A stretch of 32,920 nt of DNA from a virus (IMGVR_UViG_3300044615_000779:1-32920); one strand, 5' to 3'; shown: positions 1-32,920, numbered from the stretch's first letter. A program made the numbers and translations. Notes: generated by a model not told the origin, from the sequence alone.

Positions 1-207
1 ACCAAGATTCTCCACCGCATGAGCAACACCATCACCGCTCAGGACATGACCGCCATCAATCGGACGATGGAGCAGTTGGGGTGGGAGTCTACGCGCCGTC
101 GCAAGCTGGGCATCGTCAGCAAGTGCTTCATCGTCCCGAGTCGTCGAGCGATGGAAGCGGCGGGCCAGCTTGACAACGTCTCCGATAACGTTACTGTAGA
201 GGAATGA
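1..207 (+). CDS. C-terminal end of an upstream gene, possibly primase/VapE-like ATPase (partial)
   Basis: The frame is open from base 1, so this is the 3' end of a gene that begins outside the window; ATG 19 is an internal candidate start giving 62 aa. The visible part contains a short segment around residues 16-40 (MEQLGW followed by a run of Arg/Lys and then KCFIVP). Established knowledge: a 'LGW + basic + hydrophobic strand' ending is common at the C terminus of VirE/VapE-type phage primase-helicases, where a small winged-helix ends the protein. That fits a position directly upstream of replication genes, but no catalytic motif is visible here. The gene ends TGA at 205-207, overlapping an ATG at 204. 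The stretch GATAACGTTA at 184-193 encodes Asp-Asn-Val with codons rare in this genome. Confidence 0.55.
   Translation, partial: TKILHRMSNTITAQDMTAINRTMEQLGWESTRRRKLGIVSKCFIVPSRRAMEAAGQLDNVSDNVTVEE
184..193. promoter_or_regulatory. Candidate operator-like palindrome (TAACGTTA)
   Basis: GATAACGTTA contains the perfect 8-base palindrome TAACGTTA near the end of the first gene, 11 bases before the next start codon. The same 10-mer recurs at 2057-2066, and related ATAAC...GTTAT sites occur at 1438-1450 and 9382-9394. AT-rich palindromes stand out in this GC-rich sequence. A repressor or stoperator site is inferred only from recurrence. Confidence 0.25.
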
Positions 208-245
208 AATTCATCGTGGAGAAGTGCAAGGCGGTGAAGTCGTGA
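204..245 (+). CDS. 13-codon mini-ORF linking two genes
   Basis: ATG 204 overlaps the previous stop (ATGA), has GAGG at 200-203 directly before it, and opens 13 codons (MKFIVEKCKAVKS) ending in a TGA that overlaps the GTG start at 242. It therefore joins its two neighbours by stop-start overlaps like every other junction in this operon. It may be a coupling peptide, the relic of a deleted gene, or chance. No function can be assigned. Confidence 0.25.
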   Translation: MKFIVEKCKAVKS

Positions 246-550
246 GCGACGAACTGAAGCAGCGCATCGACAAGGCCATCGACCGCATCATCGCGGGTCA
301 CAGTCCGATGCGGATTCCCGCCGACATGACGGACCCCGACATTGTGCTCACCGACTGCAAGGCCGCCCTCGACGCCGCGAGCGCGCGGGAAGCCGCCATC
401 TGGGCCGCGCTCTCTCGCGCGGGCGTGTCGCACGGGCAGAGCGTCGAGGGGCTGAAAGAGGGTCTCGCGGTGCTCGCCACCTTGAACGCGCGGGTCCTGG
501 AGGCCGCACTGGAGCGCATGACGCGGCTCGCGAAACTGGAGGGGCGATGA
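242..550 (+). CDS. Hypothetical protein (102 aa, helical)
   Basis: The start is taken as GTG 242, which overlaps the stop of the 13-codon ORF at 243-245; an in-frame GTG at 224 would add six residues. The protein is rich in Ala, Leu, Arg and Asp and reads as mostly helical, without membrane segments or signal peptide. One Cys is present (about residue 39, TDCKAAL). The last third (residues about 70-102) has heptad-like Leu/Ala spacing and ends in a basic stretch. It ends at 548-550, overlapping ATG 547 of the next gene, which places it in the early operon. I do not recognise the family. Confidence 0.6.
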   Translation: MSDELKQRIDKAIDRIIAGHSPMRIPADMTDPDIVLTDCKAALDAASAREAAIWAALSRAGVSHGQSVEGLKEGLAVLATLNARVLEAALERMTRLAKLEGR

Positions 551-1260
551 ACGAGCCCGCGCAAATCAAGGTGAAGGCGCGCGAATTGAGGCCCTACCAC
601 CACGGCATCTGGTGCAGCATCAACGGCGGCACGCCCTTCACGAACGAGATTGTCATCGTCGCGTGGATGGGCGACGGCAAGCGCATCAAGTGCATGCTGG
701 ACTCACACAACTGCATCACGGGGCTCGACCCCGACGAAGAGGTGGAGGTCGTCGCTCTCACCCCTAGCGGCTACTTCGCCGAGAAGTACGGCGCGTGGAC
801 GCTCGGGCCGCCTCCGCCGCCCGTCGAGACCATAGAGACCCTCCGCGCCGAACTCGCCGCGCTCAAGGCGTCACTCGCGCCCATTCCCGGCGTCACGGAC
901 GGCACGCGGGACAACGAGCCGTACACGCTGGAAGACTGTGCAGCCATCGAGGCGAAGCGCGGGAAGCCTTACACGCGCCTGCGTCGCACGGTGGAAGCGT
1001 TGAACTCGGCGCGCAGCAGGGCCGTTGGGTCTGACTACGTGCAGTATCTTGAATCGCTGGCGGTCGAGATGAAGGCGCTCAAGGCGCAGCACGCCGATGA
1101 ACTCCGCGCGGTCGCGGAGAGGCAGCGGGAGGCGGACCTCACCGTGATTCGCAGGACACCGCGTTGCGACTTTCACGAGCACGGGTGCGAACTCGACTCG
1201 GCGGTGGACACCATCTACTACGCATTGAAGGCCACGCCGCTCGTGACGGAGGAGAAATGA
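547..1260 (+). CDS. Hypothetical protein with coiled-coil segments (237 aa)
   Basis: ATG 547 overlaps the preceding stop as ATGA. The N-terminal 90 residues look like a small mixed alpha/beta domain with conserved-looking aromatic residues (YHHGIWCS near 17-24, then WMGDGKRIKCML). A proline hinge (PPPPPVET, about 88-95) separates it from a region with two helical, coiled-coil-like stretches (about 96-112 and 165-200). Near the C terminus a Cys/His cluster, CDFHEHGC, could bind a metal. There is no signal peptide. The stop overlaps the next ATG at 1257. I do not recognise the family; its context in front of a nuclease and a helicase suggests an early DNA-metabolism or host-takeover role, which is inference. 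Confidence 0.6.
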   Translation: MNEPAQIKVKARELRPYHHGIWCSINGGTPFTNEIVIVAWMGDGKRIKCMLDSHNCITGLDPDEEVEVVALTPSGYFAEKYGAWTLGPPPPPVETIETLRAELAALKASLAPIPGVTDGTRDNEPYTLEDCAAIEAKRGKPYTRLRRTVEALNSARSRAVGSDYVQYLESLAVEMKALKAQHADELRAVAERQREADLTVIRRTPRCDFHEHGCELDSAVDTIYYALKATPLVTEEK

Positions 1261-1472
1261 CCCGCGCGGATCGCGGACTCCTGGCCCTCGTCGTCTTCAT
1301 GGGCCTCTTCCTCGTCGCCAGTGCCATCGCGGGCTGGCGGAAGGAGGCGCAGATGCAGGCCCAAGTCGAGTTCTGGCGCACGATGTACCTCCGCGCCGAC
1401 CACGACGCGAAGTACGTGAACTGCGTCGAAGTTGACGATAACTTTGTTATGTGCGAGAAGCCCAAGCCATGA
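1257..1472 (+). CDS. Small single-span membrane protein (71 aa)
   Basis: ATG 1257 overlaps the preceding stop (ATGA). After a short charged N terminus (TRADRG) comes one hydrophobic segment at about residues 8-26 (LLALVVFMGLFLVASAIAG), followed by WRKE, so a single transmembrane helix with a basic flank on its C-terminal side. The remaining 45 residues are polar and include two Cys. No lipobox or clear cleavage site is seen. Small early membrane proteins of phages often act in superinfection exclusion or host membrane interference, but nothing in the sequence proves this. The stop overlaps the nuclease start at 1469. Confidence 0.55.
   Translation: MTRADRGLLALVVFMGLFLVASAIAGWRKEAQMQAQVEFWRTMYLRADHDAKYVNCVEVDDNFVMCEKPKP
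1438..1450. promoter_or_regulatory. Candidate operator-like inverted repeat ATAAC-TTT-GTTAT
   Basis: Perfect 5-base arms ATAAC (1438-1442) and GTTAT (1446-1450) flank a 3-base spacer, 18 bases upstream of the nuclease start at 1469. It resembles 2058-2067 (ATAACGTTAT) and 9382-9394 (ATAAC-TCT-GTTTT). The position just before a start codon fits a repressor site, but it also lies within the coding region of the small membrane protein. Confidence 0.25.
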
Positions 1473-2791
1473 GCAAGTCCGTTGAAGACGGCGTCGTGAA
1501 GCTGCTCTCCCCGTCGATGATCAACAAGTTCGACTCCACCCAGTCCTTCGGGTGCGAGCGCCGATGGTGGTATCGCTACGTCAAGGGCCTCGACGAGCCG
1601 CAGACGGGCAACCAGGAACTCGGAGAGCGCCTTCACGCGCTCATCGAGCACCGCCTGAAGACGGGCGAGACGCCCGTGGTCGAGCACGAGGCCGCGGGCC
1701 TCTACCTCGCAGGTCAGGCGATGATTGAGTCCGTCGCCCAGCGCACCATCATTGGCGTCGAGCGCGCGCTCCCCCGTGACTTCACCGTGGACGGCACACC
1801 GTTTTCGCCCATGAGCAAGTGTGACGTGGTGACGATGGACGGCATCATCGACTGGAAGACCTCCAGCGACATCAACCGCTACGGGAAGACCGAGCGCGAG
1901 CTGGCGACCGACACGCAGATGGTGCTCTACGCGCTCGCGTTCCACCCCACCACCGAGGCGGTCAAGCTCGCCCACGGTCAGTTTCAGACCAAGGGCCGCA
2001 AGGCCACGAACTTCGTGGAGGTCGAGGTCACCGACAAGCACCTTGCATCTCACCGGGATAACGTTATTATCCCCTTGGTTCAGAAAATGAAGTCGGCGGC
2101 GTCGGAGTCGGACGTTCGCAAGCTGCCCCGCAACGAAAAGTCCTGTTTCAACTGTGCCTACAAACCGCATTGTCCAACCGCAGAGGGAGAAAACATCATG
2201 TCGTTCTTCAGCAAGATGAAGCCTACCGCCACCCCCGAAGTTCAGCCCGTCCTCCCGCCCGACGCGCCGAAGTCCGACCCCGCGAAGGCCGCCGAGCCCG
2301 TCGAGGGCTTCAGCCCCGTGCCCGCCCCGCGCCGCAACCTCATCGTCGAAGCGGCTCCTAGCCCGAGCGCGGACTTGGCTCACGAGGCCCCGAAGCCCAC
2401 CCCGCCCCCCGCGCCCGAGACTCCCGCCGAGCCCGTGAAGCGCGGTCGCGGTCGCCCGCCCGGATCGAAGAACCGTCCGAAGGAGCCTAGCGTGACAACT
2501 GACCCGAACGTGAAGGACGGGTACGTGATCGCCTACGATCCCGCGAAGATCGTCAACGCGGCTCAGGGCATGATCATCAAGTCCCGCACCGTGACCAAGG
2601 GTTACACGGTCAACGTCGGCGCTTTCAACTCCGTGCGCTTCGACTTCTCCGCGACCGCCGAGGGCGGCACCGACGAGGAACTCCGCGACTACGTGGACTC
2701 CGTGCTCGAAGCCGAGGTGTCGAAGTACCAGGCCGAGGTGGACGCCAAGAACAAGGTCAGCGTCCCCGCGAAGGAAGTGGTCCTGAAGTGA
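1469..2791 (+). CDS. PD-(D/E)XK (Cas4/AddB-like, Fe-S type) nuclease fused to an AT-hook tail
   Basis: The start at ATG 1469 overlaps the preceding stop (ATGA) and gives 440 aa. Residues 1-240 show the RecB-family nuclease pattern: LSPSMIN near the N terminus, a GERLH motif near 52-56, KCD at 117-119, DWK at 128-130 and QMVLY at 150-154 (motif QxxxY). Four cysteines, C29 and C226/C229/C235 (CxxC then x5 C), match the arrangement that holds a 4Fe-4S cluster in Cas4 and AddB. The expected activity is metal-dependent DNA exonuclease action in replication or recombination. From about residue 244 a second part begins: a Pro-rich linker, an AT-hook-like KRGRGRPPGSKNRPK near 326, and a 90-residue C-terminal domain of unknown type. 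An internal ATG at 2198 with a strong SD marks this junction. Such a tail probably adds DNA binding; this is inference. Confidence 0.85.
   Translation: MSKSVEDGVVKLLSPSMINKFDSTQSFGCERRWWYRYVKGLDEPQTGNQELGERLHALIEHRLKTGETPVVEHEAAGLYLAGQAMIESVAQRTIIGVERALPRDFTVDGTPFSPMSKCDVVTMDGIIDWKTSSDINRYGKTERELATDTQMVLYALAFHPTTEAVKLAHGQFQTKGRKATNFVEVEVTDKHLASHRDNVIIPLVQKMKSAASESDVRKLPRNEKSCFNCAYKPHCPTAEGENIMSFFSKMKPTATPEVQPVLPPDAPKSDPAKAAEPVEGFSPVPAPRRNLIVEAAPSPSADLAHEAPKPTPPPAPETPAEPVKRGRGRPPGSKNRPKEPSVTTDPNVKDGYVIAYDPAKIVNAAQGMIIKSRTVTKGYTVNVGAFNSVRFDFSATAEGGTDEELRDYVDSVLEAEVSKYQAEVDAKNKVSVPAKEVVLK
2056..2072. promoter_or_regulatory. Candidate operator-like palindrome ATAACGTTAT
   Basis: GGATAA (2056-2061) and TTATCC (2067-2072) form an inverted repeat, and the core ATAACGTTAT (2058-2067) is a perfect 10-base palindrome. 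It lies in the nuclease gene, about 125 bases before the internal start at 2198. It encodes Asp-Asn-Val-Ile-Ile with unusually AT-ending codons (GAT AAC GTT ATT ATC). It is the best member of a family of similar sites in the early region. Confidence 0.3.
2198..2791 (+). CDS. Possible internally started protein: AT-hook/C-terminal part of the nuclease gene (197 aa)
   Basis: ATG 2198 is in the nuclease frame and is preceded by GAGGGAG at 2183-2189 with an 8-base spacer, a much stronger ribosome binding site than that of most genes here. It falls exactly where the nuclease domain ends, just after the last Fe-S cysteine. The product would begin MSFFSKMKP, pass through a Pro/Ala-rich region, contain the AT-hook-like GRGRPPGSK, and end in a folded-looking domain (about the last 95 residues). 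It could be a separately made DNA-binding subunit or the trace of a gene fusion. Only the SD and domain boundary support it. Confidence 0.3.
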   Translation: MSFFSKMKPTATPEVQPVLPPDAPKSDPAKAAEPVEGFSPVPAPRRNLIVEAAPSPSADLAHEAPKPTPPPAPETPAEPVKRGRGRPPGSKNRPKEPSVTTDPNVKDGYVIAYDPAKIVNAAQGMIIKSRTVTKGYTVNVGAFNSVRFDFSATAEGGTDEELRDYVDSVLEAEVSKYQAEVDAKNKVSVPAKEVVLK

Positions 2792-4656
2792 GCCTCTTCC
2801 GTTCGCTCCCGCCCGCACCCGAGAGCGAGCGGAAGGAAGTCTACATCAAGGGTCAGGCAGTCGGAGAGTCGCGAGATCTCCGACGAGTCCTGGCGCTCCC
2901 GCGACGCCCGCGGCCTGATGATGCTCAGACCGCATTATGGGCAGAGTACATAAAGAGCGAGCTGGGCACCGGCATCACTTCCTGCGAGTGCGAGACGAAG
3001 TACAAGCGGCGGTGCTGTGCCAACCTTCTGCCCGTGCAGGCGTGGGCGCTCTACGAAGCGGCCACCGTGGGCGGGCTGCTCGGACCCATCGGTGTCGGCC
3101 ACGGGAAAACTCTCCTCGACTTGCTCACGCCGATGGTCGTCGGCGCAAAAACAGCAGTTCTCCTCCTTCCCCCGAACCTCAAAGCGCAGATGCTTGAGGT
3201 GGACTGGCACTTCTATGGACAACACTGGAAACTCCCAAACTTGGCAGGTGGCCGCTGGATCGCCCCAGGAAGGCCCACACTCCACGTGGTGGCGTTCTCC
3301 GAGCTATCAGGTAGTCGAGCGACAGACCTACTCGACCGCCTACGCCCCGATGTGGTCGTGGTCGATGAAGCCCATTCTGTCCGCAACCGCACCGCCGCCC
3401 GCACCAAACGCTTCCGCCGATTCGTCGAAAAGCACAGACCCAAAGTGTTCGCCTGGAGCGGAACGCTGACCTCACGGAGCCTCAAGGACTATGCCGACCT
3501 CTCGAATTTCGCTCTTGCGGAAGGCAGCCCGACGCCTCTCCACTGGCCTACAGTGGAGGAATGGGCAGGCCACCTCGATCCAAGTGAGTTTCGTAGTCCA
3601 CCCGGACGGCTCGTTCAGTTCGGCACGGATGCAAGAGTGGGATACGCAAAATGGCTTGTGGATACCGCAGGCGTGGTGTCGTCTGGTGATTCGGCCTCCT
3701 GCCAAGCGAGCCTCGTCATCTCCGAGCGCAAAGTCGAAGCGCCCGAAGTCGTCAAGCGCCACCTCGCGGACCTCGAAGCGACGTGGACGCGCCCGGACGG
3801 CGAAGAACTCATCGACGCGATGAGCGTCGGTCGGTGCGCTCGCGAGCTGTCCTGCGGGTTCTACTACCGCTGGCGCTGGCCGCGTAAAGAGCCCGTCGAA
3901 GTCATCGAGCGGTGGCTGAAGGCGCGCAAGGAGTGGCACAAGGAACTCCGCGAGAAGCTGAAGCTCTCACGGCCTCACATGGACTCGCCGCTCCTGTGCG
4001 CGAAAGCGGCCATTCGTTGGTACAAGGGGTACACGCATGTCGAAAGAGACGAAGCGGGAAACGAAGTCGGAAGGCGTGAAGTCCCTCCGCGCAGCATGGC
4101 CGGGCCTCTTCCGGTCTGGCCTAGCCTCTGCTGGCCCGAGTGGGAAGAAGTCCGCGACTCCGCGAAACCGGAAACCGAAGCGGTCTGGCTCGACGACTTC
4201 CTCGTCGAAGACTGCCTCGCGTGGCTCGCGGAAGGCCCCGGCCTCCTCTGGTACGAGTTTGATGGACTTGCTCAACGCATTCGTCAACGTGCGCGAGGCG
4301 GCGAAGTTGTCCTTACTCACGCTGGCCCTGGAGATGACGGAAACAGGGTCGTCCTTGGGCTCACTGGAGGAGAGCGGGTTACCGCCAGCATTCGTGCTCA
4401 CGGAACTGGAAAGAATCTCCAGCAGTTTGCTCGCAATCTCGTCGCGAATCCGCCAAGCAGCGGGAGCGAGTGGGAGCAACTCATCGGCCGCACCCACCGC
4501 CAAGGCCAAAAAGAAGACGAAGTGAGCATCGAAGTCTACCGCCACACGGATCCGGTGCTGAAGGCGGTTGAGAAGGCCCGAGACTTGAGCGAGTACATCG
4601 AAGAGAGCTTCGGTGCGACTCAGAAGCTGGCGAGCAAGGCTACTTGGCGATTCTGA
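2788..4656 (+). CDS. SF2 DNA helicase (SNF2/DEAH-like)
   Basis: GTG 2788 overlaps the nuclease stop (GTGA) and opens 622 aa. Motifs in order: a Q-like LLPVQ at 80-84, Walker A GVGHGKT at 102-108, a strand and LLPPN (motif Ia region) at about 125-130, Walker B DEAH at 193-196, SGTLTSR (motif III) at 224-230, and a C-terminal half with ASIRAHGTGKNLQ and the arginine-finger motif QLIGRTHRQGQ (motif VI) at 564-574. This is an ATP-dependent duplex DNA translocase or helicase, encoded next to a recombination nuclease as often seen in phage replication modules. A Cys cluster (C66, C68, C76, C77) precedes Walker A. Codon use is odd: from about 4255 on, third positions become AT-rich while the +1 frame is GC3-rich, suggesting constraint from an overlapping reading frame. 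Confidence 0.88.
   Translation: MSLFRSLPPAPESERKEVYIKGQAVGESRDLRRVLALPRRPRPDDAQTALWAEYIKSELGTGITSCECETKYKRRCCANLLPVQAWALYEAATVGGLLGPIGVGHGKTLLDLLTPMVVGAKTAVLLLPPNLKAQMLEVDWHFYGQHWKLPNLAGGRWIAPGRPTLHVVAFSELSGSRATDLLDRLRPDVVVVDEAHSVRNRTAARTKRFRRFVEKHRPKVFAWSGTLTSRSLKDYADLSNFALAEGSPTPLHWPTVEEWAGHLDPSEFRSPPGRLVQFGTDARVGYAKWLVDTAGVVSSGDSASCQASLVISERKVEAPEVVKRHLADLEATWTRPDGEELIDAMSVGRCARELSCGFYYRWRWPRKEPVEVIERWLKARKEWHKELREKLKLSRPHMDSPLLCAKAAIRWYKGYTHVERDEAGNEVGRREVPPRSMAGPLPVWPSLCWPEWEEVRDSAKPETEAVWLDDFLVEDCLAWLAEGPGLLWYEFDGLAQRIRQRARGGEVVLTHAGPGDDGNRVVLGLTGGERVTASIRAHGTGKNLQQFARNLVANPPSSGSEWEQLIGRTHRQGQKEDEVSIEVYRHTDPVLKAVEKARDLSEYIEESFGATQKLASKATWRF
4037..4525 (+). CDS. Candidate overlapping gene in +1 frame of the helicase (162 aa)
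   Basis: An open frame starts at ATG 4037, with AGGGG about 9 bases upstream, and ends TGA 4523-4525. It lies wholly inside the helicase gene in the +1 frame. The product would have a basic, Ser-rich N terminus (about 1-75), a helical middle beginning MDLLNAFVNVREAAKL, and a Lys-rich tail (AKAKKKTK). From 4265 to 4470 this frame uses mostly G/C-ending codons, whereas the helicase frame there uses many unusual ones (TTT, GAT, GGA, CTT, ACT, GTT). That is the reverse of a normal shadow ORF. The helicase frame is nevertheless real (motif VI lies here). Dual coding is possible but unproven. Confidence 0.3.
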   Translation: MSKETKRETKSEGVKSLRAAWPGLFRSGLASAGPSGKKSATPRNRKPKRSGSTTSSSKTASRGSRKAPASSGTSLMDLLNAFVNVREAAKLSLLTLALEMTETGSSLGSLEESGLPPAFVLTELERISSSLLAISSRIRQAAGASGSNSSAAPTAKAKKKTK

Positions 4657-4657
4657 G

Positions 4658-4686
4658 TTGACAGGTGCCCGAGTAATAACTAAATC
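4658..4686 (+). promoter_or_regulatory. Candidate sigma70-like promoter
   Basis: A perfect -35 box TTGACA (4658-4663) is followed 17 bases later by TAAATC (4681-4686), a weak -10, within an AT-rich stretch that is exceptional for this genome. It lies directly after the helicase stop in the 91-base gap, one of the largest gaps on this strand, and points toward the gene at 4748. The -35 match is strong and the -10 match partial. Confidence 0.45.
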
Positions 4687-4693
4687 ATCTCTG

Positions 4694-4712
4694 TCGCCGC
4701 ATTTCGCGGCGA
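4694..4712 (+). promoter_or_regulatory. 5' leader hairpin
   Basis: TCGCCGC (4694-4700) and GCGGCGA (4706-4712) form a perfect 7-base-pair stem with loop ATTTC. It lies just downstream of the candidate promoter and 35 bases before ATG 4748, with no T-run after it, so it is more likely an mRNA-stabilising leader element than a terminator. Confidence 0.45.
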
Positions 4713-4747
4713 AGACACGCAGCAAAAACGAAAGCGAGAGTTTCAAA

Positions 4748-5323
4748 ATGGGCTTCATGGACATGGTGGCAAAGGCGCGCGAGAACAAGTCGGCTGGCAA
4801 GGACGCGGACCTCATCGCGAAGGATCAGCAGGGCGAGATTCTCGTCCACAGCCTGACCTTCTTCGAGACTGACAAGGGCAAGTGGGGCGCACTCAGCGGC
4901 GAGATCGTCAAGTCGAGTCCGAAGGTGTCCGGGGCGGTCGTGCAGCAGCCTGGGACCAAGGTCAAGGTGGTCTACAAGTGCCATGGTGACTACCCGTTGA
5001 TTGGCTACGAGGGCATCCTGCGCGCCGTCGAAGCCATCTACGGAACCGAGGGCAACAAGGAAGAGACGGACCTCGCGATGCGCACCTGCTTCGGGTCCGA
5101 CGAGACGCACTTCACCAAGAAGGCCACGGCGAAGGACCGCGAGCACCCGTTGTTCGCAGGGCGCGGGTGCCTCGTGGGCTTCAGCTCGAAGAACGCGAAG
5201 AACACTGACAAGCGCGTGGCGGCTGGCAAGGATCCGATCGTCGAGGTCGCTTTCAAGCACATCGATCAGTCGTTGGAAGACATCAAGGCTCGGGCAGCCA
5301 AGCTTCCTGAAGTCGAGGGCTGA
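4748..5323 (+). CDS. Hypothetical early protein (191 aa), separately promoted
   Basis: ATG 4748 is chosen because GAGAG lies about 8 bases upstream, and because longer in-frame starts (for example 4613) would run through the helicase end and the promoter. The product begins MGFMDMVAKARENK, has a beta-rich centre (about residues 25-80, with GKWGALSGEIV and KVKVVYKCHGDYP) and ends with a helical, acidic tail. There is no membrane segment. Own promoter, leader hairpin and 138-base structured 3' region suggest high or separately timed expression. In phage replication modules a highly expressed small protein between helicase and polymerase is often the single-strand DNA-binding protein, and the beta-rich core would allow this, but I see no diagnostic motif and assign no function. 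Confidence 0.7.
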   Translation: MGFMDMVAKARENKSAGKDADLIAKDQQGEILVHSLTFFETDKGKWGALSGEIVKSSPKVSGAVVQQPGTKVKVVYKCHGDYPLIGYEGILRAVEAIYGTEGNKEETDLAMRTCFGSDETHFTKKATAKDREHPLFAGRGCLVGFSSKNAKNTDKRVAAGKDPIVEVAFKHIDQSLEDIKARAAKLPEVEG

Positions 5324-5336
5324 CCCGTCCGGTAGG

Positions 5337-5387
5337 GAGAGCGAACCGTTAGCTTGTGAGCGGGTAGATCCGACACTCGCCGCTCTC
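5337..5387 (+). ncRNA. Structured RNA element (nested hairpin)
   Basis: GAGAGCG (5337-5343) pairs perfectly with CGCTCTC (5381-5387), closing a 51-base domain. Inside it, GTG...CAC and CGG...CCG pair around the loop GTAGAT. It sits in the 138-base gap between genes, right before the tRNA-like element. It lacks a T-loop, so it is not a second tRNA, and no T-run follows, so it is not a standard terminator. It may be part of a leader for the gene at 5462. Confidence 0.35.
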
Positions 5388-5390
5388 GTA

Positions 5391-5459
5391 GTCTCCATCT
5401 TCTAACTGGTAAGACCCAGCAGAATGCCGGGAATTCGGGTTCGAGTCCCGATGGAGGCC
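5391..5459 (+). tRNA. Degenerate tRNA-like element
   Basis: The acceptor arms GTCTCCA (5391-5397) and TGGAGGC (5452-5458) pair over 7 positions (one T-G). The T arm is perfect: stem TCGGG/CCCGA with loop TTCGAGT, which matches the TTCRANY consensus. The D arm contains the conserved AACTGGTA loop with a 3-pair stem. The anticodon arm is abnormal: CCCAG/CCGGG with one A-C mismatch gives loop CAGAATG, which has A instead of the universal T33 (anticodon would be GAA). At 69 bases the element is 3-4 short. CCA is not encoded in the standard position. It looks like a tRNA with a small deletion, or a tRNA mimic. Its 3' acceptor strand contains GGAGG (5453-5457), the SD of ATG 5462. Confidence 0.4.
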
Positions 5460-5461
5460 AT

Positions 5462-5716
5462 ATGGAAGACCCAAAAGCAGCCGCAAAGCGCATCCGCAAC
5501 ACCCGCGAAGTCGAGGGGCTCCTCCGTCAGTTCCTCAAGATGGAGACGGGCCTGGGCAAGAACGCCGCGTACCAGCGCGGGCACGTCTGGAACTTCGAGT
5601 GGTGCTCCAGCGATCCCGCGAAGGCCCAGCCTGCGAAGGTCGCAGAGGTCAACCGGCTCATGAACGAGGGCCTGTCGTTCGACGAGGCGTTCGATCGAGT
5701 GGCTCGTGGAACTTGA
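5462..5716 (+). CDS. Hypothetical protein (84 aa)
   Basis: ATG 5462 lies 5 bases after a perfect GGAGG SD (5453-5457) that is embedded in the 3' acceptor strand of the tRNA-like element, so translation may depend on opening that fold. The product is small, hydrophilic and mainly helical (starts MEDPKAAAKRIRNTREVEGL), with a single Cys in WNFEWCSSDPAKAQ near residue 48. No known domain is recognised. It overlaps the following GTG start at 5706 by 11 bases. Confidence 0.6.
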   Translation: MEDPKAAAKRIRNTREVEGLLRQFLKMETGLGKNAAYQRGHVWNFEWCSSDPAKAQPAKVAEVNRLMNEGLSFDEAFDRVARGT

Positions 5717-6068
5717 CGACGAGGACTACGAGCTTCTGGGCGTAGCGCGGCCCGATGTGTTCGAGGAAGTCGTGCGCCTTGAAGCGCACAAGCGCCTGCT
5801 GGAGCAACTGCCTAAGAGGCGCCGCAAGCCGCTCACGGCGGCGCAGAAGTTCATGGCTGCTCACCGCGCCAGACTCAAGTACGTACCGAAGCCGCGCAAG
5901 CCGAAGCAGGAGCCATGGGCGAAGCGGAACCCGGAGAAGGACGCGGAGCGGAAGCTGAAGTGGTACTACGCACACAGGGAGCAGGTGCGAAAGCAGCAGG
6001 CCGAGTGGAGAGCCAAGAATCCGAACTACATGAAGGACTACGCGAAGCGCAAAAGGGAGAAGCGATGA
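5706..6068 (+). CDS. Hypothetical basic protein (120 aa)
   Basis: GTG 5706 lies inside the end of the preceding gene. The N-terminal 40 residues are acidic (VELDDEDYELLG), and the rest is strongly basic, with Arg/Lys-rich helices. Residues about 85-115 carry tandem-like units of the form W-Y-Y-A-H-R-E-Q and W-R-A-K-N-P-N-Y. Such 'YYxxxxE...NP' basic repeats often precede the HNH/endonuclease VII domain in phage proteins (recalled, not searched), but no HNH motif follows here. It is likely a nucleic-acid-binding protein, by inference. The stop overlaps ATG 6065 (ATGA). Confidence 0.6.
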   Translation: MELDDEDYELLGVARPDVFEEVVRLEAHKRLLEQLPKRRRKPLTAAQKFMAAHRARLKYVPKPRKPKQEPWAKRNPEKDAERKLKWYYAHREQVRKQQAEWRAKNPNYMKDYAKRKREKR

Positions 6069-6265
6069 AGAGCAAGTTCGACGAAGGGTACGAGATGGGC
6101 TTCAACCGAGGTGTTGAGACGCGAAAAGACTCCGAGCCCGCGAAGGACGCGCTCAAGCGCCTCCACTACCTCGAACACGGCGGCGAGTGGCACCGCGATA
6201 CGACGGGCGACCTGTACGTCCAGGGCTTCAAGGACGCATTGAAGACGCTGGGGGTGCTCAAGTGA
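6065..6265 (+). CDS. Hypothetical protein (66 aa)
   Basis: ATG 6065 overlaps the previous stop, with GGGAG upstream in AAAGGGAGAAGCG. The product is a small soluble protein with repeated Gly/aromatic spacing (FDEGYEMGFNRG near the start and LYVQGFKDALKTLG at the end), which suggests two related short helical repeats. There is no Cys and no membrane segment. The stop overlaps GTG 6262. No family is recognised. Confidence 0.6.
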   Translation: MKSKFDEGYEMGFNRGVETRKDSEPAKDALKRLHYLEHGGEWHRDTTGDLYVQGFKDALKTLGVLK

Positions 6266-6495
6266 ACGCCCGAGAGCAACTCCTGAAGAAGCGCGTCGAG
6301 TCCCTCGAAGGTCAGCTCAAAGCGAGCCTCGAACTGCTCGGGCGGGTGCTGGGCGAGAACGAGTACCTGGCCTCCGTGGCGTGCGGATTCGCGTGGGATC
6401 TCGCGGGCGAAACCTTCGGTGACTTTTATACGGACGCGGTTGGCCACTCGATGCTCGACCGGTGGGCCTCGGCGGTCGAAGAGGCGTCGAAGTGA
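6262..6495 (+). CDS. Hypothetical protein with N-terminal coiled coil (77 aa)
   Basis: GTG 6262 overlaps the preceding stop (GTGA). Residues 5-40 form a likely coiled coil (LLKKRVESLEGQLKASLELL with Leu/Val heptads). The second half is more hydrophobic and aromatic (ACGFAWDLAGETFGDFY), followed by a short helix. It ends overlapping the DNA polymerase start at 6492, so it is translationally coupled to the polymerase. Whether it is a polymerase partner is not visible. Confidence 0.55.
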   Translation: MNAREQLLKKRVESLEGQLKASLELLGRVLGENEYLASVACGFAWDLAGETFGDFYTDAVGHSMLDRWASAVEEASK

Positions 6496-8441
6496 GCCTG
6501 CTCGCGTTCGACCTCGAAAGTCACCTGATTCAGCCTGGACTTCTCGCGCCGCCCATCGTCTGCGGCTCGTTCGCGGACAAGCGCACCGGCATACGCTTAC
6601 TTATGAGTCGCGAGGAGACGCTGGACGAGGTCGAGGCGTCTCTCTCAGGCGACGATGTCATCTTCGTCGGGGCGAACATCGCCTACGACTGGGGCTGTAT
6701 TCTGGCCGTTCGACCGGATCTGCTCCCCCTCATCTGGAAGGCTTACGCGGAGGAGCGCGTGTTCGACGTGCTCATCGCGGGCACGCTGGACGCCATCGCG
6801 GGCGGGCGTCTGCGCTCGGAGGACGGGCCGACCGAACTCTTCATGCGCAACGGCAAGAAGATTCAGTCGGGGCGCTACTCGCTGGAGTCTGTCACCGAGG
6901 ACTACCTCGGGCGCACCGACGCCAAGCGGAACGACCGCTGGCGCAAGTCCTACGCCCTGCTCGCGGACATTCCTATTTCGGAGTGGCCCGAAGACGCGCG
7001 GCAGTACCCCATCGACGACGCTGTCAACACCCTCGAAGTGGCGGAGGTCCAGCTCAAGCAGTGTCAGAACCTCCACAACCTCCCCGCTCAGGCTCACGCT
7101 GCGTTCTGCGCGCACCTGGGGGCCATCTGGGGACTGCGCGTGGACCCCGAGCGCGTCAACGCCCTCAAGGCGTCCGTGGACGAGAACATGGCCCGCGTGC
7201 AGAAGTTCGCGGTCGAGCACAAGCTGCTCAAGCTCGGCGGCACCAAGAAGGCCCCGAAGTGGACCAAGGACACGAAGTACATCAAGGAACTGGTCTACAA
7301 GGCGTATGACGGCCTGCCCCCGACGACGGACGGCGGTGACATCAGTATGTCCCGCGAGGCGCTTCAGGACTCGATGGACCCCGTGCTGGTCGAGTTCTCA
7401 GAAACGTCGAAGTGGGAGAAGTTGCACACCTACGCAAACACGCTCTTTGAAGCAAAAGACAACCCGTTCAACGTCGAGTGCAACATCCTGCTCTCGACGG
7501 GCCGCGCCTCGTACAAGGGCCTCATCCAGCTCATCCCGCGAAAGGGCGGGGTCCGCGAGTGCTTCACGGCTCGCCCCGGCTACGTGTGGTCCTCGGTGGA
7601 CTACGCCGCAATCGAGATGAGCACGCTGGCTCAGGTCTGCCTGTGGGCGCTCGGGTACTCCAAGCTCGCGGACGCCATCAACGCCGACGTGGACCCTCAC
7701 TCCCTCTTCGCAGCGGAGATGACGGGCGCGCAGTACGAGGATTTCCTCAAGAACAAGGAGCGCGCCGAGGAGAAGGGTTACCGACAGGCCGCGAAGGCAG
7801 CCAACTTCGGCTTCCCCGGCATGATGGGCGGCGTTTCGTTCGTCACCGCGAAGAAGACGGAAGGCGAGAAGGTCTGCGAGTGGACATACCGCGACGGCCA
7901 GTGCGGCAGCGAGAAGGTACGGCAGTGGAAGGGCCGCGATCTGGATTCGCCCTTCTGCAAGCGGTGCATCGAGGAAGCGGAGAAGCTGCGCCAGTTCTAC
8001 CTTCGCCAGTGGCCCGAGATGCCCAACTACTTCAAGTGGGTGCAGGCCGAGGGCGACACCGTGGAGCAATTCGTTTCCAAGCGCGTGCGCGGCGGGTGCT
8101 CAGGCCCCGCGGCGGCGAACACGCGCTTCCAGGGCTTGGCGGCAGACGGAGCCAAGGCCGCCATCGTGAAGATGACGGAGGAGATGTACTTGGACTCGTC
8201 GAGTCCGCTCTACGGGAGCCGGTTGATGGTCTTCGCCCACGATGAAAGCATTTTGGAGATTCCCGAGGAGAAGGCCCACGAGGCGGCTCACCGGCAAGCG
8301 GAGATTATGGTCAGCGAGATGCGCCGCTTCGTACCGGATGTGAAGGTCAAGGCCGAGCCCGCGCTGATGCGGCACTGGTCGAAGAGTGTGACGACGAAGT
8401 ACGACGCGAACGGGCGTCTGATTCCCTGGGAGCAAGCGTGA
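6492..8441 (+). CDS. Family A DNA polymerase with 3'-5' exonuclease domain
   Basis: GTG 6492 overlaps the previous stop (GTGA); the protein is 649 aa. Exonuclease motifs: FDLE (D7, E9), N62-x3-D66 in ANIAYD, and YPIDD at 172-176 (Y172, D176). Polymerase motifs: A, DYAAIE at 370-375; B, RQAAKAANFG with R431, K435, F439, G440; C, HDE at 583-585. All catalytic residues are present, so it should be an active proofreading replicative polymerase for the phage; there is no 5'-3' nuclease domain, as usual for phage enzymes. Between motifs B and C (about 462-492) lies an insert with four cysteines (C462, C471, C489, C492) that could bind zinc, not part of the standard fold as I know it. It is followed directly by the methyltransferase gene (overlap at 8438). 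Confidence 0.93.
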   Translation: MSLLAFDLESHLIQPGLLAPPIVCGSFADKRTGIRLLMSREETLDEVEASLSGDDVIFVGANIAYDWGCILAVRPDLLPLIWKAYAEERVFDVLIAGTLDAIAGGRLRSEDGPTELFMRNGKKIQSGRYSLESVTEDYLGRTDAKRNDRWRKSYALLADIPISEWPEDARQYPIDDAVNTLEVAEVQLKQCQNLHNLPAQAHAAFCAHLGAIWGLRVDPERVNALKASVDENMARVQKFAVEHKLLKLGGTKKAPKWTKDTKYIKELVYKAYDGLPPTTDGGDISMSREALQDSMDPVLVEFSETSKWEKLHTYANTLFEAKDNPFNVECNILLSTGRASYKGLIQLIPRKGGVRECFTARPGYVWSSVDYAAIEMSTLAQVCLWALGYSKLADAINADVDPHSLFAAEMTGAQYEDFLKNKERAEEKGYRQAAKAANFGFPGMMGGVSFVTAKKTEGEKVCEWTYRDGQCGSEKVRQWKGRDLDSPFCKRCIEEAEKLRQFYLRQWPEMPNYFKWVQAEGDTVEQFVSKRVRGGCSGPAAANTRFQGLAADGAKAAIVKMTEEMYLDSSSPLYGSRLMVFAHDESILEIPEEKAHEAAHRQAEIMVSEMRRFVPDVKVKAEPALMRHWSKSVTTKYDANGRLIPWEQA

Positions 8442-9385
8442 ATGTGGATCCTGCCGAAATCGATTGCATCAGCCTATTCAGCGGAGCCGCTGGACTCGAC
8501 ATGGGAGTTGAACTCGCAGGCATCAGCCGCCGAGTCGTCGCTTACGTGGAGAGGGAAGCCTACGCCTGTGAAGTCTTGGCTTCGCGCATGGAAAAAGGCG
8601 ACATGGCTCCAGCGCCTATTTGGACGGATGTGTCCACCTTCGATGGGCACCCATTTCGGGGCTTGGTGGGCTGCGTCTCTGGCGGCTTCCCGTGTCAGGA
8701 CATCAGCGTCGCCGGAAAGCAGGCCGGAATCGAAGGCCAGCGAAGCGGGCTCTGGAAGCAGTTTGCCCGCATCGTCTCCGAAGTTCAGCCTCGACTGGTC
8801 GTCATTGAAAACGTCGCGGCCCTCCGCACGAACGGCCTCGAAGTCGTCCTCGCGGACCTTGCCGCGCTCGGGTTCGATGCGGAGTGGGGTACTCTCCGAG
8901 CGTCCGATGTTGGAGCGACTCACCATCGCGACCGACTCTTCATTCTGGCCTACCGCGACTGTGGGGGATCATCACGGGAGCGGGAGCCACGGGTACGGGA
9001 AGGTCAGCGCGAGCACGGGCAAGAGCCGCAGCGAGGGTGTGACGCTGACGGACGCGGCGGTGAGGCTGTGGCAAACACCCCGGCCGAGCCTCGTGAATCC
9101 GGCGAGGCGCATGTGGCCGACAGCAGCAGCAGCACACGACGCGAAGGACACGGGGGCGAAGGCAGAGTACGAGCGGAAGAGTCCTGGGCTCACGGCTACT
9201 GGCCACCTCCTCCAGATGCAGATGAGTGGCGCGAGATCGCTGCCCAAAGACCGGACCTTGAACCCTCGGTTCGTCGAGTGGCTGATGGGCTGGCCAATCG
9301 CGTGGACCGACTGCGACTCACAGGTAACGGAGTGGTTCCTCGTCAAGCCGCTGAAGCTCTGATTCAACTCTTGCGCCGGACATAA
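8438..9385 (+). CDS. C5 cytosine DNA methyltransferase (Dcm-like)
   Basis: GTG 8438 overlaps the polymerase stop (GTGA). The 315-aa frame has motif I FSGAAGLDMG (14-23, SAM binding), motif IV GFPCQDIS (83-90, catalytic C86), motif VI ENVAAL (124-129), motif VIII HRDRLF (163-168), and at the C terminus RVADGLANRVDRL with GNGVVPRQA (motifs IX-X, near 296). It should transfer methyl groups to cytosine C5 in phage DNA, probably protecting it from host restriction. Residues about 173-255, where the target recognition domain should be, are low complexity, rich in Arg/Glu/Gly. There the +1 frame instead reads as an ordered protein with stronger G/C-ending codon bias. So the gene appears dual coding, or its recognition domain is unusual or degraded. 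Confidence 0.85.
   Translation: MNVDPAEIDCISLFSGAAGLDMGVELAGISRRVVAYVEREAYACEVLASRMEKGDMAPAPIWTDVSTFDGHPFRGLVGCVSGGFPCQDISVAGKQAGIEGQRSGLWKQFARIVSEVQPRLVVIENVAALRTNGLEVVLADLAALGFDAEWGTLRASDVGATHHRDRLFILAYRDCGGSSREREPRVREGQREHGQEPQRGCDADGRGGEAVANTPAEPRESGEAHVADSSSSTRREGHGGEGRVRAEESWAHGYWPPPPDADEWREIAAQRPDLEPSVRRVADGLANRVDRLRLTGNGVVPRQAAEALIQLLRRT
8442..9362 (+). CDS. Overlapping +1-frame ORF, WPT/FVEWLMGWP-type protein (306 aa)
   Basis: This frame is open from ATG 8442 to TGA 9362, almost the whole methyltransferase gene in the +1 frame. It contains repeated W-P/Q-T motifs (FWPTATVGD, LWQTPRP, MWPTAAAAHDAKD), SRTLPRSGSMRSGVLSERP in the middle and LNPRFVEWLMGWPIAWTDC near the C terminus. From memory, this series of motifs is typical of a protein type found with phage and prophage cytosine methyltransferases (not verified by search). 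In the 3' half (about 8945-9330) this frame uses overwhelmingly G/C-ending codons, whereas the methyltransferase frame does not. No good SD precedes ATG 8442, so expression might use coupling to 8438, a downstream start, or frameshifting. Confidence 0.45.
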   Translation: MWILPKSIASAYSAEPLDSTWELNSQASAAESSLTWRGKPTPVKSWLRAWKKATWLQRLFGRMCPPSMGTHFGAWWAASLAASRVRTSASPESRPESKASEAGSGSSLPASSPKFSLDWSSLKTSRPSARTASKSSSRTLPRSGSMRSGVLSERPMLERLTIATDSSFWPTATVGDHHGSGSHGYGKVSASTGKSRSEGVTLTDAAVRLWQTPRPSLVNPARRMWPTAAAAHDAKDTGAKAEYERKSPGLTATGHLLQMQMSGARSLPKDRTLNPRFVEWLMGWPIAWTDCDSQVTEWFLVKPLKL

Positions 9386-9406
9386 CTCTGTTTTAGTAAG
9401 GTTACT
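9382..9406. promoter_or_regulatory. AT-rich intergenic inverted repeats
   Basis: The short gap after the methyltransferase holds ATAAC-TCT-GTTTT (9382-9394), an imperfect copy of the 1438-1450 site, and the inverted repeat AGTAA-GG-TTACT (9395-9406) directly before ATG 9408. AAGG (9399-9401) in this repeat is the only plausible SD, so a protein or stem here could control translation or transcription of the next gene. Confidence 0.3.
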
Positions 9407-9407
9407 C

Positions 9408-9617
9408 ATGAACATCGGTCAGACGGTCTACAGCACCATCGTTCGCTACGCCGAAGGCGGGGCGCGAGTCACGAAAGTGGTCCTCCCGAAGGCACTCCAC
9501 GAAGAGTGGGTGAACGAGGGTCACAACATCAACAGCCTCTTCGCGAAGTTGGGCGTCGAGGTGGTCGAAGGCGAAGTCACGGAACCGAAGTTCCATCTGG
9601 GAGAGCGAATCCAATGA
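9408..9617 (+). CDS. Hypothetical protein (69 aa)
   Basis: ATG 9408 follows a weak SD (AAGG, 6 bases upstream). The product reads as a small beta/alpha protein (starts MNIGQTVYSTIVRYAEG, then a helix KALHEEWVNEG, then VEVVEGEV) and has no Cys or membrane segment. It is the first gene after the AT-rich intergenic repeats, and its end overlaps ATG 9614 of the next gene, so it heads a small group of coupled genes ending with the resolvase. No family is recognised. Confidence 0.6.
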   Translation: MNIGQTVYSTIVRYAEGGARVTKVVLPKALHEEWVNEGHNINSLFAKLGVEVVEGEVTEPKFHLGERIQ

Positions 9618-9853
9618 GCGAGCTGAACGAAGAGTGGGCGCAGAGCATCATCAAGCTGGGGCTCATTGAAGAGAAGAAGCGACTACTGCCCGCGATCGGC
9701 GGCGATGCCTGCGCTTTTGAGTCGGAGCCGCAGTTGTTCGCGAGCCGGTTGGTGGAGAAAATCCGGTACTATGCGGGGATCGACGCGCTCCTCCGAGACG
9801 ACAAGGCCACCGCGAAGCTGGCCGCCGAGGTCGTGAAGGCGAGCCGTAAGTGA
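9614..9853 (+). CDS. Hypothetical helical protein (79 aa)
   Basis: ATG 9614 overlaps the preceding stop (ATGA), with GGGAGAGCG upstream. The product is all-helical by composition: acidic N terminus MSELNEEWAQSIIKLGL, one Cys (DACAF), a middle helix and a basic C-terminal helix ending VVKASRK. It overlaps the GTG of the resolvase at 9850. The function is unknown; the context is Holliday junction processing. Confidence 0.6.
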   Translation: MSELNEEWAQSIIKLGLIEEKKRLLPAIGGDACAFESEPQLFASRLVEKIRYYAGIDALLRDDKATAKLAAEVVKASRK

Positions 9854-10341
9854 GACTGATCTGCGTGGACCCTGGGCTCCGCGGCTGCGGCGTGGCCGAG
9901 TTCGAGGGGTATGATCTCAAGCGCGCCGCCTACGTGAAGAATCCCGTGGAAACAGGTCGCGGGTACGCGGCTCACCAAGCCATGGGCACCGCTGTCGGAC
10001 TCTGGCGCGGGTCACCTACCAAGGCGCTCATTGAGCACCCTCGCATCTACCCGAGCGCGGCGCAGCAGAAGGGCGACCTGAACGACCTTCTCGACGTGGT
10101 GGCGGTCGGGGCCGCCATTGCCGCCTATATCCCGAACGTCGTCACCGTCTTCCCCGCGGACTGGAAAGGTAACGTCCCCAAGGACGCGATGACGGAGAGG
10201 ATCCGCCGCGCGATCACCGACGAGGAGCGCGCTCGCATCGAGAAGTGCCCCGCGAATCTCATGCACAACGTCCTCGACGCCATCGGCATCGGCCTGTGGA
10301 AGCTGGGGCGCATCAACAAGAAAGGCATCTACCGTGACTGA
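9850..10341 (+). CDS. RuvC-like Holliday junction resolvase (RNase H fold)
   Basis: GTG 9850 overlaps the preceding stop (GTGA); 163 aa, close to the usual size of RuvC-type enzymes. The sequence shows the RNase H-like pattern: VDPG with D7 on the first strand followed by GCGVAEF, a second acidic residue E62 in LIEHPRIYP, and a C-terminal helix HNVLDAIGIGLW with D143. These acidic residues would hold two metal ions. The expected role is cutting branched DNA in phage recombination or before packaging. The family is recognised by pattern only; the exact subgroup is uncertain. It overlaps the winged-helix gene by 8 bases. Confidence 0.8.
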   Translation: MRLICVDPGLRGCGVAEFEGYDLKRAAYVKNPVETGRGYAAHQAMGTAVGLWRGSPTKALIEHPRIYPSAAQQKGDLNDLLDVVAVGAAIAAYIPNVVTVFPADWKGNVPKDAMTERIRRAITDEERARIEKCPANLMHNVLDAIGIGLWKLGRINKKGIYRD

Positions 10342-10567
10342 GGAACTCGCATCACTCCTGAAGCTCTTTGAGTCGGCCACGCGCCCGCTCACCGCTCGGA
10401 AGATCGCCGAGCGTACCGAGACGTACCAGGCCACCGCCAAGCGCCGGGTCGAGGCCCTGCAAGCCGAGCTGAAGCTCCGCGGGGACAAGAAGCAGATCAA
10501 GAAGACGCACTACCGCGAGGGCAAGCGCGGTCCCGCGTCGCTCGCGTGGTACTTGGAGCGCGGGTGA
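10334..10567 (+). CDS. Small winged-helix DNA-binding protein (77 aa)
   Basis: GTG 10334 lies inside the end of the resolvase gene. Residues about 5-45 fit a helix-turn-helix (LLKLFESATRPLTARKIAE followed by a basic recognition helix QATAKRRVEALQ), and residues 50-75 could form the wing (KTHYREGKRGPASLAWYL). This architecture is typical of small regulators. It may regulate the early operon or the ATAAC/GTTAT sites, but that link is speculation. The stop overlaps the next start. Confidence 0.6.
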   Translation: MTEELASLLKLFESATRPLTARKIAERTETYQATAKRRVEALQAELKLRGDKKQIKKTHYREGKRGPASLAWYLERG

Positions 10568-10731
10568 TGTGCGCCCACAACTACCCCATCAACGGCAAGC
10601 CCTGCCCTCATTGCGAGCGTGAGAAGAGTCTCGCGAAGCGCGTGGCTACGCTGGAACGAGCGGTCGAGTTTCTGCTCAAGCACCACAAGGACCAATTTCC
10701 GCGACCGTTTTTGATCGACTTCATCAAGTGA
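10567..10731 (+). CDS. Small zinc-finger-like protein (54 aa)
   Basis: The start is ATG 10567 or the adjacent GTG 10564, which overlaps the preceding stop. The N terminus reads MCAHNYPINGKPCPHC, a C-x-H and C-x2-C arrangement that could bind one zinc ion, followed by a coiled-coil-like helix (KSLAKRVATLERAVEFLL) and an aromatic tail. It is the last gene of the rightward operon, and its stop codon lies within the last codons of the oppositely oriented phosphoesterase gene (8-base overlap). The function is unknown. Confidence 0.55.
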   Translation: MCAHNYPINGKPCPHCEREKSLAKRVATLERAVEFLLKHHKDQFPRPFLIDFIK

Positions 10732-11611
10732 ACAGCCGACCGTTCACGACGCACTTTCCGTGAACGATGGGCACGGGCTGCAGGTGGACCACGCCGCTCT
10801 GTGGCTCCAAGTACCCCACGCCGAAGCCGTGGACCCACTCAGCGGACTTGGCTTCGTGCATATAGCTCGCGGCTTTTTCAAAATCACCAAGCCAACCCAG
10901 CATACAGGCGAGAAACGGGGTTCCGCCGAGCCTGCCCCGAACCTCGTAACTCATGCGGTGAGTGTGGCCGATCACCGACGAGCCCCCGAACAATTGCGCC
11001 GCCTGACGGTGCGCGTTGATTCCCGCCGTCCCTGTGTCGTGCGTGATGTTGAGTTTCCCGAGGGCGATGGACTTCTGATACGGCACCCAAGTCCAGCCGC
11101 GCTCGTAGAGCGTGAGCACGTTCTGCCACTTGATGCAGTGGAACATGGCCGGGGCGTTGCTCATCAGGTAGCGATCCAACCTGTGCTCGTGATTTCCAGA
11201 GGCATAAATCTTGTTGGTGGCCCCGAGCGCGTCGAGCTGGTCAAGGCACTTCCGCACGCCCGCCACTTCTTGCTCGAAACTCACCTCACCTGGCTTCGTC
11301 GCTGGGTGGGCCGAGAGTGTCTCCCCGTCCGCAAAGTCACCCAGAATGACGATGTGCTTGGGCTTGAGCGACATCGCCACGCGCAGCATCAGGCCCCACG
11401 CGCGCTCGTCGTGGTTGGGGATGTGGCAGTCGGGGATGAGCAGCACCGGCTCCAGCGGGACCTCGACCTTAGCCATCGGGGTCGTGTCCAGCGTCGGCTT
11501 CGCGTTACGGGCTTGTCGCGCCGACTTCTCGCACTCTTTGCAGAACGTGCGCTGGGGCCTGAAGGCGTTTACGGGCTTGGTTTCGTGGCATCGAGAGCAC
11601 TCTTTGCCCAC
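10724..11611 (-). CDS. Calcineurin-like metallophosphoesterase with N-terminal zinc knuckle
   Basis: The start is placed at GTG (complement of 11609-11611) because the frame upstream to 11686 is low-complexity Ser/Gly/Arg; from GTG the protein is 295 aa. Residues about 4-26 carry CSRC...CKEC, a small zinc knuckle. After the linker come the phosphoesterase motifs in order: DCHIPNHD (D-x-H), GDFADGETLS (GD), GNHEHRLD (GNHE) and, near the C terminus, GHTHR (GHxH). These ligate two metal ions; the substrate could be DNA ends, nucleotides or a phosphoprotein. It is the last gene of the leftward late operon, after the lysis genes, and overlaps the previous stop (11569-11571) by 43 bases. The family call is firm; start and substrate are uncertain. 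Confidence 0.85.
   Translation of the reverse strand: MGKECSRCHETKPVNAFRPQRTFCKECEKSARQARNAKPTLDTTPMAKVEVPLEPVLLIPDCHIPNHDERAWGLMLRVAMSLKPKHIVILGDFADGETLSAHPATKPGEVSFEQEVAGVRKCLDQLDALGATNKIYASGNHEHRLDRYLMSNAPAMFHCIKWQNVLTLYERGWTWVPYQKSIALGKLNITHDTGTAGINAHRQAAQLFGGSSVIGHTHRMSYEVRGRLGGTPFLACMLGWLGDFEKAASYMHEAKSAEWVHGFGVGYLEPQSGVVHLQPVPIVHGKCVVNGRLFT
10741..10766. terminator. Possible bidirectional hairpin at the convergent junction
   Basis: CGTTCACG (10741-10748) and CGTGAACG (10759-10766) form a perfect 8-pair stem with a 10-base loop, 10 bases beyond the stop of the rightward operon and within the end of the leftward one. Neither side has a T-run, so intrinsic termination is doubtful, but it is the only strong stem I see at this junction. 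Confidence 0.35.
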
Positions 11612-11937
11612 AGAGTCGCCGCCCCTCCCGTCACTGCCCCCACTGTCAGACCGACTGCCAGACCCACGAGTACGGGAAGGTACCATTCTGGTTCCGCCTT
11701 GTGCGCCCGCTCTTGGGCTTGAAGCCGCTTCATTTCTTCATCGACTGCGAGAAACGCGGCGGGGTTGAAGTCGTAGTGCCCGTTGGTCAACTTGATGACG
11801 CGGGGTGCATCCAAAACTACGCCCCCGTCCTGTGCCTTGGCGGGAGAACCGAGACACAGGACGAGGGCTGAGGCGCAGATTCTCGCGGAAAGGACTGACC
11901 GCGGTCTGACGGGCATCTGCGCTAGCCCGATCTCCAT
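11569..11937 (-). CDS. Exported membrane protein, u-spanin-like topology (122 aa)
   Basis: ATG (complement 11935-11937) overlaps the previous stop as TAATG; a second ATG 21 bases later (MPVRPRS) gives a more classic signal sequence. The signal peptide has a basic start, hydrophobic core ASALVLCLG and possible cleavage after SPAKA. Then about 50 polar residues with EEMKRLQAQERAHK follow, and a C-terminal transmembrane helix (WYLPVLVGLAVGLTVGAVTGG). N-terminal export signal plus C-terminal membrane helix is the topology of unimolecular spanins, which fuse inner and outer membranes at lysis, and the gene sits right after endolysin and holin candidates. No canonical lipobox is seen (LVLC is a poor match), so it may be something else. 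Confidence 0.6.
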   Translation of the reverse strand: MEIGLAQMPVRPRSVLSARICASALVLCLGSPAKAQDGGVVLDAPRVIKLTNGHYDFNPAAFLAVDEEMKRLQAQERAHKAEPEWYLPVLVGLAVGLTVGAVTGGAATLWAKSALDATKPSP

Positions 11938-12194
11938 TACTTCTTCTCGTCTTCGACCTTCACGACGGCGGCGATGCCCTCTTCCTTCGCAGGGGAGGGG
12001 GCTTCCTTCTTCGGGAGCAGCTTCACGCCCGACTTGGCGACGCCGAGAATCGAGTCCAGCAGCGGGACCGACTTTCCGAGCGCCTTGAGCACCGAAGCCA
12101 CGATACCGAGCACGACCACGATGGACACCGCGACCACGACAAGCCAGTTCTGGCTGGCGACAGCGTCCGACAGCTGAGCGAGAAGTTCATCCAT
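11937..12194 (-). CDS. Small membrane protein, holin or antiholin candidate (85 aa)
   Basis: ATG at 12194 is preferred because AGGGG lies 8 bases upstream; GTG 12203 and ATG 12200, which overlap the endolysin stop, are alternatives. After a short acidic N terminus there is one long hydrophobic helix (about residues 17-39, WLVVVAVSIVVVLGIVASVL), an amphipathic stretch (LLDSILGVAKSGVKLL) and a highly charged tail (KKEAPSPAKEEG...EDEKK). One membrane span with a charged tail fits class III-type holins or antiholins. Its place immediately after the endolysin supports a lysis role. Confidence 0.65.
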   Translation of the reverse strand: MDELLAQLSDAVASQNWLVVVAVSIVVVLGIVASVLKALGKSVPLLDSILGVAKSGVKLLPKKEAPSPAKEEGIAAVVKVEDEKK

Positions 12195-12199
12195 GAGCA

Positions 12200-12706
12200 T
12201 CACCCCTTTCGTTCAAGACGCTGCCAGACCCGCTTCAGGCGGTCAAGTGTGCCAAACGCCTCGTCTGCCGACTTTTCCCACGCCAGGTGCAGGGGCAGCA
12301 AATCTACCGCGGTGACGTAGCCGGGGAGACTGACATGGGGGAGATCCTTGTACCCCTTCCCCGAGTGGAGCCCCGCCCTCTCGACTTCTTCCACGAGCAC
12401 GCGGAACGCCTCGGGGGTCCAATCGGGCTGGAGGCCCGGAATCTGCTGCTTCTTGTCGAGCACGAAGTCGATGGCGATGCCGAAATTGTGCGCGCTCTGC
12501 CCGCCCTTGGCGTTCGTCACCTTGGGTCCGGGCACCGTGCGCCCCTTCGCCCACAGCGCCATCTGCGCCCCGTAGGTGTCGTACCCGCGGGTGGCGTGGT
12601 AGCTGAACCCGCGCTTGAGGCACTCCGCGATGACGTGGAGTACACGCTCGCGGAATTCAGGCTCGATGAGGTCGAGATCGACTCGACGGAAGTTATCGGC
12701 GGGCAA
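12200..12706 (-). CDS. Endolysin: M15-family peptidoglycan peptidase (168 aa)
   Basis: The start is TTG (complement 12704-12706) because GAGG lies 6 bases upstream and the frame further upstream is only a shadow of the previous gene; start LPADNFRRVDLD. Motifs: a conserved YGAQMALWAKGR region, SAHNFGIAIDF (SxHxxGxAxD, with the zinc ligands H and D), and a later H in DLPHVSL, the third zinc ligand. This matches VanY/D-Ala-D-Ala carboxypeptidase and L-alanyl-D-glutamate endopeptidase endolysins. There is no signal peptide, so it needs a holin. It overlaps the upstream holin candidate (stop at 12693) by 14 bases. Confidence 0.87.
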   Translation of the reverse strand: MPADNFRRVDLDLIEPEFRERVLHVIAECLKRGFSYHATRGYDTYGAQMALWAKGRTVPGPKVTNAKGGQSAHNFGIAIDFVLDKKQQIPGLQPDWTPEAFRVLVEEVERAGLHSGKGYKDLPHVSLPGYVTAVDLLPLHLAWEKSADEAFGTLDRLKRVWQRLERKG

Positions 12707-13082
12707 GGGCGGCCTCGATGGCAATGCGGTGCTGGGCGTCGGTCCAGTCCTGCTGCCCGTTGGAGTCGCGGTCGAACTTGATGGACGCGCCGAGAGCGTG
12801 CGCGAGCTTCTGCTTGCCCGTCCCGCCCAGCTGTTCCGCGTAGGCGACGGCGCGCTTGGCGTGCTCGTCGAGCGACTCCGAGGTGGCGCGCGTCTTCGCG
12901 TGGTGCAGGGCGTCGGCCTGCGCCTTGCTCTCCGCGATGAGTCGCACGTTCTCCTCCAGCGCCTCGTCGAGCTGCTTCCGCAGGTCGTCGTGGACGTGGT
13001 TCTTCTTGCGCCAAACCGCGATGACGGAAGCACCCAGAGCGAGTGCGGACGAAGCGAGTGCTGCGATGACAAAGGGGTCCAT
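12693..13082 (-). CDS. Membrane protein, LLH-type holin candidate with EF-hand-like loop (129 aa)
   Basis: ATG at complement 13080-13082. An N-terminal membrane helix (about 4-24, FVIAALASSALALGASVIAVW) is followed by basic residues RKK, then a long coiled-coil helix (35-85), and a helical region EHAKRAVAYAEQLGGTGKQKLAHAL that resembles holins of the LL-H type (recalled similarity). Residues 104-115, DRDSNGQQDWTD, have D-x-D-x-N-G-x-x-D-x-x-D spacing, the calcium-binding loop of EF-hand or dockerin modules, which is unusual in a holin. The gene lies directly before and overlaps the endolysin. Holin is the best guess; a calcium-binding membrane-anchored virion protein is an alternative. Confidence 0.65.
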   Translation of the reverse strand: MDPFVIAALASSALALGASVIAVWRKKNHVHDDLRKQLDEALEENVRLIAESKAQADALHHAKTRATSESLDEHAKRAVAYAEQLGGTGKQKLAHALGASIKFDRDSNGQQDWTDAQHRIAIEAALARR

Positions 13083-13085
13083 TGG

Positions 13086-13298
13086 TTACCTCACGATTCG
13101 AATGCGGGTGATTGCGTCTCGCGGCACCACTTGCGTCGCTCCGTCTGCCAGACGGAAGACGACCGTGTCGGCGTCGCATGTGTCGCAGCCGAGCGCAGGG
13201 AAGGTCTGCCCGGCGTGCTCCACCTCGAGCGGAGCCAGCGCCTCGAGCGTCGCGTGGAGCAGCTCCGGGGCGATGCCGGTGCAGTCGAGCGTCATCAT
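13086..13298 (-). CDS. Hypothetical protein (70 aa)
   Basis: The start is one of two consecutive ATG codons (complement 13296-13298 and 13293-13295); the first overlaps the stop of the preceding gene as TGATG. The product is small, with three Cys (DCTG near the N terminus and CDTC in the centre) and a beta-rich second half (TVVFRLADGATQVV...ITRIRIVR). It sits between the fibre-like genes and the lysis cassette. No family is recognised; a virion accessory or metal-binding role is possible. Confidence 0.55.
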   Translation of the reverse strand: MMTLDCTGIAPELLHATLEALAPLEVEHAGQTFPALGCDTCDADTVVFRLADGATQVVPRDAITRIRIVR

Positions 13299-14515
13299 CA
13301 GCGCACCGTGAGGTTTGCAGCCAGGTTGAGGGTGGTGGCGGTCGTGGCGCTGGCGAGGTAGCCGACGTTCAGGCACGTCCCGTTCCACAGCTTCACGCCA
13401 GCGGGCGCTGCGTTCACCACCGAGATGGTCCCGCCGACGTTGGCCACTGGCGACGGAAGGTACACGAGCGGGCGGTACACGACGAGGCTGATGGCCCCCG
13501 CCGCGTAGCTGGTGCCGAGCGTCACCGATTGAATCGACTGGATGCCGCTATCACCCGCCTGAAGCTGGAAGGGTACGAACGCCCCGGCCACCGCCGTCGC
13601 GGGAAACGAGGTGATGGTCGCGGTGCGTCCCGCTGTGCCGTTGCTGTTCGTGTAGCTCATCGTGGTGTTGGTCACCGCCGATGCGTTGGTGGTCGCCGTC
13701 GTCACGAGGATGGCGGCGAAGACGCCTTCTCCGTTGGTCGAGCCGTTCTGGTCGCGCGCGTTCAACGTGCCGAACGTGATTGCCTGCGCCGTCGTGGTGG
13801 TGACGACGAGGCCCGTGTTGAACCAGAGAAGGTCGGCCATGAACGGCATCGACGCGACGCTCACGCCCGCCGTGGCGCTCGTCAGGTAGTAGTTCCCGCT
13901 CGCGGGGTCGGGCAGGTAGGTCGCGCCCGCAATGGTGGCGTCTGCCGTGGTGTTGCAACTTACGTGGTCGCCATTCAACCCGGGTGTCCCCGGCACCCAA
14001 ACACCCGGCATGCCCGTGTCTTTGCTCATCCACTGGAACAAGCCCGCGGCTTCCGAGGTCGCGCCGACCTTCAGGAAAGAAACGGTGCGCCCGTCGATGA
14101 CGGTGGTGGCCGGCACACGGAGAATCCCGCTCGAGTCGTACACGGCCCACTCGCCCTCCGTGTCCAACTTCGTGGCCTCCCCCGGCCCGAGGCTGACGGA
14201 GTGCTCCTCGTAGTTGGTGCCACCCACGTCCTTCTGGAACGTCAAGCGATTGCTCGCGGTAGTGGACTTGTTGCGGAAGCTGCAACGACGAAGCTGGCGC
14301 TGGGTCGAGGCCGCCGGCGCGCTGACGTAGGTGGTGGTGGTCGCCGTGGTGATTGCACCCTGCGTATCGGCGGGCGTCACCGTGCCGCTGGCGTAGTCGA
14401 CGTAAGAGCAGAAGAAGTCGACCGGGGCCGTGGTGGTCGTGACCACCTCGAGGGACTTGTTCGTTGCGTCGAGAATGGTCTGCGAAGCGAGAAGAGCGAC
14501 GATCAGCGAGAGCAT
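13298..14515 (-). CDS. Putative fibre/virion surface protein with hydrophobic N terminus (405 aa)
   Basis: The start at ATG (complement 14513-14515) overlaps the preceding stop as TGATG. The first 12 residues, MLSLIVALLASQ, form a short hydrophobic segment without a basic n-region. The rest is Thr/Ala/Gly/Ser-rich and strongly beta (TTTTT runs, SGTVTP, many V-x-V stretches). The C-terminal third (about 300-405, with FQLQAGDSGIQSIQSVTL and ISLVVYRPLVYLP) looks like a jelly-roll or similar receptor-binding domain of phage fibres. Few cysteines (about four). It is likely a tail fibre or decoration protein. The hydrophobic start shared with its neighbours hints at export. Confidence 0.6.
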   Translation of the reverse strand: MLSLIVALLASQTILDATNKSLEVVTTTTAPVDFFCSYVDYASGTVTPADTQGAITTATTTTYVSAPAASTQRQLRRCSFRNKSTTASNRLTFQKDVGGTNYEEHSVSLGPGEATKLDTEGEWAVYDSSGILRVPATTVIDGRTVSFLKVGATSEAAGLFQWMSKDTGMPGVWVPGTPGLNGDHVSCNTTADATIAGATYLPDPASGNYYLTSATAGVSVASMPFMADLLWFNTGLVVTTTTAQAITFGTLNARDQNGSTNGEGVFAAILVTTATTNASAVTNTTMSYTNSNGTAGRTATITSFPATAVAGAFVPFQLQAGDSGIQSIQSVTLGTSYAAGAISLVVYRPLVYLPSPVANVGGTISVVNAAPAGVKLWNGTCLNVGYLASATTATTLNLAANLTVR

Positions 14516-15168
14516 CAAGGGCCTCCGATTGCGACGAGACGCTGGACCTGCGTAGCGGTGAGCCCGCCGCCACCGCCCGACGGCGTGGAGCACGAGCACG
14601 AGGTGCCGTTGCAGGTGAGGAAGTCGCCCGCGGTGCAGGTGGGCTGAGTTGCGCCCAGACCGCCACGCGCGCCCGCGAGAGTGCCGGTCGTGACGTCACC
14701 CGCCGCGAGGCTCGAGCACGTCAGGTTCCCGTTCGCGGCGATGGTCGTGGCGTACTGACCCGCAGAGCAGTCCGTGGGGTTTGCCGCCAATGCGGTCGCG
14801 GTCGATGCCGTGGTGGCGCTGGCGACGGTGCCCGACACGGCGATGGTGGCGAGCCCTGCGCTCGGGGTGATGGAGATGTTCGTACCTGCGGTCAACACGC
14901 GCTCGTTCGTGGAGCCCGTCGAGCCCGCGGTGATGGTCAAGTAGCCGCCGTCGAGAGGGGCGCCCGAGCCGCCCCCGCCGCCCCCGCTGGACGAGATGGT
15001 GATGCGCCCGCCGCTCTGCGTGCAGGTCATGTTGGTGCCGCAGTTCAGCTCAAACGCGCGGCGTCGGTCGGCGCGCACGTAGGAGCCGTTCTGGAGACAC
15101 ACCATCGGCTCGACGTTCAAGTTCATCGATTGCGCCAGGATGAGCGAATGAATGAATGAAAGAATCAC
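14515..15168 (-). CDS. Cys-rich exported-looking fibre-like protein (217 aa)
   Basis: GTG at complement 15166-15168 overlaps the preceding stop (GTGA). The N terminus MILSFIHSLILAQS is hydrophobic with a possible cleavage after LILA. At least nine cysteines follow, including TCNGTSCSC near the end. A poly-Gly run (SSSGGGGGGSG) at about 60-70 and another (SGGGGG) near the C terminus flank a Thr/Ala-rich beta region with a GDVTTGTLAGARGGLG segment typical of phage tail fibres. APLDGG near residue 70 recurs in the protein at 17830-18255. TTCATTCATTCATTC in the signal region is a short tandem repeat. It probably forms a trimeric fibre or adhesin; this is inference. Confidence 0.6.
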   Translation of the reverse strand: MILSFIHSLILAQSMNLNVEPMVCLQNGSYVRADRRRAFELNCGTNMTCTQSGGRITISSSGGGGGGSGAPLDGGYLTITAGSTGSTNERVLTAGTNISITPSAGLATIAVSGTVASATTASTATALAANPTDCSAGQYATTIAANGNLTCSSLAAGDVTTGTLAGARGGLGATQPTCTAGDFLTCNGTSCSCSTPSGGGGGLTATQVQRLVAIGGP

Positions 15169-15521
15169 GGCGTGGCCGCCTTTCGGGTCGCCTTGACGCT
15201 CACGTCCCCGCCCGCGCCGCTCATCGTACCTCGGACTTCAAGCTCGTCCGTGCCTTCCACGTCAAGGTCAGCGACGGCTGCCGTGCCCGCGGCGATGGAC
15301 GCGAAATCACCGATGGTCGAAGCGGCCCACACGGTCATGCCAGCGAGTCGGCGGTACACCGTGCCCGAGAAGGTCTGCGAGCCGTCGTCGTTCTGGATGC
15401 CCACGGTGATGCGCTTGGCTCCACGCAGCGACTCGCGAGCGACCGAAAGCACGACCGTCTCGGTCGGAGCGACCGCTACGGTAGTGACGGCGTTCAACGG
15501 ACTGGAGGTAGAAACGGTCAT
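15165..15521 (-). CDS. Beta-rich hypothetical virion-associated protein (118 aa)
   Basis: ATG at complement 15519-15521 is chosen over longer starts because the stop of the small gene at 15518-15688 overlaps it (ATGA) and GGGTGG precedes it. The sequence alternates Val/Thr/Ala strands (AVTTVAVAPTETVVLSVA; ITVGIQNDDGSQTF; TDELEVRG), consistent with a single beta-sandwich, without cysteines, signal peptide or membrane span. Small all-beta proteins near fibre genes are often fibre accessory or head-decoration proteins; I do not recognise this one. Confidence 0.6.
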   Translation of the reverse strand: MTVSTSSPLNAVTTVAVAPTETVVLSVARESLRGAKRITVGIQNDDGSQTFSGTVYRRLAGMTVWAASTIGDFASIAAGTAAVADLDVEGTDELEVRGTMSGAGGDVSVKATRKAATP

Positions 15522-15688
15522 GCACCACCCATGAAGACGACGACAATCTTCGTCACGACACCGCAAGGCCCCTGGTACTCAGGCGGCACGAGACGGCAGA
15601 TAATACCCAATCCGACACCGACGCCAATCATCAGCAATCGGCGCTTACGGCTTGAGCGGCGCTTCGACTCGGCAGTCGTCTCGTCCAT
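15518..15688 (-). CDS. Small membrane protein (56 aa)
   Basis: ATG at complement 15686-15688 has a strong SD (GAGGTGAGG immediately upstream), and the stop overlaps the next start as ATGA. The product starts MDETTAESKRRSSRKRR, a strongly basic cytoplasmic segment, followed by a hydrophobic helix MIGVGVGLGIICRLV (about 20-34), a short loop with a Cys (GPCG) and a second hydrophobic stretch VVTKIVVVFMGGA. It overlaps the upstream 45-aa gene by 44 bases in another frame. A basic N terminus and small size fit a lysis or membrane-modifying peptide; the function is unknown. Confidence 0.5.
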   Translation of the reverse strand: MDETTAESKRRSSRKRRLLMIGVGVGLGIICRLVPPEYQGPCGVVTKIVVVFMGGA

Positions 15689-15782
15689 GCCTCACCTCGT
15701 CCAAAGCTGCCGGAACTGACAGAGCCAACCACGTCGCCACGACGATGAGCATGTCGATTGCGAATTCTTTGAGCGTTTCCAT
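15645..15782 (-). CDS. Small single-span membrane protein (45 aa)
   Basis: ATG at complement 15780-15782 has GAGG about 6 bases upstream, overlapping the stop of the Cys-rich gene before it (TGAGGTGCGCGATG). The product starts METLKEFAIDM, has one hydrophobic helix (MLIVVATWLALSVPAAL) and a charged tail ending VEAPLKP. Its last 44 bases overlap the start of the next small membrane gene. Pairs of overlapping short membrane genes recall nested lysis genes such as Rz/Rz1, but no lipobox is present. Confidence 0.5.
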   Translation of the reverse strand: METLKEFAIDMLIVVATWLALSVPAALDEVRHGRDDCRVEAPLKP

Positions 15783-15790
15783 CGCGCACC

Positions 15791-16576
15791 TCACAACCAC
15801 TCGAAGGGGACGTCCCCTGAAACGACACCGCACTCCACAGGCACGCAGTCAGCGCCGGTGGCAAACTCACGCGGGCCGGTGTTGAACCCGCGCCACCGAG
15901 GCCCGCCGTCCTGCTCGCCGTAGGGGCCGCCGAAGCGGCAATCCACGACGCCGCACTCCTCCTCGCACCAGCCACCATCCGCACGCCAGCCGTTCGGAAT
16001 CATGCAAGGCGAGGGCACCAGCATCAGGCGATTGAGGTTGTTGCAGAAGCGGTTGACGAAGGGGTTCGCGCGGAAGCCCGCGTCGACGAGGTAGTCGTAC
16101 TGCTGGCACCCGAAAATCTCGCACGAGTCATTGCGGTACTGGAGCGAGTTGTCCACGTCGTCGTTGTCGCCGCCGTCGTCCGCACCCACGCCCGCGTCGA
16201 GGTCGACGCCCGCGAGGTTGGCGCGCAGCGAGGGAATGATGAGCTCGCCCACGAGGTCGTCCATGCGCGCGCCGCCGTCCGTGGCGCGGAAGCAGATGCC
16301 GCCGTCTGGATTGAAGCAGCGGGCCGTGCGCGCGACTCGCGCGTAGCTCTGCGAGGGGCGAAGCATGTCGGGTTGCGCGGCGTTGATGCGGCGCTTGGTC
16401 TGTGGCGTGAGTCTTTCCGAGCACTCAATGACGAGCGGCTGAAGGTCGGCAATGCCCGCGTCTCGCAGCTCTGCCATCGAGCGCGTGGCGGGCTGCGGCG
16501 TGAAGACGTAGACGCCCACGCCGCCGAGGAGAAAGACGCCAACGCCAACGACCATGTTTCGGAGAGCGGGACTCAC
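15791..16576 (-). CDS. Membrane-anchored or exported Cys-rich protein (261 aa)
   Basis: The start is GTG at complement 16574-16576, overlapping the preceding stop (GTGA); GTG 16585 would add three residues. After VSPALRN there is a hydrophobic segment (about 8-25, MVVGVGVFLLGGVGVYVF), a signal anchor or signal peptide. The exterior part carries about fourteen cysteines (for example ARCFNPDGGICF, SCEIFGC, WCEEECGVVDC), probably disulfide-bonded, and an Asp/Gly-rich run (DAGVGADDGGDNDDVD) that could bind calcium. Such Cys-rich, Asp/Gly-rich exported proteins recall myxobacterial secreted proteins more than phage proteins. It may be a cell-surface or fibre protein. No known domain is recognised. 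Confidence 0.6.
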   Translation of the reverse strand: MSPALRNMVVGVGVFLLGGVGVYVFTPQPATRSMAELRDAGIADLQPLVIECSERLTPQTKRRINAAQPDMLRPSQSYARVARTARCFNPDGGICFRATDGGARMDDLVGELIIPSLRANLAGVDLDAGVGADDGGDNDDVDNSLQYRNDSCEIFGCQQYDYLVDAGFRANPFVNRFCNNLNRLMLVPSPCMIPNGWRADGGWCEEECGVVDCRFGGPYGEQDGGPRWRGFNTGPREFATGADCVPVECGVVSGDVPFEWL

Positions 16577-17826
16577 GGCGTGCACCTCAAGGGGCTGGGG
16601 TCGACCTGAATGCGGGTGATGATGCTGTCGATGTATTTCGCGCCCAGCTCATTGCCGACCACGAAGGTCCACGGCGAGCCGCTGAAGTTGGTGCTCACGA
16701 CGGCAGTGCTCTCGCAGGTGCCGTTCACGCAGTTGGTCCGCGTCGCGCCATCCGCTCGCGTAAGCAGGCGTGCGACGCCCGAGCCCGGCATCGCGAGCGT
16801 TCCAAAGAAGTTACCCGCTGGGTAATGAAAGTTCGTGAAGGTCGACGTGTAGATGCCCTGATAGACGTTCTGAATCAGCCACGGCTGCGCCTGCGCGGTG
16901 CCAGTCGTGCGCTGGACAGAAGCAGCGACGCACGCCGAGTTCGCCGTGATGCCGAACGTCGAGGGTCCGAACGACGGGGCTTCCGCGCTGCGGGTGACTG
17001 CCGATGCGACCGTGGGGATGATGCTGGTGCGGTATGCGCCCGCCTCGACCTGACAGCCGCCAAACGTCACCGTGCCCGTGACGGAGGCGACGTTGCCCAC
17101 GTCGACCTCCGCAACGATGGCCACGCCAGAGCTGCTCGCGTCAGTGACTTCGACGATGCTCCACGTGGTCGACGACAGGCCCGTGATGGTGGCCGCCGTG
17201 CCGTCGAGGACGATGCGCGCCGATGACGCCGTTCCCGCGCGCACGTAGCAGTGCATGGTGTGCGCGACGCCCGCCGTGACGGTGACGGTCTGGGAGCGCC
17301 CCTCAAAAGCCGCGCCGTCGTTGTCGTCGAACAGGACGGCGCTGTTTGCGTACGTGCCCGAGAAGGGCGAGGTCTGCGAGCCGGTGAGCGTCGGGGTGCC
17401 GACATCGCTCCAGAGCGCGTTCGCGAAGTCGATGAAGCGGAAGAGTGAGTTGGTGCGCGACGACTCGACGCGCAGCCCGAGCACGCCCGCCGCATCGCGT
17501 TCGACACGGGCGACGTTGTTCGTCAGTTCGACGAGGTCGCCGTTCGCGATTCCCGTCGTGGCGAGGCCGCCGCTGGCGGTGCGTGTACAGGTGCCGTTGC
17601 TGCCACGGGTGAAGGTCAGCGTTTCGCCCTTCGCGCCCGTGGGGGCGGTGGTTGAGCACACACCCCGAGTTCCCGCGCCGCCCACCGGAAACGCCTCGAA
17701 GAAGGCGAAGTTCGGACCCGAGCGACCGCCCGCGCGCTGGATGCGCTCCACGCGGGGTGGGCGAACCCAGACCTCGGAGTTGGGCTCCTGGTTCTGAGCC
17801 AGAATGAGAAGGAGGGCGGTCAGCAT
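16573..17826 (-). CDS. Putative tail fibre/lectin-like protein with hydrophobic N terminus (417 aa)
   Basis: ATG at complement 17824-17826 follows an in-frame stop two codons upstream, so the start is fixed. MLTALLLILAQNQ is a short hydrophobic start with possible cleavage after LILA. The body includes LGLRVESSRTNSLF (about 115-128), then beta-rich repeats (SQTVTVTAGVAHTMHCYVR, GTVTFGGCQVEAGAYRTSIIPT). This 'L-R-V-E-x-x-R-T-N ... Q-V-E-x-G-x-x-x-T-S-x-I-P-T' pattern is common in phage tail proteins carrying carbohydrate-binding or concanavalin-like domains (recalled). Cysteines are spread through the protein (about eight, including NCVNGTC). It is likely a receptor- or glycan-binding protein. 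Confidence 0.68.
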   Translation of the reverse strand: MLTALLLILAQNQEPNSEVWVRPPRVERIQRAGGRSGPNFAFFEAFPVGGAGTRGVCSTTAPTGAKGETLTFTRGSNGTCTRTASGGLATTGIANGDLVELTNNVARVERDAAGVLGLRVESSRTNSLFRFIDFANALWSDVGTPTLTGSQTSPFSGTYANSAVLFDDNDGAAFEGRSQTVTVTAGVAHTMHCYVRAGTASSARIVLDGTAATITGLSSTTWSIVEVTDASSSGVAIVAEVDVGNVASVTGTVTFGGCQVEAGAYRTSIIPTVASAVTRSAEAPSFGPSTFGITANSACVAASVQRTTGTAQAQPWLIQNVYQGIYTSTFTNFHYPAGNFFGTLAMPGSGVARLLTRADGATRTNCVNGTCESTAVVSTNFSGSPWTFVVGNELGAKYIDSIITRIQVDPSPLRCTP

Positions 17827-17829
17827 GGC

Positions 17830-18255
17830 TCAGTAGGGGCGGCGGCGCTGCGTCTTCATGAACTTGCACGAGCCCGCCGAAGACACGGCGAGGATGCTGA
17901 CGTGCTGATCGTTCACCCCGAGGTAGATGGGGTAGGGGTCCGAGTTGCTCGCGAAGTCCACGCGCTGATCCGCGCTGGTGGCGACTGCCGTGCCGATGAC
18001 GCCGCCGTCGAGCGGGGCCGAGACATCCACCAAGCTCGTCGAGTCGATGTACACGTCGGTCGTGCACTGCATCAGAATGACCGAGCCTTTGGTCCAGTTG
18101 CACGCGCCAGGACCAGCCGCGGGGAGCGCCGTGGTCGCCGCGGTGGACGTGGACGTGGTGACCGCGCAGACCACTGGATCCGCCGCCTCGGCGTCGAACG
18201 AGTAGACGAAGGAAACGGCAAACAGCGCCGCAAGAATGAGAGTGAGTTTCTTCAT
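17830..18255 (-). CDS. Secreted protein with classic Sec signal peptide (141 aa)
   Basis: ATG at complement 18253-18255 has GGAGG 8 bases upstream. MKKLTLILAALFAVSFVYSFDAEAA is a textbook signal peptide with cleavage likely after AEA. The mature part is about 115 aa, Ser/Thr/Ala-rich and beta, with four cysteines (VVCAV, ACNW, MQCTT, SCKF) that could form two disulfides, and the motif SAPLDGG shared with the protein at 14515-15168. It ends KTQRRRPY. A Sec signal on a gene inside a phage late operon is unusual: the product should reach the periplasm. It may be a periplasmically folded virion or host-surface component. Confidence 0.7.
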   Translation of the reverse strand: MKKLTLILAALFAVSFVYSFDAEAADPVVCAVTTSTSTAATTALPAAGPGACNWTKGSVILMQCTTDVYIDSTSLVDVSAPLDGGVIGTAVATSADQRVDFASNSDPYPIYLGVNDQHVSILAVSSAGSCKFMKTQRRRPY

Positions 18256-18274
18256 CACCGCGCCTCCAAGAGGG

Positions 18275-20602
18275 TCATCGCGCTTCCAACTTCTGTGCTT
18301 CCGTCTGGATTTGTTCTTCGTCCACGGCCTGCCGACCATCGGGAGGCTTTACAGATTTACCTTGCCCTGCTTGCTGTCCCCATGCAAGTGCTTGTGACTG
18401 CTGAAGCACCTGAACTTGCTGCGGCGACATGCCCAGCGCGGTCGGGCCAAGCACCGCCGAGAGCGCGAGTCGCTGCTGGTACGAGAGAGGCTTCTTCTGC
18501 ATCATCAGCCGCTCACCAATCTTCTGCTGGAGGTCCGCGTACATGGCCGGGTACACGGCCTTGAGCGCCTCGACCTGCTCGGGGGCGATGTAGCCCTGCG
18601 ACATATTCTTTAGGACACGAGCAGGGCTCTCAACCGCCTCCCGAAAGCGATTAAAATGATCGAGTTCGGCGGGCGACGGCTCCCACTGAGGAGCCACGGC
18701 AGGGGGCATACCCTCGTAGGGGTTCTTCGGTGCCTTGGAGTCGAGGTAGCGAGCGGCGTTGAGCACCGCCGCGGCAGTCTGCCCTACCGTCATCGGCGCG
18801 GTGCCGTGAAGACCAGGCGGAATCTGCGCGTACATCGACTCAGGGTCCGTCAGCACCTTGCGGAGCCCCTCCATCGTCGTCTTGTAGTCCTTGAGGCTCA
18901 TGCTCCCGCCGACGCGAGCCTTACGGCCAGGAGCCGACCCGAACAACCCGTCAGCGGCGGCGGACACAGCCATTTCCTGTGCGTCGGCAGCGCGCTTGAT
19001 AGCATCAAGTGATGCCAACCGCTGGCTGAAGCCCGCCATCTCCTCGGGCGACTCGGGGCTCATACCCATCGTCGTGAGGTACTCAGGCCCGACCGTGGAC
19101 AGCGCAAGACCCGTATGCGTCTCCATCAGGTCCATCGCCCCGCGAGCGGCAGCCGCCTCCAGCGTAGCGCGGAACGGCCCCAGCAACTCGGGCGCGGTCG
19201 CGAGGCGCTGGGCCACGTTCTTGCGGAACGACTCCGCGAGGCCCTTGGTGAGATTGCTCTCCGACATCGCGTTGAGCGTCTCACCGAGCAGGAAGCCGCC
19301 GCGCTTGCGCGCGTAATGCCCCGCCGCCACGGTGGCAGCGCCCATCGGGCCGCCCACGATGACGCCCGCAGCAATTTCCTTCGCACCGAGCCCGCGCGCC
19401 TCAAACGCGGCAGTCGCATCGGACAGCCCGCGCTCAAACGCGTCCATCGCGGCGTACCGCTTGTTCAGAGTGCGCAGAGAGGACGCGAAGTCAGTGGTGC
19501 CCTGAGCGGTGGCGATCTTCTTCGGGGCGTTGTCCATGATGTACTCACGGAGCGCGCGTCGCGCGTCGTCGAGCACGTCGTTTCGCACGGTCTGCCCGCC
19601 CGCGTCGGCCACCTTGCGCCACTGGCTCTGGAGGCCCCACAGCTCCGACCACGTAGAGTTCTGAGCCGACATCTTCTCCAACACGCCCTGCACTTCCGCC
19701 ATCGCGCCCTCTGCGAGCGGGTTGCGGTCGTACTTCTTGAGCGCGGTCAGCACACCGTCCACGACCTCGGGTTGCTTGGGCGGGTTGAAGTACTGTGCGC
19801 CTTCGAGGTAGTCGGAGATCTGCCCCCAGATGCGCTGCTCGGCAGCCTTGGCCGCCTGCACTGACGCCTGGTCAAGCGAGGTGCCTCGGTGGAGCACACC
19901 CTCTTCACGGGCCACGCGCAGGATGTCGTCTTCGTAGGCCCCGTACTGCTTGGCCCACCGCTTTGAGTCGATCATCGACGTGGTGATGTCATCACCCTTC
20001 GACTTCAGGAATTCGCTGACGGTCGAGCCGCCCGCCTTCTTGATGAGCGCGCTCGCGCCCTTGCCGACGACACCGAACCCGAAGTCGATGGCAGCACCCG
20101 TGAGCGCGGGGGCGATGGCGGCAGACGCGAGGCGCTCCGCAGTGAGCGTGGTGTCGCCCAGCACGGACTCGTTCGCGGCCTCAGAGAGCCCCATCGCTGT
20201 GCCTTCAAGGCCACCAGCAGCGGCAGTGCCGAGCAGACCCGCCGCACGCAGGGGCGCGGTGAAGGGCTTGAGCACCTTCGCTGGGCCTGCGAGAAAGCCC
20301 GCGCCCGCGCCGATGACGCTGGAGACGGGGTTCTCTTCCTGACGAGCCTTGATGCCTGCGGCTGCTTGCTCAGGCGTCGCCGCGTCGTAACCCTCGGAGA
20401 AGCTCTTGACGAGCGTGGGTCCGACCACGGGCACGAAGTTGCTGACCGCACTCTCGACCGCCGCGCGAACGGGCTGTTGAGCCGCCGAGTCACGCGACAA
20501 GTCGGCTGCGGTCGGCTGCTTGAAGCCGTCCGCGAGGGCCTGCTGAACTTTGTCGTCGGGAACGTCGTAGGACTTCCCGTCAGTCCAGATCAGAACGGCC
20601 AT
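18275..20602 (-). CDS. Putative internal virion (ejection) protein (775 aa)
   Basis: ATG at complement 20600-20602. The N terminus (MAVLIWTDGKSYDVPDDKVQQALADGF) resembles a short element that opens many large phage virion proteins. Residues about 95-180 contain Gly/Ala-rich amphipathic or membrane-like helices (VIGAGAGFLAGPAKV, LASAAIAPALTGAAIDF), and the rest is long helical rod with a Gln-rich tail. No peptidase or lysozyme motif is seen. Size, membrane-active helices and position after the nozzle-like gene fit podoviral inner-core/ejection proteins that line the DNA channel through the host envelope. This function rests on context. Confidence 0.7.
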   Translation of the reverse strand: MAVLIWTDGKSYDVPDDKVQQALADGFKQPTAADLSRDSAAQQPVRAAVESAVSNFVPVVGPTLVKSFSEGYDAATPEQAAAGIKARQEENPVSSVIGAGAGFLAGPAKVLKPFTAPLRAAGLLGTAAAGGLEGTAMGLSEAANESVLGDTTLTAERLASAAIAPALTGAAIDFGFGVVGKGASALIKKAGGSTVSEFLKSKGDDITTSMIDSKRWAKQYGAYEDDILRVAREEGVLHRGTSLDQASVQAAKAAEQRIWGQISDYLEGAQYFNPPKQPEVVDGVLTALKKYDRNPLAEGAMAEVQGVLEKMSAQNSTWSELWGLQSQWRKVADAGGQTVRNDVLDDARRALREYIMDNAPKKIATAQGTTDFASSLRTLNKRYAAMDAFERGLSDATAAFEARGLGAKEIAAGVIVGGPMGAATVAAGHYARKRGGFLLGETLNAMSESNLTKGLAESFRKNVAQRLATAPELLGPFRATLEAAAARGAMDLMETHTGLALSTVGPEYLTTMGMSPESPEEMAGFSQRLASLDAIKRAADAQEMAVSAAADGLFGSAPGRKARVGGSMSLKDYKTTMEGLRKVLTDPESMYAQIPPGLHGTAPMTVGQTAAAVLNAARYLDSKAPKNPYEGMPPAVAPQWEPSPAELDHFNRFREAVESPARVLKNMSQGYIAPEQVEALKAVYPAMYADLQQKIGERLMMQKKPLSYQQRLALSAVLGPTALGMSPQQVQVLQQSQALAWGQQAGQGKSVKPPDGRQAVDEEQIQTEAQKLEAR

Positions 20603-20605
20603 TGG

Positions 20606-23194
20606 TCACCGAGGGGTTGCGTAGGTGGGCGCATCCTGTCCGATGCCCGCGTCTTGGAGAAGCTTCATCTCGTACTGCGCCGGGGTGGGGAGCCGGTCGA
20701 TGCCCTGAACGTTGGCAGCTTGCAGGGAGCGCAGCTCGTCTGTGTAGCGGTCCACCGCGTACTTGATGAGATTCTTGGTCTTGTTCTCGGCGGCACCCGT
20801 GGTGTCGGTCGCGGAGGGGATGAAGCCCTCAAGGTACTTCGGGAAGTCGGCGTCGGTCATGCGACCGCCTTCAAGCGGCTTGCCGATGGTCTGAGCAAAG
20901 AACTTCTGCGTTGAACCCTTCCACTTGGAGGCGTCGGTGACCTGCATCCCGAGCCCGAGGTTGGACGTAAGCGGGCTGAACGGGCTGCCCGCTTGCTCCT
21001 TCCACTTCCCGTGCATCTCACCGATCTTCTTGCCGAGCGAGAGCATCTCCGAGATGCGCTCCTGCTGTGCTGGCTTGAAGGTCTGGCTCTCGCGCGCGTC
21101 GCCCGCCGCCTTCGCGCCGATTGCGAACGTCTGCATTCGGAGGTGGTCGATATGCGCGGCGTTGAGCGCGGCCTTCTGCGCGGCCTCGTTGGTCTTCACC
21201 TTCATGTCCATCATGTCCTGCGCCATCTTCTGACGGAGGACACCAGCGTTCGCGAGCGCCTGAGCCTTGACCGCCTCAGAGCCCGTGGTCGCCGCTGCCT
21301 GCTCGAACATGAGCGCGTACTTGTTCGTCATGGCGATACGAGCCGCCGAGATGGACTCCGACTCGTCGAGCCCCTGCTGACGCGCCATCGCGACGAGGTT
21401 GTTCTGCACGTCGATCTGCTTGTTGAGCAGTCCGCCCTTGCGCTGAAGCTCCTGCGCCTGCTGCTGGATGTCGCTCTCCACGAGCCCGTCGAGGCGCTGG
21501 AGCCACTGCATGCCCTGGCCCGTGAAGCCGAACAGCGCGCCCGCGATGACCGCCGCCGCCTTCTGCCCGTCGCTCTTGTTGTTCCAGAAGCGGTTGGGGT
21601 CGGGCGACTGAGACTCAAGGTCGGCCAAACGGGACTGGAGCTTCATGAGCCCCGCCTCGCCGCGCTTCATGCGCTCCGCACGAGCCGACTCCATGGCGGC
21701 CTGACGCGCCGCGAGAGCTGCGGACTCATCTTGCTGCTGGCGAATGAGGCTGGCCTTCTGCGAGAGCAGATTCGACTGCTGATCCGCAACGAGGGCGTTC
21801 GCCATGTTCTGCGTGGTGTACGCCTCCTGCATCATCTTTCGCTCGTCCTCGAACGTCGAAGGCTTGACACCGCCACCCTTGCCGGGGGTCTTGACGCTCA
21901 TCGACACCGAGCCACCGGGGCCAACAGGCGCGGGCGGTGGGGCCGGGGGCTGACCCAGCGGCATCTCCCCGATCACCGGGGGGACGCCGCGAGGCGGGGG
22001 TGCGCCGAACGGGCCGCCCTGAGCCGCCATCTCGCCCATGGCGTTGCCGATCATCGGGATGACAGGCGCGAGCGTGCCCACGGGGTCGGTCACCACATCG
22101 GTGAGCGCCTGACGAAACTGAGTTGCGTTCTGATTCAGCGTGTCGAGCATCCCCGGCTGCGGAGGTACACCGGGGTCCACGGTGTCGGAAGAGAACTGCA
22201 TCGGGCGCACGACGGGCGAGCGACTCACGGTTACGCCGTCGTCTGAGGTGACAGTAGGCGAGACGCTCACGTCGCCCAACTCCACAGCGGGGCCTGGGCT
22301 CGGGTCGCGAAGCTCGCGCTGCACGGCGGTCTTGAGACGGGACTCAGGCGTGGTCAAGTCCAAGCCCGCATCGATCTCGTTCTGCGTGATGGCGTTCTGG
22401 AGCCGTCGCGTTTGAGCCTCGCGAGCCGAAGTCTCGGGACTCACATCAATCTCAGGCATGTCCTGAGTAGCAGTGAGGTCCATCTCGGGCATCTCTTGGA
22501 CACCCCAATCGCCACTGGTCGCGTTCTTCGCGGGCTTAACAAAGCTGCCCTTTTTTACGGAGTGCGCTGCCCCCGTTACAGACTTCGTGACCTGATCGGG
22601 TGCGGCACCCATCAACATCTTCGCGACTTGGCCCTGCACGGATCCTCCGCGCGAGCCGACCTTCATGTCGTCTTCGGTCTGCGTACCGGTGGACTTCTTG
22701 GGCTGACCGGACTCGGGCGTCTTCCACTCGTCGGGGCTGCCCTGCGAGGGCTTCTGAGCACCCACGTCCACGGCGGGCGCGGGCTGCTCGTCTACCACGT
22801 CGTAGTCGCGCTTGAGGAACCGTTCGCGCAGGAACTTCACGCGATTCTCGGGCGCTGTCTGATTCAGCAGACGTTTCTCTTCGGAGCTGACGATGGTATC
22901 GGACACCGTGTCGAGGTTGCGGCTGATGGCCTCGATGTCGCTCGCCTTGATCTGCTTCTTGTCGCTCTCCTTGAGCTTCCCCGGCTCGTCGTAGGAGACT
23001 TCGGTGGGGACCTCGATTTCCTTGACCGCGCGCTGCTTCACGCGCGCCCACTCGGCGTCGCTCATGTTGCCGCGGTACACGTCGGTCAACACCCCGCCGA
23101 GGTCCACGACGATTTTCTCTTTGGACTTGTCTGGGGCTGCCGCCTTGGGCTTGGCCTTGAGCGAGTCCGCGTAGTTGGTCTTCTTGTCGGCCAT
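20606..23194 (-). CDS. Putative internal virion/core protein with coiled coils (862 aa)
   Basis: ATG at complement 23192-23194 (MADKKTNYADSL) is preferred to the ATG 18 bases upstream because the latter overlaps the previous gene. Order: a charged N-terminal 200 residues, a Pro/Gly-rich central linker (about 370-450, PPPRGVPPVIGEM), then from about 455 a long alpha-helical, Gln/Ala-rich coiled-coil section with a small hydrophobic patch (AAAVIAGALFGFTGQGMQW). There is no enzymatic motif and no signal peptide. It is the second-largest product of the late operon, next to the other large protein, in the position where podoviruses encode inner-core proteins. Confidence 0.68.
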   Translation of the reverse strand: MADKKTNYADSLKAKPKAAAPDKSKEKIVVDLGGVLTDVYRGNMSDAEWARVKQRAVKEIEVPTEVSYDEPGKLKESDKKQIKASDIEAISRNLDTVSDTIVSSEEKRLLNQTAPENRVKFLRERFLKRDYDVVDEQPAPAVDVGAQKPSQGSPDEWKTPESGQPKKSTGTQTEDDMKVGSRGGSVQGQVAKMLMGAAPDQVTKSVTGAAHSVKKGSFVKPAKNATSGDWGVQEMPEMDLTATQDMPEIDVSPETSAREAQTRRLQNAITQNEIDAGLDLTTPESRLKTAVQRELRDPSPGPAVELGDVSVSPTVTSDDGVTVSRSPVVRPMQFSSDTVDPGVPPQPGMLDTLNQNATQFRQALTDVVTDPVGTLAPVIPMIGNAMGEMAAQGGPFGAPPPRGVPPVIGEMPLGQPPAPPPAPVGPGGSVSMSVKTPGKGGGVKPSTFEDERKMMQEAYTTQNMANALVADQQSNLLSQKASLIRQQQDESAALAARQAAMESARAERMKRGEAGLMKLQSRLADLESQSPDPNRFWNNKSDGQKAAAVIAGALFGFTGQGMQWLQRLDGLVESDIQQQAQELQRKGGLLNKQIDVQNNLVAMARQQGLDESESISAARIAMTNKYALMFEQAAATTGSEAVKAQALANAGVLRQKMAQDMMDMKVKTNEAAQKAALNAAHIDHLRMQTFAIGAKAAGDARESQTFKPAQQERISEMLSLGKKIGEMHGKWKEQAGSPFSPLTSNLGLGMQVTDASKWKGSTQKFFAQTIGKPLEGGRMTDADFPKYLEGFIPSATDTTGAAENKTKNLIKYAVDRYTDELRSLQAANVQGIDRLPTPAQYEMKLLQDAGIGQDAPTYATPR

Positions 23195-23195
23195 G

Positions 23196-24017
23196 TTATT
23201 TCTTGCCTCCACCCGTCGCGCCCATGCTCAAGGCCGTAGCCCCTGCGCCTACGCCTTGGTTCACTGCATCCATGACGAGGCCCCTTGAGCGAGCGTCGAT
23301 GCGCTGACCGAGCTTGAACTGCTCCAGTGCCTGTCGAGCGCGCGCCTGATCCAGCATCGAGCCGAGAGACCCGTAGAACTGCGCTCGTTGATCCGCGATG
23401 GTCTGGCCCCGAATTCCCGCCTGCGCCTGCGCCTCCGCGCTGCGGAGGTCCGCGCCTCGGAGATTGCCTGCCGCGCCGCCCATGCCCGCCTGCGAGCGCA
23501 TGATCTCCGCGAGCCGAGCCTGCCCCACGTCACCGGCCATGCCCGTCGAAGCGTTCTGAGCGCCGAGCATGCCCGCGCGACCGCCCTGCATGAGCGCCTG
23601 CTGACCTGCCTGCGCCATGCCGCGCTGACCCTGAAGCCCCGCGAGCGACGGACCCGCCTGCTGGGCACGCATCTGCTGAATGAGCGCGAGTTGCGCTCCG
23701 CGGCTCTGGTCCGCGATGCCGGTGTTGTAGGGGTTGACGCCCTGCTGGCGAACAGCGCCCTCGCGAAAGCCTTGAGCGATGTTCTGGTAACCCGCGAAGT
23801 TGTTGATGTCACCGCCGTACTTCTTGACGACACTCGCACCGCTCGGAATCGGGTCCCACACGACCGACCCCGTGACTCGCTGCGGGTTGTTCGGGTTGTC
23901 GGAGGGAGCCGAGTTCGCGGTGCCGGGGTTCGACACGTACTGCCACCGCCCCCCGCTCCACACGTAGCTGGGGTTGTTCGAGTATGTCGGGTCGTTGCGG
24001 TTCGTAGGATCAGCCAT
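23196..24017 (-). CDS. Gln/Ala/Gly-rich virion protein, paralogue A (273 aa)
   Basis: ATG at complement 24015-24017; its TAA at 23196 lies just after the next gene's start (23194). The N-terminal 75 residues are Asn/Pro-rich (RNDPTYSNNPSYVWSGGRW). From about 85 on, the protein is a helical repeat rich in Ala, Gln, Gly and Arg, with R-G-M-x-x-A-G-Q-Q-A type units, ending with VMDAVNQGVGAGATALSMG. The following gene in the map (24021-24908) has the same plan and a closely related end, so the two look like paralogues. Similar Ala/Gln-rich proteins follow the tail nozzle in other podoviruses; an internal or tail-tip role is inferred. Confidence 0.62.
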   Translation of the reverse strand: MADPTNRNDPTYSNNPSYVWSGGRWQYVSNPGTANSAPSDNPNNPQRVTGSVVWDPIPSGASVVKKYGGDINNFAGYQNIAQGFREGAVRQQGVNPYNTGIADQSRGAQLALIQQMRAQQAGPSLAGLQGQRGMAQAGQQALMQGGRAGMLGAQNASTGMAGDVGQARLAEIMRSQAGMGGAAGNLRGADLRSAEAQAQAGIRGQTIADQRAQFYGSLGSMLDQARARQALEQFKLGQRIDARSRGLVMDAVNQGVGAGATALSMGATGGGKK

Positions 24018-24020
24018 GGG

Positions 24021-24908
24021 TCACCCGTTGAAGGCGTCGTCGATGGTTTGCTGCGGGGACGGCGACCCGCCACCACCCCACGCCTGCGCGGCCGTGTTGA
24101 GAGCGGCGGCCCCGGTCTGAAGGCCCTTGTTGATGCTGTCCTGGACCAGTTTGGAGGTTTCGAGGTCGTAACCCAGTCCAGCAACCAGCCTGTCCCAGCC
24201 CGTCTGCTCCCGAGCGATGCCCGCGTTCAGCCCCTGCTGCGCGTAGAACTGCTTCATCGCCTCATCGAGCTGCTGACCCTGAAGCTGGGTGTTCGCCATG
24301 CCGGTCGCCTGCGTGATGTCCTGCCCCTGCTGCTGGGCGAGAAGCTGGGCGAGCATCGCCTGCGCGGCCTGCTGCTCCTGCAACATGAGCATCTGCTGAT
24401 CGCCGGGGAGGCTCCGCTGGATGCCCTGCTGACCGGCTTGAATTCCGCGCATCGCTGCGCCTGCGCTCTGGCCGCGCATGGTCGAGCCTAGGCTCGACTG
24501 CTGCGACTGCGCGCCTTGGTACGCCTGCCCGAGCTGCTGCTGGGCGAGCGAGTTCGGGTCGCCTGCCGCCTGCGCCTGAAGTGCTTGGATGACGCGCTGC
24601 TGCTCGGCGCGCGCCTGATCCTGATTTCCGATCTGGAACTGAGGCAACTGTACGGAGCCTGGACCTCGGTTGAAGAAGTCCTCCCACCACTGCGCACCCT
24701 GATTCGCGACCATCGCGGGGTTCGCCTGCTGCCCGTAGGGGTCCCGCCCACCAATAGAGAAGGGGTCGCGACCGGAGTTCTGACCGACCTGCGGGTTTCC
24801 GTAGAGCCCGCGCGTAGGCGTTCCGGGCGGGTTGGCCGCCACGTAGGCGTCAAACGTCGCCTCGTCCATCGGAACACCGGCCTGTGGACCCCAATTTGGC
24901 GTAGGCAT
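24021..24908 (-). CDS. Gln/Ala-rich virion protein, paralogue B (295 aa)
   Basis: ATG at complement 24906-24908. The N-terminal 85 residues are Pro/Gly/Asn-rich (MPTPNWGPQAGVPMDEATF, then NPQVGQNSGRDPF). Residues about 95-240 are a Gln/Ala-rich helix-forming stretch (QAMLAQLLAQQQGQD; QQG motifs). The end, KLVQDSINKGLQTGAAALNTA, matches paralogue A at the equivalent site (a short amphipathic or membrane-like helix). It lies between the nozzle-like gene and paralogue A with gaps of only a few bases. No enzymatic motif is present. Confidence 0.62.
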   Translation of the reverse strand: MPTPNWGPQAGVPMDEATFDAYVAANPPGTPTRGLYGNPQVGQNSGRDPFSIGGRDPYGQQANPAMVANQGAQWWEDFFNRGPGSVQLPQFQIGNQDQARAEQQRVIQALQAQAAGDPNSLAQQQLGQAYQGAQSQQSSLGSTMRGQSAGAAMRGIQAGQQGIQRSLPGDQQMLMLQEQQAAQAMLAQLLAQQQGQDITQATGMANTQLQGQQLDEAMKQFYAQQGLNAGIAREQTGWDRLVAGLGYDLETSKLVQDSINKGLQTGAAALNTAAQAWGGGGSPSPQQTIDDAFNG

Positions 24909-24910
24909 GG

Positions 24911-27900
24911 TCAGAACCTCTGTGAAGACGGCAACTTGAAGTAACCACCTTTGACCCCGACCTGCAAGGTCAGGTCAGTCAAACGGAAGCGCCCTGCGTT
25001 ACCGGGAGTCACGGGGAAGAAGTAGATGGCGATCTTCATCGACTCGCACTTCTGCTTCACGAAGTGGTGCTGCAACCGAACCAGCCCGTTGGTGCTCGGA
25101 GTCACGTTCACGGTTGGGAAAGACGTGTACGTGTCATTGAAGTCGTACTGAAGCGAGAGCCCGAACGTCATCGGGTTGACCGATCCGTCCGCGTTCTTGC
25201 CCAAAATCATCAGCCGGTACACGCGCTGGAATCCCTGAATACCCGCGAACGAAAGCCACGGAGTTTCGATGTACGGGGAGAACGCCTGAGTGGCGACACC
25301 CGAGTCGTTCACATCCGCGGGAGTCGTGTTGTTGGTGTAGCGGAGCAGTGGCGTTGTGGTCGAGTAGTTGCTCAGGTGGTAGTAGCGGTCGTCCGCGTAG
25401 CAGGCGTCCACGTTGGCGAAGCCTGTGAAACGGGTCCACTGAAGCCACTGGTAATCCCACACGAGCACGGTGCCGCTCGACTGATAGAAGCGGAGTTGCT
25501 GCTTCGCGTCGCCCGCGATGGCGACGACGTTGCCGCTGACAAGTGCGTCCACTTCGGAGCCGACCTGCTTGTTGTCTTGCCCTCGCGCGAGACTGCCCGA
25601 GCGCGAGACGAGGCGAAGGCCGAACGGCGAGCGGAACCACACGCCCTCGGGGCCTCGAATGACGCTCTTGGGCGAATCCCACGAGCAGCCCGTCTCGGTG
25701 ATGATCGAGCTGAAGTCGGAATACTGGCCAGAAGTGCCGGTCGGGTCGGGGCCTTGGCCACCGATGATGCCCACGCCGTTCTCGCAGAGAATGACAAGCC
25801 GATCGTCCATTTCCTTGGTGGCGACGGCGCGGCCCTTGTCAGCGGGCACCTGAGTCTGGTGCGTCGGGTCGCCTGAGTTGAACTCCACGCCATACCCAGG
25901 CGTCGTCTGCTTGGACCAGTAGATGCGCGACCCATCACCACAACCGGCCAAAACGAGCCGCTTCTGGAAGACGGAGACGTGCCGACACGCAGGTGCGGGA
26001 GTGTTGGGGAGCACGTTGCCTGCGGTGTACAACTGCTCGCCGCTCGGTAGGTCCGCATCCGTAACTTCAACCACGGTCCCCGTAGACAAGTCACCGGCGT
26101 GCGCGAGATAGAGGCTGGTGTCCGTGCCGAGCAACTTCGTGCGGTACATGATCAACTGCCGGTCGTTTTTCACGCTGGGCGGTCGAATGAAGGTCGGGTT
26201 GATGTCGAGATTGCCGAGCGTGGTGGTAAGGCTGAATGTGCGAGCCACCGCAGATTCGTGCCAGTTGCCCTGTGCGTCCATCCAACCCTCGGTGAACGCC
26301 ACAGAGTAACTGCCGACCGAGGGGAAGCTGTAGATGCCCGACCCCGTGGTTACCGGAGTCAAAGCAGCACCTTGCACTTCAGGCCCCCAGTGAAAACCCT
26401 CCTCCACAATCTGCGCCCCGTCGCACACGCGGGGCAGCGCGCCAGCGAGGAGCGCCAGTCCGTTGATCTCCGCGTCACCGAGTTGCTCAGTCGGGGCAAA
26501 CTTGGCGGCAACGAGCACGATGCGAGTTGCGTTCGTCGCCCCCGCCAATCGAAGGTCCGTCTCGTACTTGGCGTAGGTGACCATCGAGGCATGGCTGCCT
26601 CGAACGCGTGCGCCGAGATTGATCCCGTACCCCGACGCGGCGACCTCCCCGTAATCGACCCGCGAGACGAACGAAGGCTTCGCCGTCGTAGCGACCCCGA
26701 GGTTTTCGGCGGCTTCAGTGATGTCGAGGAGGAAGTGCGTGCTCTGGTTGGAGTTCGAGGTGAAGACCATCGGCACGAAGTTACGAGAGCGCATCGAGAA
26801 CGAGCGCCCGTCGATGAAGCAGTTGGTGCTGATGGCTGTCTGAGACGTGAAGACGTGCGCCGTAGTCGCGTTGATCAAGTACGTCGTGGCGTAGGTGTCA
26901 CTGGTGGCAGTCAGTTGATCAATCGTGATGTGCAGTGCGCCGCTCACATCCGTGACGACGACGCGTCCGATCGTCCCCGTGAGCGTGCGGATGGTGACTG
27001 AAGCGGACATGACGCCCGTGTTTGAGGGCAGGCGGTAGCCGCGCAAATTGGCCCCGGCGCCGAAGATTGCGTGCCCGAGGAGTACGCCGCCTGAGTAGGT
27101 GGCGTGGGCGGTCAGAGAGGACAGTACGGTCGCTGGGACCGCGCTCGTGGACGCCACAATCGAACCGTGCGAGAGGTTGACAAGCCGCATCCGCACAGTT
27201 CCGGTGAGGTCCGCGTCGCGCGACACCAGACAATACCCTTGGCCCGGATAGATCGCGGCATCGGCCAGCGCGGAGAGTCCGCCGCCAGCGTAAGACATCG
27301 CGATGAGGATCGTCGGGCCGGTGAACGATCCGCCCGTTTCGGCCACGTAGGAGCCCTTCATCGACGCGGTAACGAACGCCGAATCCTCATGATACGTGAA
27401 GATGGAGAATCGCGCGTTGGTCGAGTCGTAGATGACGCGAGGCTGCATCACGTACTCCGACGCTGCTGCCCCGCTGATGACGTTTCGCTGCACCTCAATG
27501 TCGGTGGTGACGGAGCGAATCGAAACCTGAACCACATACCCCAGGTTCGCGTCGTACTCAGACCACGCGAGGCAGTAGTTGGTCGCGCCATAGGCGACAT
27601 CGAAAGATGCGCCGTCGATAGGGTACTGCGCGATGCGCCGAGTCTGTACGCCCACGCGCGGGAACGTCGAGGGCTCGTAGGAGAGGGCGGACCCGCGCCA
27701 GTTCGCGTAGTCGCTCGCGCCCGAAAGGCCGTTCGCGCGGATGGTCGAGCCGTCCTCGAATTCAAGGTTCGCCGTACCTGCTCGGACGAAGGACCGGATC
27801 GCGGTCGCGTAACCGGCAGGGAGCGTCAACCTCGCCTGACCGCCGCGGGTGATGACGGTGCTGGCGTCGTCGAACTCCACGTTGTCCGCTGCGGTGAGTT

Positions 27901-27985
27901 TGCTCGGAATGACGAGGAACTGATCGTCCTTCTTCTGAAGGCCGCCCGTCATGTTCAAGTGAACGAGTTGCTTGTTCAGGCTCAT
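24911..27985 (-). CDS. Tail nozzle/stabilisation-like protein (1024 aa)
   Basis: ATG at complement 27983-27985 overlaps the preceding stop (ATGA). The protein is beta-rich throughout with repeated strands, as in the beta-propeller nozzle proteins of podoviruses. It starts MSLNKQLVHLNMTGGLQKKD and 'TAADNVEFDD', near an opening pattern usual for such proteins (genome-wide 'N-V-E-F' start). Late segments such as ILCENGVGIIGGQGP, SPFGLRLVSRSG and RLMILGKNADGS also fit. It follows the adaptor and a 158-aa gene in the same order as adaptor-nozzle modules. Length, composition and position support a tail tube/nozzle closing the DNA channel. Sequence homology could not be tested. Confidence 0.72.
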   Translation of the reverse strand: MSLNKQLVHLNMTGGLQKKDDQFLVIPSKLTAADNVEFDDASTVITRGGQARLTLPAGYATAIRSFVRAGTANLEFEDGSTIRANGLSGASDYANWRGSALSYEPSTFPRVGVQTRRIAQYPIDGASFDVAYGATNYCLAWSEYDANLGYVVQVSIRSVTTDIEVQRNVISGAAASEYVMQPRVIYDSTNARFSIFTYHEDSAFVTASMKGSYVAETGGSFTGPTILIAMSYAGGGLSALADAAIYPGQGYCLVSRDADLTGTVRMRLVNLSHGSIVASTSAVPATVLSSLTAHATYSGGVLLGHAIFGAGANLRGYRLPSNTGVMSASVTIRTLTGTIGRVVVTDVSGALHITIDQLTATSDTYATTYLINATTAHVFTSQTAISTNCFIDGRSFSMRSRNFVPMVFTSNSNQSTHFLLDITEAAENLGVATTAKPSFVSRVDYGEVAASGYGINLGARVRGSHASMVTYAKYETDLRLAGATNATRIVLVAAKFAPTEQLGDAEINGLALLAGALPRVCDGAQIVEEGFHWGPEVQGAALTPVTTGSGIYSFPSVGSYSVAFTEGWMDAQGNWHESAVARTFSLTTTLGNLDINPTFIRPPSVKNDRQLIMYRTKLLGTDTSLYLAHAGDLSTGTVVEVTDADLPSGEQLYTAGNVLPNTPAPACRHVSVFQKRLVLAGCGDGSRIYWSKQTTPGYGVEFNSGDPTHQTQVPADKGRAVATKEMDDRLVILCENGVGIIGGQGPDPTGTSGQYSDFSSIITETGCSWDSPKSVIRGPEGVWFRSPFGLRLVSRSGSLARGQDNKQVGSEVDALVSGNVVAIAGDAKQQLRFYQSSGTVLVWDYQWLQWTRFTGFANVDACYADDRYYHLSNYSTTTPLLRYTNNTTPADVNDSGVATQAFSPYIETPWLSFAGIQGFQRVYRLMILGKNADGSVNPMTFGLSLQYDFNDTYTSFPTVNVTPSTNGLVRLQHHFVKQKCESMKIAIYFFPVTPGNAGRFRLTDLTLQVGVKGGYFKLPSSQRF

Positions 27986-28458
27986 GGGTCCACCGAGAAC
28001 TTAATCCCACTGAGAGTCACGCTGTCGCCCGCCCCTACGGCGGGTGATGCCATGAGGACGCGACCATCCACGTCCACGTCCAGCCGTGCCACCGTATAGG
28101 TCGCACCGTTCAAACGGAAGGCTGGAAATGAGCTTCGCGTAGGGGGCCTGTGCGTGACAGGGAGTACCGCAATGACAGTACTCACTCCAGTCGCCGTAGA
28201 GGCCCACCCGCGAAGCTCCACGTAACCAAGCGGATCTTTCCTGAACTGGGGCGCTTGAAGAGTCGAGAGCGTGGCAGTCCAGTCAGAATTGAACGGGACT
28301 GCCACCCAGGGCTGCGGTTGGGCGAATGGCTGGAGGAAGTTGACGACCGCAATGAGCGTGCGCGTGATGGCGTCCACCGCGCGCTGGATGACCGGCTGAT
28401 CCACGCGCTGAGTGGTGATCTGCGGCAGACCTGTGGGGCGATTCAGGCGAGCGACCAC
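27982..28458 (-). CDS. Hypothetical tail-associated protein (158 aa)
   Basis: GTG at complement 28456-28458, three bases after the adaptor stop. The first 50 residues are helical with VIQRAVDAITRTLIAVVNFL, an amphipathic helix; then a beta domain (GYVELRGWAST, VSTVIAVLPVTHRPPT, FRLNGATYTVARLDVDVDGRVLM) forms one likely beta-sandwich ending VTLSGIKFSVDP. This layout, N-terminal helix followed by a small beta-sandwich, is common in trimeric phage tail or fibre-attachment proteins (an inference). It sits between adaptor and nozzle genes. Confidence 0.62.
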   Translation of the reverse strand: MVARLNRPTGLPQITTQRVDQPVIQRAVDAITRTLIAVVNFLQPFAQPQPWVAVPFNSDWTATLSTLQAPQFRKDPLGYVELRGWASTATGVSTVIAVLPVTHRPPTRSSFPAFRLNGATYTVARLDVDVDGRVLMASPAVGAGDSVTLSGIKFSVDP

Positions 28459-28461
28459 GAG

Positions 28462-29130
28462 TCACCACCAGTCTTCGATGAAGGACTCCGCGACCTCCAG
28501 ATCGACGACGCGCTTGGGCGTCGCGAGATCCCGCTGCTCCTTGGTCTGCTCGATTTCCTTGATGATGGCGGCGCGCTCCGCAACGAGGGTCCGCACGTCC
28601 GACTCCTCTTTCGCCAGAGCCTGAATGGCCGCGTCGATGACGATAAATCGTTGCCACCCGTTGGGGTAGTTCACGGTGTCACCGGAGTTCACGAGGGTCG
28701 TCGCCTCGGGCGCGTACAAGATGGCGCCCGTCAGACCCGCGGTCGGAATCGGGTACAAACGGATATTGGTTCCGACGAGCGAGTAGCGGGGCAGGAACTC
28801 GGGGTGAAGCTCCCGGTACGTGTTCCGCTCGGCGCGGGTGTACTGCTTCAGCGAGCGCATGACCCCGTGGTAGTCGAGATCCACGCCGTACAGCTTGTAG
28901 AAACTCGCTGGCACAGCGTAATCGCTGGTGTTGGCGATGGTGGTGAACGACGCGGACGAGGAGACGTACTCCTCGCCCAGCGCGTCCACCAACATCCCGT
29001 GGAGCTTCTGGTTGGCCTCGTTGATCCACGCATCCAGACCCAAGCCAGAGTCGGCCACGAAGGCCGACCCCACCATGTCTGCCCGCTCTCTTGTACGAGT
29101 GCGGAGATGTGCGAGCGTTTCCGAGGCCAC
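28462..29130 (-). CDS. Head-tail adaptor protein (podoviral tail tube A/gp4-like, 222 aa)
   Basis: ATG at complement 29128-29130. The opening MASETLAHLRTRTRERADM plus WINEANQKLHGMLVD and later VPASFYKLYGVDLDYHG, TIANTSDYAVP and YPNGWQRFIVIDAAIQALAKEESD follow the usual pattern of podoviral adaptors: an N-terminal helical bundle around a beta segment and a C-terminal helix that runs along the portal. Length (about 220 aa) also fits. It should form the ring under the portal to which the nozzle attaches. Position after capsid genes and before the nozzle supports this. Recognition is by pattern, not search. Confidence 0.75.
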   Translation of the reverse strand: MASETLAHLRTRTRERADMVGSAFVADSGLGLDAWINEANQKLHGMLVDALGEEYVSSSASFTTIANTSDYAVPASFYKLYGVDLDYHGVMRSLKQYTRAERNTYRELHPEFLPRYSLVGTNIRLYPIPTAGLTGAILYAPEATTLVNSGDTVNYPNGWQRFIVIDAAIQALAKEESDVRTLVAERAAIIKEIEQTKEQRDLATPKRVVDLEVAESFIEDWW

Positions 29131-29134
29131 TCAG

Positions 29135-29539
29135 TTACCCGCCGCGGTTGGGGAGGGTAGCCGAATCGCTGAACACCACGTCGATTTCGAGCACGTTGTT
29201 CGCGTTCGCCGCGGGCCACTCAGCCGCGACACCGGAGCCGTTGACGCAGTTGACGAGCAGCGTGCGCGTCGAGGGCGTCCACGTACCCACCTGAGCGAAG
29301 GTGTTGCCGACCGCCGCGAGGCGAAGCGACGCCTGAGCCGAGAGCAACTGCCCCCCCGGCATGCCAACGGGGAACACCACGGACATGATGCCGACACCCG
29401 TGCGGGTGATGGTGGCACCGTACCCGCGGATGCCGGTGGCGACAGGGGTGGTGGCGCCGTTGGTCGGCACCGCGAACTGGAAGTGAATCGTATGCGGGGT
29501 CGCGTACTCCGCAAACTCGTACATCTGTCGGTAAGCCAT
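29135..29539 (-). CDS. Hypothetical head/tail protein (134 aa)
   Basis: ATG at complement 29537-29539 with AGGAGA 7 bases upstream, a good SD. The protein is beta-rich (YEFAEYATPHTIHFQFAVP, VGIMSVVFPVGMPGG, LEIDVVFSDSA) and has one Cys, no membrane segment. It is the first gene after the terminator that follows the capsid gene, so its transcription relies on read-through or an unseen promoter. Small beta proteins here are often head-decoration or capsid-stabilising proteins; not proven. Confidence 0.6.
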   Translation of the reverse strand: MAYRQMYEFAEYATPHTIHFQFAVPTNGATTPVATGIRGYGATITRTGVGIMSVVFPVGMPGGQLLSAQASLRLAAVGNTFAQVGTWTPSTRTLLVNCVNGSGVAAEWPAANANNVLEIDVVFSDSATLPNRGG

Positions 29540-29562
29540 GTGTCTTCTCCTGAGAAGGGGAA

Positions 29563-29592
29563 AGTCCGAGGGCTAAGTTCAGCCCTCGGACT
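29563..29592 (-). terminator. Terminator/attenuator hairpin after the capsid gene
   Basis: AGTCCGAGGGCT (29563-29574) and AGCCCTCGGACT (29581-29592) form a perfect 12-pair stem with loop AAGTTC. It lies 10 bases after the capsid stop. In the leftward transcript it is followed by TTTCCCCTT, a weak T-rich tract, so it should terminate partially, letting capsid mRNA exceed tail mRNA. Confidence 0.75.
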
Positions 29593-29601
29593 CAGTTGGA
29601 C

Positions 29602-30873
29602 TTACGTGGGCAGCGCGGCAACCATGTTCGCCGCAGGCTTGTGGCAGATGAGGTTGCCGTAGAACGACATGCGGCCCTCGAAGCGGTCAGCCTGGTACTC
29701 ACGGGCCAGCCCGCCGTCGTTGCCCGCGCTGCCGTTGTTCACGAGGTCGCCAAGGTGCTTCAGCTCCCAGGTGTTCAGGGTCAGGATGCGGGCGCGACCG
29801 ACAGGCGCGTTGCGGTCGGCGTACACCTTGACGGTGCCGTTCGGGCCGCGCAGGCGAATCGACTCGAAGCCGATGTCACCGACCTGCGTGTACTCGGCGT
29901 CCACGCGCGAGCCGAGCGCCAGCTTCAGGTTCTTCTCGTCGGTGAAGGACGTGAAGATGTGGCTCGGGTCGCCGTCTTCGCGAGCGAGCGCCGCAAGCGC
30001 GGTGACGTAGCCCTCTTCCGGCTGGAGCGAGCTGATGTCGAGGCGCTGACCCGCGAGGCGGGTTGCGTCGATGGATCGGTCCACGCCGAAGAACGACTCG
30101 GACCCAGGTGGCGTGGTGGACGGGTTCCACGCGTCCATGCCCGCGATCTTCAGCATCGAGCCGATTGCGGTGGTGGCCGCGTCGGGGCGGTCGCCGCGGA
30201 TGAACAACCAGTCGTTTGCCACGATGGGGTCGGTGACCTGAGCCGGGGTGGTGAACGTACCCGCCGCGCGATTGACGGTGGCCACCGTGACGCTGGGGGC
30301 CGCGCCCGTGCGAAGGATGTTGGTCCTGGTCGAACCAGCCGACGCGACCAACTCCATGCCGACCTCGATCTGGGTGATGGCTTCACCGACCGTGAACGTG
30401 TACGGACCCGAGCCCGACACTGCGGTCACCTGACCGAGTTCACCAAGGCCCGAGCCGTACACGTCGCGACCGAAGTCGTTGCGGAGGGTCTGGAGCGTGC
30501 CGTCCACGAGCTGGGTCAGGCCCTTCACGAAGGACGCGCGGTCACCCGACGCGGCCAGCAGAAGCTCCTGCTCGATCGTGTACATCGCGTAGTTTTTCAC
30601 GCGGGTCACGGTGAAGTTCACGTCGCGGTTGAAGCCCGAGTCAGTGCCCGAGACACCGTTGATGCCCGCGCGACCCTGAGCGGTCCCGAACGCCGCAGAG
30701 CGGGCCAGCGAGTTGCCGTAGGTGAGCGCGTGGATCATCGAGCGACCGTTGAAGCCGCTCGACTTGGGGAGAAGGGCGAAGAGGGGGTTCTTGTCGTACA
30801 CCGCGTTCTGGAGAGCGCGGGACGAGTAGATGAACTTCAGAATCTTGTCGGCGGTGGTAATCGTAGCAGCCAT
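29602..30873 (-). CDS. Major capsid protein (HK97-like, 423 aa)
   Basis: ATG at complement 30871-30873, with GAGG in the loop of a leader hairpin just upstream. The protein starts MAATITTADKILKFIYSSRALQNAV, has an N-terminal arm, an extended insertion with SGSGPYTFTVGEAI (about 155-170), and later VDRSIDATRLAGQRLD, EGYVTALAALA and SFTDEKNLKLALGSR, with ADRNAPVGRARILTLNTWELKHLG near 375 (spine and A-domain-like region with a 'D-R-x-x-P' sequence seen in several capsid families). There is no signal peptide or Cys-rich part. Its position after scaffold and portal, and its own hairpin leader and strong terminator, are what a highly expressed capsid gene would have. Confidence 0.85.
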   Translation of the reverse strand: MAATITTADKILKFIYSSRALQNAVYDKNPLFALLPKSSGFNGRSMIHALTYGNSLARSAAFGTAQGRAGINGVSGTDSGFNRDVNFTVTRVKNYAMYTIEQELLLAASGDRASFVKGLTQLVDGTLQTLRNDFGRDVYGSGLGELGQVTAVSGSGPYTFTVGEAITQIEVGMELVASAGSTRTNILRTGAAPSVTVATVNRAAGTFTTPAQVTDPIVANDWLFIRGDRPDAATTAIGSMLKIAGMDAWNPSTTPPGSESFFGVDRSIDATRLAGQRLDISSLQPEEGYVTALAALAREDGDPSHIFTSFTDEKNLKLALGSRVDAEYTQVGDIGFESIRLRGPNGTVKVYADRNAPVGRARILTLNTWELKHLGDLVNNGSAGNDGGLAREYQADRFEGRMSFYGNLICHKPAANMVAALPT

Positions 30874-30874
30874 T

Positions 30875-30900
30875 GTGAGTCACCTCGGCGGGCGACTCAC
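30875..30900 (-). promoter_or_regulatory. Leader hairpin exposing the capsid gene's SD
   Basis: GTGAGTC and GACTCAC (30875-30881 and 30894-30900) form a perfect 7-pair stem. In the leftward mRNA the SD GAGG lies in the 3' part of the loop, 10 bases from the capsid ATG. The fold would keep the SD unpaired and may aid high translation, or control it by protein binding. Confidence 0.45.
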
Positions 30901-30915
30901 TTTGGAGTGCCGCCT

Positions 30916-31857
30916 TCAGACGAGGTCTTCGTCGCGACCTTCGATGATCGCGGCGATGATTTCCTCGCGAGTTTTGGGAACGGTGCGAACCGCAGCGGGC
31001 GCTGTGGTGTTCGCGTTGGTCAACGTCCGGGTCTGCACCGTTCCGGCTGAAGGCGGTGGCTCTGGTGCCTTCGTTGCGCTGACAGGAGCAGACTCCTTGA
31101 AGCCTGTCAACACCTTCTGCCAGCGATCCGCCTCTTTTTTGAGGTGAGACTCGTACATTTCCGCTGCCAGCAGAACTGACTCCTCCATGGTGGAGCCAGG
31201 CAGCGTGCCGTGCTGGGTGTGGTACTGGAGAAGCACGCGCTCGATGCCCTCCACGTCTTCGGTCTTGTTGATGAGGTCGAACTTCGGGTTGTCCTTCACG
31301 ATGTTCTTCATCTGCGCGAGGAGCCCTGCGCGGCTCTGCTGAATTTGCGCCTGCTCGCGCTCGGCCTTGAGCGCCGCCAGCTCCTGCTTGATCGCCTGAA
31401 TCTCGCTGGTCGGCTCCGGTGCCTCTGCCTTCTGTCCCTCTTCAGGGGTAGGGGGGAGGGAGAGGAGCTTCTGGGTGTACTGCTGGTGGGTGAAGCCGAG
31501 CGCCGCGAGCGCGGCCACGGGATCTCCGCTCTGACGCGCCTGCGCGAGCCGCTGGGCCTCGGTGGGGGAGAGGACCTTGAGGGCTTCCATGTACGGCTTG
31601 AGCGGCTCCACTTCCTTGCGGAAGGCGTCGCGCTCCTTCGCGATCTTCAGCAGCGCGGGCAGTTCCTCCGTCTTCTGCGTCGCGACTGGTGCCGGAATTG
31701 CCGCGGGCTCCGTGCCGGTTTTGCCAGCGACGGGCGCGGGCTCGGCGGGCTTCTCGACGATGCCCTCGTCTTGAAACGCCTTCATCAAGTCGTTGGGACT
31801 CACTTGCGACGGCGGGACGAAAGGTGCGGGGGCCTGCTTCTGCTCGGTGTCAGCCAC
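30916..31857 (-). CDS. Putative capsid scaffolding protein (313 aa)
   Basis: GTG at complement 31855-31857 is chosen because GGAG lies 5 bases upstream (GGAGATTCCGTG). The protein is acidic and Gln/Ala/Pro-rich at the ends, with a long central helical section (about 75-260) that includes heptads (ELAALKAEREQAQIQQ; LLKIAKERDAFRKEVEPL). There is no enzyme motif; a possible protease-free scaffold with a C-terminal helix IIAAIIEGRDEDLV that could bind capsid. Position between portal/coiled-coil gene and capsid gene is standard for scaffolds. Sequence homology untested. Confidence 0.72.
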   Translation of the reverse strand: MADTEQKQAPAPFVPPSQVSPNDLMKAFQDEGIVEKPAEPAPVAGKTGTEPAAIPAPVATQKTEELPALLKIAKERDAFRKEVEPLKPYMEALKVLSPTEAQRLAQARQSGDPVAALAALGFTHQQYTQKLLSLPPTPEEGQKAEAPEPTSEIQAIKQELAALKAEREQAQIQQSRAGLLAQMKNIVKDNPKFDLINKTEDVEGIERVLLQYHTQHGTLPGSTMEESVLLAAEMYESHLKKEADRWQKVLTGFKESAPVSATKAPEPPPSAGTVQTRTLTNANTTAPAAVRTVPKTREEIIAAIIEGRDEDLV

Positions 31858-31885
31858 GGAATCTCCTGGGTGTGGTGGTACTGCT

Positions 31886-32194
31886 TCAGCTTCCAAACAA
31901 CGCGATGCGCAAGTCTTCCAGATGAAGGGCGCACCTCTCGGGGTCGCTGCTCATGTTCTGGTAGATAACGGAGATAGCGATGCTCCTCCGCGTCTCTTTC
32001 TCCAGCGCCTTGGTCAACTCAATGACCTTCAACTCAGCTTCGGCTGCGCGAAGGGCCTTCTTCGTCACGTCCAACTCAGATTCAAGCTGCTCCAACCGCT
32101 CAGTCGTGTCCACATGCAGCAGCGCGTTTGCGACGACGCTGGGCTCGTTCTCAAAAGCCTTGATAGACGGCGGGGTGTAAGGGCTGTGTTTCAT
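31886..32194 (-). CDS. Coiled-coil protein between portal and scaffold (102 aa)
   Basis: ATG at complement 32192-32194, three bases after the portal stop. A coiled coil spans about residues 30-70 (TERLEQLESELDVTKKALRAAEAELK), followed by a short C-terminal part with Cys (PERCALHLEDL). No membrane span. Small coiled-coil proteins here may assist portal or scaffold assembly; no family is recognised. Confidence 0.6.
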   Translation of the reverse strand: MKHSPYTPPSIKAFENEPSVVANALLHVDTTERLEQLESELDVTKKALRAAEAELKVIELTKALEKETRRSIAISVIYQNMSSDPERCALHLEDLRIALFGS

Positions 32195-32197
32195 TGA

Positions 32198-32920
32198 TCA
32201 GCCTCCAACTACGGGTGGAACGGCGGGAAGAATGGGAGGCGGCACGTTCAACGTGTTGGTGATCTGCGGACCACCGGCCATCGGAGGCGGTGCCATCGAC
32301 AGACCCGCTCCCGGCATCGGAGGCGGGGTGCCCGCGCCCATGCCCATCGGCGCGGCGGGCGGGGCCATCATCGCGGACTTCTGCGCGGTGGCGTTGTCGA
32401 TGAGGTTCCGCAGGAGCTTGAGGCGGTCCTCGGGGCAGTTCCGGTTGCGCGCGTAGAGGTACGCGGCGTTCGCGCGCTCGATGATCTTGTCGAGGTTCTG
32501 GTAGACCTCCAGCGGGCGAAGGTTCGGCTCCTCGTCGTCGAGGATGTGCGAAATGGTCGCGTCCACGTCGTCGAGCATCGCGTTCCCCAAGTTCGACTCG
32601 GCCTCGATGTCGGGGAACTCCAGCAACCGCTGGGCGACCGCCTTGTCGATGAACCCGTCGCCCATCATCTCCTTGACCTTCTGGTAGCGGGCGCTCGGCG
32701 TCTGCGGCAACGAGCTGGTCGGGAACATCTGCATGATGTACGCGTCGCGGTCAAGGTTGACCGACGACCAGTCCACTTCCATCAGGTCGCGGCGACCGGG
32801 GACGAGGACCTTGTACCCGCGCCACCCGTACTGCTCGGTGATGAGGTCGATGGAGAGTTCCGCGAAGTCCATGAAGAACTGCTCCCAATCCTGGTGCTGG
32901 GGAGCGAATCGCTCGGACTC
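32198..32920 (-). CDS. Portal protein, C-terminal part (partial)
   Basis: The frame is open to the window edge, so the N terminus lies beyond 32920; about 240 residues are visible. The visible part has a YGWRGYKVLVPGRRDLMEVDW segment split across a strand and helix, then HILDDEEPNLRPLEVYQNLDKIIERA (helical barrel-like) and ends with a Pro/Met/Gly-rich tail (from about the last 55 residues, PPAAPMGMGAG). Its place at the head of the capsid block, before scaffold and capsid, and the Pro-rich C terminus support a portal forming the DNA-entry ring. Catalytic motifs are not expected. The call rests on context and pattern, with no search. Confidence 0.72.
   Translation of the reverse strand, partial: ESERFAPQHQDWEQFFMDFAELSIDLITEQYGWRGYKVLVPGRRDLMEVDWSSVNLDRDAYIMQMFPTSSLPQTPSARYQKVKEMMGDGFIDKAVAQRLLEFPDIEAESNLGNAMLDDVDATISHILDDEEPNLRPLEVYQNLDKIIERANAAYLYARNRNCPEDRLKLLRNLIDNATAQKSAMMAPPAAPMGMGAGTPPPMPGAGLSMAPPPMAGGPQITNTLNVPPPILPAVPPVVGG

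Follow-up and report, generated by a model that had tools for sequence, protein, structure and literature searches.

M.EcoHK31I and M.EaeI are C5-cytosine methyltransferases composed of two polypeptides, and the beta polypeptide of M.EcoHK31I is read from an alternative frame of its alpha gene. According to the published description, motifs I-VIII and X of M.EcoHK31I are in the large subunit and motif IX is in the small one, and the recognition domain was predicted in the large subunit (PMC3404938). Its sequence accession is X82231 (PMC6174562); the candidate plasmid records that we examined for this enzyme contained NotI- and Eco29kI-type systems instead. In M.AquI, the large subunit carries motifs I-VIII and the small subunit comprises the distal variable region and motif IX; split C5 methyltransferases are able to reassemble (PMC3404938). 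Ambiguous start sites have also been described: Kohl and colleagues reported that AUGUG sites in E. coli can produce both frames, with GUGUG as a further type in this species, and that Thermus rnpA-rpmH (AUGGAUG, one Shine-Dalgarno) was the sole bacterial ambiguous start described earlier (PMC9841429).

From our analysis, we propose that a phage locus very likely encodes, in two reading frames of one gene, the two polypeptides of an M.EcoHK31I-like C5-cytosine methyltransferase. One ribosome-binding site and two interlocked start codons would yield both chains from the same message: alpha, in frame 0, would bind SAM and carry out catalysis through a domain with motifs I-VIII, which a variable linker, predicted to be disordered, connects to motif X, and beta, in the +1 frame, would provide the recognition domain and motif IX. 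The chains would assemble as one enzyme, which may modify the phage DNA, for example against host restriction. No paper describing this alpha/beta overlap was found in the open-access literature.

The window, that is, the whole stretch of DNA analysed, is the full 32,920-base record of an IMG/VR virus, and all features of the alpha/beta locus given here are on its + strand. A family A DNA polymerase gene (6462-8441) lies just 5' of alpha, which occupies 8438-9385 in frame 0 (315 aa, GTG start); beta, the overlapping +1-frame protein, occupies 8442-9362 (306 aa, ATG start) and is assigned from HMM matches, codon choice in alpha and the substitution pattern. The first-pass annotation had noticed that the +1 frame is open for 306 codons and is rich in G/C at third positions in the 3' half, where the methyltransferase frame is less so. 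Every peptide it quoted is held by the 8442-9362 ORF, and between 8945 and 9330 GC at codon positions 1/2/3 is indeed 0.60/0.59/0.80 when read in +1 and 0.80/0.60/0.59 when read in frame 0. Since the +1 pattern resembles that of the upstream polymerase gene (0.62/0.43/0.87), the +1 frame looks like the coding frame in the 3' half.

Alpha has the catalytic domain motifs I-VIII and the motif X of a C5-cytosine methyltransferase, but does not unite them with a recognition domain and motif IX in one polypeptide. The PF00145 match is confined to residues 9-174 (E 4e-34), and phrog_363 is matched over alpha's length (E 7e-64). In the AlphaFold model, the core (residues 5-173) is confident (pLDDT >90), residues 177-255 are mostly below pLDDT 50 and predicted to be disordered, and the motif X helix is modelled confidently (pLDDT 94-97); Foldseek matched this model to M.HaeIII, M.HhaI and DNMT1 at about 1e-13. 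In the sequence, motif IV is GGFPCQ with the catalytic Cys (8681-8698) and motif VI is ENV (8807-8815); G83, P85 and C86 of the former and E124 and N125 of the latter are invariant in alignment A1, in which motif VIII, THHRDRLFILAY (8918-8949, approximate limits), is conserved. Motif X, GNGVVP, and the C-terminal helix lie in the segment TGNGVVPRQAAEALIQLLRRT (9320-9382); the G and N of the motif (G296, N297) are invariant. Among the 80 alpha-selected loci described below, which were anchored on PCQ for motif placement, motif VI is other than ENV in 63, and the motif IX pattern is absent from alpha in all 80.

Beta has no match in Pfam or NCBIfam, and an alignment of 109 beta proteins had no significant match in Pfam or the PDB. 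It does match phrog_1008, "DNA methyltransferase," the end of which is also matched by the 3' end of alpha, presumably because split mycobacteriophage ORFs join a beta-like part and motif X; since these ORFs combine the two, the "DNA methylase" labels there are no independent evidence. The AlphaFold model of beta is poor (pLDDT 57.7), with useful confidence limited to short helices around residues 43-83, a hairpin (144-153) and the IX-like helix (275-282). The recognition-domain candidate (8945-9257), supported by the changes between close pairs, spans a stretch for which disorder is predicted in alpha and contains the WPTx modules FWPTATVGD, LWQTPRP and MWPTAAAAHDAKD; the number of such modules ranges from 1 to 10 among relatives. 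It is followed by the motif IX-like segment LNPRFVEWLMGWPIAWTD (9258-9314), proposed from codon choice and comparison with M.HhaI, and alpha reads LEPSVRRVADGLANRVDRL from the same bases. Near its end, beta carries the IX-like "TLNPRFVEWLMGWPIAWTD," with the helix LNPRFVEWLMGW, and the pattern L-x-P-x(5)-L-M-G-[WF]-P sits just before motif X, the collinear place: in M.HhaI, motif IX (RKLHPRECARVMGYPDSY) is followed by GNSV of motif X, and a Lactococcus phage enzyme has IRKLTPRECWRLQGFPDW within one frame. From the order, the position and this short pattern, with profile searches giving no statistical support, we regard the +1 segment as a motif IX candidate, and we infer that motif IX and the recognition domain together make up this part of beta. 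The first-pass annotation was probably correct to place the missing recognition half in the +1 frame; in our estimate, there is a strong probability that beta supplies the recognition half of alpha's enzyme.

Alternatively, both proteins could be real and beta could have another role, such as regulation of alpha or anti-host-defence, with alpha working without it. The undetectable homology to a known recognition domain would fit this, as would the variability of the modules and the N-terminal part of beta, which is unrelated to anything found. We nevertheless consider it unlikely, in view of an alpha without recognition domain and motif IX whose VIII-X region is predicted to be disordered, of the collinear position of the IX-like segment, and of the split relatives L001, L004, L104 and L198, in which the beta-like ORF also bears motif X.

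The distribution of motifs between the frames also bears on a programmed frameshift, in which ribosomes would slip from alpha into the +1 frame to make one polypeptide with motifs I-VIII, the recognition domain and motif IX; a frameshifted fusion had been one of the two readings offered in the first-pass annotation. In the window relatives L009 and L012, a one-base deletion puts beta in frame with the N-terminal half of alpha, and the second ORF of split phage methyltransferases is in +1, both of which agree with such slippage. However, the L009 join takes motif VIII out of the fused frame, frame 0 is open through to its end, the constraint on beta extends 5' of any shift, and beta starts from a conserved ATG. 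No conserved shift site stood out. Since motif X is in frame 0 and the IX-like segment is in +1, no single shift could bring I-VIII, IX and X into one chain; motif X would be lost. We therefore disfavour the fusion, which seems quite improbable.

The association of alpha and beta is consistent across relatives. A beta-based search found relatives of the +1 protein encoded on 206 viral contigs, 80 of which were kept; the majority of these have both reading frames open over roughly 280-510 codons, also in genomes of 42-53% GC, and the overlaps among relatives reach about 1.5 kb. Since these first relatives had been chosen by beta, an alpha-only profile was applied next to viral contigs, and the best 80 of at least 600 stretches were kept. 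The beta HMM matched in the +1 frame at 80/80 of these loci (E 1e-21 to 1e-91) and in alpha's own frame at 0/80. In bacterial genomes, a single beta protein used as query gave 80 loci, with Pseudomonas, Acinetobacter, Burkholderia, Chromobacterium and Verrucomicrobia among the hosts. Alpha is one frame back of beta in all 80, and the two overlap by at least 400 nt at 76; the overlap is shorter at 4, two of which are at contig ends. No stand-alone beta was seen among the loci of this beta-only bacterial search. Alpha and beta thus co-occur at one frame offset in every relative of two one-sided searches.

Selection on the two frames was assessed by permuting synonymous codons within alpha while keeping the alpha protein exactly. 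In the window gene alone, the C-terminal part has 0 +1 stops against 1.5 expected (p 0.16, not significant); since this gene is GC-rich and its openness by itself is not significant, significance rests on the relatives, including those from genomes of 42-53% GC. The loci are mutually related and the counts are of non-independent events: in the beta-selected set (83 loci), +1 stops between motifs VI and X number 6 against 207.7 expected, and those upstream of motif VI 59 against 199.5, and in the alpha-selected set (79 loci), 14 against 178.6 in the C-terminal part and 18 against 159.7 in the N-terminal part, the N-part boundaries differing slightly between the sets. In the +2 frame of the alpha-selected set, stops number 707 against 658.7 and 430 against 332.9. 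There is no +1 deficit in 182 neighbouring genes of the same loci (2276 against 2237, ratio 1.02), and single-frame methyltransferases from plasmids and from Lactococcus and SPbeta-like phages have about as many +1 stops as expected. When beta is kept instead, 0 alpha-frame stops are observed against 481 expected; we do not count this as proof, since openness was part of the definition of alpha.

Codon choice gives a similar picture. Among representatives below 80% identity (48 and 67 were used), hardly any variation is seen, at conserved alpha residues, in the codons that determine beta residues: R is CGA in 31/31 (4.7 expected), A is GCT in 39/40 (6.7), G is GGG in 43/44 (8.5), P is CCT in 37/37 (7.0) and V is GTG in 44/46 (13.9). 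The R, A and G codons belong to the IX-like segment, as does a D that is GAT in 38/39. Over 183 columns of the alpha-selected set, G per degree of freedom has a median of 14.5, where about 1 is expected without bias. Beta residues set the codon choice of alpha along most of the gene, and in most relatives beta is constrained across nearly the whole gene, beyond the 3' half.

The substitutions between relatives separate the regions further. Position 3 is normally the one that changes most, and across 30 close pairs the V-VI region of alpha follows this rule, with a ratio of position 3 to position 1 changes of 2.23; the ratio is 0.90 for the recognition region and 0.95 for the surroundings of IX. 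For the pair L074/L050, recognition-region changes at alpha positions 1/2/3 are 0.20/0.05/0.00. The best pairs do not differ at any four-fold site (0/48, 0/34 and 0/28), while alpha position 1, the third position of beta codons, varies freely. Since the third positions of alpha are fixed and the first are free, beta is the constrained protein in this region, where alpha need only remain open to reach motif X. In divergent pairs, +1 identity is above the shuffled expectation, with the largest excess over the WPTx and IX stretches and over a block near the N-terminus (8528-8680).

Taken together, the stop deficits, codon choice and codon-position pattern indicate purifying selection in both frames, and we consider it close to settled that both frames code. 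Overprinted genes under selection in both frames, the other reading of the first-pass annotation, are strongly supported by these data and by the reciprocal searches: stops are strongly depleted in the +1 frame of the homologues, and the synonymous choice of alpha is constrained by beta residues, with the fewest position 3 changes in the recognition region. That the +1 ORF is untranslated and arises mechanically wherever GC-rich DNA encodes conserved methyltransferase residues would suit the unremarkable openness of the window gene and the share of +1 similarity for which alpha residues account, but is extremely improbable, as the +1 stops observed are about 10 times fewer than under the alpha-preserving shuffle, neighbouring genes and single-frame methyltransferases have no such deficit, genome-rare codons are fixed at sites where they set beta residues, and, within the recognition region, the closest pairs differ least at alpha third positions.

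Our proposal of two chains from one message is supported by the start region, GGGAGCAAGCGTGAATGTG (8428-8446), delimited from the sequence and from start-codon counts in relatives. In the window, a Shine-Dalgarno-like GGGAG is followed by GTG 8438 (alpha), ATG 8442 (beta) and GTG 8444 (alpha frame), so that GTGAATGTG presents starts a few nucleotides apart behind one such element, the layout of an ambiguous start. The beta ATG is recognisable in 132 of 162 loci, the start being not obvious in 30, and in 111 of the 132 scorable loci the alpha start is interlocked with it: 4 nt upstream (NTGAATG-like) in 86 and 2 nt downstream (AUGUG) in 44, with both in 19. In 51/53 representatives, alpha codon 2 is AAT (22.5 expected), the choice that creates the beta ATG. 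This arrangement suggests that a single ribosome-binding site may serve alpha and beta, and a shared ambiguous start with both codons used is likely. A beta start solely at the Met of SGSMRxG was considered and dropped for the full-overlap class, for which the codon constraint upstream and the start codons point to the longer beta. Shorter beta versions occur elsewhere.

Full-length overlap with interlocked starts is found in the window and most loci and, among isolates, in Salmonella phage S9-5, Acinetobacter phage ABMM1 and Synechococcus phage Yong-M2-251. Beta is N-terminally shorter in Paenibacillus Gryphonian, Lacticaseibacillus R23.9 and phage C72C1; phages such as the first two, in which the N-terminal +1 frame is not open, speak against our proposal. 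In a split variant, represented by mycobacteriophage Dylan and Streptomyces phages Sebastisaurus and phiBT1, frame 0 ends once motif VIII has been read, and motif X is part of the +1 ORF. A single-frame ancestor with later shifts is plausible. Of additional note, both ORFs of Gryphonian are labelled "DNA cytosine methyltransferase," with beta noted as "Not called by any program"; the annotation of Pseudomonas phPA-G covers beta only; and phiBT1 alpha is annotated "may be inactive." In these three phages, annotators met the alpha/beta overlap unknowingly.

We think it reasonably likely that these loci represent a widespread class of phage C5 methyltransferases, with enzyme parts in two frames, near-full overlap, one ambiguous ribosome-binding site and varying +1 recognition modules. 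If so, each database entry for the class describes half an enzyme (usually alpha, sometimes beta), and hundreds of annotated phage methyltransferases probably represent half enzymes. This would explain why PF00145 covers just half of these proteins, and alpha expressed alone would be expected to fail. In our judgement, rather than from a survey, the overlap would rank with the longest and most widely distributed conserved same-strand overprints of dsDNA phages, with an interlocked start conserved in most members.

Compared with the known systems, alpha resembles the large subunit of M.EcoHK31I, as published, in holding motifs I-VIII and X. In both systems the second polypeptide is encoded in an alternative frame, here in 80/80 and 80/80 loci. 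A candidate counterpart of the small-subunit motif IX is the IX-like pattern at the collinear place in beta, for which profile searches gave no significant match. Whereas the recognition domain of M.EcoHK31I was predicted in the large subunit, it apparently lies in beta here, and beta, with its interlocked start, covers almost all of the alpha gene. M.EcoHK31I is part of a restriction-modification system; here, no restriction gene was identified beside the locus. M.AquI likewise has motifs I-VIII in the large chain and IX in the small one, where our second chain has a IX candidate, but its motif X is in the small subunit together with IX, whereas X of the window is in alpha; Dylan, Sebastisaurus, phiBT1 and L104 look M.AquI-like. 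The single-chain phage enzymes of PF00145 and phrog_363 share the catalytic domain of alpha, which, unlike them, is by itself without a recognition domain and motif IX. As in the ambiguous starts of E. coli and Thermus, two start codons lie 2-4 nt apart behind one Shine-Dalgarno; those cases concern single genes or short products, whereas here the layout is kept across a large phage family and the two frames would yield two parts of one enzyme. On our best reading of the sequences, what is new relative to the M.EcoHK31I precedent would be overprinting along nearly the full length of the gene, widespread in phages.

Near its N terminus, beta, the protein that overlaps the C5-cytosine methyltransferase alpha in the +1 frame, carries a block under strong constraint, WRGKPxPxxSWxRxWKxxxWxxRL (residues 40-85, at about 8560-8695 of the window). 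A helix is predicted for these residues, and the block has no likeness to any known family.

The distribution of methyltransferase motifs between frames varies among the related loci, for which positions here refer to each locus. Two similar phage methyltransferases are laid out differently: in L103, motifs IX and X lie in frame 0 and the WPTP modules in the +1 frame, whereas in L104 motif IX, motif X and the WPTP modules all lie in the +1 frame. Two contigs related to the window, L009 and L012, share the loss of one base within a GGGG run at about 3430-3450, which brings the N-terminal half of alpha and beta into one frame and places motifs VIII and X in another; this may be a frameshifted variant that occurs naturally, or the gene may have decayed. 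At the phiBT1 locus (Streptomyces phage; 1201-2305), the annotation of gene 9.1 describes a methylase that may lack activity, and after this gene comes an unannotated +1 ORF with WPTP-like modules, a motif IX-like segment and motif X. The C5 methyltransferase of Streptococcus phage IPP54 (1192-2330) is split in another way: its second ORF, read in the +2 frame, contains an ordinary LTPRECWRLQGFP and motif X.

The dual-frame type, in which alpha and beta overlap at the same frame offset, also occurs in a prophage of E. coli PT62, where a single prophage encodes two DNA cytosine methyltransferases, one at 1043-2029 and the other, which is of this type, at 4001-4738. A related methyltransferase gene in E. 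coli PCP07014 (1501-2262) is labeled a pseudogene with an internal stop. Other dual-frame relatives (L268, L272 and L284) are on contigs from archaeal MAG bins (Poseidoniaceae, Euryarchaeota); the contigs may be of viral origin or may have been binned wrongly.

The WPTx-like modules of beta are at 8945-9257 of the window, and their number per beta ranges from 1 to 10 among the relatives (about 160 loci compared). By analogy with the multispecific phage methyltransferases, they might be tandem recognition modules.
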